Assembly: GCF_025751495.1 (NCBI RefSeq)
Contig: NZ_JAOWKZ010000001.1
Span: 627,920 to 691,919, forward strand
DNA length: 64,000 nucleotides
DNA from: Albidovulum litorale
GTDB taxonomy: Bacteria; Pseudomonadota; Alphaproteobacteria; Rhodobacterales; Rhodobacteraceae
Direction: 5' to 3'
The notes under the pieces were generated by a model. The model saw only the letters and a program-made list of their open reading frames with translations, was not told the DNA's origin and ran no database searches. This document shows positions 1 to 64,000 of the stretch, one piece after another. Numbering within the stretch: the stretch's first letter is position 1; the number at the start of each line of letters is the position of its first letter. The translations under genes and the position numbers were made by a program.

Positions 1-1154
1 CGGGCGCGATTGTAATAGGCGTCGTAGAACCCGGCCGATAGCACATAGGTCCCGATCATCACCCGGCGCTGAACCTCGTGACCGAAGCCCTCGGCGCGGG
101 TTTTTTCGTACATCTCGGTGATGCCGTCGCCCTGGGCCAGCTTGGCACGGTGGCCATAGCGCACCCCGTCATAGCGGGCGAGGTTCGAGGACGCCTCGGC
201 GGGCGCGACCACGTAATAGGCGGGCAGCGCGTATTTCGTGTGCGGCAGCGAGATATCGACGATCTCGGCGCCCGCATCCTTCATCATCGCGGTACCGTCA
301 GCCCAGAGCTTCTCGATCTCTTCGGGCATGCCGTCCATGCGGTATTCGCGGGGAATGCCTATCTTCTTGCCCCGGATGTCACCCGTGAGGGCCGCCTCGA
401 AATCCGGCACAGGCAGGTCGGCGGACGTCGAGTCCTTCGGGTCATGGCCGCACATCGCCTGTAGCATGATCGCTGCATCGCGCACATCCTTGGTCATCGG
501 CCCGGCCTGATCGAGCGACGAGGCGAAGGCGACGATCCCCCAGCGCGAGCAGCGGCCATAGGTCGGCTTGATGCCAGTTATGCCGGTGAAGGCGGCGGGC
601 TGGCGGATCGAGCCGCCGGTATCGGTGCCGGTCGCGGCAAGGCAGAGGTCGGCGGCAACCGCGCTCGCCGAACCGCCCGAGGACCCGCCCGGGGTCAGCG
701 CAGTATCGTCATTGCCGCGCCGCCACGGATTGACCGCGTTGCCGTAGCACGAGGTCTCGTTCGAGGACCCCATGGCAAATTCGTCCATGTTGAGCTTGCC
801 GAGCATCACCGCGCCTGCATCGGCCAGTTGCTCGCTGACGGTGGATTCGTATTCGGGTTTGAAATTCTTAAGGATGTTCGACGCGGCCTGCGACGGGACG
901 CCTCTGGTGCAGAACAGATCCTTGATGCCCACTGGGATACCGCACATCGACGGCGCATCGCCCGCCTTGATGCGGGCATCCGCCGCCGCAGCGCGCTCGC
1001 GCGCGATCTCGGGCGTCTTGTGCACGAAGGCATTGAGCGCCCCGGCCCCCTCGATCGCCGACAGGCAGGCTTCGGTCAGTTCCGCAGAACTGGTTTCACC
1101 CTTGCGCAACGCATCGCGCGCCGCCGCAATCGTCAGTTGGTTCAGCGCGCTCAT
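1..1154 (-). CDS. gatA: Aspartyl/glutamyl-tRNA(Asn/Gln) amidotransferase subunit A, C-terminus outside the window
   Basis: GatA is the amidase of the GatCAB complex, which hydrolyses glutamine and passes ammonia to GatB for conversion of mischarged Glu-tRNA(Gln) or Asp-tRNA(Asn). The amidase signature is intact: the catalytic Lys lies in [10 protein letters not shown], and the Ser-rich loop [15 protein letters not shown] carries the Ser-cisSer-Ser-Lys machinery. About 384 N-terminal codons are visible. The family usually has about 490, so the gene is cut by the window edge rather than broken. The ATG start overlaps the gatC stop as ATGA, which fixes the start and implies translational coupling. 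Confidence 0.97.
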
Positions 1155-1438
1155 TCGACCACCTTCGGCACTGCAAAGAACCCCTCGCGCGCATCGGGTG
1201 CGTTCGACAGGATCTTGTCGACCATATTGCCATCCGTCACCACGTCCTCGCGCCGCTTCAGACGCATGGGCGTCACCGAGGTCATCGGCTCCACGCCCTC
1301 GACATCGACCTCATTGAGCTGTTCCATGAAGGCGAGCACGGCGGACAATTCGCCTGCCAGCGCCGGAAGGTCATCTTCCTTCACGGCAATCCGTGCCAGA
1401 TGCGCGACCTTGCGCGCGGTGTCGGTGTCAATGGACAT
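1151..1438 (-). CDS. gatC: Aspartyl/glutamyl-tRNA amidotransferase subunit C
   Basis: This 95-aa protein has the normal GatC length. GatC wraps around GatA and GatB and stabilises the amidotransferase complex. Recognisable family features are the N-terminal [13 protein letters not shown] helix, the [16 protein letters not shown] segment and the C-terminal [16 protein letters not shown] tail. It is the first gene of a gatC-gatA unit, with a 4-nt stop/start overlap into gatA. gatB is not in the window. The divergent hydrolase gene begins 84 bp upstream, so the promoter must lie in that short gap. Confidence 0.96.
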
Positions 1439-1522
1439 CGGGCTGTACTCCGTCCTTGGATCGGGGCAGGGTTTACCCTCAGGGCGACCGGCCCGCAAGG
1501 GCGGCAACACTGGGAGGATGCC

Positions 1523-2215
1523 ATGAAAATCACCTGGCTTGGCCATTCCGGCTTTCGTATCGAGATCGGGGGGGCGGTGATCCTGCTCGACCCCTGGCTG
1601 ACCGGTAATCCGATGTTCCCGGCCGAGAGGCGGACAGAGGCGATTGCGGGGGCGACGCACGTGATGATCACCCATGGCCACGGCGATCACACCGGCGACG
1701 CGGTGGGCATCGCAAAGGATGGCGGCATTCCGGTGGTCGGCATCTACGATCTGATCTCCCATTGGGAGGCCGCCGAAGGGATTTCCGGTATCGGGTTCAA
1801 CAAGGGCGGCACGGTCGATCTGGGCGGCGCGAAGATCACGATGGTGGCGGCGAGTCATTCTTCCTCGCTTGCCGGGCGCGACGGGCCGGTCTATGCCGGG
1901 CATGAGGCGGGCTACATGATCGCGGGCGAGGGTCACGTGATCTATGTCTCGGGCGATACCGACATCATGGCCGATATGGGATGGATGGGCGAATATCATA
2001 AACCCGATATCGGCATTCTCGCCTGTGGGGGCCATTTCACCATGGACATGAAGCGGGCGGCCTGGGCGGCGAAGAAATATTTTGCCTTCAAGACCGTTAT
2101 CCCCTGTCATTACAGAACCTTCCCGCTGCTGGCTCAGTCAGCGGATGAGCTGAAGTCCGGCCTGCCGGGCGTGAATGTGATCGAGCCCGACGTGCTGAGC
2201 CCGATCACGATCTGA
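1523..2215 (+). CDS. Metal-dependent hydrolase, UPF0173/metallo-beta-lactamase fold
   Basis: A 230-aa member of the UPF0173 branch of the metallo-beta-lactamase superfamily. The metal-binding HGHGDH motif sits at residues 51-56. Further ligand-like residues are in AASHSSS, SGDTDIM and the C-terminal IPCHYRTFP. The protein starts with [11 protein letters not shown], typical of the family. The ATG at 1523 was chosen because a GGAGG lies 5 nt upstream; a longer in-frame extension back to 1400 overlaps gatC and lacks a ribosome site. It diverges from gatCA. Substrate is unknown; members are annotated only as metal-dependent hydrolases. Confidence 0.9.
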
Positions 2216-2257
2216 AATTGCCCGGGTCGCCGGGGCCGCCGAACGGCCTCCCCGGCT

Positions 2258-2485
2258 TCACAATTCCCAGTAGGAACGGCCCCGCGACGGGGGCTCCAGC
2301 CCGACATCGCGACGGACATGATCCGACAGATCGGCATCGTAGCGCCGCCTGTAGCGGTGCCTGCGGAAGGCGAGGTTCACCGCAGCCAAGATAACGGCAT
2401 AGACACCGTAGCGGTGGACAAGCACCGCTACGGCCCGGACATGGGGCCGGTCCTCGGGGCGGACGGGTATGAAATGTGCGTTCAT
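2258..2485 (-). CDS. DUF1127-like small basic protein
   Basis: A 75-aa protein with a hydrophobic N-terminal half (VAVLVHRYGVYAVILAAVNLAF), an Arg-rich stretch and a C-terminal LSDHVRRDVGLEPP segment. The last resembles the DUF1127 core (Leu-x-x-hydrophobic-x-x-Asp-Ile/Val-Gly-Leu). DUF1127 proteins in alphaproteobacteria are small RNA-binding or phosphate/arginine-linked regulators, but several subtypes have no known role. The ATG at 2485 was chosen over a start ten codons upstream because GGAG lies 7 nt before it. It is monocistronic, tail-to-tail with the hydrolase gene. Confidence 0.6.
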   Translation of the reverse strand: MNAHFIPVRPEDRPHVRAVAVLVHRYGVYAVILAAVNLAFRRHRYRRRYDADLSDHVRRDVGLEPPSRGRSYWEL

Positions 2486-2633
2486 TGTATCACTCCGCCA
2501 GGCGCCATTCGGCACACTGGTTCCTTTGGATGAAGTCAGGTTTGGAACACGCGGTAGGTCCGCAGCGGACAGGCCGGTTTCCGATTACGGGTTCAGGAAA
2601 ATGAGGCGAAGAAACTCGCCTGATTTCTGACGG

Positions 2634-2738
2634 TTACGAGGCGCTCTGATAGCGGTCGCAGGTCAGTGGGCGGGCGGACACAGCCATCCCCCAGACGCCG
2701 ACACGGGTGCGGAGCGCAGCGAGATCATAATGGTTCAT
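2634..2738 (-). CDS. Possible 34-aa small protein with a perfect Shine-Dalgarno
   Basis: A short ORF starting MNHYDLAALRTRV and ending CDRYQSAS. Its only strong support is an AGGAGG at 2745-2750, 6 nt before the ATG, in a gap otherwise free of genes between the sulfotransferase stop (2866) and the DUF1127-like gene start (2485). No family is recognised. The central VGVWGMAV is mildly hydrophobic, but no clear membrane helix is present. It could be a true small protein, a leader peptide, or chance. Confidence 0.4.
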   Translation of the reverse strand: MNHYDLAALRTRVGVWGMAVSARPLTCDRYQSAS

Positions 2739-2865
2739 CCAACGCCTCCTTTGTTCGCGTGTCGGGACGGCGCGTCTATACACCGATTCCGGCTGGCAGG
2801 AACCGCGGAATTGTACCCTTGAGCGGTTGAGGATTGTATGTGTTCGCCTCGACACAATACCGGCG

Positions 2866-3750
2866 TCACACGGTCGCTGATCCCCATTCCAGCCAGCGCA
2901 CGTCGTCCTCGGGCAACAATTCGCGGATGCGCCGGTCGTAAAGGGCGACTTCGTCGGGTGTAAGGTGCTTTTCCCACTTGTTGTTGGTGCCGCTCGCGAA
3001 AAACGTCTCGGCATTGTCGAGTACCGATTTCTGGTCCTGAACAGCTTCCCGGGCATTTGCCTTCATCGTGTCGAAACGGGCACCTTCGACAATTTCATCA
3101 ATCAGGTTTTCAGGATGATCGCAGCCGAGGATCTCCGCGATCCGCAGGACCTGCCCTTTCAGGTCGCGCTTTAGATCCGCGTAATGAACGAGATGCACGT
3201 TGGGCAGATGCGCCCAACGCCGGAAGGACTGATAGTGATAGGTGATCGAGTCGAGCGTCATATCGTCGTTGCCGCCGTCTTTCGAAGCGTCGTCCAAGTA
3301 CATCCGGAAGCCTTCGGAAATCGCGTCGGGAAAGCGGTCCTTCATCAGGTCGACATTCATCGCCAGCGCGAAGCGGCGCATTGAAAAATGCACGTCGAGA
3401 GGGTGTCGGTAGACCGCGAAATAAGTGCAGGCTGGGTCAAAGGTGATTCCATCCAGCGGCGTATGCGACTTGATACAGCGGCGGTGGGTCTGGGCGGTCA
3501 TTGTGGCCGCGCGCGCGTCAATATCGCGAAACCCGCAATCGACCCAAAGCGATATCTGGTCCAGCACCTTGTCCATACCGGGCCGACCATGGATCAACAT
3601 CAGGACAATGGCCTGAACCCAGGTCGTTCCGCATTTCGGCGGCGTTACCACCAAGGTGTCATCGGGCCGGAGCGCGAAACGATCCCATATGGTCGAATTA
3701 GTGATCCGGCCCTGATAGATCTTGGAACGTGTCGGCAAATCACCTGTCAT
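2866..3750 (-). CDS. Sulfotransferase domain protein (PAPS-dependent type)
   Basis: A 294-aa cytosolic-type sulfotransferase. The 5'-phosphosulfate loop PPKCGTTW is at residues 37-44. The 3'-phosphate-binding region follows as YRHPLDVHFSMRRFA, and a late EKHLTPDE segment resembles the family C-terminus. Such enzymes move a sulfuryl group from PAPS to hydroxyl or amine acceptors; the acceptor here is unknown. The ATG at 3750 is preferred; a TTG 18 codons upstream also opens the frame. It sits alone between tadA and the small genes. The capsule genes that could supply an acceptor are 34 kb away. Confidence 0.88.
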   Translation of the reverse strand: MTGDLPTRSKIYQGRITNSTIWDRFALRPDDTLVVTPPKCGTTWVQAIVLMLIHGRPGMDKVLDQISLWVDCGFRDIDARAATMTAQTHRRCIKSHTPLDGITFDPACTYFAVYRHPLDVHFSMRRFALAMNVDLMKDRFPDAISEGFRMYLDDASKDGGNDDMTLDSITYHYQSFRRWAHLPNVHLVHYADLKRDLKGQVLRIAEILGCDHPENLIDEIVEGARFDTMKANAREAVQDQKSVLDNAETFFASGTNNKWEKHLTPDEVALYDRRIRELLPEDDVRWLEWGSATV

Positions 3751-3812
3751 GTTCCGGTCTGCCCCTTCCCAGAAAAGGCTAGCTCTAAGCGGGCATTCGA
3801 CCAAGCATTATG

Positions 3813-4268
3813 TCAGCCACGGCGTCCGGCGAAGAATTCCTGCAATAGCCGCGCCGCCTCTTCCGCCCCGATGCCGTCATAGACCTCGGGCACGTGGTGG
3901 CATTGGGCATGGGCAAAGACCCGCGCCCCGTGGGCGACGCCGCCGGATTTGGGATCTTCCGCCCCGTAATAAAGGCGCCCGATCCGGGCGAAGGAAATCG
4001 CCGCCGCGCACATCGGGCAGGGTTCGAGCGTGACATAGAGGTCGTGATCCGGCAGCCGCTCGGACCCGACTAGGGCACAGGCTGTGCGTAAGGCCAGCAC
4101 TTCGGCATGGGCAGTCGGATCATTCAGTTCGCGCGTGCGGTTGCCCGCTGCCGCCACGACCCGGCCGTCCGGTGCCACCACGACCGCGCCCACCGGCACC
4201 TCGCCGCGTGCCGCAGCCGCCCGCGCCTCGTCCAAGGCCTGATCCATATGGCTGCGAAATTCGCTCAT
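3813..4268 (-). CDS. tadA: tRNA-specific adenosine deaminase
   Basis: TadA deaminates A34 to inosine in the tRNA-Arg(ACG) anticodon. The 151-aa protein carries the zinc deaminase motifs: HAE at 54-56 (zinc ligand His and proton-shuttling Glu) and PCPMC at 83-87 (two Cys ligands). Length is normal for bacterial TadA. The gene is convergent with nothing immediate and head-to-head with rluB, whose start is about 100 bp away. That neighbourhood (tadA/rluB divergent) is familiar in Rhodobacteraceae. Start chosen at MSEFRSHMD, the ATG at 4268. Confidence 0.95.
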   Translation of the reverse strand: MSEFRSHMDQALDEARAAAARGEVPVGAVVVAPDGRVVAAAGNRTRELNDPTAHAEVLALRTACALVGSERLPDHDLYVTLEPCPMCAAAISFARIGRLYYGAEDPKSGGVAHGARVFAHAQCHHVPEVYDGIGAEEAARLLQEFFAGRRG

Positions 4269-4368
4269 GGCCCCTCATGCCCTGCCCCGTGCCCTCACGC
4301 AAGCGCTTCCCCCGGGCGGTGATTCTGTATAGAGGGGGCGCTTCAGTGCCATTCCCGGGGGCGGACCC

Positions 4369-5808
4369 ATGAGCGACGACAAATCCAAGGGCGAACGTAT
4401 CGCTAAGGCCATGGCGCGCGCGGGCGTCGCCTCGCGCCGGGATGCGGAAAAAATGATTCTTGAGGGCCGCGTTTCGGTGAACGGGCAGAAGGTGGTAAGC
4501 CCCGCGCTCGACGTCACGCCCACCGACAAGGTGATGCTGGACGGCAAGCCCATCGACGCGCCGCAGCCCGCGCGGCTTTGGCTCTATTACAAGCCGGTTG
4601 GCCTCGTGACCTCGGCCAAGGATGAAAAGGGCCGCCAGACCGTCTTCGACACGATGCCCGAGGGCATGCCGCGCGTGATGAGCGTCGGGAGGCTCGACCT
4701 CAATTCAGAAGGGCTGCTGCTCCTGACCAATGATGGAGAGTTGAAACGGCAGCTGGAGCTGCCCTCCACCGGCTGGCTGCGAAAATACCGGGTTCGGGTG
4801 AACGGCCGCCCGAACGACGCGACCTTCGATCCCCTGCGCCGTGGCGTGGCCATCGAGGGCGAAGAATTCCAGCCGATGGAAATCACGCTCGACAAGCAGC
4901 AGGGCGCCAATGCCTGGCTGACGGTCGGGCTGCGCGAGGGCAAAAACCGGGAAATCCGCCGCGCAATGACCGAGGTGGGGCTGATCGTGAACCGGCTGAT
5001 CCGGGTCAGCTATGGCCCGTTCCGGCTGAACAAGATGAAGCCGGGCGATGTCGTCGAGGTGAAGGCCAAGGTAATGCGCGAGCAGCTCGGCGGGTTGATC
5101 GGCGAGGAACCGGCTGAAGAAAAGCGCAAACCGCGCGACGGTGACGCACCGCGCGATCGCAAGCCACGCACACCGCGCGGCGGTGACGCCAAGGGTCCGC
5201 ACAAACCACGCGCCCCACGCCGGGACGAGGACGGCGGGGCGAAGTCCCCCCGCTGGACGAAACGCCCCGACCGCGATGGCGATACGGGTCCGGCGCGGCA
5301 ACGGGACGACCGGCCGAAGAGCGGCAAACCCCGGTTCCCGCGCGACGAAGACAAGGGGGCTTCGGGTGAGCGCAGGTTCTCAAAACCCCGCCATGATGGC
5401 GAACGGACGGAGCGCGACGGCGACCGCAAGTTAGGGAAACCGCGCGCGAAGACCGAGGGTTCCGGGCAGGATGGTGCGCGCAGGTTCGGGAAACCACGAA
5501 CTGAAGGCGAACAGACGGAACGCAAATACTCCAAACCCCGCGCTGAAAATGCACGGGGCGAGCGCAAGTTCCAGAAACCGCGCGACGAAGGCGGACGCGG
5601 TGACGACGCGCCGGATCGCAAGTTTGCCAAGCCGCGCACCGGCGCAGCCCAGGCCGAACGCGGCGGCGAGCGCAAGTTCTCCAAACCCCGCGATGGCGGG
5701 CCTGCGGGTGCCAAAGGGGGCAAACCCGCACCACGGCGCGACAACAGTCAGGGGCGTGACCGACCAAAGACCGGCGGGCCGCGCAAGGGACCGCAGGGAC
5801 GCAAATAA
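4369..5808 (+). CDS. rluB: RluB/RsuA-family rRNA pseudouridine synthase with a long basic repeat tail
   Basis: The N-terminal S4 RNA-binding domain (residues about 8-60) and the RsuA-family catalytic domain (about 68-230) are intact. The catalytic Asp is D110 in GRLDLNSEG, and KPVGLVTS sits at 75-82. RluB isomerises a uridine (U2605 in E. coli) in 23S rRNA. From about residue 235 to 479 the protein is a low-complexity Arg/Lys/Pro/Gly tail. It contains at least seven copies of a basic-aromatic-x-KPR unit (for example RRFSKPR, RKFQKPR, RKFAKPR), separated by acidic or Gly-rich linkers. The tail roughly doubles the normal length and is probably disordered and RNA-binding. Confidence 0.95.
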   Translation: MSDDKSKGERIAKAMARAGVASRRDAEKMILEGRVSVNGQKVVSPALDVTPTDKVMLDGKPIDAPQPARLWLYYKPVGLVTSAKDEKGRQTVFDTMPEGMPRVMSVGRLDLNSEGLLLLTNDGELKRQLELPSTGWLRKYRVRVNGRPNDATFDPLRRGVAIEGEEFQPMEITLDKQQGANAWLTVGLREGKNREIRRAMTEVGLIVNRLIRVSYGPFRLNKMKPGDVVEVKAKVMREQLGGLIGEEPAEEKRKPRDGDAPRDRKPRTPRGGDAKGPHKPRAPRRDEDGGAKSPRWTKRPDRDGDTGPARQRDDRPKSGKPRFPRDEDKGASGERRFSKPRHDGERTERDGDRKLGKPRAKTEGSGQDGARRFGKPRTEGEQTERKYSKPRAENARGERKFQKPRDEGGRGDDAPDRKFAKPRTGAAQAERGGERKFSKPRDGGPAGAKGGKPAPRRDNSQGRDRPKTGGPRKGPQGRK

Positions 5809-6041
5809 CGCATCAGCGAACCGCGAATTCTTGCCCGACCGCGTGGTCAGCGCCGGGATGGGCTTGGCGCGCGGCCCCGGGCGTGCGAAGCTTGGCCAAA
5901 GTGGTGGGCCCTGAACCGGCACGCGGCCCTTTGGCATCGCAAAATGGGCAGTGGCGATCGGATATCCACCCGTGTTCGACCCGTAAGGAGGCCGGTCTGA
6001 CCACCCGTTCAACCCTGCCCGCCCGGACCGCCTGAGTCGCC

Positions 6042-6983
6042 ATGCGCTTTCATGTATCCTGGTCTGTTCTGTACCTCCCGATCCTGATGGTCGGGCTGTC
6101 GGCCTGCACGACGACCGGTCCTGGCCCGGAATCGGTAGCCGGCGGCACATCTGGCGAGCCGCGGATCACCACACCATCGCCGCAAAGCCAGGTCGAACGG
6201 GCCTATTACGCGCGTGTAGAGGCGAATTATCTGGCCCAAGACCTTCTGCGGGTTGACGGTGGGGCCGAGGATGCCCCTTTCGGACCGCGTGAACTGGCCG
6301 AAAACTTCTTGCGCATTGCGTTCTTTGACGAGTTCACAGAACGCGGCGGACAACTGGTTGCGGAAGCCAGCGAGAACCGGCTGCACCGCTGGCGGCAGCC
6401 GGTGCGGATCGGCGTGGAATTCGGCGCCTCCGTCCCGCTCGAACAGCGGCGCGCCGACGAGGCGGTGATCAGCGACTATGCCTCGCGGCTGTCGCGCCTC
6501 ACTGGCCTGCCGATACGGGTCAGCACCTGGCGCCCGAACCATGTCGTGATGATTGTTAATGCAGGCGAGCGCGCGGGGGTCGTCGACCGCATCCGCGTCT
6601 TCGCACCCGAAGTGTCCGACGCCGCGCTTGACAGCGTGGCCCACATGCGCCCCGATACCTATTGCACCGTCTTTTCTTTCACGCCGGGACAGAGCGCATC
6701 CTACTCTGGCGCGCTGACGGTGATCCGTGGTGAGTTGCCCGACCGGCTGCGCCTTTCCTGTATTCACGAGGAACTGGCCCAGAGCCTCGGCCTTGTCGCC
6801 GACCACCCCCGGGCGCGCCCCTCGATCTTCAACGACAATGAAGAGTTCGCCCTGCTGACGCGGCAGGACGAACTGATGCTGCGCATGCTTTATGACCGAC
6901 GCCTCAGCCCCGGCATGACGCTGGCCGAGGCGCGGCCTATCGTCGAGGCGATGGCAGCGGAACTGCTACCCGCGGGAAGCTGA
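6042..6983 (+). CDS. DUF2927 family lipoprotein
   Basis: A 313-aa exported protein with a lipobox LSAC whose lipidated Cys is residue 22, followed by a TTTGPGPES linker. The mature part matches the DUF2927 pattern: ELAENFLRIAFFDE, a W-R-x-P segment (HRWRQPVRIGVEF), and CIHEELAQSLGL, where a His-Glu pair resembles a metallopeptidase helix. The family has no established function. The ATG at 6042 directly precedes a basic residue and hydrophobic signal core. A non-coding gap of 233 bp separates it from rluB. Confidence 0.85.
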   Translation: MRFHVSWSVLYLPILMVGLSACTTTGPGPESVAGGTSGEPRITTPSPQSQVERAYYARVEANYLAQDLLRVDGGAEDAPFGPRELAENFLRIAFFDEFTERGGQLVAEASENRLHRWRQPVRIGVEFGASVPLEQRRADEAVISDYASRLSRLTGLPIRVSTWRPNHVVMIVNAGERAGVVDRIRVFAPEVSDAALDSVAHMRPDTYCTVFSFTPGQSASYSGALTVIRGELPDRLRLSCIHEELAQSLGLVADHPRARPSIFNDNEEFALLTRQDELMLRMLYDRRLSPGMTLAEARPIVEAMAAELLPAGS

Positions 6984-7000
6984 TCCCCGCCGCCAAAGGA

Positions 7001-7426
7001 TCACGCCCTGCCTATCGGCACCTTCCGGGCTTTCGCGACCTCGGGCGCCGCGCGCGCGACGGTCAGCGTCAGCACACCATCCTTCAGATCGGCGCTGATC
7101 TTTCCGGCATCGGCATCGGCGGGCAGGCGGAACGACCGGCTGAAACTGCCATATTGGCGTTCGCTGAAATACCAGGTCTCACCCTTCTCCTCGCGGCTCT
7201 CCTTCTTTTCGCCCTTCACCGTGACCATGCCGTCATCGACGGTGATATCGATGTCCTTTTCATCAACACCCGGCAGTTCGACGGCGATCCGGTAGGTCTT
7301 GTCGTCCGACGAGGCTTCAGAGGCAGGGGCCAGCCATTCGGAAAGCCGCGCGCCGAAATGGCGGAAAGGCTCGTAGAAGCTCGGCCAGAAATTGCTTGTG
7401 GCAGGGGTTTTCTCAACCATGATCAT
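7001..7426 (-). CDS. Small heat shock protein, Hsp20 family
   Basis: A 141-aa small heat shock protein. The alpha-crystallin domain spans about residues 42-130, with the typical AVELPGVDEKDID and SFRLPADAD beta strands and the DLKDGVLTLTVAR segment. Such proteins bind unfolding clients without ATP. GAGG lies just upstream; either the ATG at 7426 or one two codons later (7420) could be used, and the latter has better spacing. It diverges from the sugar kinase gene. A perfect TTGAC-N4-GTCAA palindrome lies in the shared promoter region at 7479-7492. Confidence 0.94.
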   Translation of the reverse strand: MIMVEKTPATSNFWPSFYEPFRHFGARLSEWLAPASEASSDDKTYRIAVELPGVDEKDIDITVDDGMVTVKGEKKESREEKGETWYFSERQYGSFSRSFRLPADADAGKISADLKDGVLTLTVARAAPEVAKARKVPIGRA

Positions 7427-7478
7427 GCTCCTCTTTCTTGGAACTCAGTAAGTCTGCACCTGTTGGAGTTTCCGCGCC

Positions 7479-7492
7479 TTGACGTGCGTCAA
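7479..7492. promoter_or_regulatory. CRP/FNR-family operator-like palindrome TTGAC-GTGC-GTCAA
   Basis: A perfect 5-bp inverted repeat with a 4-bp centre, matching the TTGA-N6-TCAA pattern bound by FNR/Dnr/NnrR-type regulators. Its centre is 60 bp upstream of the hsp20 start and 90 bp upstream of the kinase start. It could therefore act at about -41.5 on either promoter. The match is exact; the regulator is inferred. Confidence 0.5.
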
Positions 7493-7575
7493 CATCCGAC
7501 GTCACCGACGTTGCGACGCTGGCCGGACTCGGTTAAGGAGGGGTCTGTTTACGCTAACATTGACCGGGGGCCAGG

Positions 7576-8499
7576 ATGATCCTGAGTTGCGGCGAGGCGC
7601 TGATCGACATGTTGCCCCGGAAGACCGGCACGGGCGAGGATGCCTTTGCCCCCTATCCCGGCGGCGCTGTGTTCAACACCGCGATCGCGCTCGGTCGGCT
7701 TGGCGCGCCCTCGGCGTTCCTTTCGGGCCTGTCGACGGACCTTTTCGGGACGGTTCTGACCGATGCGCTGACCGCGTCGGACGTCGACAGCACGCTTGCC
7801 ATCCGATCAGCCCGGCCGACGACGCTGGCCTTTGTGCGGCTCGTGAACGGACAGGCGAGTTATGCTTTCTATGACGAGAACACCGCCGGGCGGATGCTGA
7901 CCCCCGCCGATATGCCCGCCCTGCCCGATACGGTGAACGCGCTGTTCTTCGGCGGCATCAGCCTTGTTGGTGACCCCTGCGGCAGCGCATATGAGGCCCT
8001 GATGACGCGCGAAGCGGCGTCACGCGTCACGATGCTGGACCCAAACATCCGTCCCGGCTTCATCACAGATGAACCCGCCTATCGCGCCCGTATCGGGAGG
8101 ATGCTGGCGCTGTCGGACATCGTGAAAGTGTCGGACGAGGATCTGCGCTGGCTGGAAGGCCCCGGCGACATCGGCGAAGTCGCGGAACGGCTCCTCGCCC
8201 GTGGCCCCAAGGTGGTTTTCGTCACCGAAGGGGCGGAAGGCGCACATGGGTTCACCGCCCGACACGAAATCTCTGTACCCGCACGCAAGGTCACAGTCGC
8301 CGATACGGTCGGCGCGGGCGATACGTTCAATGCGGGCCTGCTTGCGGCGCTGCACCGTGACGGCCTGCTGACCAAAACCGCCTTGGCGGACTTGACACCC
8401 GATGCGATGGAGGCCGCCCTCACGCTCGGTTGCGCCGCTGCTGCGGTCACGGTATCCCGCGCCGGGGCCAATCCGCCCTGGGCCGGGGAGATCGACTGA
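7576..8499 (+). CDS. PfkB-family carbohydrate kinase, fructokinase-like
   Basis: A 307-aa ribokinase/PfkB-fold sugar kinase. The N-terminus [13 protein letters not shown] and [16 protein letters not shown] form the sugar-binding region. The C-terminal signature DTVGAGDTF (residues 243-251) carries the catalytic base Asp249 and the anion hole. Opening sequence and length suggest a fructokinase, but the exact sugar cannot be read. The stop is one base before the dtd start, so both genes are probably one transcript. The promoter region is shared with divergent hsp20. Confidence 0.9.
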
Positions 8500-8500
8500 G

Positions 8501-8938
8501 ATGCGGGCACTTGTTCAACGGGTCAGCGAAGCGCGCGTAACCGTCGCCGGGCGCGTGACCGGAGAGATCGGGGCGGGCCTGATGATCCTTGTCTGCGCCA
8601 TGCAGGGCGATACGGATGCTCAGGCCGACCAGCTTGCCCAGAAGATCGCGAAACTGCGGATATTCAAGGACGAGGCGGGCAAGATGAACCGTTCCCTTGT
8701 CGATACCGGCGGCGCAGCCCTCGTGGTCAGCCAGTTCACCCTTGCCGCCGACACGTCACGGGGCAACAGGCCGGGTTTCTCCACGGCCGCACCGCCGGAC
8801 GAGGGCGAAAGGCTTTACAATTATTTCTCCGACCGGCTGCGCGCGCTCGGGATCACGGTCGCGAACGGCGAGTTCGGCGCCGACATGGATGTGAGCCTCG
8901 TCAATCAGGGACCCGTGACGATCTGGCTGGACGTCTGA
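8501..8938 (+). CDS. dtd: D-aminoacyl-tRNA deacylase
   Basis: DTD cleaves D-amino acids (and Gly mis-attached to tRNA-Ala) from tRNAs, protecting translation. The 145-aa protein has the family opening [15 protein letters not shown], the SQFTLAAD catalytic strand and the [11 protein letters not shown] ending that carries the Gly-cisPro element (GP in NxGPVT). It starts one base after the kinase stop. Twin hairpins immediately downstream are candidate terminators. Confidence 0.96.
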
Positions 8939-8948
8939 GCGCGCGCCG

Positions 8949-9000
8949 AAAAGTTTTGTCCAAAACTTTTCACGGAAGGATTTTGTTCCAAAATCCTTCC
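8949..9000. terminator. Two tandem perfect hairpins between dtd and the DMT permease gene
   Basis: Hairpin 1: AAAAGTTTTG (8949-8958), TC, CAAAACTTTT (8961-8970). Hairpin 2: GGAAGGATTTTG (8974-8985), TTC, CAAAATCCTTCC (8989-9000). The arms are perfect 10- and 12-bp complements with very short loops. The position between convergent ends (dtd plus, permease minus) suggests bidirectional termination. The pair is also compatible with a dispersed intergenic repeat. Confidence 0.6.
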
Positions 9001-9013
9001 GGACCGGAGGACC

Positions 9014-9937
9014 TTAACCCTGCGGGGTCATTGCCCGGCGCTGACGGTCGCGTTCGAGACCAAGCTGGCGTTCGCGCCAGATGATCAGGATGCCGGCGAA
9101 GACAACAAGCGCCGCGCCACCCAGAACGATGCGCGTCGGAACTTCGTCGAAGACGACATAACCGACCCCGAGCGCCAGCAACATCGAGGCATATTCAAAG
9201 GGCGCGATCACCGATGCATCGGCGTGGCGATAGGACGAGGTCAGCAGGACCTGCCCCAGCCCGCCAAACAGCCCCGCCCCGATCAGCATGGCTGCACTTG
9301 CCGGATCAGGCATGGTCCAGCCGAAGGGCAGCGAGATCAGCGACAGAAGCGCGGAGTTGACCGAGAAGTAGAAGACGATGGCGCTGACCTTCTCCTCGGC
9401 CACAAGACGCCGGACGAAGACCTGCGCAAGTGCGGCAAAGATCGCGCCCACAAGAACCACGATCGCACCAAGAGCCTCGGTCGCACCAAGTTCGCCCGCA
9501 GAGAGTGCTGTCAGGCGCGGCGAAAGAATGATGAGAACGCCCGCCATGCCGATCGCGACAGTGAAGATGCGAAACATCCGGACATTCTCACCCAGAAACA
9601 TCGCAGCAAAAACGACCGTCAGAAGGGGCGCGGCATAGCCGATCGCCGTGACTTCGGGCAGGGGCAGAAGTCCGAGCCCGGCAAAGCCGAATCCCATGGC
9701 CACCGTACCCATCAATCCGCGCCAGAAATGGCCCAGCGGATTGCGGGTGGCGAGGCCGGATTTCAGCCCACGCGTCGCGATCAGCCAGATCAGGATCACC
9801 GGAATGGCGAAAGCAGAGCGGAAGAACACCGCCTCGCCCGGCGGAACGGCGTGCGAGGCCGCCTTGATCAGGCTCGCCATCGTCATGAAGACGGCGACCG
9901 AACAGAGTTTCAGGGCAATGCCGCGCAATGGATTCAT
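9014..9937 (-). CDS. DMT superfamily (EamA) permease
   Basis: A 307-aa inner-membrane protein with about ten hydrophobic helices and the two EamA repeats typical of drug/metabolite transporters. Visible features are the opening LCSVAVFMTMASLIKAA, the mid-protein inter-repeat region and a short charged C-terminus (WRERQLGLERDRQRR). An AAGGAAGG motif lies 5 nt before the ATG. The substrate cannot be deduced. It is convergent with dtd, and rpmB lies upstream on the same strand with its own terminator. Confidence 0.88.
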   Translation of the reverse strand: MNPLRGIALKLCSVAVFMTMASLIKAASHAVPPGEAVFFRSAFAIPVILIWLIATRGLKSGLATRNPLGHFWRGLMGTVAMGFGFAGLGLLPLPEVTAIGYAAPLLTVVFAAMFLGENVRMFRIFTVAIGMAGVLIILSPRLTALSAGELGATEALGAIVVLVGAIFAALAQVFVRRLVAEEKVSAIVFYFSVNSALLSLISLPFGWTMPDPASAAMLIGAGLFGGLGQVLLTSSYRHADASVIAPFEYASMLLALGVGYVVFDEVPTRIVLGGAALVVFAGILIIWRERQLGLERDRQRRAMTPQG

Positions 9938-10031
9938 GGGCGCCTTCCTTCGCGCCAGAGAAACCCCGAGCGGCGGCGAAGTGCAAGGTCAAAGCTCCTG
10001 ACCACGGCAGACAGGGGCTCTAAAATGAAAA

Positions 10032-10049
10032 GCCCCGCCGAAGCGGGGC
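10032..10049 (-). terminator. Rho-independent terminator of rpmB
   Basis: On the minus strand this is a GC stem GCCCCGC with a TTCG loop (10039-10042) and arm GCGGGGC, followed by TTTT (complement of 10028-10031). It lies about 25 bp after the rpmB stop. This is a textbook intrinsic terminator. Confidence 0.9.
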
Positions 10050-10073
10050 CAATCCATCACCGATCAAGGGCAA

Positions 10074-10361
10074 TCAGGCCGCGGCCTGCGCCTTTGCGAT
10101 GTCTTTCTTGATCTTCAGCGCTTTGGACGACAGCTCTTCGTCCTTCGCCTTGGCGAGGAAAGCGTCCAGACCGCCGCGGTGATCAACCGAGCGCAGGGCA
10201 GCCGCCGAAATACGCAGCTTGAACGACTGGCCGAGCGAGTCCGAGATCAGGGTGACATCGTTCAGGTTCGGCAGGAAACGGCGGCGCGACTTGTTGTTCG
10301 CGTGGCTCACGTTGTTGCCCGACATCGGGCCCTTACCGGTCAATTCGCAAACGCGCGACAT
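10074..10361 (-). CDS. rpmB: 50S ribosomal protein L28
   Basis: A 95-aa L28, a large-subunit protein. The family opening [29 protein letters not shown] is split here by its recognisable parts: [15 protein letters not shown] and RRRFLPNL. The C-terminal [13 protein letters not shown] helix is also typical. The ATG at 10361 follows an AGGA motif; a longer in-frame extension upstream has no family similarity and was rejected. The gene is monocistronic, with the terminator at 10032-10049. Confidence 0.97.
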
Positions 10362-10602
10362 GGTTTCGTTCCTTGTTTCTCGAGCCTCCGGGCCCGTCAT
10401 CCACATATCATATAAGGGCCCCGCACGGCAGAGCCCCGAATTCCGTCCGCGCCATTTACGGCCTACGCCGAGCGGCGTCAAGCGATTCATCCCCTGCATT
10501 GGCGTAGCTCGCCGCACCGAAAATCGCACCGTGACATCCGCCGCCAAACCAAGTGATCAAAAGTATTTGGTGTCACCGGTTTTTTGAAACGGAAAATTAT
10601 GC

Positions 10603-10632
10603 TCTAATTACGACATAAATGTCGTAATTAGA
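10603..10632. promoter_or_regulatory. 30-bp perfect palindrome (14-2-14) upstream of the stress protein/BCCT operon
   Basis: Arms TCTAATTACGACAT (10603-10616) and ATGTCGTAATTAGA (10619-10632) are exact complements around AA. The element is AT-rich in GC-rich surroundings and ends 82 bp before the stress protein ATG. The intergenic gap from rpmB is about 350 bp, and this palindrome is its main feature. Its length and symmetry fit a dimer or tetramer operator (TetR, MarR or GntR type). No regulator gene is adjacent. Confidence 0.6.
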
Positions 10633-10714
10633 CAAATCGCGTCGATCATGGCGACACAAGGCCAGACGCAAAGCCAAATGCTCCACCACAGGGCATGGCA
10701 GCAAGGAGGGCAGA

Positions 10715-11131
10715 ATGTTCAGAAAAATCATGGTTCCGGTGGATCTCCGCCATACTGAAAGCATGCAGAAGGCCCTAAGCGTTGCCGCCGATCTGGCACG
10801 GCATTACTCGGCGAGCGTGTGCTACGTCGGCGTCACAGGATCGGAACCGAGCGAACTGGCTCACCGACCTGAGGAGTTCGCGGAAAAGCTCAAGAAGTTT
10901 GCAGAGGGCGAGGCGAAAGAGCGCGGTCACACAGCAACCTCGCACATGGTGATCAGCCATGACCCCACGACAGAGCTTGACGACGCTCTGAGCCGCGCCC
11001 TGGCAGAGACCGGGGCTGACCTCGTGGTCATGGCAACGCATCTGCCGAACGTGACGGATTACATCTGGGCCTCGCACGGGGGGACGCTCGCGATGCATTC
11101 GAACGCATCCGTAATGCTCGTGCGTGGATAA
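10715..11131 (+). CDS. Universal stress protein, UspA family
   Basis: A 138-aa single-domain UspA fold protein: MFRKIMVPVDLRHTES at the N-terminus and a C-terminal GADLVVMATHLPNVTDYIWASHGGTLAMHSNASVMLVRG region, cited here by its parts (VVMATH, GGTLAMHSNASVMLV). The latter resembles the ATP-binding G-x2-G-x9-G(S/T) loop in degenerate form. An AAGGAGGG sits 4 nt before the ATG. The BCCT transporter gene follows after 30 bp, so the pair is likely co-transcribed. A Usp next to an osmolyte carrier recalls TeaD with the TeaABC ectoine importer of Halomonas. Confidence 0.88.
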   Translation: MFRKIMVPVDLRHTESMQKALSVAADLARHYSASVCYVGVTGSEPSELAHRPEEFAEKLKKFAEGEAKERGHTATSHMVISHDPTTELDDALSRALAETGADLVVMATHLPNVTDYIWASHGGTLAMHSNASVMLVRG

Positions 11132-11161
11132 TAACAGGACAGGAACAGGGAGGCGACCGAC

Positions 11162-12802
11162 ATGACGGAACAGGATACCAACCAGGGCATCCCGGTGCCG
11201 GAAGGCGATGCCGGACTTATCGAAACCGACTACACGATCGGTCAGGACAACGTGGAGGGCCAGCTTGGTCCCTTTGGCTTTGACGTACACAACCCGGTCT
11301 TTATGGTGTCCGGCCTTTCGATCGTCGCCTTCGTCTTCTACGCGCTGGCGTTGCCCGAACAGGCCAGCGCGGTTTTCGGCTGGCTACGGCCATGGCTAAC
11401 CTCCACCTTCGACTGGTTCTTCCTCGGCGCGGCCAATATCTTCGTTCTCTTCTGTCTGTTCCTCATCGTCAGCCCATGGGGCGCGGTCCGGCTGGGAGGA
11501 AAGGAAGCGACGCCCGACTACACCTATATCGGCTGGTTCGCGATGCTGTTTGCCGCCGGGATGGGGATCGGTCTGATGTTCTTTGGCGTTCTGGAACCCG
11601 TCTATCACATGGCAATTTCCGAGCCGCTCGGCGTACCTTCGCCGATCGCGGAAGACGGATCGATCATTCCCGAGAACGTGGAAGCCGCCAAGAAGATGGG
11701 ACTGGCGGCCACGATCTACCACTGGGGTCTGCACCCGTGGGCGATCTACGCCATCGTGGCGTTGGCGCTGGCCTTGTTCACGTTCAACAAGGGCCTGCCA
11801 CTTACGATCCGCTCGGCCTTCTACCCGATTTTCGGCGATGCGGTCTGGGGATGGGTCGGCCATGTCATCGACATCCTGGCTGTCTTCGCGACACTATTCG
11901 GCCTTGCCACTTCACTCGGCTTCGGCGCGCAGCAGGCCAATGCGGGGCTTGAGCATATATTCGGCATCCCGAACAACGTCTCCGTCCAGGTCGTGCTGAT
12001 CACTGTCATTACGGCGGTGGCCCTTATCTCGGTCCTGCGCGGCCTCGATGGGGGCGTGAAGGTCTTGTCCGAGATCAACATGGGCATTGCGGCGCTGTTG
12101 CTGGTCTTCGTGCTGCTGGCCGGACCGACAATGACGATCTTCGGCGACTTCCTCGCGGGCCTCGGCGCCTATGCGGCCGATATCGCGCCGCTGTCGAACC
12201 CGTTCGGGCGTGAGGATACTGGCTACATGCAGGGCTGGACAGCCTTCTACTGGGCCTGGTGGATCAGCTGGTCGCCCTTCGTCGGCATGTTCATCGCCCG
12301 CGTGTCGCGCGGTCGTACAGTGCGCGAGTTCATCATCTGCGTGCTCCTGATCCCCTCGCTCGTCTGTGTCCTCTGGATGGCGGTCTTCGGCGGCGTGGCC
12401 ATAGACCAGGTGCTGACCGATCCGACGGCAAGCGCGGTGAAGACCTATGTCATCGACAGCTATGTGCCGGAACTTTCGCTCTTCGCGATGCTGGAAGGGC
12501 TGCCCCTTGCATCCATCACCTCCTTCATCGGGATCGTGCTGGTCATCGTCTTCTTCGTGACTTCGTCGGACTCGGGCTCGCTTGTCATCGACACGATCAC
12601 GGCGGGCGGCAAGGTCGACGCGCCGCTGCCGCAGCGGGTCTTCTGGTGCACATTCGAGGGTGCGGTCGCCATCGTGTTGCTGATCGGCGGCGGGCTAGGC
12701 GCGCTTCAGGCCATGGTCATCTCAACCGGTCTGCCGTTCACGCTTGTGCTTCTGTTGATGTGCTGGGCAATCTTCAAGGGGCTGACGAGCGAAAGCCGGT
12801 AG
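11162..12802 (+). CDS. BCCT family betaine/carnitine/choline-type transporter
   Basis: A 546-aa inner-membrane carrier with about 12 helices. The BCCT signature is present: [30 protein letters not shown], here noted as [10 protein letters not shown] and [12 protein letters not shown]. The glycine stretch [14 protein letters not shown] of helix 3 is also typical. Such carriers import glycine betaine, choline, carnitine or ectoine with Na+ or H+. A hydrophilic N-terminus of about 45 residues precedes helix 1, and the C-terminus is short, so no long BetP-like osmosensory tail is present. It lies downstream of the Usp gene, 30 bp apart. Confidence 0.95.
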
Positions 12803-12888
12803 CTCGTTCACCGGGAAAGAAAGAGATGCGTCGCCCGTTCGGGCGATGCATTCTGGACAGTGGCTTTGGCGCACCGCATGATGCGCCC

Positions 12889-13503
12889 ATGCCGCACGAT
12901 CACCCAGACCACCCGCATTCGCTTCTGCCCTCCGACCCAGCCCTCCGCGTAAAGGCGCTGGAGACAATCCTTGTCCGCAAAGGGCTGGTCGATCCGGCTG
13001 CGATGGACGAAATCCTCGACACCTACGAACGGAAAGTCGGCCCGCATCTGGGTGCCAAAGTCGTGGCGCGGGCGTGGAGCGATCCGGCCTTTCGTGACCG
13101 GCTTCTGGCCGATGCCACCGCCGCGATTGCAGAGCTCGGCATCTCGGGTCGACAGGGGGAACATGTCGTCGCGGTGGAGAATACGCCCGACACCCACAAC
13201 ATGGTCGTCTGCACGCTCTGCTCCTGCTATCCGTGGCCTCTGCTCGGCATCCCGCCCGCGTGGTACAAATCCGACGCCTACCGGGCGCGGGCGGTTCGCG
13301 AACCGCGCAAGGTGCTGGCAGAGTTCGGCGTGAGCCTGCCAGACGGGCAGAAGGTGCGGGTGTGGGATTCGACCGCCGAGGTCCGCTATCTGGTTGTGCC
13401 GATGCGTCCGGAAGGGTCCGAAGGGCTGGACGAGGCGGCCCTGTCTGATCTTGTCAGCCGCGATTCGATGATCGGAACCGGTCTTGCGGGGGCGTCGAAA
13501 TGA
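12889..13503 (+). CDS. nthA: Nitrile hydratase alpha subunit, cobalt type
   Basis: NthA with NthB hydrates nitriles to amides. The 204-aa protein carries the metal-site motif VCTLCSC at residues 107-113. The three Cys are C108, C111 and C113; two are normally oxidised to sulfinic and sulfenic acids. Thr rather than Ser after the first Cys is the mark of cobalt enzymes. [15 protein letters not shown] follows as expected. The His-rich opening [11 protein letters not shown] supports the ATG at 12889; an in-frame ATG 21 codons upstream is the alternative. The stop overlaps nthB as ATGA. Confidence 0.95.
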
Positions 13504-14171
13504 CCCGGGTCCATGACATGGGCGGACGCTACGGCGATCCTGCCGTTATCCCCGAACCGCAGGGCATAGTGCCCATCGGCCCCGAATGGCACCGCAAGGC
13601 GCTGGCGCTGACGCTTGCGGCAGGAGGCCTTGGCGCATGGTCGATCGACACGTCGCGCCATGCCCGCGAAAGCCTGAGCCCCAAGGACTACGCGCGCTTT
13701 TCCTATTATGAGAAGTGGATGGCGGCCTTGGCCGATCTGCTGGTGGAAAAAGGGCTGGTCACAAAGGACGAGCTGGCCGCAGGCACTGCCGAGCCTGCGG
13801 GGGCCCACCCGAAACTCTTCCGGGCGGAGGCTGTTGGTCCGGCGCTGAAACGGGGCAGCCCCTATACTAGGCCCGGCGCCGAACCGGCCTTTGCGCCCGG
13901 TGACCGGGTGCGCACCCGCCTGCCCGCCCGCAATGCCGATATCCCCGGCGGCCATACAAGACTGCCCGCCTATGCCGCCGGTCAGACCGGCACCGTTATC
14001 CTCAGCCACGGCGCGCATGTCCTGCCCGACGCCAACGCCCATGGGCTCGGCGAACGGCCCGAGCCGCTCTATACCGTCGCCTTCACCGCCGCCGATCTCT
14101 GGGGCGAAGCCGAAGGCGAAGGCGACGAGGTCACGCTCGACCTCTGGCAAAGCTATCTGGTCCCGGCATGA
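13500..14171 (+). CDS. nthB: Nitrile hydratase beta subunit
   Basis: A 223-aa beta subunit. The opening [17 protein letters not shown] and the [29 protein letters not shown] region (noted as [12 protein letters not shown] and [10 protein letters not shown]) match the family. The SH3-like C-terminal domain contributes Arg residues that contact the oxidised Cys of the alpha subunit. It overlaps nthA by 4 nt and the activator gene by 4 nt, giving a tightly coupled alpha-beta-activator operon as in Pseudomonas putida cobalt enzymes. Confidence 0.95.
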
Positions 14172-14479
14172 CGCCGCCGTCCCGCTTCGACGAGCCTTGG
14201 CAGGCGCAGCTTTTCGCGCTGACCGTCGCGATGAGTGAGGCCGGACATTTTACCTGGGCCCGATGGGCCGAGGCTTTCGGCGCGACGCTGAAGGCGATGG
14301 GCACCGACCGGCTGCTTGATGGCGGGGCCGATTACTACGCCGCATGGCTCACGACGCTTGAAGGATTGCTGGACCGCTCGGGCCATGCACCCGTGGACGA
14401 AGCCGCGGCCACAAAGGCCGCGTGGGAGCGGGCCTATCTTGCCACGCCCCACGGTCAACCTGTCCAGTTGCCCGGTTGA
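14168..14479 (+). CDS. Nitrile hydratase accessory/activator protein, P14K-like
   Basis: A 103-aa protein resembling the N-terminal part of nitrile hydratase beta subunits: FDEPWQAQLFALTVAMSEAGHFTW and WAEAFGATL, then YYAAWLTTLEGLL. These match the P14K/NhlE-type activators that carry the alpha subunit and insert cobalt by subunit swapping. It overlaps nthB by 4 nt, so stoichiometric production is likely. No cobalt transporter or amidase gene follows; the next gene is convergent. Confidence 0.88.
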   Translation: MTPPSRFDEPWQAQLFALTVAMSEAGHFTWARWAEAFGATLKAMGTDRLLDGGADYYAAWLTTLEGLLDRSGHAPVDEAAATKAAWERAYLATPHGQPVQLPG

Positions 14480-14485
14480 TTGCGA

Positions 14486-15280
14486 TTACCGCAGCGACCG
14501 GAACGCCCCGGGCAGGTTGTTCGCCGGATAGGCACTGCCAACCAGAAACTGCATGCGCGGATTGCCCTCTTCATATTCTGGGTCCAGCACCTGAACATTG
14601 AAGAAACAGGCCGGAGACTTGCCATCCGACCCCTCACTTCGGCCGCAGGCGGTGCGGGTACCGACCCGGACGCGCAGCGCGATCGCCTCGCCGCCCGGAA
14701 TATTCAGCGAGACATCCACGACCTTGTTCGGATCGGAACTGTCGGTGCCGCCAACGAAAAGCGAGGACTCGTTCGCCCGGATCACGGACCGCACGACGAC
14801 GATCCGGAATTCATCCTCGCGCGGGTGCAGGATCAGGTCTGGATTGTTGCCCGCCGTCACCTGTTCCTGCACATAGTTGGCAAGCGCGGTGATGGTGTTG
14901 TTGTAGTCTTCGCGCAGCGCCCCCTTGGCCACGAATTGCGACTTGGCGCCGATCGAGGCCTTGATCAGCCCCTCCTTGCCAAAGAGCGATTCCGGCAGGC
15001 CGGAGATGCCCATCTCGGCCACGTTGGTCGAGGAGACATCACCCGCCGAAACGCCACCCGGCGTGGTCGGCGTCAGCGCCAGCGTATCAAGGAATTCCAG
15101 CCGGTTGGTAGCAGTGTTCCACAGGAAGGTGGAGCCCGGCTCATAGAGACCGGCATTCTGGGTGCCGAGCCCGGCGGCGTTCGAGAACTGGAAATTCGCG
15201 CTGACCATGGAAGCGTCGGGGCGACAGGCCGTAAGCGCGAGGGCTGCACAGAATACAAGCGGGAAACGGATCAATGTCAT
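14486..15280 (-). CDS. Hypothetical lipoprotein
   Basis: A 264-aa exported protein with lipobox LTAC (lipidated Cys at residue 19 from the start chosen). An ATG three codons upstream (15289) is equally possible; neither has a good Shine-Dalgarno. The mature part has a Thr/Gly-rich stretch (TPTTPGGVSAGDVSSTNVA), a basic helical middle and a beta-rich C-terminal half with VVDVSLNIPGGEAIALRVRV. Two Cys (in TACGRSEG and PACFFNV) could form a disulfide. No family is recognised. Confidence 0.75.
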   Translation of the reverse strand: MTLIRFPLVFCAALALTACRPDASMVSANFQFSNAAGLGTQNAGLYEPGSTFLWNTATNRLEFLDTLALTPTTPGGVSAGDVSSTNVAEMGISGLPESLFGKEGLIKASIGAKSQFVAKGALREDYNNTITALANYVQEQVTAGNNPDLILHPREDEFRIVVVRSVIRANESSLFVGGTDSSDPNKVVDVSLNIPGGEAIALRVRVGTRTACGRSEGSDGKSPACFFNVQVLDPEYEEGNPRMQFLVGSAYPANNLPGAFRSLR

Positions 15281-15372
15281 TGGAACCATCCATCAATTTT
15301 TTCAAAAAACCGATGGCAGAGTAGCACGAAATCGCAAATTCGTCTTCTTAGGGGATTCCCGCCCTTCCGGGC

Positions 15373-15624
15373 CTATTCCGCGATCCTGAACACCTTGTCG
15401 CGGGCGGTTTCACCCCGGATCAGGGTCAGGCGGGATTTGGGAACACCCAGCGCCTTGGCCAGAAGCTTTACGACAGCGATGTTGGCCTTGCCGCCTTCCG
15501 GCACCACGGTAACATAGATACGGATCGTGCCATCCTCGGCCACAATGGCATTGCGCGACGCCTTCGGAGTGACGCGCACGGTAATCTCGGCACCGGGCCG
15601 TGACAGATGGCTGAGATCGCTCAT
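15373..15624 (-). CDS. DUF167 (YggU-like) family protein
   Basis: An 83-aa small domain of the DUF167/YggU type. The core ITVRVTPKASRNAI, then IRIYVTVVPEGGKANIAVVKLLAKALGVP (noted as VTVVPEGGKAN and LLAKALGVPKSRLTLIRGE) is the family signature. Function is unknown; the fold is small alpha/beta. The ATG at 15624 begins MSDLSHLSRPG. A longer in-frame extension overlaps the divergent nitroreductase gene and was rejected. Confidence 0.9.
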   Translation of the reverse strand: MSDLSHLSRPGAEITVRVTPKASRNAIVAEDGTIRIYVTVVPEGGKANIAVVKLLAKALGVPKSRLTLIRGETARDKVFRIAE

Positions 15625-15730
15625 ACCATCTGTTAACCGCTCCGCGCGCGGCGCACCAGTTGTGACCGAAGCCGCTTGACCCCGCCGCCACTCTGGCCAA
15701 GTGTGCCGCCCATAATGAACGGAGGCCTCA

Positions 15731-16309
15731 ATGCCCGTCCCCAATCCCGCCGCGATGGAGTTCTTCCTGACCCGCCGGTCGCGGCCCGCCAAGATCCTGC
15801 GCGCACCCGTTCCGACGCGCGAGGAACTCGAACCGATCCTAACGGCGGCGGCGCGGGTGCCCGATCACGGCAAGCTGGAGCCATGGCGTTTCATCGTGTT
15901 GGAGAAAGCCGCGCTGACGCGGCTTGCCATGCTCGCAGAAACACGCGGGGCAGCGATGGGGCTGGACCCTGACCGGGTGATCAAGGGCGTGATGCAACTG
16001 GCCGATGCCGATCTGGCCATTGCAGTCGTGCATGTCCCCCGCACCACCGAGAAAGTTCCCGAAATCGAGCAAATCCTGTCGGCGGGGGCGGTCTGCCTGA
16101 CGCTGGTGAATGCCGCGCTCGCCTCCGGATGGGGGGCTTCGTGGCTGACCGGCTGGCATATGCATGACGGAGAATTCTGCCGCGAGGGGCTGGGGCTTGC
16201 CGAAGGCGAATGGGTGGCGGGCCTGATTCATATAGGCACCGAAACCAATACGCCGCCGGATCGTCCGCGCCCTGATATCGCGGCCATCACCACCTGGGTA
16301 AACGAATGA
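15731..16309 (+). CDS. Nitroreductase family protein (YdjA-like)
   Basis: A 192-aa FMN-dependent nitroreductase-fold protein. The opening MEFFLTRRSRPAKILRAPVPTREEL and the VPDHGKLEPWRFIV loop (FMN-binding Arg and substrate pocket) match compact YdjA-type members. GWGASWLTGW and the C-terminal GLIHIGTET are also conserved. It reduces nitro or quinone compounds with NAD(P)H; the physiological substrate is unknown. GGAGG precedes the ATG by 5 nt. The stop overlaps the EI24 gene start as ATGA. Confidence 0.9.
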   Translation: MPVPNPAAMEFFLTRRSRPAKILRAPVPTREELEPILTAAARVPDHGKLEPWRFIVLEKAALTRLAMLAETRGAAMGLDPDRVIKGVMQLADADLAIAVVHVPRTTEKVPEIEQILSAGAVCLTLVNAALASGWGASWLTGWHMHDGEFCREGLGLAEGEWVAGLIHIGTETNTPPDRPRPDIAAITTWVNE

Positions 16310-17001
16310 TCTTCGGCGATTTTCTCAAGGCGTTGGGTCAGCTTGGCGACAGGCGCTTTCTCAAGGTCGTCGGTCTGGGCGTACTTCTGTCGCTGGCCTT
16401 GCTCTTCGGGGTCTATGTGCTCTTCGTTCAGGCGCTGGACTGGATCACACCCGATACGCTGACCCTGCCCTGGCTCGGCGAAGTCGCGTGGGTCGACAGC
16501 CTGATTGGCTGGGGTTCATTCTTCCTGATGCTGGGACTGTCGGTCTTCCTCATGGTGCCGGTGGCTTCGGCCTTCAGTGGGCTTTTCCTCGACGATGTCG
16601 CGCAGGCGGTGGAGGACCGCTACCATCCGACCCTGCCCCGCACGCCGCGCCTGCCCATCATGGACACATTGATCGACAGCGTGAATTTCTTTGGCGTTCT
16701 GGTCGCGGTGAACCTGCTCGCCCTTCTGCTTTACGCCTTTGTCGGCCCCTTCGCGCCTTTGATGTTCTGGGCGGTGAATGGCTATCTTCTGGGGCGTGAA
16801 TATTTCCAGATGGTCGCGATGCGGCGGCTGGGACGGCAGGGCGCGCGCGATCTGCGCAAGCGCCATGCCGGTCAGGTCTGGATCGCGGGCATGCTGATGG
16901 CGGCCCCCCTGTCGATCCCGCTTGTCAATCTGGTGATCCCGGTTCTGGGCGTTGCGACCTTCACGCATCTCTTTCACCGGCTGAAGAACCAGCGCGGCTG
17001 A
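16306..17001 (+). CDS. EI24/CysZ-like membrane protein
   Basis: A 231-aa inner-membrane protein of the EI24 domain family (which includes CysZ). It has about four to five hydrophobic segments (residues about 20-45, 65-90, 125-160, 190-215) separated by a charged loop (AVEDRYHPTLPRTPRLP). FWAVNGYLLGREYFQMVAMRR is a family motif (GYxxGREYF). CysZ is a sulfate channel, but many EI24 proteins are uncharacterised. It is coupled to the nitroreductase gene by a 4-nt overlap. Confidence 0.85.
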   Translation: MIFGDFLKALGQLGDRRFLKVVGLGVLLSLALLFGVYVLFVQALDWITPDTLTLPWLGEVAWVDSLIGWGSFFLMLGLSVFLMVPVASAFSGLFLDDVAQAVEDRYHPTLPRTPRLPIMDTLIDSVNFFGVLVAVNLLALLLYAFVGPFAPLMFWAVNGYLLGREYFQMVAMRRLGRQGARDLRKRHAGQVWIAGMLMAAPLSIPLVNLVIPVLGVATFTHLFHRLKNQRG

Positions 17002-17003
17002 GC

Positions 17004-17423
17004 TCATCCGCCGCCCGCGACCTCATTCTGAAGCGCGATCAGTATCTGCATGGCCTCATCGGCCCTGTCCGACGGAACGAAGACGTGATCGTGGTGATAG
17101 GCCGCGACCATGTTGCAGGGGATGCCCTGCCCTGCCAGCGCGCCCGCAACCGCTGCCGTCAGGCCAACATCGTCCAACGCCGAATAAACCTTCAGCGTGA
17201 TACAGCGCATCGGATTGGCCGCATCGAAACCGGCGCCTTGGGCGATTGACTCGGGCAGGATCAGCGACATGCCCTCATCTTCCCGGTAGGTCGCGACCGC
17301 GTTCGGGGCGAGCGACTGGCCGAGCTCATCATCCGGCGTCGATATAAACACGTATTCGCCGTCCCGAAGGACCGGCGCCATGTTACCGATCATGTCTTTT
17401 GCCGTGCGCGATATCACCGGCAT
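17004..17423 (-). CDS. ACT domain protein (COG3602 type)
   Basis: A 139-aa protein with two parts. The N-terminal MAPVLRDGEYVFIST, then ATYREDEGMSLILPE belong to the COG3602 family. The C-terminal ACT fold follows as TLKVYSALDDVGLTAAVAGALAGQGIPCNMVAAYHHDHVFV (noted as SALDDVGLTAAVA and VAAYHHDHVFVP). ACT domains bind amino acids; the ligand here is unknown. It is convergent with the EI24 gene (2-bp gap) and followed upstream by the carD terminator. Confidence 0.85.
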   Translation of the reverse strand: MPVISRTAKDMIGNMAPVLRDGEYVFISTPDDELGQSLAPNAVATYREDEGMSLILPESIAQGAGFDAANPMRCITLKVYSALDDVGLTAAVAGALAGQGIPCNMVAAYHHDHVFVPSDRADEAMQILIALQNEVAGGG

Positions 17424-17478
17424 GGCGACCTCCCATTGTGTTACGCCCGCCCGCGTAATCCCCTATGGCAAAAGCAAA

Positions 17479-17504
17479 GACCGCAGAGGCCAGCCTCTGC
17501 GGTC
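17479..17504 (-). terminator. Rho-independent terminator of carD
   Basis: Arms GACCGCAGAGG (17479-17489) and CCTCTGCGGTC (17494-17504) pair perfectly around a 4-nt loop. On the minus strand they are followed by TTTGCTTTTGCC. The hairpin lies 22 bp after the carD stop. Confidence 0.85.
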
Positions 17505-17526
17505 CGTACTTTAACGCTTCAAAATA

Positions 17527-18036
17527 TCAGGCTGCGCGCGACAGGAGGACGTCGTCCACCTTCTTCTGCGCACCGGCTTCATCGACGCCCGACACGGCGG
17601 CGACTTCACGGGTCAGACGCTCAAGCGCGGCTTCGTAGAGCTGACGCTCGGAATAGGACTGCTCGCGCTGGTCGTCGGTGCGGTGCAGGTCGCGCACAAC
17701 CTCGGCAATCGCCATCAGGTCGCCGGAATTGATCTTTTGCTCATATTCCTGCGCCCGGCGCGACCACATCGCGCGCTTTACCTTGGCCTTGCCCTTCAGC
17801 GTTTCAAGCGCCTTGGTCACGAGGTCAGGAGATGACAGCTGACGCATGCCGATCTCGGTCGCCTTGTGCGTGGGCACACGCAGGGTCATCTTGTCCTTCT
17901 CAAACGAGATGACGAAAAGCTCGAGCTTCAGCCCGGCGATTTCCTGCTCCTCGACCGCCATGATCTTTCCAACGCCATGGGCGGGATAGACGACGAAGTC
18001 ATTCGGGCGGAAATCGGTTTTCTTCGACTTGGTCAT
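17527..18036 (-). CDS. carD: CarD/CdnL family transcription factor
   Basis: A 169-aa CarD-type RNA polymerase-binding factor. The N-terminal Tudor-like RNAP-interacting domain shows FVVYPAHGVGKIMAVEEQEIAG and the C-terminal helical DNA-binding part has MWSRRAQEYEQKINSGDLMAIAEVVRDL (noted as WSRRAQEYEQKI and EVVRDLHRTD). CarD stabilises open complexes at many promoters; in Rhodobacter and Caulobacter it supports housekeeping transcription. AGGAAAGG precedes the ATG by 5 nt. The gene is monocistronic. Confidence 0.95.
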   Translation of the reverse strand: MTKSKKTDFRPNDFVVYPAHGVGKIMAVEEQEIAGLKLELFVISFEKDKMTLRVPTHKATEIGMRQLSSPDLVTKALETLKGKAKVKRAMWSRRAQEYEQKINSGDLMAIAEVVRDLHRTDDQREQSYSERQLYEAALERLTREVAAVSGVDEAGAQKKVDDVLLSRAA

Positions 18037-18343
18037 ATGAGCCTTTCCTCACACGGTATCTGTCATCGCAGCGAAAAAACACAGCCGGGGTCTTGGAAGG
18101 CTCCGGTCAAAGTTCGATTTTTCGCCTGTTTCCCCCAACGCTGCGAGGTGGTCGCAGCGGCAATGGTCCAGATATCCTCATCCAGTTGTAACAGTAATAT
18201 AGCAGAAAATGCGCATATCTGAAAGGGTCGCCCCAAGGCGCTATGATCAAATGCGTCATGCATTAGGCTCATAACGCGCTTGCGCGTTGCGAAAACCCGG
18301 TTTTTTCACGCTGACCGAAAGTGATTCGGTCAGATTTCGCGAA
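18037..18343. other. Intergenic stretch between carD and fdxA
   Basis: About 300 bp without a convincing gene. On the minus strand a possible carD promoter is visible: TTTCAG, a 17-bp spacer, then TATATT (complement of 18196-18201), giving a long 5' leader of about 150 nt. Near the fdxA end a 9-bp hairpin lies at 18311-18333 (CTGACCGAA, 5-nt loop, TTCGGTCAG). It may end the fdxA transcript, although no clean T-run follows. Confidence 0.4.
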
Positions 18344-18682
18344 TCAGTCGCCCTCGCCCGGCGATTCGGAGAAATACTTCTCCAGTTTGCCGGTTTCACC
18401 GTCGCGTTCCTCCGCCTCCGGCAGCGGGTCTTTGCGTTGGGTGATCACCGGCCATTTTTCGGAATATTGCCGGTTGAACTCCACCCATTTCTCCAGATCG
18501 GGCTCGGTATCCGGGCGGATCGCATCAGCGGGGCATTCGGGTTCGCAGACGCCGCAGTCGATGCATTCATCCGGGTGGATGACCAGCATGTTCTCGCCTT
18601 CATAGAAGCAGTCGACCGGGCAAACCTCGACGCAGTCGGTGTATTTACAGGCGATGCAGTTGTCAGTGACGACATAGGTCAT
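18344..18682 (-). CDS. fdxA: 7Fe ferredoxin
   Basis: A 112-aa FdxA with one [3Fe-4S] and one [4Fe-4S] cluster. The N-terminal cysteines C9, C12, C17, C21 and C25 ([18 protein letters not shown]) and the second set C40, C43, C46 and C50 ([12 protein letters not shown]) are complete. It carries low-potential electrons in the cytoplasm. The acidic C-terminal extension of about 50 residues is usual for alphaproteobacterial FdxA. The fdxA / S4-protein / SUV3-like helicase order on one strand is a common Rhodobacteraceae arrangement. Confidence 0.96.
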
Positions 18683-18796
18683 GGGCGGCGTCCGGGCTTT
18701 GGGTCCTGCCGCTACCTAGCCCCAAGGCGGGGATCATTCAAGATAGAGGGCGGCGGAAAGACCAAAGGCGTGAACAGTCCGGCCGGGAAAGGACGA

Positions 18797-19099
18797 TCAT
18801 TCCCGCGCGACAGCATCCGGGGGCACAGTGTCACCCGGCGTGATATCTTCGTAGAGCAAACGCGCCTCGGGCGCTGGCCCCCGTCGGGTGCCGCAGGCCA
18901 GGATACGGACCACGCGGATCGCGCTCGCCTGCCGGAAGGTCAGCACATCGCCGGGCCCCACGGCGCGACCGGGCTTGGCGGTCTTGTCGCCGTTCACACG
19001 TAGATGTCCGGCCGTCACCACCCCGGCGGCAAGGCTGCGGGTTTTGAAGAACCGCGCCTGCCAGAGCCATTTGTCGATACGGATGCGGTCCTCGGCCAA
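18797..19099 (-). CDS. S4-domain RNA-binding protein, Hsp15-like
   Basis: A 100-aa protein consisting mainly of an S4 domain: RIRIDKWLWQARFFKTRSLAAGVVTAGHLRVNG (noted as RIDKWLWQARFFKTR and VTAGHLRVNG), followed by a short basic stretch and an acidic tail. Hsp15 binds free 50S subunits with a stalled nascent chain. No ATG exists at the N-terminus. The TTG at 19099 is preceded by GAGG at 5 nt and gives the natural family start (MAEDRIRIDKWLW). It begins 8 bp after the helicase stop, so they form one operon. Confidence 0.85.
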   Translation of the reverse strand: MAEDRIRIDKWLWQARFFKTRSLAAGVVTAGHLRVNGDKTAKPGRAVGPGDVLTFRQASAIRVVRILACGTRRGPAPEARLLYEDITPGDTVPPDAVARE

Positions 19100-19106
19100 G
19101 CCCGCC

Positions 19107-21851
19107 TCAGATCTTGTCCTTCAAGCCCATCAGCGCGGCTGCGAAGGGGTTGTCGGGGTCGATCCGGTCCTTCTTCGGCGGACGGGATTCGAAGTTGCGA
19201 CCGCCCTGATCGTCGCGCTTGCCCTTGCCGCCCGGCTTACCCTTGCCCCCCTTGGGACGGTCGCCACGCGGCTTGCCGTCGCGACGCTCGCCATCCGGCT
19301 TGCCCTCGCGGCGTTCGCCGCGCTGCGGGCGGTCGCCCCGCGGTGCACGCGGTTTCGGCGCCCAGGTGAAGGTATAGAAGACCTCCGTCTCGGTCACGGT
19401 CTGAAGCGCTGCTTCTTCTTCGGTGATGGGATTGGCGCTCGCGCCCTCTTCCGCCGGTCTGGCCACAGGTTCGGACCGAACCTTTTCCCGCTCGCCCCGC
19501 TCACCCTTGTAGCCAAGTCCGGCCATCAGGTCGGCGAACTGTTCCAGCGTCATGCCGGTGATCGAAAGCATGTCGGGATTCGCCTCGAACCCCGCGCGGC
19601 TGTCCATCGTGCGCAGGATGTCGGCCAGCCGTTCCAGCATGTCGATGCGGATCGCCCGGGCGCCTGCCGGGTGATAGCCTGAGAGCGTGTAATAGCCCTT
19701 CGGTACATCGGGAATATTCGGCACGGTCACGAGGCCCGGCGGCGGGCTTTCGGGGAACTCGTCGAGCCCCTCGTTCAGCGACCAGAGCACCAGCCGCAAC
19801 CGCGTCGGCGCGGGTTTCAGAAGGAGGGGCTGGAAGATCGTGTATTGCCCGAACCGGACACCGTGCTTGCGCAGCAGCCCGCGCATGTCCTGATCCAGCG
19901 CCTTGACCTCGTCCGCCACGCCTTCACGCGGCAGGACGCCGAGCGATTCCACCAGACGGAAGGCAAAACCACGGGCAAGACCCGTCAGCGTCTCATCACG
20001 CTGGAGGTTCAGCAGCGGTTCAAAGAGCGTCGCCACCTTGCGGTCGATGAAATGCTGCAGACGGCGGCGAACCTTTTCACCGACATCGAATCCGGCCTCC
20101 TCGTCGACGAACGCCTCGACCTGCGGCTTCATCACGTCCGCGCCCTTGACAAGCTTGCCGACGGCGGACGAGCCCCACATGAGGCCGCCCTGCTCGGTGA
20201 AATCCAGCTCGGTATCGGGCGCGTTGTAGAACCGGTCGGCGCGCAGGTGGAATTCCGGGCGCAATGCCTCATAGGCCGCCTGTTTCAGCGTCTTCGCCTG
20301 ATCGGGCGAAGCGGTCCCATCCTGATGGAAACGGAACCCTTCCAGACGGCCGACGAATTCGCCCTCAACCGTCACTTCGCCCTTGTCGTTCACCTCGGCC
20401 ACAAGGCTCTCCTTCTGCTTGAGCCGGCGAAGGAGGACACTCGTCCGCCGGTCCACAAATCTTTGTGTCAGCGCGTCATGCAGCGCGTCTGACAGGCGGT
20501 CTTCTACAGCGCGCGTTTCCTCGCGCCAATGGCTTTCGTCGGCGACCCAGCCGGAACGCTGCGCGACATAGGTCCAGGTGCGGATATATGCCAACCTTTT
20601 CGACAATGTGTCGATGTCGCCCTGAATCTTGTCGATCCGGCGAATTTGCGCCTGAAGCCAATCATCGGGCACATGCCCATCCTGCAGGAATCCGAAGATG
20701 CGTTGCAAGAGATTGGCATGTTCTTGGGCCGAAATCCCTTGAAAATCAGGGATTCTGCACACATCCCACAAAAGCCGCAGGTCACGGGGATGTTTTAGAC
20801 GGTCGCGGATATGCGGCAGATCTGCGAACGCCTTCAGCGCCTTCAGGTCGTCGGCCTCCCGCCCGCGCATCAGCCGTTCCTCGGCCGGCGCGGCCTCAAG
20901 CGAGGCAATCAGCCGCTCCACCCCGCCGAAATCCAGATCGCTCGCCCGCCAGTTGATTCGTTCGATCGGACGGAAACGATGGTTCTCGATCGAAGCGATT
21001 ACCTCTTCGGTCAGCGGGGCGGCCTCACCCGTCACACCGAACGTACCCGCTGTGGTATGACGTCCTGCCCGCCCGGCGATCTGGGCCAGTTCGTGCGGGA
21101 AAAGATCGCGCATCCGCCAGCCGTCGAACTTCGCCGTGGCGGAAAAGGCGACATGATTGATGTCGAGGTTCAGGCCCATGCCGATGGCGTCGGTGGCGAC
21201 GAGGTAGTCCACATCACCGTTCTGATACATCGCGACCTGCGCATTGCGGGTGCGGGGCGAAAGCGCCCCCATAACCACCGCCGCGCCGCCCTTCTGGCGG
21301 CGGATCAGCTCAGCGATGGCATAGACATTTTCAACCGAAAACCCGACAATGGCCGACCGCGCGGGCATCCGGCTTATCTTTTTCGAACCTGCATAGGTCA
21401 GCGTCGAGAACCGCTCGCGTTTCAGGAACTGCACCTTCGGCACGAGGGCGGCGATGGTGCTGCGCATCGTGTCGGAGCCAAGAAACAGCGTCTCGGACAA
21501 GCCGCGCGCATGCAGCAGCCGGTCGGTGAAGACGTGACCCCGCTCAGGATCGGCACAAAGCTGGATCTCGTCCACGGCAAGGAAGTCGCAGCCGATGTCG
21601 GTCGGCATCGCCTCGACCGTGCAGACCCAGTATTGGGCGCGGGCGCCGACGATCCGCTCCTCGCCCGTGACCAGCGCCGCAACCGCAGGCCCGCGCGCCG
21701 CAACGATCCGGTCGTACACCTCGCGCGCGAGCAGGCGCAAAGGCAGGCCGATGACGCCGGTGCGGTGCGCCAGCATCCGTTCGATCGCGTAATGTGTCTT
21801 GCCTGTGTTGGTCGGCCCGAGGACCGCTGTGATCCTCGTCTCCGCCGCCAT
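19107..21851 (-). CDS. SUV3-like DExH-box RNA helicase with a basic tail
   Basis: A 914-aa superfamily 2 helicase related to mitochondrial SUV3. Motifs are Walker A GPTNTGKT (12-19), DEIQ (94-97) and motif VI QIAGRAGR (256-263), with an SAT-like SATAKFDGWRMRDLFP between them. The middle is the SUV3-type helical region. After about residue 840 comes a disordered tail rich in Arg, Gly, Lys and Asp (GDRPQRGERREGKPDGERR, then KGGKGKPGGKGK), then a short conserved DPDNPFAAALMGLK end. It probably unwinds structured RNA for decay. The S4-domain gene lies 8 bp downstream. Confidence 0.9.
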   Translation of the reverse strand: MAAETRITAVLGPTNTGKTHYAIERMLAHRTGVIGLPLRLLAREVYDRIVAARGPAVAALVTGEERIVGARAQYWVCTVEAMPTDIGCDFLAVDEIQLCADPERGHVFTDRLLHARGLSETLFLGSDTMRSTIAALVPKVQFLKRERFSTLTYAGSKKISRMPARSAIVGFSVENVYAIAELIRRQKGGAAVVMGALSPRTRNAQVAMYQNGDVDYLVATDAIGMGLNLDINHVAFSATAKFDGWRMRDLFPHELAQIAGRAGRHTTAGTFGVTGEAAPLTEEVIASIENHRFRPIERINWRASDLDFGGVERLIASLEAAPAEERLMRGREADDLKALKAFADLPHIRDRLKHPRDLRLLWDVCRIPDFQGISAQEHANLLQRIFGFLQDGHVPDDWLQAQIRRIDKIQGDIDTLSKRLAYIRTWTYVAQRSGWVADESHWREETRAVEDRLSDALHDALTQRFVDRRTSVLLRRLKQKESLVAEVNDKGEVTVEGEFVGRLEGFRFHQDGTASPDQAKTLKQAAYEALRPEFHLRADRFYNAPDTELDFTEQGGLMWGSSAVGKLVKGADVMKPQVEAFVDEEAGFDVGEKVRRRLQHFIDRKVATLFEPLLNLQRDETLTGLARGFAFRLVESLGVLPREGVADEVKALDQDMRGLLRKHGVRFGQYTIFQPLLLKPAPTRLRLVLWSLNEGLDEFPESPPPGLVTVPNIPDVPKGYYTLSGYHPAGARAIRIDMLERLADILRTMDSRAGFEANPDMLSITGMTLEQFADLMAGLGYKGERGEREKVRSEPVARPAEEGASANPITEEEAALQTVTETEVFYTFTWAPKPRAPRGDRPQRGERREGKPDGERRDGKPRGDRPKGGKGKPGGKGKRDDQGGRNFESRPPKKDRIDPDNPFAAALMGLKDKI

Positions 21852-21861
21852 GGGACTGCCC

Positions 21862-22422
21862 TCAGAGTTCGGTGCCGGTGGTCTTCTGCTCCAGCCGTTC
21901 GAGCGCTTGCTTTATCCCCTCCTGATGGGGATGTATAGCAAGCGCCGCACGATAGGCCGCGACGGCTTTCTCCTCCTGCTCAAGCGCCTCGAATATCTGG
22001 CCAAGCCCTGAAAGCGCCCCGAAATGGTGTTCATTCAGCGCCAGCGTATGCTGGATGTCGGCGATGGACGGCCCGAACTGGCCATTCAGGAAATAGGCTG
22101 TCGCCCGCGCATTCCAGCCCTCGGCGAATTCCGGCGCATGATCGGTTAATGCCGTGAAATGCTCGATTGCGGTGGCCAGATCGCCCGCCTCCATTGCCTC
22201 GCGTCCGCGTTTCAGCAGGAGGTCCATCGACGGCGAGCCTGACTTTGACCACTCCCGCAGAATGTCGGCCTGAACCCGACGCCACTCAGGGTTGTCTGGA
22301 TCGGCCAATTCCGCGTATAGATTGTCCAGATATTCAGACGCGGCGGAAACCGGCGCAGACAGGAATAACGCTGCGGCACATGCAGCGAACACGGGATTGA
22401 GAAGGGTGGCACACATCCGCAT
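21862..22422 (-). CDS. Exported TPR-repeat protein
   Basis: A 186-aa periplasmic protein. The start at 22422 gives a clean signal peptide (MRMCATLLNPVFAACAAALFL, cut near APVSAASEY); a GTG 18 codons upstream would place charged residues before it and was rejected. At least three TPR-like units follow (residues about 70-170: AGDLATAIEHFTALTDHAPEFAEGW, then YFLNGQFGPSIADIQHTLAL, then EQEEKAVAAYRAALAIHP, cited by parts). No partner is known. The gene ends 10 bp before the helicase start, so it may head that operon. Confidence 0.82.
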   Translation of the reverse strand: MRMCATLLNPVFAACAAALFLSAPVSAASEYLDNLYAELADPDNPEWRRVQADILREWSKSGSPSMDLLLKRGREAMEAGDLATAIEHFTALTDHAPEFAEGWNARATAYFLNGQFGPSIADIQHTLALNEHHFGALSGLGQIFEALEQEEKAVAAYRAALAIHPHQEGIKQALERLEQKTTGTEL

Positions 22423-22490
22423 TACAAGGCAGAGTGTAGCCGATCCGCGCCGGAAAGCGAGAGGCTTGGCGCTCACATTTGGAGGAAGAA

Positions 22491-22778
22491 TTGAGTGATA
22501 TCGTAACCGCGGCCGTTGCTGCGCTGAGCGAAAGGCTGTCCGGTGGCATCGCCGGCACTGCGAAATTCGTGATCGAAGGCGAAGGCGCCTTGATCGTTGA
22601 CGGATCGGACGTGCGCGCGGGCGATGACGAAGCCGACGTGACGCTGACGGCGGACCGTGAGACCTTTGAGGGCATACTTTCGGGCGACGTGAACCCCACT
22701 GCCGCCTTCATGCAGGGCAAGCTGGCGGTTGACGGCGATATGGGCCTTGCCATGCAACTCGGCGCCGCCCTTTCCTGA
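22491..22778 (+). CDS. SCP2 sterol-binding domain protein
   Basis: A 95-aa SCP2-fold protein that binds lipids or acyl-CoA-like ligands in a hydrophobic tunnel. Family features are GTAKFVIEGEGALIVDG, DVTLTADRETFEGILSGDVNPTAAFMQGKLAVDGDMGLAMQLG (noted as ADVTLTADRETF and AFMQGKLAVDGDM). The TTG at 22491 is preferred because GGAGG ends 5 nt before it; the TTG four codons upstream has no ribosome site. The stop is 2 bp before the lysophospholipase ATG, so the two are co-transcribed. They diverge from the TPR gene. Confidence 0.85.
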   Translation: MSDIVTAAVAALSERLSGGIAGTAKFVIEGEGALIVDGSDVRAGDDEADVTLTADRETFEGILSGDVNPTAAFMQGKLAVDGDMGLAMQLGAALS

Positions 22779-22780
22779 GG

Positions 22781-23716
22781 ATGGAACAGGCCCCCTTCTA
22801 CGACGACGTCGCCGATGCGCCCGATGGCGCGACCTGCGTGTGGCTGACGGCCGCAGACGGGGTCCGCATCCGCGCGGCCCATTGGCGTGGCGGCGAGAAG
22901 GGGACGGTGCTGCTGTTTCCCGGGCGGACAGAATATATTGAGAAATATGGCCCCGCGGCGGGTGAGTTCGCCGCGCGCGGTTATGCCATGGCGACGCTCG
23001 ACTGGCGCGGTCAGGGCATTGCCGACCGGCTGCTCGACGACCGTGCGCCGGGCCATGTCCGGTGCTTTTCAGACTACAGCCGCGATGTCGACGCCTTCAT
23101 GGACTGGATCCGTGATCAGGACCTGCCCCGCCCTTTTTTCCTGATCGGACATTCGATGGGGGGCTGTATAGGTCTGCGCGCTATTTATGACGGCATTCCA
23201 GTCAACGCTGTGACCTTCTCGGCGCCAATGTGGGGTATACTGATGCAGCCCATCGTACGCCCCGTCGCCTGGGGTCTTTCTTGGCTGGCGACTGTGACCG
23301 GTCAGGGTCACCGGATGGTGCCCTCGACCTCGCCGCTGACCTATGTTCTGGAGGCGGATTTCGAACGCAATGTGCTGACGCGCGACCCAGAGATGTGGGA
23401 ATTCATGCGCCACCAACTGACCGCGCATCCCGACCTAGCAATCGGCGGGCCGACGATGCGCTGGCTTTACGAGGCGCTGAAGGAAACACACGCTCTGCAC
23501 CGGATGCCCTCGCCCGACCTGCCCTGCCTGACGGTTCTGGGGGCCGAGGAACGCATCGTCCATGCTGCCTCGATCCATGACCGCATGTCGCGCTGGCCGG
23601 GATCGGAATTCGATCTTGTCGGCAGCGCGGAACACGAATTGATGATGGAAGGGCCAGAGACGCGGGCAAAGTTCTACGACCGCGCAGCGGCCCTCTTTGA
23701 CGCCAGCCACCGCTGA
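22781..23716 (+). CDS. Alpha/beta hydrolase, lysophospholipase (PldB/monoacylglycerol lipase) type
   Basis: A 311-aa alpha/beta hydrolase with the nucleophile elbow GHSMGG; the Ser nucleophile is followed by a lid region and a C-terminal His in GSAEHELMMEGPE. The oxyanion hole strand VLLFPGRTEYIEKYGP and LDWRGQGIADRLLDD mark the PldB/monoglyceride lipase subgroup (Serine aminopeptidase S33). It probably hydrolyses lysophospholipids or monoglycerides. It follows the SCP2 gene by 2 bp, a sensible pairing for a lipid-handling unit. Confidence 0.9.
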   Translation: MEQAPFYDDVADAPDGATCVWLTAADGVRIRAAHWRGGEKGTVLLFPGRTEYIEKYGPAAGEFAARGYAMATLDWRGQGIADRLLDDRAPGHVRCFSDYSRDVDAFMDWIRDQDLPRPFFLIGHSMGGCIGLRAIYDGIPVNAVTFSAPMWGILMQPIVRPVAWGLSWLATVTGQGHRMVPSTSPLTYVLEADFERNVLTRDPEMWEFMRHQLTAHPDLAIGGPTMRWLYEALKETHALHRMPSPDLPCLTVLGAEERIVHAASIHDRMSRWPGSEFDLVGSAEHELMMEGPETRAKFYDRAAALFDASHR

Positions 23717-24454
23717 TCACCCCTGCACATGAAGCGGGATCTTTGCGAAGCTCGATCTCAGTGCCTTTGACCAGCCGTCGCTCATCCTACGGAAATCGGC
23801 ATCCCCGGGTTCGATCCGGCGCTGGAAACCGACCTTGCATTCGTCATTGTGGATCACCGCCAGGTCAAGCGGCATGCCGACCGAGAGATTTGACCGGAGC
23901 GTCGAGTCCATCGACAGCAGCACCGCCTTCTCGCCGTCCTCGATCGACGTTCCGGGGCGCACGATCCTGTCGAGGATCGGCTTGCCGTATTTGTGTTCAC
24001 CGATCTGCAGGAACGGCGTGTCCTCGGTCGCTTCGATGAAATTGCCTTCCGGATAGACGAGGAACATACGCATCCGCCCGCCCTTGCGCTGCCCCGCAAC
24101 GATCATCGAGGCCGCGCCGAAATTGCCATTGGTCTTCAACCGCTGATCGTTGGCATCGCGCACAGACCACAAAGTCTCGCCCACAATCTCGGCCACTTTC
24201 AGCATCGTCGGCGCCATCAGGATTGAACTTTCCGGCGTCGCCTCGGGGTTCTCGATCGCTTCCTGAAGTTTCGCCAGCGTCGCCTGCGTGACCGACAGGC
24301 TGCCGGCCGTCAAAATCGCGATGACACGTTCGCCCGGCATTTCGAACGAAAACATCTTGCGGTAGGACGAGATGTGATCGAGGCCCGCATTGGTGCGGGT
24401 ATCCGACAACAGCACCATGCCCGCATCCAGCAAGAGCCCCACGCAATAGGTCAT
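23717..24454 (-). CDS. Anbu-type proteasome-like peptidase
   Basis: A 245-aa Ntn-hydrolase of the bacterial proteasome-related Anbu group. After Met removal Thr2 (MTYCVGLLLDAG) would be the N-terminal nucleophile. Asp and Lys residues expected at the active site are in SDTRTNAG and YRKMFSF. SMDSTLRSNLSVGMPLDLAVI is a family marker. Anbu proteins form spiral or ring assemblies; the substrates are unclear. The usual Anbu partners (DUF403, an ATP-grasp enzyme, transglutaminase) are not adjacent. It is convergent with the lysophospholipase (no gap) and divergent from pepF. Confidence 0.9.
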   Translation of the reverse strand: MTYCVGLLLDAGMVLLSDTRTNAGLDHISSYRKMFSFEMPGERVIAILTAGSLSVTQATLAKLQEAIENPEATPESSILMAPTMLKVAEIVGETLWSVRDANDQRLKTNGNFGAASMIVAGQRKGGRMRMFLVYPEGNFIEATEDTPFLQIGEHKYGKPILDRIVRPGTSIEDGEKAVLLSMDSTLRSNLSVGMPLDLAVIHNDECKVGFQRRIEPGDADFRRMSDGWSKALRSSFAKIPLHVQG

Positions 24455-24604
24455 GATCGCCTGTCCTTTCCCCTGACCGCGCCACACTAAATGGCGGCGC
24501 AAGCGCCCGCAACACCGCCGATGCCGGTGATTTCATGCCACCCGGCCTTGCCATGCCCGCCTGCCCCTGCCATCTCTGTGCGACAGATTTCGAAGGAGTG
24601 CCCC

Positions 24605-26425
24605 ATGCCGATCCGCCTGCCCCACCCGGTCTTCGACGCCAATGCCTCGTCCGGAGGGCTCGGCAATCTGCCGGAATGGGACCTGAGCGACCTTTACACC
24701 GCGCCCGACGCGCCCGAAGTGACGCGCGACATGGACTGGCTGGAAAAGGCCTGCGCCGATTTCGCATCACGGTATGAAGGCAAGCTGGCGACACTGGATG
24801 CGGATGCGATGCTCGACTGCATCCACGCCTATGAAAAGATCGAGGCGATTGCCGGGCGCATCATGTCCTACGCTGGCCTGCGCTATTATCAAAACACCAT
24901 GGACGGCGCGCGGGCCAAGTTCATGTCCGATTGCCAGGACAAGGTGACCGACTTCACCACCCCGCTTGTCTTTTTCTCTTTGGAATTCAATCGGATTGAA
25001 GAGGATGCTTACAAATCCGTCTTCACCGCCAATGCCGACATCGCCCGCTACAAGCCGGTTTTCGACCGCATGCGCGCGATGAAGCCGCACCAATTGTCGG
25101 ACGAACTGGAGAAATTCCTGCACGACCAGTCCACAGTCGGCGCTTCGGCCTGGAACAAGCTCTTCGACGAGACGATGGCGGGGCTGGAGTTCACGGTAGA
25201 CGGTGAGGTGATGAACCTTGAAGCCACGCTGAACCTGCTCTCGGATCAGGACCGGGCGCGGCGCGAGGCGGGCGCAGTGGCACTGGCAAAGGTCTTCGGC
25301 GAGAACGTCAAGCTTTTTGCCCGTGTCCACAACACGCTGGCCAAGGAAAAGGAGATCGAGGATCGCTGGCGCAAGATGCCGACGCCGCAGACCGGGCGGC
25401 ACCTGTCGAACCATGTCGAACCCGAAGTGGTCGAGGCGCTGAGGAACGCCGTCGTCGCCGCGTATCCAAAGCTGTCGCACCGCTATTACCGGCTGAAGGC
25501 GAAATGGATGGGGCTGGAGAAGTTGCAGGTCTGGGACCGCAACGCACCGCTGCCGATCGAGGAAAAGAAGACCGTCAACTGGGACGACGCGCGGGAAACT
25601 GTGATGTCGGCTTATACGAACTTCGCCCCGGAAATGTCTGATATCGCTAAACCTTTCTTCGAAAAAGGTTGGATCGACGCGGGCGTGAAACCCGGCAAGG
25701 CCCCGGGTGCCTTTGCACATCCGACCGTGACCGACGTGCACCCCTACATCATGCTGAACTACCTCGGCAAACCGCGCGACGTGATGACATTGGCCCACGA
25801 ACTGGGCCACGGAGTCCATCAGGTGCTGGCAGCGCCGCAGGGCGAAATGCTGGCCTCAACGCCCCTGACGCTGGCTGAAACCGCCAGCGTCTTCGGCGAG
25901 ATGCTGACCTTCCGCAAACTGCTCTCCCAGGCAAAGACGAAAGCCGAACGCAAGGTCCTGCTGGCTGGCAAGGTCGAGGACATGATCAACACGGTCGTGC
26001 GCCAGATCGCGTTCTACGACTTTGAATGCAAGCTGCACGCCGCCCGTCGCGCGGGCGAACTGACGCCCGAGGATATCAACGCACTATGGATGAGCATTCA
26101 GGGCGAAAGCCTTGGAGATGCTTTCGAATTCATGGACGGCTATGAGACGTTCTGGTCCTATATCCCGCACTTCGTGCACTCGCCCTTCTACGTCTATGCC
26201 TATGCGTTCGGGGACGGGCTCGTGAACGCGCTCTATGCGGTCTACGAGGAAGGCCTGCCGGGGTTCGAGGAGAAGTATTTCGAGATGCTGAAGGCGGGCG
26301 GTTCGAAGCATCACAAAGAGCTTCTGGCACCCTTTGGTCTGGATGCCAGCGATCCGAAGTTCTGGGACAAGGGCCTCAGCATGATCGCCGGGATGATCGA
26401 CGAGTTGGAGGCGATGGAGGGATGA
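24605..26425 (+). CDS. pepF: Oligoendopeptidase F, M3 family
   Basis: A 606-aa cytoplasmic zinc peptidase that cleaves oligopeptides. The zinc motif HELGH is at residues 398-402, with the downstream ligand Glu in the ETASVFGEML region. The opening NLPEWDLSDLYTAPDAPEV matches alphaproteobacterial PepF. The ATG at 24605 has GAAGGAGTG upstream; a longer open frame into the Anbu promoter has no support. It is monocistronic. Confidence 0.95.
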   Translation: MPIRLPHPVFDANASSGGLGNLPEWDLSDLYTAPDAPEVTRDMDWLEKACADFASRYEGKLATLDADAMLDCIHAYEKIEAIAGRIMSYAGLRYYQNTMDGARAKFMSDCQDKVTDFTTPLVFFSLEFNRIEEDAYKSVFTANADIARYKPVFDRMRAMKPHQLSDELEKFLHDQSTVGASAWNKLFDETMAGLEFTVDGEVMNLEATLNLLSDQDRARREAGAVALAKVFGENVKLFARVHNTLAKEKEIEDRWRKMPTPQTGRHLSNHVEPEVVEALRNAVVAAYPKLSHRYYRLKAKWMGLEKLQVWDRNAPLPIEEKKTVNWDDARETVMSAYTNFAPEMSDIAKPFFEKGWIDAGVKPGKAPGAFAHPTVTDVHPYIMLNYLGKPRDVMTLAHELGHGVHQVLAAPQGEMLASTPLTLAETASVFGEMLTFRKLLSQAKTKAERKVLLAGKVEDMINTVVRQIAFYDFECKLHAARRAGELTPEDINALWMSIQGESLGDAFEFMDGYETFWSYIPHFVHSPFYVYAYAFGDGLVNALYAVYEEGLPGFEEKYFEMLKAGGSKHHKELLAPFGLDASDPKFWDKGLSMIAGMIDELEAMEG

Positions 26426-26489
26426 TCCCCGCGGCGAAACGCCGTTGCGAGCCACCTCTTAAAACCTGCGCGAAAAGCTTGGCGGGTTC

Positions 26490-27443
26490 ATGCGGCCCGG
26501 TCTGATCCTGCACGTACCGTTGCATATGATGGCGTCGGATGGGGCCGACCTTCCGGGGTTTTTTCAGAAGATCCGGTCCGGTTTTCTTGCGCGCGGTGCC
26601 CATGTCGAAGTGCGGTGGCGCGACATCGAAGCTCTGACGAACATGGGCGACACCGGCGACATTCACCTTGTTCACAACGGTCGTATTCGCCATCCCCGCG
26701 TTCTGAACACCGGCTTGGCCTATATCTATCCGTTCTGGTACTGCGATCCCCACGGGATCTTCGGCGACTCCAGTCTTGCCGCTGAGACGTTCCGCCCTGA
26801 CGACGTCGATCCGGCCCTCGCGAATGTGTTCCTGATGCATCAGACCCGCCGCCTCGTGGACCGGCGGCAAAGCCGGTACGATCAGCCGCAGGACCGCCGG
26901 ACATTTCCCAAAAACGCGATCGCTGTTTTCCTTCAGGGCGACAGCGATCCGGTAAACCGCGCGCGATACATGTCCGAACGGGAGATGTTTTCCGCTGTTC
27001 TCGCCTCGCGCGGCGACCGGACGGTGATCTTGAAGCCGCATCCACGCAATCTGACCGGCGACACCGCTCACATTCTTGCGGTTGCCGGGCAAAGCCCCGG
27101 AGTAGTGATCACTGACGCGAATGTGCATGACATTCTCGCATCTTCCGACGTTACGGTGACGGCAACTTCGGCCACTGCACTGGAATCGATGATCCATCGT
27201 GTTCCGGTGGTGCTTTGCGGTCGCAGTGACCTGCATCACTGCGCGGTGACCATCCGGCACCCGGATGAAATGCACGGCGCGCTGCGCGTGGCCACGAACA
27301 CGCCCTTCCCCTTTGCTGAATTCCTCTACTGGTTTCTCGCCCAAAACACACTGAATGCCGGCAGCGCAACTTTGATCGATGACACGCTCGCCCGGATGAC
27401 GCAGCACGGAGTGGATACAACCGGTCTCATGCCGAACGGTTGA
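26490..27443 (+). CDS. Capsule-type (KpsS/KpsC-like) glycosyltransferase domain protein, unassigned
   Basis: A 317-aa protein resembling capsular Kdo transferases of the KpsC/KpsS superfamily. KPHPRN lies at residues 182-187, the HP motif that binds the nucleotide-sugar phosphate in this group. SSDVTVTATSATALESMIHRVPVVLCG (noted as TSATALESMIHRVPVV) is the later donor-binding helix-loop. The N-terminal EEGYLRP or EDGFLRS motif seen in KpsS and KpsC is missing; instead there is YIYPFWYCDPHGIFGDSS. It stands alone, 10 kb from the kps genes. Acceptor and donor are unknown. Confidence 0.6.
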   Translation: MRPGLILHVPLHMMASDGADLPGFFQKIRSGFLARGAHVEVRWRDIEALTNMGDTGDIHLVHNGRIRHPRVLNTGLAYIYPFWYCDPHGIFGDSSLAAETFRPDDVDPALANVFLMHQTRRLVDRRQSRYDQPQDRRTFPKNAIAVFLQGDSDPVNRARYMSEREMFSAVLASRGDRTVILKPHPRNLTGDTAHILAVAGQSPGVVITDANVHDILASSDVTVTATSATALESMIHRVPVVLCGRSDLHHCAVTIRHPDEMHGALRVATNTPFPFAEFLYWFLAQNTLNAGSATLIDDTLARMTQHGVDTTGLMPNG

Positions 27444-27495
27444 CGGGATCGCACCCGCAAAGAAGAGTGGTGTCGCATAAGGGGAGTTACACGCG

Positions 27496-28674
27496 ATGAT
27501 CCGGATCATACTGAAACTGATCGGATTCTTGCTGGTCGTCGGTCTGTTCGGTTTCCTCGCGCTCGGCCCCGAAATCGCCGACCGGATGCAGAACCCGGTG
27601 ACGAAGCATGATCCCTGGCCCGTGACCCCGGCAGCACAGGCCATGCATGAGCGGCTGATCATCGGCGACATGCATGCCGATACGCTTCTCTGGGACCGGG
27701 ATCTGACGAAACGCCAGACACGCGGGCATGTCGATCTGCCGCGGCTGGCCGAGGGCAATGTCGCATTGCAGGTCTTTACTACGGTGACGAAAAGCCCATC
27801 GGGCCTGAATTACGAGGAAAACGCGGCCGAGGCGCGCGACGACATCACGCTCCTCTATATCGGCCAGCTTCGCCCCTTCCGTGCTTGGCTTGACCTGACT
27901 GAACGCGCGCTGGAGCAGGCGCGCCAGCTGGCGATTGCCGAAGAAAAGGCCCCCGAAATGCTGAAGATCATCCGCAGCCGCGCCGATCTGACCGAAGTCC
28001 TGCGCCGCCGCTCAGAAGGCGAGCAGGTCGTGGGTGGCATTCTCGGCGCCGAAGGGGGGCACGCGTTGGGCGACGATCAGACCAATCTCGGAAAGCTTTA
28101 CGATGCCGGGTTCCGCCTTATCGGGCTGACGCATTTCTTCGACAATGAGATCGGCGGTTCGTTGCACGGCGAGGCGGGTGCGGAGGCCGGCCTGACACGT
28201 TTCGGCCGGTCGGTGGTGGAGGAGATGATCCGGCGGCACATGATCATCGACCTTGCCCATGCCTCGCCGCAGACCGCGCGCGACGTGCTCGACATGACCG
28301 ACATGCCGGTCGTTGTCAGCCATACCGGCATCCGTAGCCATTGCGAGACGGTCCGCAATTTTCCCGATGACCTGATGCGCGCAATCGCAGCCGAGGGGGG
28401 GCTGATCGGCATCGGGTTCTGGGCGGACGTGACCTGCGACGACACGCCAGCCGGCATTGCCGGGGCGATCATTGCCGCGATCGGGGTCGTGGGTGAAGAT
28501 CATGTCGCGCTTGGCTCTGATTTCGACGGCGCGGTGCGGACAACATTCGACGCATCCGAACTTGCCGCCCTGACGCAGGCCCTGATCGACCGGGGCTTGC
28601 CCGAAGATGTGATAGCCAAGGTCATGGGCGGAAACATGGTACGGTTTCTGCAGGCCGCGCTGCCGGAGGAGTGA
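27496..28674 (+). CDS. Membrane dipeptidase, peptidase M19 family
   Basis: A 392-aa M19 (renal dipeptidase) enzyme. The N-terminal hydrophobic segment (residues about 3-25) anchors it. The zinc-binding HxD is GDMHADT at 58-63 (H60, D62). Other family motifs are GGHALG, GLTHFFDNEIGGS, IDLAHAS, VVSHTGIR and ALGSDFDG. These enzymes hydrolyse dipeptides, including D-amino-acid ones. It is preceded by an AGGGGAG-like site and starts 52 bp after the glycosyltransferase. Confidence 0.93.
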   Translation: MIRIILKLIGFLLVVGLFGFLALGPEIADRMQNPVTKHDPWPVTPAAQAMHERLIIGDMHADTLLWDRDLTKRQTRGHVDLPRLAEGNVALQVFTTVTKSPSGLNYEENAAEARDDITLLYIGQLRPFRAWLDLTERALEQARQLAIAEEKAPEMLKIIRSRADLTEVLRRRSEGEQVVGGILGAEGGHALGDDQTNLGKLYDAGFRLIGLTHFFDNEIGGSLHGEAGAEAGLTRFGRSVVEEMIRRHMIIDLAHASPQTARDVLDMTDMPVVVSHTGIRSHCETVRNFPDDLMRAIAAEGGLIGIGFWADVTCDDTPAGIAGAIIAAIGVVGEDHVALGSDFDGAVRTTFDASELAALTQALIDRGLPEDVIAKVMGGNMVRFLQAALPEE

Positions 28675-28717
28675 TCAGGCCGGTGGCGTGGCATGCCCTT
28701 GCTTACCACCTTCGGCT

Positions 28718-29038
28718 TTAGTTTTGCGGCGTAATCTGTACCCGCTGGCGCAGTTCACCGGTTGTGGCGTCGAGGATCAGAATCTCATCCGCCTCGGTCA
28801 CCACAGCAATCCAGCCGCGCCCAATCGTCACCGCCTCGGCCTTCGTGCCCTCGGGCAGGGTAATGCCGTCAGGGAGAGCCGGGCGCGGGATAGAGGCATC
28901 CGGCAGCCGGGTGACAAAGAGGAAGATGATCGTTATCAGGCCGAGGATCATGGTCCCGGCCAGCGTCGTGACCAGAATCTTGAGAAAACGCAGTTCGGGC
29001 GGGGTGCCCTGATCGGCGTCAGTCGGAGCCTCGTTCAT
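28718..29038 (-). CDS. DUF6476 family single-pass membrane protein
   Basis: A 106-aa protein with a short acidic N-terminus, one transmembrane helix (LVTTLAGTMILGLITIIFLF, residues about 23-42) and a periplasmic beta-rich part ending EILILDATTGELRQRVQI. This is the pattern of DUF6476 proteins of Rhodobacteraceae. The ATG at 29038 overlaps the ATG of the divergent rluD gene (both lie in CATG, 29036-29039). An upstream ATG at 29047 (MSDMNEAP) would make the overlap larger. Function is unknown. Confidence 0.78.
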   Translation of the reverse strand: MNEAPTDADQGTPPELRFLKILVTTLAGTMILGLITIIFLFVTRLPDASIPRPALPDGITLPEGTKAEAVTIGRGWIAVVTEADEILILDATTGELRQRVQITPQN

Positions 29039-30086
29039 GTCGGACATCGAAAGCCGTACCTTGCAAGTCGTCATCGGGCCAAACCCGCCCGACCGCCTTG
29101 ATAAGGCGCTGGCGCGCGATGTGCCAGAAGAAGCCTCACTTTCGCGGTCGCGGCTGGCGAAGCTTCTGGCCGAGGGGGCAATCACGCAAGGTGGTGCGGT
29201 GGTCGACAACCCGAAGGCCAAAGTTGCGGAGGGTGAGGTCTTTGATATCGCGCTCGGCGCGCCAGAGCCGGTGGAGACGGTCGCACAGCCAATCGCGCTC
29301 AACATCGTGTGGGAAGATGCCGATCTCATCGTCATCGACAAGCCCGCAGGCATGGTCGTGCATCCCGCGCCGGGTTCTGCCGACGGGACACTCGTCAATG
29401 CACTTCTGCACCATTGCGGCGATACGCTGTCCGGCGTCGGCGGCGAAAGGCGGCCGGGGATCGTCCACCGGATCGACAAGGACACGTCGGGCCTTCTGGT
29501 CGTGGCCAAATCCGACCGGGCGCATCATGGGCTTGCGAAACAGTTCGAGAAACACACGGTAACCCGGCGCTACCTGGCGCTCGCGCATGGCGTGCCGGAT
29601 GCCGCCGACCCGCGCCTTCATGGGGTCAAGGGCACGAATTTCGAACCCGGTGGCGTTTTGAAGATCACCACCCAGCTTGCCCGCCATAAGACCGACCGGC
29701 AGCGGCAGGCGGTCTTGTTCCATGGCGGGCGGCATGCTGTGACGCGGGTGCGTGTCGTCGAACGGTTTGGTGAACCGCCCGCCGCCGCGCTTGTCGAATG
29801 CTGGCTGGAGACGGGTCGCACCCACCAGATTCGGGTTCACATGGCCCATGTCGGCCACGGGCTGATTGGCGATCCGGTCTATGGCGGGAGGCGCAAGCCC
29901 GCCGCGAAGGCCCTTGGCGTTGAGGCGGCCGAGGCGGCGTCGAGTTTTCCCCGCCAGGCTCTTCATGCCGCAACGCTCGGCTTCGACCATCCGGTGACCG
30001 GCGAAAGGCACGATTTCGAAAGCCCATTGCCAGAGGATTTCCAATCATTGCTCGACCTCCTGCGCGGGGAACCGGGGCGCGTTTGA
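29037..30086 (+). CDS. RluA/RluD-family 23S rRNA pseudouridine synthase
   Basis: A 349-aa enzyme with an N-terminal S4 domain (residues about 18-75) and the RluA-type catalytic domain. The catalytic Asp is D147 in HRIDKDTSG; VIDKPAGMVVHP precedes it. RHKTDRQRQAV, ETGRTHQIRVHMAHVGHGLIGDPVYGG (noted as GRTHQIRVH and GDPVYGG) complete the fold. It is likely RluD, which modifies helix 69 uridines, or a close relative. GGAG is 10 nt upstream, inside the divergent DUF6476 gene. Confidence 0.93.
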   Translation: MSDIESRTLQVVIGPNPPDRLDKALARDVPEEASLSRSRLAKLLAEGAITQGGAVVDNPKAKVAEGEVFDIALGAPEPVETVAQPIALNIVWEDADLIVIDKPAGMVVHPAPGSADGTLVNALLHHCGDTLSGVGGERRPGIVHRIDKDTSGLLVVAKSDRAHHGLAKQFEKHTVTRRYLALAHGVPDAADPRLHGVKGTNFEPGGVLKITTQLARHKTDRQRQAVLFHGGRHAVTRVRVVERFGEPPAAALVECWLETGRTHQIRVHMAHVGHGLIGDPVYGGRRKPAAKALGVEAAEAASSFPRQALHAATLGFDHPVTGERHDFESPLPEDFQSLLDLLRGEPGRV

Positions 30087-30251
30087 TCGCGTTTCCTGAC
30101 AAGGATGTGAAGCGTCTGTCACAAATCTGGCAAAGCGACGGAACCATACTCATCTCACGTTAAACAAACGCTGCTATGGCCACGGCCTTGCAGAGCGGGG
30201 GCCTAGCGAATAGATTTCGTGGTCCTCGACCGGAAAGAGAGGGTCAGAGTC

Positions 30252-31145
30252 ATGTCGAACTACGGAAACCTTCCCGCGCCGAGCCCGGAACAGGGGCTGA
30301 ACCGCTATCTGCAGGAAATTCGCAAGTTTCCGCTTCTGGAGCCGGAAGAAGAATACATGCTGGCCAAACGCTGGGTGGATCATGAGGACAGTTCCGCCGC
30401 CCACAAGATGGTCACCTCCCACCTGCGCCTCGCCGCCAAGATCGCCATGGGCTATCGCGGCTACGGTCTGCCGCAGGCTGAAGTAATTTCTGAAGCCAAT
30501 GTCGGGCTCATGCAGGCGGTCAAACGCTTCGATCCTGAAAAAGGCTTCCGGCTGGCCACTTACGCGATGTGGTGGATCCGTGCGTCGATCCAGGAATACA
30601 TCCTGCGGTCTTGGAGTCTCGTGAAGCTCGGCACAACGTCGGCCCAAAAAAAGCTGTTCTTCAATCTCCGTAAGGCGAAAAGCCGCATCGGCGCGCTGGA
30701 AGAGGGCGACCTCAGGCCCGAACATGTCGAGAAGATCGCCCATGACCTGAACGTCACCGAGGACGAGGTCATCGACATGAACCGTCGTCTGTCGGGCGGC
30801 GATGCCTCGCTGAACGCGACGGTAGGGGCCGAGGATGGCACCGCCCAGTGGCAGGACTGGCTGGAAGACGAAGACGCCGATCAGGCCGGACACTATGCCG
30901 AGGCCGATGAATTGTCGGTGCGTCGCGAACTTCTGGAACAGGCGATGGACGTACTGAACGACCGCGAACGCGATATCCTGATGCAGCGCCGTCTGGTTGA
31001 TGAGCCTGTAACGCTGGAGGATCTGTCCGGCCAGTACGACGTCAGCCGCGAACGTATCCGCCAGATCGAGGTGCGTGCGTTCGAAAAGCTTCAGGCCGAA
31101 ATGCGCAAACTGGCTGCCGAAAAAGGCATGGTCGTTCCCGCCTGA
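30252..31145 (+). CDS. rpoH: RNA polymerase sigma-32 factor
   Basis: A 297-aa heat-shock sigma factor. The RpoH box QKKLFFNLRK marks it. Region 2 (SHLRLAAKIAMGYRGYGLPQAEVISEANVGLMQA, cited by SHLRLAAKI and YGLPQAEVISEANVGL) with the -10 helix TYAMWWIRASIQEYIL, and region 4 (LEDLSGQYDVSRERIRQIEVRAFEKLQ) with its helix-turn-helix are intact. It directs transcription of chaperone and protease genes. The ATG at 30252 has GAGAGGG upstream; a start 11 codons earlier has no support. Rhodobacters often have two RpoH paralogs; only one is in this window. Confidence 0.96.
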   Translation: MSNYGNLPAPSPEQGLNRYLQEIRKFPLLEPEEEYMLAKRWVDHEDSSAAHKMVTSHLRLAAKIAMGYRGYGLPQAEVISEANVGLMQAVKRFDPEKGFRLATYAMWWIRASIQEYILRSWSLVKLGTTSAQKKLFFNLRKAKSRIGALEEGDLRPEHVEKIAHDLNVTEDEVIDMNRRLSGGDASLNATVGAEDGTAQWQDWLEDEDADQAGHYAEADELSVRRELLEQAMDVLNDRERDILMQRRLVDEPVTLEDLSGQYDVSRERIRQIEVRAFEKLQAEMRKLAAEKGMVVPA

Positions 31146-31227
31146 TCCGTCGAAATCTACCCTTGCGGCTTGCTCCCCCGGCCGCAAGGGGCGTAGATGT
31201 TAGCGCAATCTGACACAAGGGGGCGGC

Positions 31228-32202
31228 ATGAAACCGGTCAATTGGGGGGTGCTCGGCGCCGCGAAATTCGCACGCGAGCATATGGCGCGGGCAATTCACG
31301 AAGCCGAAGGCGCGCGGTTCCACGCGCTTGCAACATCCGATCCAAGGAAAGCTGCACCGTTTTCGGCCTTCTGCCCGGACCTCAAGGTCCATAACTCCTA
31401 CGATGCTCTGCTCGCCGACCCGGACATTGAGGCAGTCTATATACCGCTGCCCAATCACCTCCATGTCGAATGGACTCTCAAGGCGCTTGAGGCGGGCAAG
31501 CATGTGCTGACGGAAAAGCCCATCGCGATGCAGGCAGATGAAATCGACGCCCTCATCGCGGCGCGGGACCGGACCGGGCTGATGGCAACCGAGGCCTATA
31601 TGATCGTCCACCATCCGCAATGGCAGCGCGCCCGGACCCTGATCGCGGAGGGCGCGATTGGTCGTATCCTGCATGCGGATGCGCATTTCAGCTATGACAA
31701 CCGCTCTGACCCCGGCAATATCCGCAACCGGCCCGAGACGGGCGGCGGCTCCATCCCCGATATCGGGGTCTATACCTACGGGTCAGCCCGCTGGGCGACC
31801 GGCGCTGAACCAGTGGCGCTCGATGCACAGATCACGCGCGAGAACGGTTTCGATGTCTTCGCCCGCGTCTTCGGCGAGATGGAAGGGCCCGGCGGGCGCT
31901 TCACCTATCACGCGATGACCTCGATGCGGCTTTTCCCCCGGCAGGAGGTGGTGTTCCAAGGCGAAACGGGCCTCATCCGCCTTACCGCGCCCTTCAATGC
32001 GGGCCTGTTCGGCGAGGCACAGTTGCACATGTTCCGACAGGACAGGGCCGACCACATCGAACGCTTCCCGGGCGCCCGGCAGTACCGCAATCAGGTCGAG
32101 GCCTTCGGGCGGTCAATACGTCAAGGCACGCCGTATCCGTGGACCCTTGAGGATGCCAAAGGCACGCAGGCGATGATCGACCGGGTTCTGGCCGCCGAAT
32201 AG
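31228..32202 (+). CDS. Gfo/Idh/MocA family oxidoreductase
   Basis: A 324-aa NAD(P)-dependent oxidoreductase. The N-terminal Rossmann fold shows GVLGAAKFAREHMARAI, then IEAVYIPLPNHLHVEW and HVLTEKPIAM (EKP contains the conserved Lys). The C-terminal alpha/beta domain has GGGSIPDIGVYTYGSARW with the conserved Asp and Gly. Such enzymes oxidise or reduce sugars, inositols or related compounds. Substrate is not clear from sequence. Monocistronic. Confidence 0.9.
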   Translation: MKPVNWGVLGAAKFAREHMARAIHEAEGARFHALATSDPRKAAPFSAFCPDLKVHNSYDALLADPDIEAVYIPLPNHLHVEWTLKALEAGKHVLTEKPIAMQADEIDALIAARDRTGLMATEAYMIVHHPQWQRARTLIAEGAIGRILHADAHFSYDNRSDPGNIRNRPETGGGSIPDIGVYTYGSARWATGAEPVALDAQITRENGFDVFARVFGEMEGPGGRFTYHAMTSMRLFPRQEVVFQGETGLIRLTAPFNAGLFGEAQLHMFRQDRADHIERFPGARQYRNQVEAFGRSIRQGTPYPWTLEDAKGTQAMIDRVLAAE

Positions 32203-32276
32203 GCGCGTTGACGCAGGTCATGGCGGCGCCTGCGTTAAGCCCCCATATCAGTGGCAGGCCACAAAGGAGGTTTGCC

Positions 32277-32726
32277 ATGAAACCGGTCCGTACGCTCGTT
32301 CTTGTCGCCGACGACCAGACGGCGCGTTTTCTGATCAATGAGGGTATCGGCAAGGGGTTGAAGGAGGTGGCCGGGCTGTCGGCCGCGCAGTTCCTCGATG
32401 CCCAGATTGAATATGACGACCGACCGGGACGGCAGACCGGCGGTCCGGGCGGCATGGCGCGGCATGGTTTCGATCCCGGTGAGAACGCAGATGAGGCCGG
32501 ACGGTCGCGGTTTGCCGGTTATGTCGTCGAGGAACTTGACCGCGAATGGTTGCGGATCAAGCCCGATCGGCTAATCCTCGCTGCGGCACCCAAAATGCTC
32601 GGCGTATTGCGGGCACGGCTGAACGGGGCACCGGCGCAGGCGCTGCATGCCGACCTGGCAAAAGACCTGGTGAAGGTGGCGGCGCAGGACCTGCCGCGCC
32701 ATTTCGCGGACATCCAGCCGATGTGA
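32277..32726 (+). CDS. Host attachment family protein
   Basis: A 149-aa protein of the Host_attach family, first described as needed for Agrobacterium attachment to plant cells and related to archaeal release-factor-like folds. Typical features are VRTLVLVADDQTARFLIN at the N-terminus, a Gly/Arg-rich loop in the middle (RPGRQTGGPGGMARHGFDP) and the final RLILAAAPKMLGVLRARL helix. The ATG at 32277 is fixed by AAAGGAGG 6 nt upstream. The molecular role in free-living bacteria is unknown. Confidence 0.85.
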   Translation: MKPVRTLVLVADDQTARFLINEGIGKGLKEVAGLSAAQFLDAQIEYDDRPGRQTGGPGGMARHGFDPGENADEAGRSRFAGYVVEELDREWLRIKPDRLILAAAPKMLGVLRARLNGAPAQALHADLAKDLVKVAAQDLPRHFADIQPM

Positions 32727-32859
32727 ATTGGGTATCGTCCACCAAAGGATGAGTGCCCAATTCGCGGTGAACCGAGTGTCGACAATGAATGGCAATGCCC
32801 ATGATCAGGGCACGAAACGTGCTGGCCGGGTATCGACCGATGTACGATGAAAGAGAGGA

Positions 32860-32936
32860 TGGTACCGACGCCCCGGCTCGAACGGGGGACCCCTAGATCC
32901 ACAATCTAGTGCTCTAACCAACTGAGCTACGTCGGC
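32860..32936 (-). tRNA. tRNA-His(GTG), CCA encoded
   Basis: A 77-nt cloverleaf on the minus strand. The anticodon loop TTGTGGA (anticodon GTG, His) is closed by CTAGA/TCTAG. The D arm has GTAGCTCAGTTGGTTAGAGC and the T loop GTTCGAGCC. The acceptor stem GCCGACG/CGTCGGT ends with a G1-U72 wobble, then A73 and an encoded CCA. No G-1 is encoded (the preceding base is T). Both features match alphaproteobacterial tRNA-His. Confidence 0.95.
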
Positions 32937-33066
32937 ACTCGGGGGCCATTTAGACCCGTGCCAACGCGAATGCAAGTCCCGGATTGCGCTTGTCGCAGCA
33001 TTGCGGTTCTTGCCTCGCCCGCCCGTTCCGCTATAGCCAAGGCGGGGTATGAAACGGAGGCCGGTC

Positions 33067-33279
33067 ATGGGGATCGACAAGGAAAGCGACATCTCGGCGA
33101 ATCTGCAGATCGGGCCGACGACGCTTGGCATGGTCCGGATTTATGTCGAGGCCGAGGGGCTGGAACTGCCCTTGGATTTCGACCCTGAAGAGGCCGAGGA
33201 GATCGCCGAAGAACTGCGCGCCGCCGCCGAGGCCGCGCGGGGTATGGGTGGTTCTAAGGGGAAATCCCCGAAGCGGTGA
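33067..33279 (+). CDS. DUF6324 family small protein
   Basis: A 70-aa acidic protein. The sequence DKESDISANLQIGPTTLGMVRIYVEAEGLELPLDFDPEEAEEIAEELR is the DUF6324 signature (noted as NLQIGPTTLGMVRIYVE and DFDPEEAEEIAEELR), common in Rhodobacteraceae. A GGAGG at 33056-33060 is 6 nt before the ATG at 33067, so an in-frame ATG six codons earlier is not the start. Its stop overlaps the convergent mmcB gene by 26 bp. Function is unknown. Confidence 0.85.
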   Translation: MGIDKESDISANLQIGPTTLGMVRIYVEAEGLELPLDFDPEEAEEIAEELRAAAEAARGMGGSKGKSPKR

Positions 33280-33706
33280 CGCCCGGATCGCGGAACCCCT
33301 GCAGGCGCAGCGCGGCGTGGCGGGCGAATTTTTGCACCATCACCTTGCGTCGCGCACCGGCCAAAGGCGCTTCTGGCCCCATCCGCACAATCTCAGCATC
33401 ATAGGCATCTGCAAGGATCAGGCCGGTGCCCTCGGGGAGAAGCTCCACCGGGAAATCGGCATCGACCGCCCAGAAGAACCTGTCGCCCCATTCCAGATAG
33501 TTCTGCCATTTACGGTCCGATGTGAAATCCACCCGACTCGACTTGCACTCGACGATCCAGAGCTCTCCTTTCGGACCGAGCCCCATCACGTCAAGCCTGA
33601 GGCCGGGTGCGGGCACCATCTCTTCCACCGTGACAAAGCCATGGTGCAGAAGATGGCGGCAGACGCCGCGCGCGAGAAGTTGGCCGGGCATGAGATCGTC
33701 CTGCAT
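33254..33706 (-). CDS. mmcB: MmcB family DNA repair protein
   Basis: A 150-aa PD-(D/E)xK-type nuclease-fold protein. MmcB is part of the mitomycin C/DNA-damage response in Caulobacter. GQLLARGVCRHLL begins the fold; LRLDVMGLGPKGELWIVECKSSRVDF carries the Asp and the ExK motif (VECKSS), and DRKWQNYLEWGDRFFWAV follows. The ATG at 33706 opens the frame. An ATG five codons later (33691) has an AGGA upstream and is as likely. The first 26 bp of the 3' end overlap DUF6324 in convergent orientation. Confidence 0.85.
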   Translation of the reverse strand: MQDDLMPGQLLARGVCRHLLHHGFVTVEEMVPAPGLRLDVMGLGPKGELWIVECKSSRVDFTSDRKWQNYLEWGDRFFWAVDADFPVELLPEGTGLILADAYDAEIVRMGPEAPLAGARRKVMVQKFARHAALRLQGFRDPGVTASGISP

Positions 33707-34033
33707 GGCCGAAATATGAACATAAAGTGAACATCTGTCCAGAGCAGCCGAACCTTGATGGCGAGCTTGCCTCTTGCCGAAAGGCGCATTGGGCCCTATT
33801 TCACTTCGCGGCGGGTTCTGCGCTTCTCGTGCAAGGCCCTTTTCCAGTGGCCGATAATTTTTTCCGAGGGAGCTGGCTCTGTCTGGATCGTGGTCCTGAT
33901 ATCCGGCGCCCACCTGGTTAGACCAGGCTCCGGGGAAATACACGCCTTCACGGTCGCCGTGGTTCCCGCCACCTTCCCGATCCAGATTGACGCAGCAATG
34001 CTCCGGCGCAGCAGTCCGGCGCAAGCGGATGCC
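33707..34033. other. Gap between mmcB and a small membrane protein gene, no gene supported
   Basis: About 330 bp. Short open frames exist on both strands, but none has a good ribosome site or a recognised family. One minus-strand frame ends in a very basic stretch (HWKRALHEKRRTRREVK), probably chance. It may contain the mmcB promoter. Confidence 0.3.
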
Positions 34034-34336
34034 TTAGCTGTTGGATTTGACCAAGATCGCAACCGGTTCTGCCCGGACAGTCACTGGTGATTTCCTGCCG
34101 CCACCGGAGTGGTCATCCGTGCCCATACGCATGATAACGATCGCGAACTGCACGCCAGCAAAGATGATACCATTGAACACGAAGAGCATCAGAAGCGCGA
34201 TCCATCCCTGCGGCGAGGTCGAAATAAGGTGCCAAAGATTGGCAACATTCAGCCATAGCAGCGCGGTGACGAAAACGGTCGACAGGCCGAACCCGATGAT
34301 GACATTGCGGATGTAGAGGCGGACGAGTGCGGGCAT
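34034..34336 (-). CDS. Hypothetical two-helix membrane protein
   Basis: A 100-aa protein with two hydrophobic helices (about residues 10-33 and 45-68: VIIGFGLSTVFVTALLWLN and WIALLMLFVFNGIIFAGVQFA, the latter cited in part) and a short charged C-terminus with a Gly/Ser/Asp patch (GTDDHSGGGRKS). The ATG at 34336 has GGGAG 6 nt upstream; a start six codons earlier is weaker. Similar short proteins occur in Rhodobacteraceae. No function is known. Confidence 0.65.
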   Translation of the reverse strand: MPALVRLYIRNVIIGFGLSTVFVTALLWLNVANLWHLISTSPQGWIALLMLFVFNGIIFAGVQFAIVIMRMGTDDHSGGGRKSPVTVRAEPVAILVKSNS

Positions 34337-34431
34337 GACAGTCTCCCTTCGCAATTACTCTAGCGCTGCGCGCGGGAAATCACAGGGACATGCTGTCGCA
34401 TCGGAGTGAACCGACGCTCTAAAGGCGGTGA

Positions 34432-34914
34432 TCAGAACGCCTCGGGCCGGGCTTCGCGGGCCATGTGATCAAGGACCGCGTTGACGAATTTCGGTTCCTT
34501 GCCATCCGGGAAGAATGCCCGGGCGACATCAACGAATTCGGTGATGATCACTTTGGGCGGGGTCTTTTCGTCGGTAAGTTCGGCGCCTGCGGCACGAAAG
34601 AGCGCGCGCAGCACCGGGTCGATGCGGCCGATCGGCCACTTCGCCACCAGCGCCCGGTCGGTCATCTGGTCGATCTTGGCCTGCCAGTTCACCGCCTCTT
34701 CCACGATCTTGCGGAAAAGGTCGGGGTCGCCCTCGGCCATCTCGTCGCCCTCATAGACCGCGCCGAAGCGGAAGCTTTCGAACTCGCGCCGAACCTTGTC
34801 GACGGTCTGCCCCGATGCCTCCATCTGAAAGAGCGCCTGCACGGCATAAAGCCGCGCGGCAGATTTCATCTGGCGCTTTTCGGCAATGGTCGGTTTCGGG
34901 GCGGCGTCGCTCAT
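34432..34914 (-). CDS. nusB: Transcription antitermination factor NusB
   Basis: A 160-aa all-helical NusB that binds boxA RNA with NusE in rRNA antitermination. Family parts: KRQMKSAARLYAVQALFQME, then RALVAKWPIGRIDPVLRALFRAAGAEL (noted as WPIGRIDPVLRALFRA) and VIITEFVDVARAFFPDGKEPKFVNAVLD (noted as VDVARAFF and PKFVNAVLD). The ATG at 34914 overlaps the ribH stop as ATGA. It is the last gene of the ribE-ribBX-ribH-nusB operon, a widespread arrangement. Confidence 0.96.
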   Translation of the reverse strand: MSDAAPKPTIAEKRQMKSAARLYAVQALFQMEASGQTVDKVRREFESFRFGAVYEGDEMAEGDPDLFRKIVEEAVNWQAKIDQMTDRALVAKWPIGRIDPVLRALFRAAGAELTDEKTPPKVIITEFVDVARAFFPDGKEPKFVNAVLDHMAREARPEAF

Positions 34915-35462
34915 GCGGTCTTGGGTCCTTCGCTGTCGCCGGCAATGCGGAATTCCTCGCCCTGCGGCTTGAACCCGATGCCTTTCGTCCGGCGCGCCCA
35001 TTTGCGCGATAGCGCGACAAGATGCAAGGCCGCCGCTGCGGCACCGCCGCCCTTGTTCTGATCGGCCGGATCGGCGCGGACCTCGGCCTGTTTCCGGTTC
35101 TCGACAGTCAGGATGCCGTTGCCGATGGCAACACCGGAAAGGCCAAGCATGGTCAGGCCGCGTGACGAGTCGTTGCAGACCGTGTCGTAATGCGTGGTCT
35201 CGCCCCGGATGATGCAGCCCAAAGCGACGAAGCCGTCGTAATCGGCCATGCGGCTGGCCATGCCGATGGCGGTCGGTATTTCCAGCGCGCCGGGCACCTC
35301 GACCAGATCGACCTCGGCCCCCGCCTGTTCCGCAACCGCCTTCGCGCCTGCAACGAGGTTGTCGGCGATGTCCTTGTAATAAGGCGCAACCACGATCAGC
35401 AGGCGCACCTTCTTGTCGAATTTCGGCAGTTCGAGGATGTAATGTTGTTCCTGTGCGGCCAT
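34911..35462 (-). CDS. ribH: 6,7-dimethyl-8-ribityllumazine synthase
   Basis: A 183-aa lumazine synthase condensing 5-amino-6-ribitylamino-uracil with 3,4-dihydroxy-2-butanone 4-phosphate. Visible parts: VAPYYKDIADNLVAGA, EVPGALEIPTAIGMA, GCIIRGETTHYDTVCND with the catalytic His, then SGVAIGNGILTVENRKQAEVRAD (noted as GNGILTVENRKQAEVR). The C-terminal extension after AALHLVALSRKW is some 25 residues longer than minimal homologs. Start 3 bp after the ribBX stop; coupled to nusB by overlap. Confidence 0.96.
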   Translation of the reverse strand: MAAQEQHYILELPKFDKKVRLLIVVAPYYKDIADNLVAGAKAVAEQAGAEVDLVEVPGALEIPTAIGMASRMADYDGFVALGCIIRGETTHYDTVCNDSSRGLTMLGLSGVAIGNGILTVENRKQAEVRADPADQNKGGGAAAAALHLVALSRKWARRTKGIGFKPQGEEFRIAGDSEGPKTA

Positions 35463-35465
35463 GAC

Positions 35466-36560
35466 TTAGCCCTCGGTGATCGGGCGGGTGCCCGTGATGT
35501 GCAGGTCATAGGCATCGAGGCCAAGATAACGGGTCAGCGGCGAATCCGTCAGCAGGATCAGCTCTTTCAGCCCCATCGACGACAGGATCTGTGCACCAAG
35601 CCCGGTCTGCTTGATCGTGCGTGGCCCGTCCTCTTCCTCGGCCACCAGTTTGGCCTTCGGATCGCGGAAGAGGCAGACAGCGCCCCGCCCCTCTTTGGCG
35701 ATGATCTTCATCGCGCGGGCCAGCTCGCCCTCAGGCGCGGGGCCAAGAGCCAGTACATCCTCCAGCACGTTCAGCGCGTGGGTGCGGACCAGAACCGGTT
35801 CGGGTGTTGTGATGTCGCCCTTGGTCAGCACGACATGTTCGGTGCCTTCGGTCTGGTCGGTGAAGATGCGCATGGTCCAGTCACCGCCATGGGCCGACGT
35901 GACGATGCGGCTGGCGGTTTCACGCACGAGGTTGTCGTGGCGGCGGCGATAGGCGATGAGATCGGAAATCGTGCCGATCTTGAGCCCGTGCTTCTGGGCG
36001 AATGTCACCAGATCGGGCAGCCGCGCCATGGTGCCATCCTCGTTCATGATCTCACAGATCACGCCTGAGGGATTGAGGCCTGCGAGCCGAGAAATATCGG
36101 TCGCGGCCTCGGTATGGCCGGCGCGGACCAGAACGCCACCGTCACGGGCGCGCAGCGGAAAGATATGGCCCGGCGTGGCGATATCCTGCGGGCCCTTTGA
36201 GGGGTCGATGGCCGTCGCCACGGTCAGCGCCCGGTCATGGGCGGAGATGCCCGTGGACACGCCTTCCCGCGCCTCGATGGAGATGGTGAAGGCGGTTTCG
36301 TGCCGCGACGAGTTCTTGGCCGACATGAGCTGCAGGCCAAGGGCCTCAATCCGGGCAGAAGACAGCGTCAGGCAGATCAGCCCGCGCCCATGGGTGGCCA
36401 TGAAGTTGATCGCATTGGGCGTGCACATCTGCGCCGGGATGACGAGGTCACCCTCGTTCTCGCGGTCCTCGTGATCGACAAGGATGAACATGCGGCCATT
36501 GCGCGCCTCGTCGATGATTTCCTCGGTCGAGGAAATGGCGGCTGTCAGATCGTCGGTCAT
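35466..36560 (-). CDS. ribB: RibBX: DHBP synthase fused to a degenerate GTP cyclohydrolase II domain
   Basis: A 364-aa protein. The N-terminal half (residues about 1-205) is a complete 3,4-dihydroxy-2-butanone 4-phosphate synthase: VDHEDRENEGDL with catalytic acids, THGRGLICL, TGISAHDRALTV, GHIFPLRARDGGVLVRAGHTEA (noted as GHIFPL and RAGHTEA). The C-terminal half has the GTP cyclohydrolase II fold but its zinc site is gone: the usual Cys-x10-Cys-x-Cys region reads VRTHALNVLEDVLALGP. This is the RibBX type. A separate RibA must therefore exist elsewhere. Located between ribE and ribH. Confidence 0.9.
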   Translation of the reverse strand: MTDDLTAAISSTEEIIDEARNGRMFILVDHEDRENEGDLVIPAQMCTPNAINFMATHGRGLICLTLSSARIEALGLQLMSAKNSSRHETAFTISIEAREGVSTGISAHDRALTVATAIDPSKGPQDIATPGHIFPLRARDGGVLVRAGHTEAATDISRLAGLNPSGVICEIMNEDGTMARLPDLVTFAQKHGLKIGTISDLIAYRRRHDNLVRETASRIVTSAHGGDWTMRIFTDQTEGTEHVVLTKGDITTPEPVLVRTHALNVLEDVLALGPAPEGELARAMKIIAKEGRGAVCLFRDPKAKLVAEEEDGPRTIKQTGLGAQILSSMGLKELILLTDSPLTRYLGLDAYDLHITGTRPITEG

Positions 36561-36680
36561 GTGATCGGCCCCGGTGGATTGTCCCCGCGAGGCGATAGAG
36601 CAAAGGTGGGACTTTGGCCAGCCCGCAGGCGACATTCACCCCGGCAAGCGCGCCATTTCCGGGCGGGTGGGGACCGAATT

Positions 36681-37286
36681 TCAGCCTTGCCCGCCCCATT
36701 CCCTGAGACGCGCGACATAGCGGGCCAGCGTGTCGATCTCGATATTCACCTTATCACCGACCCTCGCCTGCCCCCAGGTCGTGACCTCTTTCGTATGCGG
36801 GATGATGTTCACGCCGAACTCTGCCCCGTTCACCTCGTTCACCGTCAGCGAGGTGCCATTGAGCGCGACCGACCCCTTGGGCGCGATGAAGCCCGCCAGA
36901 GCCTCAGGCGCGCGGAAGGTGAAGCGGGTGCTGTCGCCTTCATCCCTCATAGCGACGATCTCGGCCACGCCATCGACATGGCCCGACACGATGTGGCCGC
37001 CCAACTCGTCCCCGACCTTCAGCGCCCGTTCAAGGTTGATGAGGTGCCCAACCCTCCAGTCGCCGATATTGGTCTTGGCGACGCTCTCAGCCGAAATATC
37101 GACGTCGAACCAGCCACGCGGATCTGCGCCGGTCGCGACGACGGTCAGACAGCAACCGTTGCACGCGATGGATGCGCCAAGGTCGATCCCCTCCACCGGG
37201 TAAGCGGTCGCGATCCGGGCGCGCAGGTCACCCTTCTGCTCCAGCGCAAGGATCTCGCCGATATCGGTGACGATTCCGGTGAACAT
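36681..37286 (-). CDS. ribE: Riboflavin synthase alpha chain
   Basis: A 201-aa trimeric riboflavin synthase that dismutates two lumazines to riboflavin. It starts MFTGIVTDIG and has two lumazine-binding barrels: one with NGCCLTVV and GHIVSGHVDGVA, the second with SLTVNEVNGAEFGVNIIPHT (noted as NGTSLTVNEV and NIIPHT). GGAGG precedes the ATG by 6 nt. It is the first gene of the rib operon. A FMN riboswitch was looked for upstream and not seen. It diverges from kpsS; the gap is 182 bp. Confidence 0.95.
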   Translation of the reverse strand: MFTGIVTDIGEILALEQKGDLRARIATAYPVEGIDLGASIACNGCCLTVVATGADPRGWFDVDISAESVAKTNIGDWRVGHLINLERALKVGDELGGHIVSGHVDGVAEIVAMRDEGDSTRFTFRAPEALAGFIAPKGSVALNGTSLTVNEVNGAEFGVNIIPHTKEVTTWGQARVGDKVNIEIDTLARYVARLREWGGQG

Positions 37287-37468
37287 GGGACGCCTCCTTT
37301 GCCCCTGAAAGACCGCCCCTGCCTATCCCGCCACCCGCTCCGGGGCAAGGGGATCGACCAATTCGCAACGGCGCCTGCATTCCGCCAACTGGCCGCCGCA
37401 ATAATCCGTGACAAGAACGCAGAAACGGCCACAATGGCCAGAAACCGCGCGAGAAACGGTCGAGCAGC

Positions 37469-38767
37469 ATGCCAGTCATCGAATTGAACCCCAGCAGTTC
37501 ACGGAAGGTCCTGATGCTTCAGGGGCCGCACGGGCCGTTCTTCTGCCATCTGGGTGATATGCTGTGCCGGGCGGGAGCCGAGGTCTGGCGCGTCGGCTTC
37601 AACCGGGGCGACGAGTTTTTCTGGCGGCGTCCGGGTTACATCCCGTTTCGCGGCAACATCGAGGACTGGGCGGATACGATCAACGAGCTTTTCAGCGACC
37701 ATGCGATCACCGATCTCATTCTCTACGGTGACGCGCGGCCGGTTCATGCCACGGCCATCGCGGCTGCGAAACGGCGCGGCATCACCGTGCATGTCTTCGA
37801 GGAAGGTTACCTGCGCCCCTACTGGGCGACTTACGAACGTGGCGGTTCGAACGGTCATTCCCGCCTGATGTCGATGCCCGTCGCCGCGATGCAGGCGGCC
37901 CTCGCACGGTCGGAAATGGAACTGCCCAAGGCACCTTCGCATTGGGGCGACATGCGCGAACATGTGTTCTATGGCGCGCTCTATCACTTCATCCTCCTGA
38001 CCCTGAATAAGCGCTACCGCAATATGCGGTCGCATCGCAGCATCACGGTATCGGAAGAGTTCCAGCTTTACCTGCGCCGGTTGCTGCTGATGCCGCTGCA
38101 CGCATTGGAGCGGCGCATTGCGACCTGGCGCATTCGCGGCGGAGGTTTTCCGTACCACCTTGTCCTGATGCAGCTCGAACATGATGCGAGCTTTCGGGCC
38201 CATTCCGATTTCGCCTCGATGACAGAATTCCTGACCCTCTGCCTTGAGGAATTCGCGCGCGGGGCGCCGACGCATCACCACATCGTTTTCAAGGCCCACC
38301 CGCTTGAGGACGAACGCGCCTCGGTCACGCGCACCATAAGGGAAACCGCAAGGCGGCTCAGGATCGGCGACCGTGTCCATTTCGTGCGCGGCGGCAAACT
38401 TGCGCAACTGCTTGACGGCGCGCGGAGCGCGGTCACCGTGAATTCCACCGCGGGCCAGCAGGTGCTGTGGCGCGGACTGCCGCTCAAGGCGTTTGGCCGC
38501 GCCGTCTACAATCAACCCGAATTCGTGTCGGATCAGCCGCTTGCGGAGTTCTTCGCCAGTCCCCGGCGTCCCGACAGCCGCGCCTATCGCGACTATCGCC
38601 ACTATCTGCTTGAAACCTCGCAAATCCCGGGCGGCTTTTATTCCGCTCGCGGCCGTCGTCACCTGCTGCGGCAGGTGACGGACATGATCCTGGCCGACGA
38701 AGACCCCTATGATGCGCTCGTCGCGGGCAAAGCGGCACCAAGGCAACAGTTGGTCGCGGTGGAATAG
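37469..38767 (+). CDS. kpsS: Capsule polysaccharide Kdo transferase, KpsS type
   Basis: A 432-aa KpsS-like protein. KpsS adds the first beta-Kdo of the poly-Kdo linker to lyso-phosphatidylglycerol in group 2 capsules. Markers are LMLQGPHGPFFCHLGDML, the EEGYLRP motif at 111-117 and the donor-site HP motif FKAHPLEDE, then GARSAVTVNSTAGQQVLWRGLPLKAFG (noted as TVNSTAGQQVLWRG). It begins the kpsS / export lipoprotein / kpsC run and diverges from the rib operon. KpsMT, KpsE and KpsFU are not in the window. Confidence 0.9.
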   Translation: MPVIELNPSSSRKVLMLQGPHGPFFCHLGDMLCRAGAEVWRVGFNRGDEFFWRRPGYIPFRGNIEDWADTINELFSDHAITDLILYGDARPVHATAIAAAKRRGITVHVFEEGYLRPYWATYERGGSNGHSRLMSMPVAAMQAALARSEMELPKAPSHWGDMREHVFYGALYHFILLTLNKRYRNMRSHRSITVSEEFQLYLRRLLLMPLHALERRIATWRIRGGGFPYHLVLMQLEHDASFRAHSDFASMTEFLTLCLEEFARGAPTHHHIVFKAHPLEDERASVTRTIRETARRLRIGDRVHFVRGGKLAQLLDGARSAVTVNSTAGQQVLWRGLPLKAFGRAVYNQPEFVSDQPLAEFFASPRRPDSRAYRDYRHYLLETSQIPGGFYSARGRRHLLRQVTDMILADEDPYDALVAGKAAPRQQLVAVE

Positions 38768-38844
38768 CGCGTCTGGAATTGAAGGAGCGCATTCAGTAGG
38801 CTACCGCAAAACCAGAGGCAGAAGTCCCGGCGGAGGAGCCGACC

Positions 38845-39978
38845 TTGAGACCAGTTTCGTCACGCGTGACCGCAGCGATGGCCTTGTTTGCCGTGCTTTC
38901 CGGCCTTTCTGCATGCGGTCTGCCGCGATCGGGACCGACCAAGGGAGAGATTCGCGCAGGCTCGGTCGAAGAGCAGGGCGATACATTCATCGTTCCGGTC
39001 ACCGCGCAGGTTGCACGCGCGACAGCGATGGTTCCGCCGCTCGGCTTCACAAACGGGTTCCTCGGGGCCGGTGTCATCGGCTCTGATGTGATTCGCCCGG
39101 GTGACGTCCTCGGCCTGACGATCTGGGAAAACGTCGATAACGGCCTGCTGGCGGGTCCGGGTATGAATTCGACCGCATTGCAGGAAATGCAGGTCGATGG
39201 CGACGGCTTCATCTTTGTCCCTTATGCAGGCCGGATCCAGGCTGCCGGAAACACGCCGGAAGCTCTTCGCCGCATCATTACCGAAAAACTGGATGCCCAG
39301 ACGCCCGATCCGCAGGTTACCGTGGCGCGGATCGCCGGGGACGGCGCGACTGTCTCTGTCATGGGTGGGGTCGGCGGCCAGGGTGTCTATCCGATCGAAC
39401 GTCCGACCCGGACGCTGTCGGCGATGCTCGCCAAGGCCGGCGGCGTGATCATCGAACCTGAGATTGCGCAGATCGTCGTCACCCGTGGTCACCATACGGG
39501 GCGCGTCTGGCTCAAGGATCTTTATTCCAACCCCCAATTCGATGTCGCGCTGCGTCCAGGTGACGTGATCCTCGTCGAGAAAGACCAGCGGAACTTCACC
39601 GCGATCGGTGCGACGGGGGCACAGAACCGCGTGCACTTCGAGACGCAGGAACTGTCTGCGATCGAGGCGATTGCCCAGGTTGGCGGCCTGTCAACGAACG
39701 CCGCCGACCCGACCGGCGTTTTCGTCCTGAGGGACGAGGACCCCGCGACCGCCAATACGGTGCTGGGCCGGACTGATCTCATCGGACCGCAGCGGGTTGC
39801 CTATGTTCTCGACCTGACTGAACCTTCGGGCCTCTTCAACGCCCGCGATTTCATGATCCGCGACGGCGATACCGTTTACGTGACCGAGGCCCCCTATACC
39901 CGCTGGCAGAAACTGCTCGGCGCACTGACCGGAGCAGCGGGTTCGGCCAATTCGCTGTCAAAGGCCGCCGGAAACTGA
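38845..39978 (+). CDS. Outer-membrane polysaccharide export lipoprotein (Wza/KpsD family)
   Basis: A 377-aa lipoprotein (lipobox LSAC, Cys24) with a polysaccharide export domain: GVIRPGDVLGLTIWE, then VDGDGFIFVPYAGRIQAAG and two or three SLBB repeats (GGVGGQGVYPIERPTRTLSAMLAKAGGV; QELSAIEAIAQVGGLS). It should form the outer-membrane export channel for the capsule. No ATG gives the full signal peptide; a TTG at 38845 has GGAGG 8 nt upstream. The stop overlaps the kpsC ATG by one base (TGATG). Confidence 0.9.
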   Translation: MRPVSSRVTAAMALFAVLSGLSACGLPRSGPTKGEIRAGSVEEQGDTFIVPVTAQVARATAMVPPLGFTNGFLGAGVIGSDVIRPGDVLGLTIWENVDNGLLAGPGMNSTALQEMQVDGDGFIFVPYAGRIQAAGNTPEALRRIITEKLDAQTPDPQVTVARIAGDGATVSVMGGVGGQGVYPIERPTRTLSAMLAKAGGVIIEPEIAQIVVTRGHHTGRVWLKDLYSNPQFDVALRPGDVILVEKDQRNFTAIGATGAQNRVHFETQELSAIEAIAQVGGLSTNAADPTGVFVLRDEDPATANTVLGRTDLIGPQRVAYVLDLTEPSGLFNARDFMIRDGDTVYVTEAPYTRWQKLLGALTGAAGSANSLSKAAGN

Positions 39979-42014
39979 TGGAGGGGACGGGGAACGCCCC
40001 CCGGAAGCTCTACGTCTTTTCCGGTGGTTTTCTGACACAGCCGCGCATCCGGCGTATCCTCACACTCGCAGGTTATGACATTCGAGTTGGTCGACCGACC
40101 GGACCTGCTGACTGCATTGGCGTCTGGGGCCGCAGCCCGACCGCGCCGCGCGGCGAAAAGGTCTCGGACTGGACCGATACGCCGGTCGTCCGGGTCGAGG
40201 ATGCCTTCCTGCGCTCGATCCGGCCCGGACGCGCGGGCGGCGAACCGCCGCTCGGACTGATGATCGACGAACAGGGCGTGCATTTCGACAGCGCGACACC
40301 CTCTGCAATCGAACAGATCCTTGCCACGCATCCGCTCGACGACACGGCGATCCTCGACCGCGCGCGGGACGGGATGGCACGGCTCAAAGCAGCGCATCTG
40401 TCGAAGTACAACAATTTCGATCCGACCCTCGCGGTGCCCGATCCGGGCTATGTGCTGGTGATCGACCAGACGCGTGACGATGCGTCGATCCGCCATGGCG
40501 GGGCGACCGCCGCAACCTTCCGAGAGATGCTGGTTTTCGCACAGGAAGAGCATCCCGGCGCGCGCATCGTGATCAAGACCCATCCTGACACGCAAGCGGG
40601 CCACCGGCTGGGCCATTTCAACGAGGGTCACACCCATGGCCAGATCTCGGTCCTGACGGCGCCGGTATCGCCATGGACCCTGATGGAAGGCGCGGTCGGC
40701 GTTTACACCGTCTCGTCGCAACTCGGGTTCGAGGCGATCATGGCGGGCCACAAACCCCGTGTGTTCGGCCAGCCCTTCTACGCAGGTTGGGGACTGACGC
40801 AGGACGAAAACCCGGTCGCCCGGCGCGAACGCCGCCTGACTCGCGCCCAGTTGTTCGCCGCCGCGATGATCCTCGCGCCCACATGGTACGACCCCTGCCG
40901 CGACCGGCTGTGCAGTTTCGAAGAGGCGGTGGACCAGCTAGAGGCGCAGGTCCGCGCGTTCCGCGAAGACCAGGGCGGCCATGTCGCCCTCGGAATGCGG
41001 CTGTGGAAACGGGCACATCTGCAAAAGACCTTTGGGCGGGAAAAGCGGCTCAGGTTTCAGGAGGATCCGGGCCGCGCCGTTAGCCGCGCGAAAGCCGAGG
41101 GGCGCGGCCTGCTCGTCTGGGCCGGGCGAGAGCCCGACAGCCTTTCGGCGCTTTCCCAAAACGTTCCGGTGATGCGCGTAGAAGACGGGTTCCTGCGCTC
41201 GCGCGGCCTCGGAGCCGAACTCGTGCCACCGCTGTCCCTCGTCGCCGACCCCCGGGGGATCTACTACGACCCGGCGCGTGAAAGCGATCTGGAGCGGCTG
41301 GTCGCGGCCGGACCGCCACCGGGCGGCGAGGTTCGGGCGGAACGTCTGATCGCCCGGCTGGTGCGCTTTGGCCTCTCGAAATACAACCTCGATGCCGAGG
41401 CGGTGCCGGACCTGCCGAAAGGCCACCGCATTCTCGTGCCGGGTCAGGTGGAGGACGATGCCTCGATCCGGCTCGGCGCTGGCAAGGAACATACCAATGC
41501 CGCCCTCCTCGCCCGGGTCCGGGCCGAAAACCCCGATGCCATCGTGATCTACAAGCCGCATCCGGATGTCGAGGCGGGACTGCGGACCGGTGCGGTGCCG
41601 GAAACCGAGGCCCTGAACCACGCCAACATCATCGTCCGCGGGGCAAGCCCGGCCGCGCTGATCGAAGCGGTGGACGAGGTCTGGACCATCACCTCCACGC
41701 TCGGGTTCGAGGCGCTCCTGCGCGGCAAGCCCGTGACCTGTCTTGGAATGCCCTTCTATAGCGGCTGGGGCCTGACTCGCGACCTCTTCCCCACCCCGGC
41801 ACGGCGCAAGGCACAGCCGACGCTCGCGGCCTTTGTCCACGCCGCCCTCATCGCCTATCCGCGCTACATGGACCCGGTGACCGGCCTGCCCTGCCCGCCC
41901 GAGGTCATCGTCGACCGCCTTGCCCATCGCGAGATTCCGGCGATGGGTAAGGCCAACCGGCTGTTGTCAAAGCTTCAGGGCCTTTTCGCCAGCCAGTCCT
42001 GGCTTTGGCGGTAG
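39978..42014 (+). CDS. kpsC: Capsule polysaccharide Kdo transferase, KpsC type, two modules
   Basis: A 678-aa KpsC with two glycosyltransferase modules, which add alternating beta-(2-4) and beta-(2-7) Kdo to the KpsS product. Each module has the same landmarks: EDAFLRS (74-80) and EDGFLRS (402-408), THPD (201-204) and KPHPD (526-530), QPFYAGWG (265-272) and MPFYSGWG (591-598). All duplicated motifs look intact. It is coupled to the export lipoprotein by a TGATG overlap. The absence of an adjacent KpsMT suggests a split capsule locus. Confidence 0.94.
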   Translation: MEGTGNAPRKLYVFSGGFLTQPRIRRILTLAGYDIRVGRPTGPADCIGVWGRSPTAPRGEKVSDWTDTPVVRVEDAFLRSIRPGRAGGEPPLGLMIDEQGVHFDSATPSAIEQILATHPLDDTAILDRARDGMARLKAAHLSKYNNFDPTLAVPDPGYVLVIDQTRDDASIRHGGATAATFREMLVFAQEEHPGARIVIKTHPDTQAGHRLGHFNEGHTHGQISVLTAPVSPWTLMEGAVGVYTVSSQLGFEAIMAGHKPRVFGQPFYAGWGLTQDENPVARRERRLTRAQLFAAAMILAPTWYDPCRDRLCSFEEAVDQLEAQVRAFREDQGGHVALGMRLWKRAHLQKTFGREKRLRFQEDPGRAVSRAKAEGRGLLVWAGREPDSLSALSQNVPVMRVEDGFLRSRGLGAELVPPLSLVADPRGIYYDPARESDLERLVAAGPPPGGEVRAERLIARLVRFGLSKYNLDAEAVPDLPKGHRILVPGQVEDDASIRLGAGKEHTNAALLARVRAENPDAIVIYKPHPDVEAGLRTGAVPETEALNHANIIVRGASPAALIEAVDEVWTITSTLGFEALLRGKPVTCLGMPFYSGWGLTRDLFPTPARRKAQPTLAAFVHAALIAYPRYMDPVTGLPCPPEVIVDRLAHREIPAMGKANRLLSKLQGLFASQSWLWR

Positions 42015-42124
42015 CCTCTGTGACCACCGGGACGGGCGTGAAAAGATGCGTTTCCCTTAACGGTAGAACGACAGAAATGCGGGACTTTTCTGCCACTCTT
42101 TCGGATCTGCTCGACTGCCTACCC

Positions 42125-42958
42125 CTACCGGCCGGCCCGAACCGCGGAAACAACAACTGACGGAGCTGGGACAAGATAACCGGCGCCATTCCTCTTTCCC
42201 TGCTTGCGCGTTCGTGCAGCAAGGTCCTCTCGAATGGCGTCTCTTTGGGGTGAAGACTGTCCCCCAAGCAAAGAAGCCGCTCGGACTGCGCCTTTGTCAA
42301 AAACATCAAACAGGGCTTCCGGGCTTTCAACACGCAATTGGGAATTCACGTCCGAGACCTGAACATCAACGAAGCCAGCCGATGTTACGATAGATTTGGC
42401 GCTTTTACTGTCGGCAAGAAGGTGCGCATCAGGCCCGTCAGGCAGGATTACAGAAGGATCTCCCAACCGACCCACAGCGTCAAAAAGCCAACCGAAAGCC
42501 CCATCCGACCCTTTCCCATGCCAGATCGAAAACGCTAAGTTTCCCCCGGGATTCAGTACGCGGGCGACTTCGCTCAAACCGGCCGTTGGGTCAGAGAAGT
42601 GCGGAACGCCGAATCCGATCGTCACGGCGTCAAAGCTCGCATCGGGAAAGCCCATCGCCATGGCGTCGCCCCGTACAAATCGGGCCTGCGGAACTGCAGA
42701 GCTCGCCAATTCGATCATGACATCGGAAAAATCCAACCCTGTAACGGCCGCACCGCGCGAGACAAGTCTTGCCGCGACGACGCCATGCCCGGTGCAAAGA
42801 TCAAGTACTTGCATTCCCGGCTCTGCCGAAACTGCATTCGCAAGTTCTTCAGCCACCAGTGCAGTGGCAAAGGCGAACCCATCCGCATAACCACTGGCGA
42901 TGTCAGGATTGCCCCAGCCTTCGAACTCCATCTTCTCAAAGTCAGTCGTATCAGCCAT
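42125..42958 (-). CDS. Class I SAM-dependent methyltransferase
   Basis: A 277-aa methyltransferase. Motif I is VLDLCTGHGVVAARL (SAM-binding, residues about 51-65), followed by GLDFSDVMIELA, FVRGDAMAMGFPDASFDAVTIGFGVPHFSDP (motif II/III region, cited as GDAMAMGFPDASFD) and EVARVLNPGGNLAFSIWHG. The nearest general type is UbiE/Methyltransf_11. Target is unknown. The start at 42958 is MADTTDFEKM; the open frame runs further upstream without family similarity. Its GC content looks lower than that of neighbours, which suggests acquisition. Confidence 0.85.
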   Translation of the reverse strand: MADTTDFEKMEFEGWGNPDIASGYADGFAFATALVAEELANAVSAEPGMQVLDLCTGHGVVAARLVSRGAAVTGLDFSDVMIELASSAVPQARFVRGDAMAMGFPDASFDAVTIGFGVPHFSDPTAGLSEVARVLNPGGNLAFSIWHGKGSDGAFGWLFDAVGRLGDPSVILPDGPDAHLLADSKSAKSIVTSAGFVDVQVSDVNSQLRVESPEALFDVFDKGAVRAASLLGGQSSPQRDAIREDLAARTRKQGKRNGAGYLVPAPSVVVSAVRAGR

Positions 42959-43023
42959 TTCCCCCCCAAGCCGCTCCGAAATGAAGTCTACAGCGATGCA
43001 TCCTGAGAAGGAAAGCAGGGCTC

Positions 43024-43626
43024 TCAGCCGTCCTTTTCTTCGATCTCGTAGTCCCGGAACACACGCCCCTGCGCCATGAAGAAGAGGAAAATCGCCGCCG
43101 TCAGGCCGAAGGTCTTGAAGTTCACCCAGGCCTGATCCGACATCGTCCGCCAGATTACCTCGTTCAGCACGGCAAGGCTCAGGAAAAAGACCGTCAGGCG
43201 GCGGGTCAGGATCATCCATCCGTCATGCTCCAGCGGCATCGCATCCTGCAGCACCAGCGCGAGGTAGGACTTGCCCTTCAGCAACCCCCAGCCAAGCACA
43301 CCCGCGAAGATGAGGTAAATGAGCGTCGGCTTCATCTTGAAGAACCGCTCATCGTTGAACCAGACCGACAGCCCGCCAAAGACGATCACAAGCACCAGCG
43401 TCGCGATCTGCATGGCCGACAGCTTGCCTGTCAGCCGCCACAGGATCAGCGTCGACAGGACCAGAAGCGGCACGAACCCCGCCGTGGCAAGGATGAACCC
43501 GCCATAGTCGGTGCCGCCGATGGTCACCGTCTGATCCTTCAGCCGCACAAAGGCCACAAAGAACGCGATGACGGGGCCAAGCTCCAGCCCCAGTTTCAGC
43601 CACGGATTGATCTTCTTTCCGGCCAT
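43024..43626 (-). CDS. yciB: Inner membrane septation protein YciB (IspZ)
   Basis: A 200-aa multi-pass protein of the YciB/IspZ family, linked to envelope maintenance and intracellular septation. The opening NPWLKLGLELGPVIAFF and the five to six helices are typical; MKPTLIYLIFAGVLGWGLLKGKSYLALVL (noted as KMKPTLIYLIFAGVL) and FFLSLAVLNEVIWRTMSDQAWVNFKTFG (noted as LNEVIWRTMSDQAWV) are the family cores. It is followed 5 bp upstream by the DMT permease gene and then ftsY on the same strand, a standard Rhodobacteraceae order. Confidence 0.95.
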   Translation of the reverse strand: MAGKKINPWLKLGLELGPVIAFFVAFVRLKDQTVTIGGTDYGGFILATAGFVPLLVLSTLILWRLTGKLSAMQIATLVLVIVFGGLSVWFNDERFFKMKPTLIYLIFAGVLGWGLLKGKSYLALVLQDAMPLEHDGWMILTRRLTVFFLSLAVLNEVIWRTMSDQAWVNFKTFGLTAAIFLFFMAQGRVFRDYEIEEKDG

Positions 43627-43631
43627 TGGCC

Positions 43632-44531
43632 CTACCCCGTCAGTTTCACGATCACAGCGCCCGCCGCAATCAAAGCCATCAAAGTCAGCCTGCGCGGCCC
43701 GACCCGTTCACCGAGCATCAGCCAGGCAATGAGGGCGGCAAAGACCGTCGAGGTCTCGCGCAGCACCGCCGCCTCCCCCACATTATCGAGCCGCGTCGCC
43801 AGAAGGATGGCACCGAAGCTGAAATAGGCGGTGAAGGCCCCGATTACACCCCGCTTCATCAGCGGCACGATCTCGGACGACGGCAGGCGCCGCCAGCGCC
43901 GCCACGTATAGACAGGCATGAAGAGCCCGTCGATGAGGAAGAACCACGCGAGGAAGGTGAACGGGTCCGCGGTCGCGCGGATGCCGTAGGCGTCGTAGGT
44001 CGTGTAGAGCGCCACGAACATGCCAGTGACAACCGCCCAGAAGAGCGCGGGCACCATCGTTTCGCGGTCCACGGTAATGGTGCGCAGGTTATAGACGGCA
44101 AGCCCGAAGATGCCGGTCAGAAGAACCGCGACACCGGCCCACTGACCGGCGGTGAAATGTTCGCCGAAGAGAAGCCCCGCGCCGATAACCGCGAAAAACG
44201 GCCCCGTGCCGCGCACGACCGGGTAGACCACCGCATAGGCGCCCCGGCTGTAAGTCATGGCCTGCGAGACCTTGTATCCGATATGGATCACGAATGCGCC
44301 CGCGAAGATGAGCCACATATGCGGCTCGGGCCAGGGCACGACAAACAGTGCGAAGGGCAGCGCGATGACCGCATAGGAGATGTCGATTGCCGCCCGGCTC
44401 AGCCAGGGATCGTGACGCCCCTTCTGCAGCGCACCGAAGAGCGCATGGGTGAAGGCGGCAAAGAGCGCGAGCGCCATCGCCACCTGACTGCCAAGGTCCG
44501 TGCCTTCAATCGAGGCGAGCCATGCGGTCAT
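43632..44531 (-). CDS. DMT superfamily (EamA) permease
   Basis: A 299-aa permease with about ten helices. The duplicated EamA topology is seen, with AVVYPVVRGTGPFFAVIGAGLLFGE at the end of repeat one and VGEAAVLRETSTVFAALIAWLMLGE in repeat two; both have the conserved Pro/Arg or Arg and terminal Gly-Glu. It lies between ftsY and yciB, 8 bp from the ftsY stop and 5 bp before the yciB start. Substrate is unknown. Confidence 0.9.
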   Translation of the reverse strand: MTAWLASIEGTDLGSQVAMALALFAAFTHALFGALQKGRHDPWLSRAAIDISYAVIALPFALFVVPWPEPHMWLIFAGAFVIHIGYKVSQAMTYSRGAYAVVYPVVRGTGPFFAVIGAGLLFGEHFTAGQWAGVAVLLTGIFGLAVYNLRTITVDRETMVPALFWAVVTGMFVALYTTYDAYGIRATADPFTFLAWFFLIDGLFMPVYTWRRWRRLPSSEIVPLMKRGVIGAFTAYFSFGAILLATRLDNVGEAAVLRETSTVFAALIAWLMLGERVGPRRLTLMALIAAGAVIVKLTG

Positions 44532-44539
44532 CCGCGCGG

Positions 44540-45877
44540 TCAGCCGTCACTGCCGACAAGCGCGCGGGCAAACTCCTCGGGGTCGAAGGGCGACAGGTCG
44601 TCGATCTGTTCACCCACACCGATGGCGTGGATCGGCAGGCCGAACTTGTCGGCGAGCGCGACGAGGACGCCGCCCTTGGCCGTACCATCAAGCTTGGTCA
44701 TCACGAGGCCCGAGACATCGGCGATCTTGCGGAAGATATCGACCTGGCTGAGCGCGTTCTGTCCTGTCGTGGCATCCAGCACCAGAAGCGTATTGTGCGG
44801 CGCGTCGGGGTCCTTCTTGCGGATCACGCGGACGATCTTGGCCAGTTCCTCCATCAGGTCCTGCCGGTTTTGCAGGCGCCCCGCCGTGTCGATCATCAGA
44901 AGGTCGGCGCCTTCTGCCTGCGCCTTCGTCATTGCATCGAAGGCAAGGCTCGCGGGGTCCGATCCCTCGGGCGCGGTCATCACCGGTACGCCCGCGCGCT
45001 CACCCCAGACCTGCAACTGTTCGACAGCTGCGGCGCGGAACGTATCGCCCGCGGCGATTACCACCTTCTTGCCCGCGGCACGGAACTGGCTGGCGAGCTT
45101 GCCGATTGTCGTGGTCTTGCCCGAGCCGTTGACGCCGACGACCAGCACCACTTGCGGTTTGGTCTTGTAAAGCGGCATGGGCTTGGCGACCGGTTCCATG
45201 ATCCGGGCGACCTCGCCGGCAAGCAGATCCTTGATCTCGGGCACCGAAAGCTTGCGGCCCATCCGCCCCTCAGCGAGGTTCGCGGCCACGCGTAGCGCGG
45301 TATCGACGCCCATATCGGACTGGATCAGCAGTTCCTCAAGGCTTTCGAGCATCGCGTCATCGAGAACCCGGCGCGGCGCGGACGGGGCGGCAGGACGCTT
45401 GAACAGGCGGCCAAGGAAACCCGGGCGTTCGGCAAGGGGCTCGTTCGACACCGAAGGTGACGACGACAGGATTTCAACCGGTGCAGGTTCCGGCAATTCG
45501 ACCGGTGCGGGCTCCGGCAGTTCCGGCGCTGCGGGCGGTGCCTCCACCGGCGGCGCGGGGGGCACTTCGGGCGCGGCTGGGGGGAGTTCGACCGGGTCCG
45601 GCATAGGGGCTGGTTCGGGTTCAATTTCCGGCTCGGGTTCCGGCTCCGGTTCAGACTCTGGTTCGGGCGCCGGGATCGGCTCGGGTTCCGGTGCCAGCTC
45701 CGGTTCGGGTTCGGGGATCGGCTCCGGTTCGGGCGTTGGCTCCGGCTGCGGCTCGGGTGCCGCGGCCTGCGCTTCCACCTCCTCCTCAGCCCCTTCGGCG
45801 ACAATCGCCTCCAGCCCCTCTTCGAGCTTCGATGAGGATTTGAAAAGCTTGTCCTTGAGCTTCTTGAAGAACGACAT
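44540..45877 (-). CDS. ftsY: Signal recognition particle receptor FtsY
   Basis: A 445-aa SRP receptor GTPase. Starting [22 protein letters not shown], a basic amphipathic membrane-targeting helix, it then has an acidic Pro-Glu repeat region (about residues 41-95) and Ala/Pro/Glu repeats to about 136. A second basic segment, [10 protein letters not shown] (153-162), follows. The NG domain has GVNGSGKTT (248-256), DTFRAAA (278-284), DTAGR (330-334) and TKLDG (394-398). It docks SRP-ribosome complexes to SecYEG. First gene of ftsY-permease-yciB. Confidence 0.97.
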
Positions 45878-45937
45878 AGGCGGCCCCGGCTGCTGGTCTT
45901 GCCCCCACCTATTACGTTTCGGGTTGGGATTGAAGGG

Positions 45938-46570
45938 TCAGAAGGGCGCGTTGGCGGCCATTCCCAGAAGGATCAGCGCCTGACCCGACCAGTAGGCCGC
46001 CCAGAGCGCATGGCTCAGGAGCCGGTTCAGGCCGGGGCTTTTGACCACGAAGAGGTCAAGCGACAGAAGAAGATCGGACAAGACGAAAAGGACCGCGCCC
46101 CACAGCGCGACCTGCCGGTCCGGGCCGAGTGTCAGGGCTGCGAGCGCCATGAGGGTGATGACGCCCACATAGGCCCGGACCGACCAGCGCAGCGCCCCGG
46201 TCTGTGGCGCGAGCCAGAACTCGGTCGATATGCCAAGCGCCAGCAGCGCCAGCGCGGGGAAAAGGGGCGGCAGCGTGCCCGGTATCCAGAACTCGGCGGC
46301 ATAGGCGAGATGACCAGCGGCGAAGGCCCCCATCCCCGCAAGGAATGCCTTTTCCCCGGGGCGCGAAAGAAAGAAGTCGCCCAACGCCCCAAGGGCCAGT
46401 CCCGCGACGATAAGCATGGGGGCGGCGAGTCCCGGCGCGGCGAGGGCCAGCACCGCGACCGAACCGGTCTTGATCAGGCTCTTCGGCCAGGATGCCCCGC
46501 GCCAGCAGAAGACGATTTCGTAAAGGGTGGCCAGAAGCACGGCGAAGATGAACAAAGTGGTCGCGGTCAT
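45938..46570 (-). CDS. Lysoplasmalogenase (YhhN family)
   Basis: A 210-aa integral membrane protein with about eight helices. Family features: KTGSVAVLAL near the N-terminus, the conserved acids in ALGALGDFFLSRPGEKAFLAGMGAFAAGHLAYA (noted as LGDFFLSRPGEKAF and FAAGHLAY) and VLSDLLLSLDLF near the end. YhhN/TMEM86 enzymes cleave the vinyl ether bond of lysoplasmalogens; many bacterial members are untested. It is divergent from alkB (about 140 bp). Confidence 0.88.
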   Translation of the reverse strand: MTATTLFIFAVLLATLYEIVFCWRGASWPKSLIKTGSVAVLALAAPGLAAPMLIVAGLALGALGDFFLSRPGEKAFLAGMGAFAAGHLAYAAEFWIPGTLPPLFPALALLALGISTEFWLAPQTGALRWSVRAYVGVITLMALAALTLGPDRQVALWGAVLFVLSDLLLSLDLFVVKSPGLNRLLSHALWAAYWSGQALILLGMAANAPF

Positions 46571-46711
46571 GGTCCCTCCGGGTCAGGCGCGAGAAGGCCA
46601 TGGGGGCCCGGCCCCGGTCAACCGGTCACGCGGTCTGACGTGGCGGCACGAACAGGGGTCGACGGCGGCGGCGGGATTTGCCAGATTTGCGCCTGCAAGG
46701 ATGTATCGCCC

Positions 46712-48040
46712 ATGGTTCTGAACCCGCTGTCCCGACTGACCCGACGCCGTACCGGTGACAACCCGAAGCGGCCGGACATGGACGACCAGTCTGGCGCAGA
46801 CGATGCAGCGATCGCCTCGGTCCTTTCGGCCCTCTCAGAGGACACCGCTCCAGCGACCTCACAAGAGCGAAAGATCGAACCGGAACGACCCGAGCCCGCT
46901 CCGGCCGGTCCGGATGCAGATGCGCGGCCCCGCCCCGCCGTTGCTTCATCCGAGACCTGGCAGGATAGGCTCCAAACCGCGTGGGCGCCGTGGCGTCATT
47001 TACGTCCCTTCCTGCTGGCAACGCTCGCGCCGGTGCCTCTTCTAATCCTTGCCGCCGTTCTGGGCGGGGTTTGGAGTCTGCCTGCCCTGCTGTCGATGAC
47101 CCTTGTTCTTCATGTCGCCGACGAAGTTGCCCGGGAACGCGGGGCGACCGGTCCCGAGCCGCAGACCGTCGCAGCCGCCGACCGGCTGTCGGTCCTGCTC
47201 GCTGTGGTGCATTTCCTGCTCCTCCTGATCGGCCTCTGGGCGCTTTCCGGTGGATCGGGCCTCGGCCTTTTCGACGGTATCGCCACTTTCCTCGCCTTCG
47301 GCCTCTGGTTCGGGCAGGTGTCGAACTCGAACGCCCATGAACTCATTCACCGCTCCGACCGGCGGCTCTTCGGGTTGGGCATGGCTGTCTATATCTCGCT
47401 TCTCTTCGGCCATCACACCTCGGCCCATCGGTTGGTCCATCACCGCTTCGTCGCAACGCCTGACGACCCGAACACGGCCGCCGAAGGGGAAAGCTTCTAC
47501 GCCTTCGCTGCCCGCGCCTGGCCGGTTGCCTTCGTGGCGGGATATGAGATGGAAAAGAACCGCCGCGAAAAAGCGCGGCTGACGGGGCTTGCGGGCCTCA
47601 ACCCCTATTCCATCTACCTCGGCGGCGCGGCGCTGGCGCTTGTCGCGGTGCTGTGGCTCTTCGGGTTTGACGGGCTTTTGGCCTATCTCCTGCTCTGTGC
47701 CCATGCGCAGGTTCAGCTTCTTCTGTCGGACTACGTGCAGCATTACGGGCTTTTGCGCCGCGAACTGCCCTCGGGCGGGCTGGAACCCGCCGGACCTGGG
47801 CATAGCTGGGACGCGCCACATGCCTTTTCAGGCATGATGATGCTGAACGCACCGCGCCATGCCGATCACCACGCCCATCCTGCGCGACCCTATCCTGAAC
47901 TCGGGCTGAACCCGGTGACCGAAACACCCCGCCTGCCCCATTCGCTGCCGGTCATGGCGACGATCGCGCTGATCCCGCCTGTCTGGCATCGGCTCATGGA
48001 CCGGCGGCTTGCAGCCATGCGCCGCCGTGCCGATGCCTGA
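46712..48040 (+). CDS. Alkane 1-monooxygenase-like di-iron membrane hydroxylase
   Basis: A 442-aa AlkB-type enzyme. An 80-100 residue Pro/Arg/Glu-rich soluble N-terminal extension precedes the helices. The His boxes are HELIH (209-213), HTSAHRLVHH (235-244), DYVQHYG (340-346, equivalent to NYxEHYG) and RHADHH (382-387). The second box reads AHxxxHH where AlkB has EHxxGHH: Glu is Ala and Gly is Val. FVATPDDPNTA is AlkB-like. AlkB oxidises n-alkanes with rubredoxin; no rubredoxin gene is adjacent. Start at 46712 is the best ATG; 46778 is possible. Confidence 0.85.
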   Translation: MVLNPLSRLTRRRTGDNPKRPDMDDQSGADDAAIASVLSALSEDTAPATSQERKIEPERPEPAPAGPDADARPRPAVASSETWQDRLQTAWAPWRHLRPFLLATLAPVPLLILAAVLGGVWSLPALLSMTLVLHVADEVARERGATGPEPQTVAAADRLSVLLAVVHFLLLLIGLWALSGGSGLGLFDGIATFLAFGLWFGQVSNSNAHELIHRSDRRLFGLGMAVYISLLFGHHTSAHRLVHHRFVATPDDPNTAAEGESFYAFAARAWPVAFVAGYEMEKNRREKARLTGLAGLNPYSIYLGGAALALVAVLWLFGFDGLLAYLLLCAHAQVQLLLSDYVQHYGLLRRELPSGGLEPAGPGHSWDAPHAFSGMMMLNAPRHADHHAHPARPYPELGLNPVTETPRLPHSLPVMATIALIPPVWHRLMDRRLAAMRRRADA

Positions 48041-48101
48041 GCGCGCTGGCCTCGGCGCACGCTTTCTGGCACTCTGGCGCGGCAGATCGAGAGGCCCCGG
48101 A

Positions 48102-48518
48102 ATGACCTGTCTGTCACGGATCGTCGGAACCGCAATTGCCCTGATTCTTGGATCGGCGCTCGGCGCAGCGGAGCCAGGCGGGCCGCTGACTGCAGAGGAG
48201 TTCGATGCGGCGACGGTGGGGCGCACGCTTTTCTACAATTCCGGCGGCGAACCCTACGGCGTCGAACAGTACCAGCCGGGCCGTCAGGTGGTCTGGGCCT
48301 TTCTCGGCGACGATTGCCGCAGAGGCGAGTGGTACGAAGATCAGGGCTTTATCTGCTTTGTCTATGAGGACAATCCCGAGCCGCAATGCTGGACCTTCTG
48401 GCAAAGCGACGAAGGCCTTCTGGCCAAGTTCCGGGGCGATCCCTTCGGCCTGCCGCTGATCGCGGTCGAGGAAAGCCCCGAACCGATGGCCTGCATGGGG
48501 CTGGATCTCGGGGTCTGA
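48102..48518 (+). CDS. Small exported protein conserved in Rhodobacteraceae, function unknown
   Basis: A 138-aa protein with a signal peptide (MTCLSRIVGTAIALILGSALGAAEP; cleavage after the Ala-rich part). The mature domain LTAEEFDAATVGRTLFYNSGGEPYGVEQYQPGRQVVWAFL (cited as LTAEEFDAATVGRTLFY and GGEPYGVEQYQPGR) and CRRGEWYEDQGFICFVYED belongs to a recurring small family. Four Cys (including FICFVYED and EPQCWTFW) may form disulfides. The ATG at 48102 was chosen for the signal peptide. It follows alkB by 61 bp. Confidence 0.7.
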   Translation: MTCLSRIVGTAIALILGSALGAAEPGGPLTAEEFDAATVGRTLFYNSGGEPYGVEQYQPGRQVVWAFLGDDCRRGEWYEDQGFICFVYEDNPEPQCWTFWQSDEGLLAKFRGDPFGLPLIAVEESPEPMACMGLDLGV

Positions 48519-48623
48519 GAGGCATTCGCTTTCCGGGTTTCGCCGCGCCTGAGGCGCGTCGGCCCGCCTTGGGTTTTACCCCCGGACCCCCGAGGGTGTT
48601 TCGGCAAGGAAGGAACCGGACGG

Positions 48624-50126
48624 TCAGAAAAGGCTGCCCTGATCGGGCGGTGGGTCGGATTTCTGGCGTTTCGGCTTTGCCGGGCTGCCCGCGAGCACCG
48701 GCAGGGTTCCGTCGTGAAATTCGATATCGAGGGCGGCGGCGGTTTCGGCAGCCGCTTTCGTCGTGACAACGGCGCCTTCGGCACGGATCACCGCATAGCC
48801 GCGTTTCAGCGTTTCGGTATAGCCGAGCGTCTGGCGCATGCGGTCTGTCGCACTCAGCCGTTCGGCGAGTGCATCGAGGCGCTGGCGTTGGGCGGTGGCG
48901 AGGCGCTGGGTGATCGCCTCAAGATCGGCGCGGCGACGGGTGTTTTCGCGCCCCGCATCGCGGGTCAGGCGGGTCAGCGCGGGCGCAAGGCGCTCGGCGA
49001 AGATGGTGAAATGCCGCCGCTCGCGGGCGATCAGGCCAGCAAGCGTCGCCGGGTGCAGCCGCCCCGCAACGGTGTTAAAGCCCGCCCGCTTGCGCGTGGC
49101 TGCGGCATGCAATGCAGGGCCGAGACGGTCGGACCACTGGTCGAGGCCTTGCCGGGCTGGATCGAGAAGTGTTTCGGGTCGTCCCAACGCGCGGGACAGG
49201 TCGGTTAGCCGCTGGCGGCGCTGGTCGAGCCGCTGGGTCAATGCGCGGGAAAGCCGTGCGCCCTGATCGGCGGTCCAGCTGAGCAGTTCCATTCGGACCG
49301 GCACCGCCTTTTCCGCTGCCGCCGTCGGCGTCGGCGCGCGGTAATCGGCGGCATGGTCGATCAGCGTCGTATCGGTCTCGTGCCCCACCGCCGAAATCAG
49401 GGGGATGGCACTTTCGGCCGCGGCGCGGACCACGATTTCCTCATTGAATCCCCAGAGGTCTTCCAGCGATCCGCCACCACGCGCGACGATGATCAGGTCA
49501 GGGCGCGGCAGCGCGCCGCCGGGCGTCAGCGCATTGAAGCCCCGGATCGCGGCGGCGACCTCTGGCGCGCATTTCTCCCCCTGTACCGCGACAGGCCAGA
49601 TCAGCACCTTGCGCGGGAACCGGTCGCGGAGCCGGTGCAGGATATCGCGGATCACCGCGCCCGAGGGTGAGGTGACGACCCCGATCACCTCGGGCAGATA
49701 GGGGATCGCCTGCTTGCGCTCCGGCGCGAACAACCCCTCCGCCGCCAGTGCCGCCTTGCGCTTTTCCAGCATCAGCATCAGGGCGCCCATGCCTGCGGGC
49801 GCGATATCCTCGACGATGAGCTGGTATTTCGACTGGCCAGGGAAGGTCGTGAGGCGGCCGGTTGCGATCACCTCCATCCCCTCTTCCGGCTTCACAGAAA
49901 GCCGTGCGGCCTGCCCTTTCCACGACACCGCGGCGATGACCGCGCGGTCATCCTTCAGGTCAAAATAAAGATGCCCCGAGGCGGGGCGCGACACGCGGCC
50001 GATCTCGCCCCGCACCCGGACATGGCCAAACTCGCCCTCGATCATGCGCTTCACCGCGCCCGAGATTTCCGAGACGGTGAATTCATGGGCATTGCCGCCC
50101 TGCTGGCTCTCTTCGAAGATGTCCAT
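48624..50126 (-). CDS. xseA: Exodeoxyribonuclease VII large subunit
   Basis: A 500-aa nuclease subunit. The N-terminal OB-fold (residues about 15-115: EFTVSEISGAVKRMIEGEFGHVRVRGEIGRVS, cited as VSEISGAVKRMIE and VRGEIGRVS) is followed by the catalytic domain with YLPEVIGVVTSPSGAVIRDILHRLRDRFP (noted as VTSPSGAVIRDIL), ARGGGSLEDLWGFNEE and GHETDTTLIDHAADYRAPTPTAAAE (noted as GHETDTTLIDHAAD). A coiled-coil follows. It degrades single-stranded DNA with XseB, whose gene is not in view. Divergent from purD. Confidence 0.96.
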   Translation of the reverse strand: MDIFEESQQGGNAHEFTVSEISGAVKRMIEGEFGHVRVRGEIGRVSRPASGHLYFDLKDDRAVIAAVSWKGQAARLSVKPEEGMEVIATGRLTTFPGQSKYQLIVEDIAPAGMGALMLMLEKRKAALAAEGLFAPERKQAIPYLPEVIGVVTSPSGAVIRDILHRLRDRFPRKVLIWPVAVQGEKCAPEVAAAIRGFNALTPGGALPRPDLIIVARGGGSLEDLWGFNEEIVVRAAAESAIPLISAVGHETDTTLIDHAADYRAPTPTAAAEKAVPVRMELLSWTADQGARLSRALTQRLDQRRQRLTDLSRALGRPETLLDPARQGLDQWSDRLGPALHAAATRKRAGFNTVAGRLHPATLAGLIARERRHFTIFAERLAPALTRLTRDAGRENTRRRADLEAITQRLATAQRQRLDALAERLSATDRMRQTLGYTETLKRGYAVIRAEGAVVTTKAAAETAAALDIEFHDGTLPVLAGSPAKPKRQKSDPPPDQGSLF

Positions 50127-50195
50127 GGGTCCGCTTGTATCCTCTGCCCCCCGACCTTAGAACGCCGGGCAAGCGAGGCCAAGCGGGGGACGGCG

Positions 50196-51458
<1,263 letters not shown>

Positions 51459-51466
51459 AGTTTCGT

Positions 51467-51524
51467 CCCGCCTTCGGCGGGCCGACCCGCCGGGGAGGCG
51501 CTGCCTCCCCGGACCCCTCCGGAG
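51467..51524 (+). terminator. Hairpin cluster after purD
   Basis: Two perfect hairpins: CCCGCC-TTC-GGCGGG (51467-51481) and GGGGAGGC-GCT-GCCTCCCC (51492-51510). A third, CCGG-N6-CCGG, follows and leads into GGAGTATCTTCAGAC. They lie between purD and the convergent FG-GAP gene, so they probably terminate. A similar CCCGGACCCC...GAGxxTxTT end occurs after the exported-protein gene at 48580-48602, which suggests a dispersed intergenic element. Confidence 0.6.
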
Positions 51525-51551
51525 TATCTTCAGACAGAAAGTGAGGCCGTC

Positions 51552-52306
51552 TCAGCGGCAGCCAGCGATGCGGTCGAAGCTCTTCGGCCCCCTGTAAGGT
51601 CCGAGGTCGCGGACAGCCAATTTCCCGTCGGCGAGGGTTGTTCCGATGATCCGGGTCCAGTCTCCGTTGGAGGTCAGGATCGTTGGGCTCCCACCGCAGG
51701 TGGCGATGCGGCCCTGGATGAAGGGATCGCCGATCCGGTGATTGGTGAGACCCTTGGCCTCGGCAACGGGGACGAGGCGGTCGCCCTCGAGCCGGACGAT
51801 CTTCAGGATTTTGCCCAGATGCGGCGTCTCGACATAGGCAATCTCCACCCGCCCGTCACCGTCGAGATCGGCCGCGCCGACGGGGGCGAGCCAGCGGTGA
51901 GGCGTGCCGATATAAGGGGTCGAGGCAATGGCGGTGAACCTGTTGCCGGCGAATCCGTGAATCTCCAGGCTGGCGCCGCTGCTGACTTTGGATATGACGG
52001 TCACGATCTCGGGCTGTCCGTCGCCGGTGACATCCCAGAGCCGTGGCGCGAAGTCCTCGTAGACCGATTCCTGCGGTAGAATTATGTCGATGGGGCCGAC
52101 CAAGCCACATCCATCCGCCCAGTCGATCACGACCTTCATCCCGCCCCACTCGATCGCATCGCCCAAGATGCCATGGTCGTAGCGGTCGGTCGGTCGGGTA
52201 TAGCTGGCCTTGAGGATTGGACCTTCGCAACCGACATACTGCGCGGGGGCGGGCGTCGCCGCGAAGGAAGCGGCCATGTAGTAGCAGAAGGCCGCGAAGA
52301 GGCGCA

Positions 52307-52307
<1 letters not shown>
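51552..52307 (-). CDS. Exported FG-GAP/VCBS repeat protein
   Basis: A 251-aa secreted protein. After a signal peptide (MRLFAAFCYYMAASFAATPAPAQ) there are two clear FG-GAP-type blades: PRLWDVTGDGQPEIVTVIS and VGAADLDGDGRVEIAYVET. Their DxDGDGxxE loops can bind calcium. Cys residues near both ends may form disulfides. Function is unknown. Its start overlaps the ferredoxin stop by one base (TGATG), so it is translated from the ferredoxin transcript. Confidence 0.82.
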
Positions 52308-53355
<1,048 letters not shown>

Positions 53356-53464
53356 TGGTTTGGGGGCGTGTGTGAGGCGCGCTTTGAGCCCACTTTGACA
53401 AATGCTGCACCCCGTCTGAATGACAAAACGCCCCGCAAAAGGACATTGGCTCAAGGTTTTCAGC

Positions 53465-54355
53465 CTATTTGTCGGTGCTTGGCTTGCCTTGCTTCGATGA
53501 CGCAGATGAAGATCGTCTCCGATGACTCCGGGCGTCGAGCGCACCTCCGCTCGCCGCACCGAGCAGTGGCTGTATCAGCATCCGGTCGAGCCAGAGGTCG
53601 CGGCGCGTGCGAAACTGCTCGATGCCGATCTCCATACCCTTGTGTCCCTTCGCGGGTTGGGCGAGGTAGGTTCCGAAAAGCCGGTCCCACCACGGGAGAT
53701 TGAAGCCGAAGTTCGAATTGGTTTCGCGTGGATCAACGGAATGGTGCACTCGGTGCATGTCCGGGGTGACGACGATACATCTGAGCATACGATCTACCCG
53801 GCGAGGAAAATCAATGTTGGCGTGATTGAAAAGCGCCGTCGCGTTCAGGATGACCTCGAACAAGAGCACGGCGACAGCGGGGGGGCCCAAAGCTGCAACG
53901 ACCACCAGCTTTATCCCCATCGAGATAAGGATTTCTACCGGGTGGAAACGTAAACCTGTGGTCGTGTCGAAATCGAGATCGGCGTGATGCATGCGGTGCA
54001 GACGCCAAAGCCCCGGCACCGCGTGGAACATCACGTGCTGAAGGTAGATTGCGAGATCGAGAAGCAGCATAGAGACAACGATGGCAACCCAAAGCGGAGC
54101 ATCGATGTTGTTGAAGAGCCCCCATCCGCGCTCCTCTGCCATAGCCGCGAGACCAACCGCGAGGATCGGAAACGTCAGCCGCAGAATCGCGGTGTCGAGC
54201 ACGACGAGCGCAAGGTTATTTGTCCATCGGATAACACGCGGTATATCGCGTCGTCGCCGGGGCGCTCCAACTTCCCATAGCGCCATGGCCGCGAGAACGC
54301 CCAGAAAAGCAACAAGACGAATGGTCGGCTCGGCTGCAAGGATTGTGCCGGACAT
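53465..54355 (-). CDS. Sterol desaturase/fatty acid hydroxylase family protein
   Basis: A 296-aa membrane di-iron hydroxylase. The His motifs are HVMFH (107-111), HRMHH (120-124) and a later HANIDF and HRVHHS cluster. Three to four helices surround them. SAM-independent O2 chemistry on sterols, carotenoids or lipids is expected. The ATG at 54355 has AAGGA 8 nt upstream; the longer open frame is not used. Codon choice and GC look lower than in adjacent housekeeping genes. It diverges from the dnaE2-like fragment. Confidence 0.87.
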   Translation of the reverse strand: MSGTILAAEPTIRLVAFLGVLAAMALWEVGAPRRRRDIPRVIRWTNNLALVVLDTAILRLTFPILAVGLAAMAEERGWGLFNNIDAPLWVAIVVSMLLLDLAIYLQHVMFHAVPGLWRLHRMHHADLDFDTTTGLRFHPVEILISMGIKLVVVAALGPPAVAVLLFEVILNATALFNHANIDFPRRVDRMLRCIVVTPDMHRVHHSVDPRETNSNFGFNLPWWDRLFGTYLAQPAKGHKGMEIGIEQFRTRRDLWLDRMLIQPLLGAASGGALDARSHRRRSSSASSKQGKPSTDK

Positions 54356-54507
54356 GGAAGGTGTCCTTCTGCGGGAGTCGGTCGCGATTGAACTGCCATC
54401 ATTACTAGGAGACGACTGCGCCATATGTATAGCAGACATTGACCCGAGATCTTCTGAGGGCAGCATCGCCCCGCAAGCGGCGGTTCAAACCCAGTCCTTT
54501 CCCGGGA

Positions 54508-54544
54508 TTGTAGCAGCCCGTAAAAATGTTCTACTATCGTTCTC
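54508..54544 (+). promoter_or_regulatory. SOS (LexA) box GTTC-N7-GTTC within a putative leaderless promoter
   Basis: GTTC (54528-54531), seven bases, GTTC (54539-54542) is an exact match to the alphaproteobacterial LexA box. TTGTAG (54508-54513), an 18-bp spacer and TACTAT (54532-54537) form a possible promoter whose start point would fall on the ATG at 54545. The box overlaps the -10 element, the usual repression geometry. The gap between the box and the ATG is 2 nt, with no room for a Shine-Dalgarno. Confidence 0.6.
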
Positions 54545-54982
54545 ATGCTGACCGACTATGCGCCGATTAAAGACTGGCCCCGCCCGCCCGCCGCCCTGCC
54601 CCATGCGCGGCTTGGGGAACCGCCCTCGGGCGCGCGGGTCACAGTGGCGGGGCTGGTGCTGGTGCGGCAGCGGCCGGGCACCGCGAAAGGGGTGGTTTTT
54701 CTCACGCTGGAGGATGAGACCGGGGTGGCCAATGTGGTCGTCTGGCAGAAGGTTTTCCAGCGCTTCCGCCGCGCGGTCGTGGCCGGGCGGCTTTTGCGCG
54801 TGACCGGGCGGCTTCAGCGCGAGTCGGAGGTCGTCCATATCGTCGCCGAGACAATCGAGGACATCACCGATATGCTCGACGATCTGCTCGCACCGCCGAC
54901 GCCCGGCCATGATCGAACGGATCAGGAGACCGGCGTCAGATCGCAGACGATCGCCGTCGCGGGGGCGTCGGTGCGGTTATAG
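54545..54982 (+). pseudogene. Fragment of error-prone DNA polymerase DnaE2 (OB-fold part)
   Basis: A 145-aa frame whose middle ([34 protein letters not shown], cited as [17 protein letters not shown] and [14 protein letters not shown]) is the C-terminal OB-fold of DnaE2. VGRLQREGEVVH-like text follows ([16 protein letters not shown]). A full DnaE2 has over 1000 residues; everything upstream of the OB-fold is absent, and the usual DnaE2 C-terminus is replaced by unrelated sequence antisense to the cupin gene. An SOS box lies directly before the ATG. It looks like a deletion remnant of an imuA-imuB-dnaE2 cassette, or an independent small OB-fold protein. Confidence 0.65.
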
Positions 54983-55368
54983 AACCAGTGCACCGTATCG
55001 CCATCCTCGATGATCGCGTCCGCGCCATCCTCTGAAAACTCCGTCTCGCCCGCCGCGCGGCCTTCGACCGTTACCCCGGCGATGACCTTGACGAGGCCCG
55101 GGCGTTTTTCGTGCGAATGCTCGGCGATCTGGCCGCCCGGCGCGATGGTAATGGCACGAAGCTGCATGAAATAGCCCTCGAGCCCGGTCTGACGCCGCAG
55201 CATCTCCTCCTCGATCACGCCAAGCTTGTCGACGGTCAGGCCCTGATGCTCGGTCGGGCCGGACATCTGCGCAAGCGCCGCTCCAGCAACCAAACCAAAG
55301 ATGACACATCCGGTCGCAGGGACAAAACCGATGCTCCGGCCTTCCGTGTTGCGGTTACGCTGGATCAT
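54922..55368 (-). CDS. Exported cupin domain protein
   Basis: A 148-aa protein with an N-terminal hydrophobic segment ([20 protein letters not shown], likely a signal peptide) and a single cupin barrel: [26 protein letters not shown] with the metal-binding His pair (EHSHEKRP) and the second motif [25 protein letters not shown] lies 5 nt before the ATG. It diverges from a GcvA-like LysR gene, which probably controls it; a 12-bp inverted repeat flanks the shared region. The 3' end overlaps the dnaE2 fragment by 61 bp. Confidence 0.85.
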
Positions 55369-55387
55369 TTGTTCCCCCTGATTTTGC

Positions 55388-55466
55388 GAATTTCCTTCAT
55401 TCAGCGTAAAATCGAAGCCGGAGCGCCTTCAAACGAAGAGATTTCACCCGGGGCTGAAGGAAATTC
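55388..55466. promoter_or_regulatory. 12-bp inverted repeat in the cupin/LysR intergenic region
   Basis: GAATTTCCTTCA (55388-55399) and TGAAGGAAATTC (55455-55466) are exact reverse complements, 55 bp apart. They lie in the 104-bp space between the divergent starts. Such wide-spaced repeats are often two half-operators of a LysR regulator that loops DNA. Confidence 0.45.
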
Positions 55467-55472
55467 ACGTCG

Positions 55473-56405
55473 ATGAAACGCAAGCTGCCGCCGTTCCCCG
55501 CGCTGCGCGCCTTCGAGGCGGCGGCGCGGCTTGGCAGCTTCAAAGCGGCGGCAGACGAGTTGTGTGTCTCTCCCTCGGCGATCAGTCATCAGGTCCGCCT
55601 GCTGGAAACCTATCTCGGTCGGCCGATGTTTTCGCGCGGTCCTCAGGTCGTCCGCCTGACCCAAGCCGGGCAGCGCTACCTGTCCCGCATCGGGCCGCTT
55701 CTTGATGACATCGACGCCAGTACGCGCGAGATCACCGGCGATGCCGCGCGTGGCCAGCTGCGGCTGAAGATGACCGAGTGGTTCGCGAAAAGGTGGCTGA
55801 TCCCGCGACTGCCACGGTTCATGAGCGTTTGCCCCGAAATTGATCTGAAGATCGAAACCGGGCTGCCGCCCACCGACTTTCGCAATGGCGCGCTTGACGT
55901 GATCATTCACTGGGGCGATGCGCCGGTGGAGGGCGTGGTGATAGAGCCCTTTTTTGCCTCGACCCGCACGCCCGTCTGCAGCCCGGCCTATCGTGCAGCG
56001 CATCCCGAACTCAGAGCACCGACGGACCTTGCCGACCATGTCCTCTTGCGCGACGAGACGGATGACGGATGGGCTGAGTGGTTCGCCGCCGCCGACTGCG
56101 CCGAGGCCTGTCCGGAACACGGGCCGGTCTTTTCCCATTGCGAGCTGTCAACGGCTGCGGCCTTAAGTGGAACCGGCGTGGAGCTTGCATACCGCGAACT
56201 GCTGATCGACCTGATCCGCGGCGGCGAACTGGTCCAGATCTTCGATATTGTCTCACCGGTCCGCACCATCTACTCACTCGCCTACGAGGCGCACCGGGCG
56301 ACCGACATGCATATCCGCATGTTCCGAAGCTGGCTTTTTAAGGAAATTCTGCTCGATGCCGCGACGCAGGATAACGTGCTGATGCCGCTCACGGCGGCGC
56401 AGTAG
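55473..56405 (+). CDS. LysR-family regulator, GcvA-like
   Basis: A 310-aa LTTR. The winged helix-turn-helix (residues about 10-70) shows LPPFPALRAFEAAARLGSFKAAADELCVSPSAISHQVRLLE (noted as ALRAFEAAARLGSFKAA and VSPSAISHQVRLLE). The effector-binding domain follows (TEWFAKRWLIPRLPRF, then GALDVIIHWGD), in the style of GcvA regulators. The ligand cannot be read. Start ATG at 55473 (MKRKLPPFP). The adjacent divergent target is the cupin gene. Confidence 0.92.
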   Translation: MKRKLPPFPALRAFEAAARLGSFKAAADELCVSPSAISHQVRLLETYLGRPMFSRGPQVVRLTQAGQRYLSRIGPLLDDIDASTREITGDAARGQLRLKMTEWFAKRWLIPRLPRFMSVCPEIDLKIETGLPPTDFRNGALDVIIHWGDAPVEGVVIEPFFASTRTPVCSPAYRAAHPELRAPTDLADHVLLRDETDDGWAEWFAAADCAEACPEHGPVFSHCELSTAAALSGTGVELAYRELLIDLIRGGELVQIFDIVSPVRTIYSLAYEAHRATDMHIRMFRSWLFKEILLDAATQDNVLMPLTAAQ

Positions 56406-56473
56406 CGCGTCAGGACCATGGACAGCAGGGCTCCGCTCGCCTAGCCATAGGACAAATCACACCCGGAATTCGC

Positions 56474-57370
56474 ATGACACGCCATCCCTTATTCGGCCTC
56501 GGCCTCGCCGCCTTCGGGGCGCTTATCCTGACGCCGGACACGATGTTCATGCGTTGGTCCGGACTCGAGGGTTTCGCCATGCTGGCTTGGCGGGGCTTGC
56601 TGATGGGCAGCCTTCTGATCGCCGTCTGGTTCGTGACGGCCCAGACGCGGCGGCGCGACCTTCGCGCGATGATGTGCGTCTCGGGTTTCGGCGTCATGTG
56701 TTGCCAGGCGGTGAATGGCACCCTCTTTTCACTCGGCATCGCTCATGCGCCGGTCGCGATCGTGCTTTTTGGCGTGGCGACGATGCCGGTCTTTTCGGCC
56801 CTCCTGTCGCGCTGGCTGTCGGGCGAACAGACCCGCGGTACGACCTGGATCGCGATGGCGGCCGTGATGGGCGGCATCGCGATCGCCGTATTCGGCGACG
56901 GGGCAGAGGGTTTGGGTTTCAACCGCGCCTCGCTTCTGGGCGCGCTCGCGGGGCTGGGCGTGGCGGCGATGCTGGCGCTCGGTTTCGTACTGATGCGCCG
57001 GGCGCGGGACCTGCCGCTGCTGCCCACGATCGGTACGGGCGCGCTGATGGCCGGAACGATCGGGTTTGCCCTGTCCCCGGCCGGCACGCTTGCCGCGGGC
57101 AATGTCTGGGCCATCGCGGCGACCGGTGCGGTGATCCTGCCCGTCTCCTTCCTCGCGCTCAGCTATGCCTCACGCCATACCGAACCCGCCAATGTCAGCC
57201 TGCTGATGCTTCTCGAAACCGTTCTGGGCCCGGCCTGGGTCTGGGCCGGGGCGGGAGAGGCAATGACGGTGCCCATGATGCTTGGGGGCGCTGTGGTGGT
57301 GACCAGCCTCGCACTTTACATTCTGGCGACCGGCCGGCGGAGCCGGACTCCCCCTGCGGGACACATCTGA
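56474..57370 (+). CDS. DMT superfamily (EamA) permease
   Basis: A 298-aa membrane protein with about ten helices and two EamA repeats. Repeat one ends PVAIVLFGVATMPVFSALLSRWLSGE, and repeat two has TEPANVSLLMLLETVLGPAWVWAGAGE; both contain the conserved helix-terminal Glu. It lies 68 bp after the LysR gene. No substrate is evident. It is the third EamA permease in the window; the three are not close copies. Confidence 0.88.
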   Translation: MTRHPLFGLGLAAFGALILTPDTMFMRWSGLEGFAMLAWRGLLMGSLLIAVWFVTAQTRRRDLRAMMCVSGFGVMCCQAVNGTLFSLGIAHAPVAIVLFGVATMPVFSALLSRWLSGEQTRGTTWIAMAAVMGGIAIAVFGDGAEGLGFNRASLLGALAGLGVAAMLALGFVLMRRARDLPLLPTIGTGALMAGTIGFALSPAGTLAAGNVWAIAATGAVILPVSFLALSYASRHTEPANVSLLMLLETVLGPAWVWAGAGEAMTVPMMLGGAVVVTSLALYILATGRRSRTPPAGHI

Positions 57371-57424
57371 CCCGTCCGACCGCCCTGCCATTGCTATGTC
57401 ACAATCTTCGCTATCCTGCGCAAC

Positions 57425-57886
57425 ATGCGGATACTGAACCAAAACAACGACCAACTGATCGTTGAGGAAAAGCCCTGGTTCTGGGCGCTGTGTTTTGTCT
57501 TCATGACTTTGTCCTGCGCGGCCTGGGCCATCGACGCCTTGTCGAAGGGCAACCTCTTGATGACCGGCGCGGCGGCGGCTTCGACGCTCGGCTGCCTCGC
57601 GCTGACCGCCTTCGCGGTGGAGCGGGTCTGGCTGATCCTCGACCGCCGAGCCGGAACGGTGGAGCTGCGCCGCCGCAACTGGCGGGGATTTCGCAGCGAG
57701 ACCTTTCCGCTGAGCGATCTGGATCCGGATGGTGTCCTGTTGCAAAGCAACGACGACATGTGGCGCATTGCCCTGCAATTCAGCTCACGCGAGAAACCTG
57801 TGCCACTGACCGGTTATTACCAGACCGGCACCAGTACCCGGCGTTGCGCCGAAACTGCGCGAAAATGGCTGGGACAGGTGGCCTAG
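57425..57886 (+). CDS. Hypothetical membrane protein, PH-like
   Basis: A 153-aa protein with two close transmembrane helices (residues about 18-38 and 46-70) and a C-terminal soluble part with a beta-rich look: VWLILDRRAGTVELRRRNWRGFRSETFPLSDL (noted as DRRAGTVELRRRNWRG and ETFPLSDLDPDGVLLQS). The latter resembles bacterial PH-like YdbT/YcxB domains (a basic stretch before a LSDI-type strand). No function is known. Its last 4 bases overlap the end of the MocR gene in convergent orientation. Confidence 0.7.
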   Translation: MRILNQNNDQLIVEEKPWFWALCFVFMTLSCAAWAIDALSKGNLLMTGAAAASTLGCLALTAFAVERVWLILDRRAGTVELRRRNWRGFRSETFPLSDLDPDGVLLQSNDDMWRIALQFSSREKPVPLTGYYQTGTSTRRCAETARKWLGQVA

Positions 57887-59316
57887 AGCGCAGAGGCAAG
57901 CGTTGCCACGAACCGCTCTGTCCGCTCTGTGGTGGCATCGGCAAAGCCGGTCACAAGGCCGTGGCAGTTGTCGGCGAGGCTGTAGCCTGACAGAGCCGTC
58001 GCCCCGAAACCCGCCCGGCCAAGCGCGTCAAGGGTGGCCCTTTCCTCCGCCCCGGTCCCGAGCCGGATTGTCAGTTGCACGCCGCCGTCGGGCAGTGCAA
58101 CGCCGATCCGGTTGCCAAGCCGCGCCCGAAGCGCCGCGACCAGCGCCTCGCCCCGCTCGCGGTTGAGCCGCGCGATGCGCCTCAGATGTGCGCGGTACTG
58201 GCCAGACCGCATCAGGTCGGCCAAAGCCGCCTGGGCGTGCAGATTGGCCGCCAGGCCGAGATTGCGCTGCGCCACGCGCATCGGCGCGACCAATGTCGGG
58301 GGCAACACCATCCAACTCAGCCGCAAACCGGGCATCAGCGCCTTGGCCGCCGTGCCGAGATAGATCACCTCGCCGCCTTTCGCCTCAGCCTGCATCGCTG
58401 CTATCTCCTGCCCGCGCCACTGAAACTCACCGTCATAATCGTCCTCAAGCACCACAGCACCCGCCGCGCTAGCGGCGGCAAGGATGGCCTGACGGCGGCC
58501 AAGCGGCAGGCGGGCGCCAAGCGGGAACTGGTTCGAAGGGGTCAGGTAGATCAGCCGCAGATCGCGAATGCCGGCCAGCGCGACCGCATCGGCCCCCTGA
58601 TCGTCCACCGGCAGCGGCAGCAGCCGCAAACCAGCCCCAAGAAACGCCGCCCGCGCGCCAATATAGCCCGGCTCTTCGATTGCGGCGGTCTGGCCGGGAT
58701 CGGTCAGCACGGCGGTGGCCAGAGACAGTGCCGCCTGCGTGCCCGGCAGAACCAGAATCTGATCCGAGTCCACCGTCATGCCGCGATCCATGGCCAGCCG
58801 CTCGACCAGTTCGGCACGGAGGGCGGCAAGCCCATGATAGTCGCCATATCCGAAACTCGCGCCGTGGCGATGCCGCGCGACACGGCGCAGGGCACGACCC
58901 CAAAGGTCGCCGGGAAACTCGGTCTCGTCAGGGCAGCCCGGCGCCATCACAAGCGCCGCCGGGCCTCGGTCCCGTGCAGGGGCTGCAAGAGCCGCACCGC
59001 GTGCCGACAGGCCCGGCCCTGCGGCCGCGTTCGGCGCGGGCAACGCGACCGGACGATAGGTAACGACCGGCGCCCGACCCGGATGAAGCGCGATCAATCC
59101 GTCAGCGCGAAGGAGGTCATAGGCGGCGATCACGGTGTTGCGTGACACATCCAGCCCCTCGGCGGCCTTGCGCGAGGATGGCAAGGCGCGACCATCGGCC
59201 AGCCGCCCCTCGCGGATCGCGGCGGCGAAGGCGCGATAAAGCCGGGTGACAAGCGCGCCCTCCCCCTCTTTCGCACCCTCCGTCCAGCCGATGGCCCGCC
59301 GCCAAACTGGTTCCAT
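57883..59316 (-). CDS. MocR/PdxR-type transcription regulator (GntR HTH plus aminotransferase fold)
   Basis: A 477-aa protein. The N-terminal GntR winged helix (residues about 20-85) has RAFAAAIREGRLADGRALPSSRKAAEGLDVSRNTVIAAYDLLRADG (noted as GRALPSSRKAAEGLDVSRNTV). The aminotransferase domain follows; the PLP-binding Lys is expected in the YLGTAAKALMPGLRLSWMVLP region. PdxR-type proteins sense pyridoxal phosphate and regulate vitamin B6 genes. A GGAG sits 6 nt before the ATG at 59316. The divergent gene encodes a PNPOx-like protein, a fitting target. Confidence 0.92.
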   Translation of the reverse strand: MEPVWRRAIGWTEGAKEGEGALVTRLYRAFAAAIREGRLADGRALPSSRKAAEGLDVSRNTVIAAYDLLRADGLIALHPGRAPVVTYRPVALPAPNAAAGPGLSARGAALAAPARDRGPAALVMAPGCPDETEFPGDLWGRALRRVARHRHGASFGYGDYHGLAALRAELVERLAMDRGMTVDSDQILVLPGTQAALSLATAVLTDPGQTAAIEEPGYIGARAAFLGAGLRLLPLPVDDQGADAVALAGIRDLRLIYLTPSNQFPLGARLPLGRRQAILAAASAAGAVVLEDDYDGEFQWRGQEIAAMQAEAKGGEVIYLGTAAKALMPGLRLSWMVLPPTLVAPMRVAQRNLGLAANLHAQAALADLMRSGQYRAHLRRIARLNRERGEALVAALRARLGNRIGVALPDGGVQLTIRLGTGAEERATLDALGRAGFGATALSGYSLADNCHGLVTGFADATTERTERFVATLASAL

Positions 59317-59391
59317 TAATATCTCCAGAACTGGATCTTCCTTGGAACCATAGTGGCTGCTATGCCACAAGCACAAGCGAAAGAGAGAGCC

Positions 59392-60054
59392 ATGCCGCGC
59401 AAGACCCCGACCCAGCCAGCCTTCAATCGCGTCCGCAATCCCAAGCGGGCGAGTTATGACCGCGCGCAGATCGACCCGATCCTCGATGCCGGGCTGGTCG
59501 GCCATTTCGGCTTCGTGGCGGAAGACCGGCCGATGGTGATCCCGATGGCCTATGCCCGCGACGGCGACGTGGTCTATCTGCATGGCGCGACCAAGACCCG
59601 GGCGATGAACCAAACGAACGGTCTGAAGGCCTGCCTGACGGTGACGATCCTTGGCGGAATCGTCGCCGCGCGCTCGGCCTTTCACCATTCAGTCAATTAC
59701 CGCTCGGTCGTGATCCATGGCACCGCCCATATCGTCACCGACCGCGCCGAGCGCAACCGGGCGCTGCAACTGATCACCGAACACCTGCTGCCGGGGCGGT
59801 ATGAGGAGGTGCGGCCCATAACCCCGCAGGAAGACAAGGCGACCGGCGTGCTGGCCCTTCATATCGAAGCGGCAAGCGCCAAGATCCGCTCCGGGCCACC
59901 AGTCGATGACGACGCCGACCTGACGCTTGGACTGTGGGGCGGGGTCCTGCCCATCACCACCGCTCTTGGCCGGGGTGTGCCCGACGGTCACACGCCCGAG
60001 GGGATGGCCGAACCACCCTCTTTCGCCGAGGCGCGCGTCCGGTTCGCCCGTTAA
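59392..60054 (+). CDS. Pyridoxamine 5'-phosphate oxidase family protein
   Basis: A 220-aa flavin-binding split-barrel protein. Motifs: RNPKRASYDRAQIDPILDAGLVGHFGFVAEDRPMVIPMAYARDGDVVYLHGA (noted as DAGLVGHFGFVAEDRPMVIPM and YLHGATKTRAM) and RSVVIHGTAHIV. It belongs to the FMN/F420-binding PNPOx-like group rather than true PdxH. The ATG at 59392 (MPRKTPTQPAF) is preferred; one 10 codons earlier (59362) is possible. Its divergent neighbour is the MocR/PdxR regulator. Confidence 0.87.
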   Translation: MPRKTPTQPAFNRVRNPKRASYDRAQIDPILDAGLVGHFGFVAEDRPMVIPMAYARDGDVVYLHGATKTRAMNQTNGLKACLTVTILGGIVAARSAFHHSVNYRSVVIHGTAHIVTDRAERNRALQLITEHLLPGRYEEVRPITPQEDKATGVLALHIEAASAKIRSGPPVDDDADLTLGLWGGVLPITTALGRGVPDGHTPEGMAEPPSFAEARVRFAR

Positions 60055-60066
60055 CGCGTTTCGGGA

Positions 60067-60666
60067 TCAGGGCGAGATCACCGTCAGACCGAGAAGCCGC
60101 CAGCTTTGCATTCCGCCGCGATAGTAGCGAATGCGTTCGGCCGGATAGCCGAGCCCGACCATCACCCTGATCGCTGATGGGGACTGCCCGCACCAGAGCC
60201 CGTTGCAAAAGAGCGCGACCTCCTTCGCACCGGCGCAATCCCATCCATCGAAATCCGGCTCGCAGCCGAGGTCACCCAGCCGGTCGGCGATTTCGGTATA
60301 GGGTATGTTGATGGCACCGGGGATGGTGCCGCCGCTGAACCAGTCCGGTGTCCGGCTATCGATGACCACCGCTTCGCCGCCTTCCAGAAGGTCGAGAAGT
60401 TCCAGCTCCCCGATCGGCGTGACCCCGTCTTCCGGCACCATCGGTTGGATGCAGAAAGGCGGGCATTCACGTGACGTCTGCGCCCAGTCGCCCTCAAGCA
60501 CCGCGCCGGTATCCTGGTTCCGGGTGATCGTTACCGGCCCCTCTTCGGTGACGACCGTGACAGAGGGACGGTCGGGGCCGATCCCGACCTTGACCTCCTG
60601 CGCCCCGGCCGTGGCGACAGCAGCCCATGCCAAAACGACCGCTCCGGTAATTCCCTGACGCAGCAT
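60067..60666 (-). CDS. Exported rhodanese-like protein
   Basis: A 199-aa periplasmic rhodanese. Signal peptide MLRQGITGAVVLAWAAVATAGAQ is followed by a spacer with CPPFCIQPM, and the rhodanese domain (residues about 95-195) has VVIDSRTPDWFSGGTIPGAINIPYTEI and the active-site loop FCNGLWCGQSP; the second Cys is the expected catalytic one. It may move sulfane sulfur or bind metal. ATG at 60666 has GAGG upstream; four codons earlier is an alternative. Confidence 0.85.
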   Translation of the reverse strand: MLRQGITGAVVLAWAAVATAGAQEVKVGIGPDRPSVTVVTEEGPVTITRNQDTGAVLEGDWAQTSRECPPFCIQPMVPEDGVTPIGELELLDLLEGGEAVVIDSRTPDWFSGGTIPGAINIPYTEIADRLGDLGCEPDFDGWDCAGAKEVALFCNGLWCGQSPSAIRVMVGLGYPAERIRYYRGGMQSWRLLGLTVISP

Positions 60667-60773
60667 GACACACCTCATTCATCTTATTGAATATGTCTTC
60701 ACATTGCCTGCCGGGTCCCAGTCACGCAAGTCCACCAGCTGCATTGGCCTGAACTGCGACAATTGGCGCAACG

Positions 60774-61274
60774 TCATCCGTGCGTGGGGAAAACTTTCAC
60801 CATCAGCACGAGGTCGAGCCAGCGTCCGAACTTGCGCCCCGCCTCGGGTAGCCGCGCGACATGGACAAAGCCCATCCGGGCATGAAAGGCGACGCCGTCG
60901 GGATTTTCGCCCGATATTCCAGCAAAGAGCGTATGGGCGCCACCGGCGCGGGCGTGATCCTCAATCCGCGCCATAAGGGCCCGGCCTGCCCCCCTGCCCC
61001 GCGCTTCCGGCGCCAGAACGATCGTATGCTCCATCGCATGGGCATAGCCATTGCCGCCCCGGAACTGGGCATAGGTCGCAAAGCCCATGAGCCGTCCGTC
61101 TTCCTCGGCCAGCAGGAATTCGCGCCCCGCCGCGCGCCGTTCGTCGATGATCCGGGCGAGGCTTTCGGGCGTCTTCTCCTCGCTTGAGAAGGTAATCGTC
61201 GTGTCGCGGATCACCGGGTTCCAGAGGGCGATGAGCGCGGGAATATCGGCATCGCGGGCCGGACGGATCATCAT
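60774..61274 (-). CDS. GNAT acetyltransferase (phosphinothricin acetyltransferase type)
   Basis: A 166-aa N-acetyltransferase. The acetyl-CoA loop EARGRGAGRALMARIEDHAR (Q/RxxGxG/A) and the preceding TIVLAPE strand are intact; FHARMGFVHVARLPEAGRKFGRWLDLVLMVK (noted as HARMGFVHVARLPEAGRKFGRW) matches Pat/Bar-like enzymes. The in-frame ATGATG at 61269-61274 overlaps the VOC gene stop, so the two genes are coupled. Confidence 0.9.
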   Translation of the reverse strand: MMIRPARDADIPALIALWNPVIRDTTITFSSEEKTPESLARIIDERRAAGREFLLAEEDGRLMGFATYAQFRGGNGYAHAMEHTIVLAPEARGRGAGRALMARIEDHARAGGAHTLFAGISGENPDGVAFHARMGFVHVARLPEAGRKFGRWLDLVLMVKVFPTHG

Positions 61275-61876
61275 GTCAGCACCCTTTCCCCATGCGGTGT
61301 GGCGATTGTGGCGCGCATCTCCTTTGCCCCCGGGACCACAACGATGCGCGGATCGGACAGCGGCAGCGCGGCACCAAGAGCCTTCGCCTCGGGATGCGCG
61401 ATCTCCAGCCGGATGAGGCGGCATCCGGTGTCGGTCAGCCGGTCGGCGGGGTGCGCGCTTTGCCATTCGATCAGTGCCGGAAAGGCGTTGTCATAGGGCA
61501 GATACCCGTCCTCCGGCACCGCGAAGCGCCAGCGGAAATCGCCCCGCGCCAGATCGGTCGGTCTCCCCGCGCCTCTCGGCGCTCCGGCAAGGGCGGCATC
61601 GAGATCGTCGACCCGCACGATCCAGTTCGTCAATCGCGGTACGCCCGCGAAATCATCCAGCGCGAACCAGCGCGGATGGGTGGGCTTCATCGCGTCTGGG
61701 TCGATTGCGATGACCTCAAGGTATTCCCCGCGCCCAAGGCTCAGGAGCCGGTTGTGGGTGCCCATATGCGGGTGTTTCCCACCTGCTTCCAGCGAAACGC
61801 CCAGGATTTCCTCGACATGGGCCACGCCAGCCTCAAGCGTTTCAGCCGAAACCGCGATATGGTCGAATGCCGCCAT
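61271..61876 (-). CDS. VOC family (glyoxalase-like) protein
   Basis: A 201-aa vicinal-oxygen-chelate fold protein. DHIAVSAETLEAGVAHVEEILGV at the N-terminus carries the His expected as the first metal ligand; GTHNRLLSLGRGEYLEVIAIDPDA includes the conserved His and Glu. This is the DUF-like glyoxalase group often paired with other genes; the substrate is unknown. GGAGG is 6 nt before the ATG at 61876. The stop overlaps the GNAT gene. Confidence 0.87.
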   Translation of the reverse strand: MAAFDHIAVSAETLEAGVAHVEEILGVSLEAGGKHPHMGTHNRLLSLGRGEYLEVIAIDPDAMKPTHPRWFALDDFAGVPRLTNWIVRVDDLDAALAGAPRGAGRPTDLARGDFRWRFAVPEDGYLPYDNAFPALIEWQSAHPADRLTDTGCRLIRLEIAHPEAKALGAALPLSDPRIVVVPGAKEMRATIATPHGERVLT

Positions 61877-62018
61877 GTGGCCCCTCCTGCCGCCTGAGCG
61901 GCATCCTAGAGGCACCATTCGCCCCCGCAAGTGCCGAAATCGGAACACGAAAACTTGAAAGATGCTAATAAGGTCCCATGTGGACCCCAAAGATAACGAA
62001 AACAATCGGGATTGATGA

Positions 62019-63218
62019 ATGAGCCTTGCGCGCGCCCTTGACCGCTTCTTCCGCCATGACGCCGCCGGGGGCGTCCTTCTCATGGCCTCGGCCTTACTGG
62101 CGCTGATCGTCGCGAATTCCGCCCTGTCGGGCGGCTACCACGATCTGCTTCTGAAGAAATTCTCGATCCTGCTGGATGGCGAAGGCCTGTCGAAGCCGCT
62201 GATCTTGTGGATCAATGACGGGCTGATGGCGATCTTCTTCTTCCTGATCGGGCTGGAACTGAAGCACGAGATGGTCGAGGGAAAGCTCAAGAACCCGCGC
62301 GACGTGATGTTGCCGGGTATGGCGGCGGTGGGCGGTATGGCGCTGCCTGCACTGGTCTTTCTGGCATTCAACTTCTCCGATCCTGTCGCGCGGGGCGGCT
62401 GGGCGATCCCGGCGGCGACAGACATCGCCTTTGCGGTGGGCGTTCTGGCGCTTCTGGGCAAACGGGTGCCGGCGGCGCTGAAGATCTTCCTGCTGACGCT
62501 GGCGATCCTCGATGACCTTGGGGCCATCCTGATCATCGCGCTTTTCTACACCAAGGAATTGCACGTCGATTACCTCTATGTGGCGCTCCTGCCGCTTGCC
62601 GGTCTGTTCCTGCTCAATCGTGCGGGGGCGCACCGCATTGCGCCGTTCATCCTGCTTGGGACCGTACTCTGGGTACTGGTGCTGAAATCGGGGGTTCATG
62701 CGACGCTTGCGGGCGTGGTCACGGCCTTCTTCATCCCGCTCAAAGATAAATACGGCAAATCGCCGCTCCATTCGCTGGAACATGCCCTGTCGCCTTACGT
62801 CCTCTTTCTGATCGTGCCGGTCTTTGCCTTCGCCAATGCGGGCGTCGTGCTGCAGGGCCTGACCTTGGGCGATCTTTTCGCGCCCCTGCCGATGGGTATT
62901 GCGGCGGGTCTGGTGATCGGCAAGCAACTGGGTGTCTTCGGCGCAACATGGCTTGTGGTCCGGGCGGGTTGGGCGAAACTGCCCCATGCCGTGACATGGG
63001 CGCATATCTACGGCCTCGCCTGCCTTGCCGGGATCGGCTTCACCATGTCGCTCTTCATCGGCGGGCTCAGCTTCGACGATCAGGCCCAGATGAATGCGGT
63101 GCGGCTGGGAGTGCTGGCGGGGTCTGCAGTTTCGGCGATCCTCGGCTATGCGGTCCTGCGGCTGTCGCCCGCGCATCGTGAGGATGCAGAGAGCGCGGCA
63201 CCGGCTGCGGCGGAGTAA
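62019..63218 (+). CDS. nhaA: Na+/H+ antiporter NhaA
   Basis: A 399-aa antiporter with 11-12 helices. The functional carboxylates are TDIAFAVG (134-141, with D135) and D165-D166 in LAILDDLGAI, equivalent to E. coli D133, D163 and D164. IWINDGLMAIFFFLIGLELKHEMVEG (noted as NDGLMAIFFFLIGLELKHE) and the C-terminal GLACLAGIGFTMSLFIGGLSF are family signatures. It exports Na+ at alkaline pH. The upstream region is about 140 bp from the divergent VOC gene. The transcript is monocistronic. Confidence 0.96.
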   Translation: MSLARALDRFFRHDAAGGVLLMASALLALIVANSALSGGYHDLLLKKFSILLDGEGLSKPLILWINDGLMAIFFFLIGLELKHEMVEGKLKNPRDVMLPGMAAVGGMALPALVFLAFNFSDPVARGGWAIPAATDIAFAVGVLALLGKRVPAALKIFLLTLAILDDLGAILIIALFYTKELHVDYLYVALLPLAGLFLLNRAGAHRIAPFILLGTVLWVLVLKSGVHATLAGVVTAFFIPLKDKYGKSPLHSLEHALSPYVLFLIVPVFAFANAGVVLQGLTLGDLFAPLPMGIAAGLVIGKQLGVFGATWLVVRAGWAKLPHAVTWAHIYGLACLAGIGFTMSLFIGGLSFDDQAQMNAVRLGVLAGSAVSAILGYAVLRLSPAHREDAESAAPAAAE

Positions 63219-63287
63219 CCGCCGGGGCCGGTTGACCGGCCCCGGGAACCGGTCCTAGTCTCGGATGCAGGATTGGAGATCACGTCA

Positions 63288-63557
63288 ATGGCAGGCGGCT
63301 GGGCGCGCGACGGCGCGGTGAACGAACAGATCGATGCTTCGATCGAGGATGAGTTGAAGCGCATGCAGGCGCGTCGGCGGCCTGAGGGCGAGAGCCTCGC
63401 CGAATGCGCCGAGTGCGGTGAGGACATTCCCGAGCGGCGGCGTCAGGCCATTCCCGGCGTCAAGCTCTGCATCGATTGCCAGAACGAACGCGACGCGCGG
63501 CCCGTGATGCGCGGCGGCATCAACCGGCGCGGGTCGAAGGACAGCCAGCTGAAGTAA
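63288..63557 (+). CDS. DksA/TraR-family C4 zinc finger protein
   Basis: An 89-aa protein. The zinc ligands are in CAECGEDIPERRRQAIPGVKLCIDCQNERD: Cys-x2-Cys and Cys-x2-Cys with a typical spacing of about 20 residues. The N-terminal helices are shorter than in DksA. IDASIEDELKRMQARR is the usual lead. Possible RNA polymerase secondary-channel binding is unproven. The ATG at 63288 has GGAG 9 nt upstream; a TTG five codons earlier was rejected. Confidence 0.88.
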   Translation: MAGGWARDGAVNEQIDASIEDELKRMQARRRPEGESLAECAECGEDIPERRRQAIPGVKLCIDCQNERDARPVMRGGINRRGSKDSQLK

Positions 63558-63578
63558 CGGCTTGCCCGCCCCAAAATC

Positions 63579-63612
63579 GAAGCGCCGGACCGGCAGAACG
63601 GTCAGGCGCTTC
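63579..63612 (-). terminator. Terminator of the methylmalonyl-CoA mutase gene
   Basis: Outer arms GAAGCGCC/GGCGCTTC (63579-63586 and 63605-63612) enclose an inner stem GACCG/CGGTC. On the minus strand, GATTTTGG follows. It lies about 25 bp beyond the mutase stop. Confidence 0.75.
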
Positions 63613-63636
63613 GCGGTCTCTTGTAACTCAGCGGCG

Positions 63637-64000
63637 TTACGCCGCCCGCGCCGCGCGGATCAGGCCGAGGATGTCCTTTGCCGCCGCCGGGATATTCGTG
63701 CCCGGCCCGAAGATCGCCTTGACGCCGGCCTTCTTTAGGAAGTCGTAATCCTGCTGCGGGATGACCCCGCCGCAGATCACGATGATGTCGCCCGCGCCCG
63801 CGGCCTCCAGCGCCTCGATCAGCTTCGGTGCCAGCGTCTTGTGACCCGCCGCCTGACTGGAAATCCCAATCACATGCACATCGTTGTCGACCGCATCCTG
63901 CGCGGCCTCTTCCGGCGTCTGGAACAGGGGCCCCACATCGACGTCGAAGCCGATATCGGCGAAGGCCGTGGCGATGACCTTGGCGCCCCGGTCGTGGCCA
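63637..64000 (-). CDS. scpA: Methylmalonyl-CoA mutase, C-terminal B12-binding domain, N-terminus outside the window
   Basis: The last 121 codons of an adenosylcobalamin-dependent mutase. The B12-binding domain begins [33 protein letters not shown]; the His in the DxHxxG motif (GHDRG) is the lower cobalt ligand. [16 protein letters not shown]-like text ([16 protein letters not shown]) and [34 protein letters not shown] (noted as [12 protein letters not shown] and IFGPGTNIP) match true methylmalonyl-CoA mutase rather than ethylmalonyl-CoA mutase. It converts methylmalonyl-CoA to succinyl-CoA. The gene runs off the right edge. Confidence 0.95.

Follow-up and report, generated by a model that had tools for sequence, protein, structure and literature searches.

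The stretch of DNA analysed here (the window: 64,000 nucleotides, C3:627920-691919 of a host genome of 4.05 Mb in 13 contigs) contains a short gene that raises a question: why should a frame of 145 residues that resembles only the last domain of the error-prone polymerase DnaE2 stand directly behind an operator of the SOS response? A first-pass annotation had offered two answers, a remnant left by a deletion that joined the promoter of an imuA-imuB-dnaE2 cassette to the 3' end of dnaE2, and a deliberate SOS-induced OB-fold miniprotein. The comparisons described below favour a different reading, an ancient split of DnaE2: the polymerase core has one gene, and the OB domain has another, SOS-induced and probably leaderless, whose product would probably act as a subunit in trans. 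The features of the locus are collected in Table 1.

Table 1. Features of the OB-gene locus, in positions of the window
Feature	Position	Strand	Basis or remark
2Fe-2S ferredoxin	52307..52621	-	usual OB-gene neighbour in the family (neighbourhood comparison)
Sulfotransferase, between ferredoxin and OB gene	52744-53355	+	missing there in other split genomes
Fatty acid hydroxylase, between ferredoxin and OB gene	53465-54466	-	missing there in other split genomes
Putative -35 element TTGTAG	54508..54513	+	TTG 16-19 nt 5' of the -10 in 70/87 aligned promoters
LexA operator GTTCTACTATCGTTC	54528..54542	+	exact GTTC-N7-GTTC; kept before orthologs in genus and family
Putative -10 element TACTAT, inside the LexA box	54532..54537	+	same-site hexamer TATNTT in 54/87
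Stand-alone DnaE2 OB-domain gene, product of 145 aa	54545..54982	+	profile matches, orthologs, dN/dS
WPRPP motif, N-terminal arm, residues 11-15	54575..54589	+	WPxPP in stand-alone proteins
OB fold, residues 31-106, five strands and a helical stretch	54635..54862	+	AlphaFold pLDDT; PF01336 2e-13
Cupin, between OB gene and EamA	54922-55368	-	missing there in other split genomes
LysR, between OB gene and EamA	55473-56405	+	missing there in other split genomes
EamA transporter	56474..57370	+	several genus members have it on the right side of the OB gene

The regulatory signals in front of the gene are tightly packed: TTGTAG is followed after 18 nt by TACTAT, and a further 7 nt lead to the ATG, two bases beyond the end of an exact LexA box. 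Box, promoter elements and spacings were all found as the first-pass annotation had described them. Since the -10 hexamer ends 7 nt before the ATG, the predicted transcript start falls on the start codon itself, a layout compatible with a leaderless mRNA. A Shine-Dalgarno core was found in none of 87 promoters of this type (19 nt examined in each), and to judge from the sequence the message is probably leaderless. The hexamer occupies box position 5 and the spacing between TTG and hexamer is 16 or 17 nt in 67 of the 87, the 18 nt of the window being rare among its relatives. With the -10 element inside the box and the predicted start on the ATG, direct repression by LexA of a leaderless message would be expected.

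The alphaproteobacterial LexA motif has been described as a "GTTC consensus" in a study of the SOS response of D. shibae (PMC6473078), whose main text does not mention dnaE2. A lone box of this kind is little proof, because the window holds seven exact ones against 1.98 expected by shuffling (seven were reached in 1 of 100 shuffles). The box at the OB gene stands above chance because it is kept there in 12 of 12 genus genomes and at 75 of 80 named family loci, where an exact box was sought from 200 nt before to 60 nt after the start of the OB match; it is absent at L112, L119, L129 and L137, and L136 is cut. Overlapping the promoter and conserved before orthologs, the motif places the gene in the predicted LexA regulon. 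The gap between box and ATG is 2 nt in all twelve genus genes (in G017 as read from the printed sequence), and at 68 of 79 wider loci, that is, 68 of the 75 having a box, an ATG lies 1-5 nt 3' of it; at the remaining seven the first in-frame start lies 11-68 nt away.

The identity of the protein was assigned by profile comparison. The frame matches the NCBIfam model for the error-prone polymerase (PRK05672 / NF004225) with an E-value of 2.4e-32 at about positions 945-1039 of 1047, the next-best NCBIfam models being those of DnaE1 (4.8e-8 or weaker), and Pfam PF01336 is matched at 2e-13. The score lies far under the whole-protein cut-off of PRK05672, as is expected of a fragment used as query. 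Its best match is thus the C-terminal end of the DnaE2 model and not another OB family, as had been claimed at the outset; the 145-aa chain is an OB domain only, not a DnaE2 polymerase, whose domains lie in another gene. An AlphaFold prediction made with 45 sequences gives the OB fold listed in Table 1 with disordered ends (mean pLDDT 76.7; blocks across residues 21-110 reach 88-93, but 70 for residues 41-50). The best 50 Foldseek matches to this model are all OB folds of a generic kind, most of them from tRNA synthetases and RPA/CST proteins, and include no DnaE. The last 25 residues or so read antisense across the cupin gene, an extension that only the closest relative (G001) has as well; the proteins of the other ten genus members measure 121-139 aa. 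The overlap with the end of the cupin gene amounts to 61 bases (54922-54982).

A search of the host's own genome with the NF004225 profile finds three places: a DnaE2 on contig C7, DnaE1 on C10 (more weakly) and the OB frame. An intact dnaE2, which the first-pass annotation had proposed to look for, is not among them. The DnaE2 on C7, a frame of 957 aa with its core at C7:834469-837282, matches model positions 5-938 and keeps the polymerase, fingers and helix-hairpin-helix (HhH) domains (Pfam); its truncation point falls just before the OB domain, the part that the small frame covers (945-1038 in this search). Truncated proteins of this kind stop within some tens of residues past the stretch LRSHPMALLR or a similar one, and full-length DnaE2s continue into the OB domain and end in a tail with RDFH or RNFH, which was found in 28/28 fused, 0/31 truncated and 0/90 stand-alone proteins. 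Conversely, WPxPP occurs in 80 of the 90 stand-alone proteins against none of 28 fused DnaE2s (last 250 residues). The alignment of 90 was made without L136 and L137, the latter a frame of 982 codons with only its OB part in common with DnaE2.

The polymerase half carries its own operator. In 31 of 31 cases the truncated dnaE2 has near its start a LexA-type box, typically GAACAAAACATGAAT, that is exact (6) or differs at a single position (25), within a range running from 61 nt 5' to 9 nt 3' of the reference start; among 20 fused dnaE2 genes, one has such a box in that range. In the seven family genomes that have both halves on one contig, these are in every case 0.2-2.9 Mb apart.

Of 22 genomes of the genus, 12 (G000, 001, 004, 006, 009, 011, 012, 013, 017, 019, 020 and 021) have a truncated DnaE2 and a separate OB gene. 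In the other 10, DnaE2 continues into its OB domain and a separate gene is lacking (in G016 it is cut within that domain by the contig end). In all twelve the DnaE2 match ends at 938-942 and the OB frame has 121-145 aa; the assembly of G017 is suspect, because not only its dnaE2 but also its dnaE1 is broken up into several frames. G011 has, besides its OB gene, a second and weak OB match in a 63-codon frame on C127. Among 139 genomes of the family, 51 have both halves, 65 only a fused DnaE2, 2 (G030 and G055) the split pair plus a full-length DnaE2 and 15 neither, with 2 truncated only (G064, G084), 1 stand-alone only (G071) and 3 unresolved (G081, G098, G118). The stand-alone gene is hence present in 54 of 136 resolved genomes and accompanied by a truncated DnaE2 in 53 of these 54, counts that represent genera and not independent events, since the sample takes about one genome per genus. 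Many bacteria of the family appear, then, to keep the two parts as a matched, damage-induced pair.

The lack of an OB gene in G084 and G064 is best read as an assembly gap because the ferredoxin flank is cut or missing: the G084 sequence stops 231 nt beyond the ferredoxin gene, at the place expected for the OB gene, and a search of G064 found no ortholog of the ferredoxin (best identity 47% vs 77% or more in ten others). In G055 the fused cassette lies on a contig of 126,304 bases and the split system on the largest contig; a cassette of the imuA-imuB-dnaE2 type is mentioned for a 126-kb plasmid of D. shibae (PMC9426580). In G030 the OB match stands at a contig start, apart from the ferredoxin gene. 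A larger draw of 394 family genomes gave matches in either form in 348, nearly all of those listed being short frames. Outside the family, 285 genomes (of a class-wide draw of 289, four being family members) yielded no convincing split: the matches lie in frames of more than 800 aa save nine short ones in eight genomes, some of them near contig starts. As for mobile sources, the features under the plasmid matches were error-prone polymerase, pol III alpha or none (in the listed 40 of 777 plasmid records), and phages gave one weak match only; neither origin was retained.

G071 is a real exception: in its genome, 100% complete and in 7 contigs, ImuB and the OB gene are present but no DnaE2 was found, so that the OB protein may either act in a role of its own or have become an orphan recently. 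The LexA box of this OB gene (L227:5511-5525) overlaps an in-frame ATG. An independent SOS factor that has lost its link to DnaE2, and that might bind single-stranded DNA or act together with ImuB, the clamp or DnaE1, would account for this genome and for an arm that fused DnaE2s do not have, but the near-constant company of a truncated DnaE2 and the lack of an OB gene in the ten genus members with a full-length enzyme make such a factor unlikely.

The remaining mutasome genes of the host are dispersed as well. An exact LexA box precedes the ATG of ImuB (L224:4509-6149) by 8 nt and that of an ImuA-like gene (L224:10089-10757) by 16 nt, the second box lying at L224:10058-10072; the ImuA-like assignment is based on NF033429 (4.4e-8, under the cut-off) and on 148 residues that are 36% identical to the frame preceding imuB in G002. 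The genes are not contiguous as in an imuA-imuB-dnaE2 cassette: on C8 about 4 kb separate ImuB from the ImuA-like gene, C7 carries DnaE2, and C3 the OB gene. An ImuA-like gene near ImuB was not seen at nine of ten other loci (nine split genomes and G071), G001 having one. In G002, G003 and G005, with fused DnaE2, ImuB adjoins dnaE2. A third exact box was noted at 8687-8701 of L224. The window also contains an MmcB-like DNA repair gene (33254-33732, minus strand; PF06319, 5.6e-42) with an exact box GTTCACTTTATGTTC (33718-33732) that is followed after 11 nt by an in-frame ATG; its 15 bases recur in the box of the ImuA-like gene, there in the reverse orientation with respect to the gene.

Taken together, these observations allow a mechanism to be proposed. 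In an ancestor within the Rhodobacteraceae, dnaE2 would have been broken between the HhH region and the OB domain, the core remaining as the truncated DnaE2 and the OB domain, now with a short N-terminal arm (WPxPP) and without the C-terminal RDFH tail, acquiring a gene of its own next to that for the ferredoxin. Each half would have its own LexA-type box, as ImuB and the ImuA-like gene do in this genome, and upon DNA damage and cleavage of LexA the parts would be made from separate loci. The OB protein would then join the ImuB-bound DnaE2 core in trans and restore contacts with the clamp, single-stranded DNA or other domains of the kind known for other C-family polymerases. A 2026 census of polymerases models the contact between DnaE2 and ImuB via the PHP domain and the HhH region (PMC12926913; neither "OB domain" nor "OB-fold" occurs in its text), and since both lie within the part that the truncated core matches, the mutasome could withstand the loss of a covalently attached OB domain. 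In Pol III alpha of E. coli the OB domain is described as bridging fingers, thumb and exonuclease and touching the clamp, the isolated domain is reported to bind single-stranded DNA, and mutations in it are reported to reduce synthesis (PMC4703070). From these contacts, and from an ImuB contact that the retained core would keep, we infer that the OB protein rejoins the core.

A more specific form of this proposal sees a dispersed mutasome, its genes under separate control, that is licensed by the OB protein as a subunit with a dosage of its own, the core being inactive or weak until the product of the LexA-occluded leaderless promoter joins it; we put this forward only tentatively. UmuD' in Pol V offers a parallel to such a subunit in role, not in ancestry. 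The reverse arrangement, with a core that works alone and an OB protein that restrains the mutasome by tuning or ending its action, would be served by separate boxes, which would permit separate timing, and by the several DnaE2s said to be without an OB domain (Timinskas et al., 2013; PMC3919608). The reduced synthesis reported for the E. coli mutants speaks against it, and it appears quite improbable.

The history of the split can be followed in part. In a quick LG+G4 tree of DnaE2 cores (59 rows, without G016, G017 and G018, which are contig-cut or broken), the 31 truncated cores are one clade, set on one side of a branch with an SH-aLRT of 99; none of 500 shuffles came out as low. The neighbour of this clade is the fused DnaE2 of G025, and the truncated L201 sits on a long branch. 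The DnaE2s of G002, G003 and G014 fall in two distant clades, which suggests that the split pair was replaced at least twice by a foreign full-length DnaE2. In a DnaE1 tree of 21 rows the split state takes three changes, with one change in 0% of 200 bootstrap trees, and a quick tree with four extra rows takes six; an AU test does not reject one split clade (p 0.29), and an independent-pairs test found one supported pair only. The DnaE1 tree is thus concordant in outline, not significant, and repeated coupled loss in the genus is suggestive only. The OB-domain tree (96 columns), of little resolution, does not reject a single stand-alone clade (p 0.785).

The site itself has also been conserved. 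The ferredoxin gene lies divergently beside the OB gene at 73 of 79 named loci (5 without it, 1 too short to tell), a median of 172 nt from the start of the OB match; this gene, rather than the imu cassette that the first-pass annotation had suggested looking for in relatives, is the usual neighbour. In G002, G003 and G014, with fused DnaE2, the EamA match starts about 130-190 nt past the ferredoxin start with no OB match between, and neither an OB match nor an exact box was found upstream of ferredoxin at any of ten such loci examined, including the cut G084. The fatty acid hydroxylase next to the OB gene in the window is weakly similar to the ornithine lipid hydroxylase OlsE and finds no match at the corresponding place in G001, G006 and G020.

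Relatives keep the same short frame under purifying selection, the observation that the first-pass annotation had named as one that would count against a remnant. Nei-Gojobori dN/dS over eight genus pairs is 0.10-0.22 for residues 1-118 and 0.03-0.19 for residues 31-109, and 30 columns are invariant in an alignment of 45 stand-alone proteins (the window protein and 44 of the 80 named). The tails past residue 118, which are unaligned, show no constraint, except for near-identical ones in G000 and G001. The joint presence of an operator and a 3' domain of DnaE2 had led to the idea of a cassette remnant, which is hardly credible given the presence of the gene in 12/22 genus and 54/136 resolved family genomes, the selection on it, its constant site (73 of 78 testable named loci) and the complementary truncation of DnaE2. 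The SOS-induced miniprotein came much nearer, and what has to be added to it is a polymerase without precisely such a domain.

The pair resembles known DnaE2 in that its halves match the two parts of one model and carry LexA-type boxes, and differs from it in being two genes on different contigs without the RDFH tail. Compared with the imuA-imuB-dnaE2 cassette, imuB and an imuA-like gene stand here apart from dnaE2 with boxes of their own. The DnaE2s without an OB domain of Timinskas et al. (2013) are described in passages that name no separate OB gene or partner, and the word "standalone" is absent from that text (PMC3919608). Stand-alone ImuB-C proteins are likewise a mutasome domain made as its own protein, theirs being a domain of ImuB and the present one a domain of the polymerase (PMC6511836). 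The OB domain of E. coli Pol III alpha corresponds to the present protein in its C-terminal position; there it is covalent and part of a replicative polymerase (PMC4703070). No paper on a split DnaE2 stood among the matches listed in searches of freely accessible journal literature.

The finding amounts to a C-family polymerase naturally split into two unlinked, SOS-controlled genes in some fifty sampled genera. It follows that the "truncated" DnaE2s of the Rhodobacteraceae should not be counted as broken, and that the small OB protein in these genomes is probably part of the mutasome. Where the OB domain is fused to the polymerase it is hard to ask what it contributes to translesion synthesis, and the split provides a ready genetic test of this.
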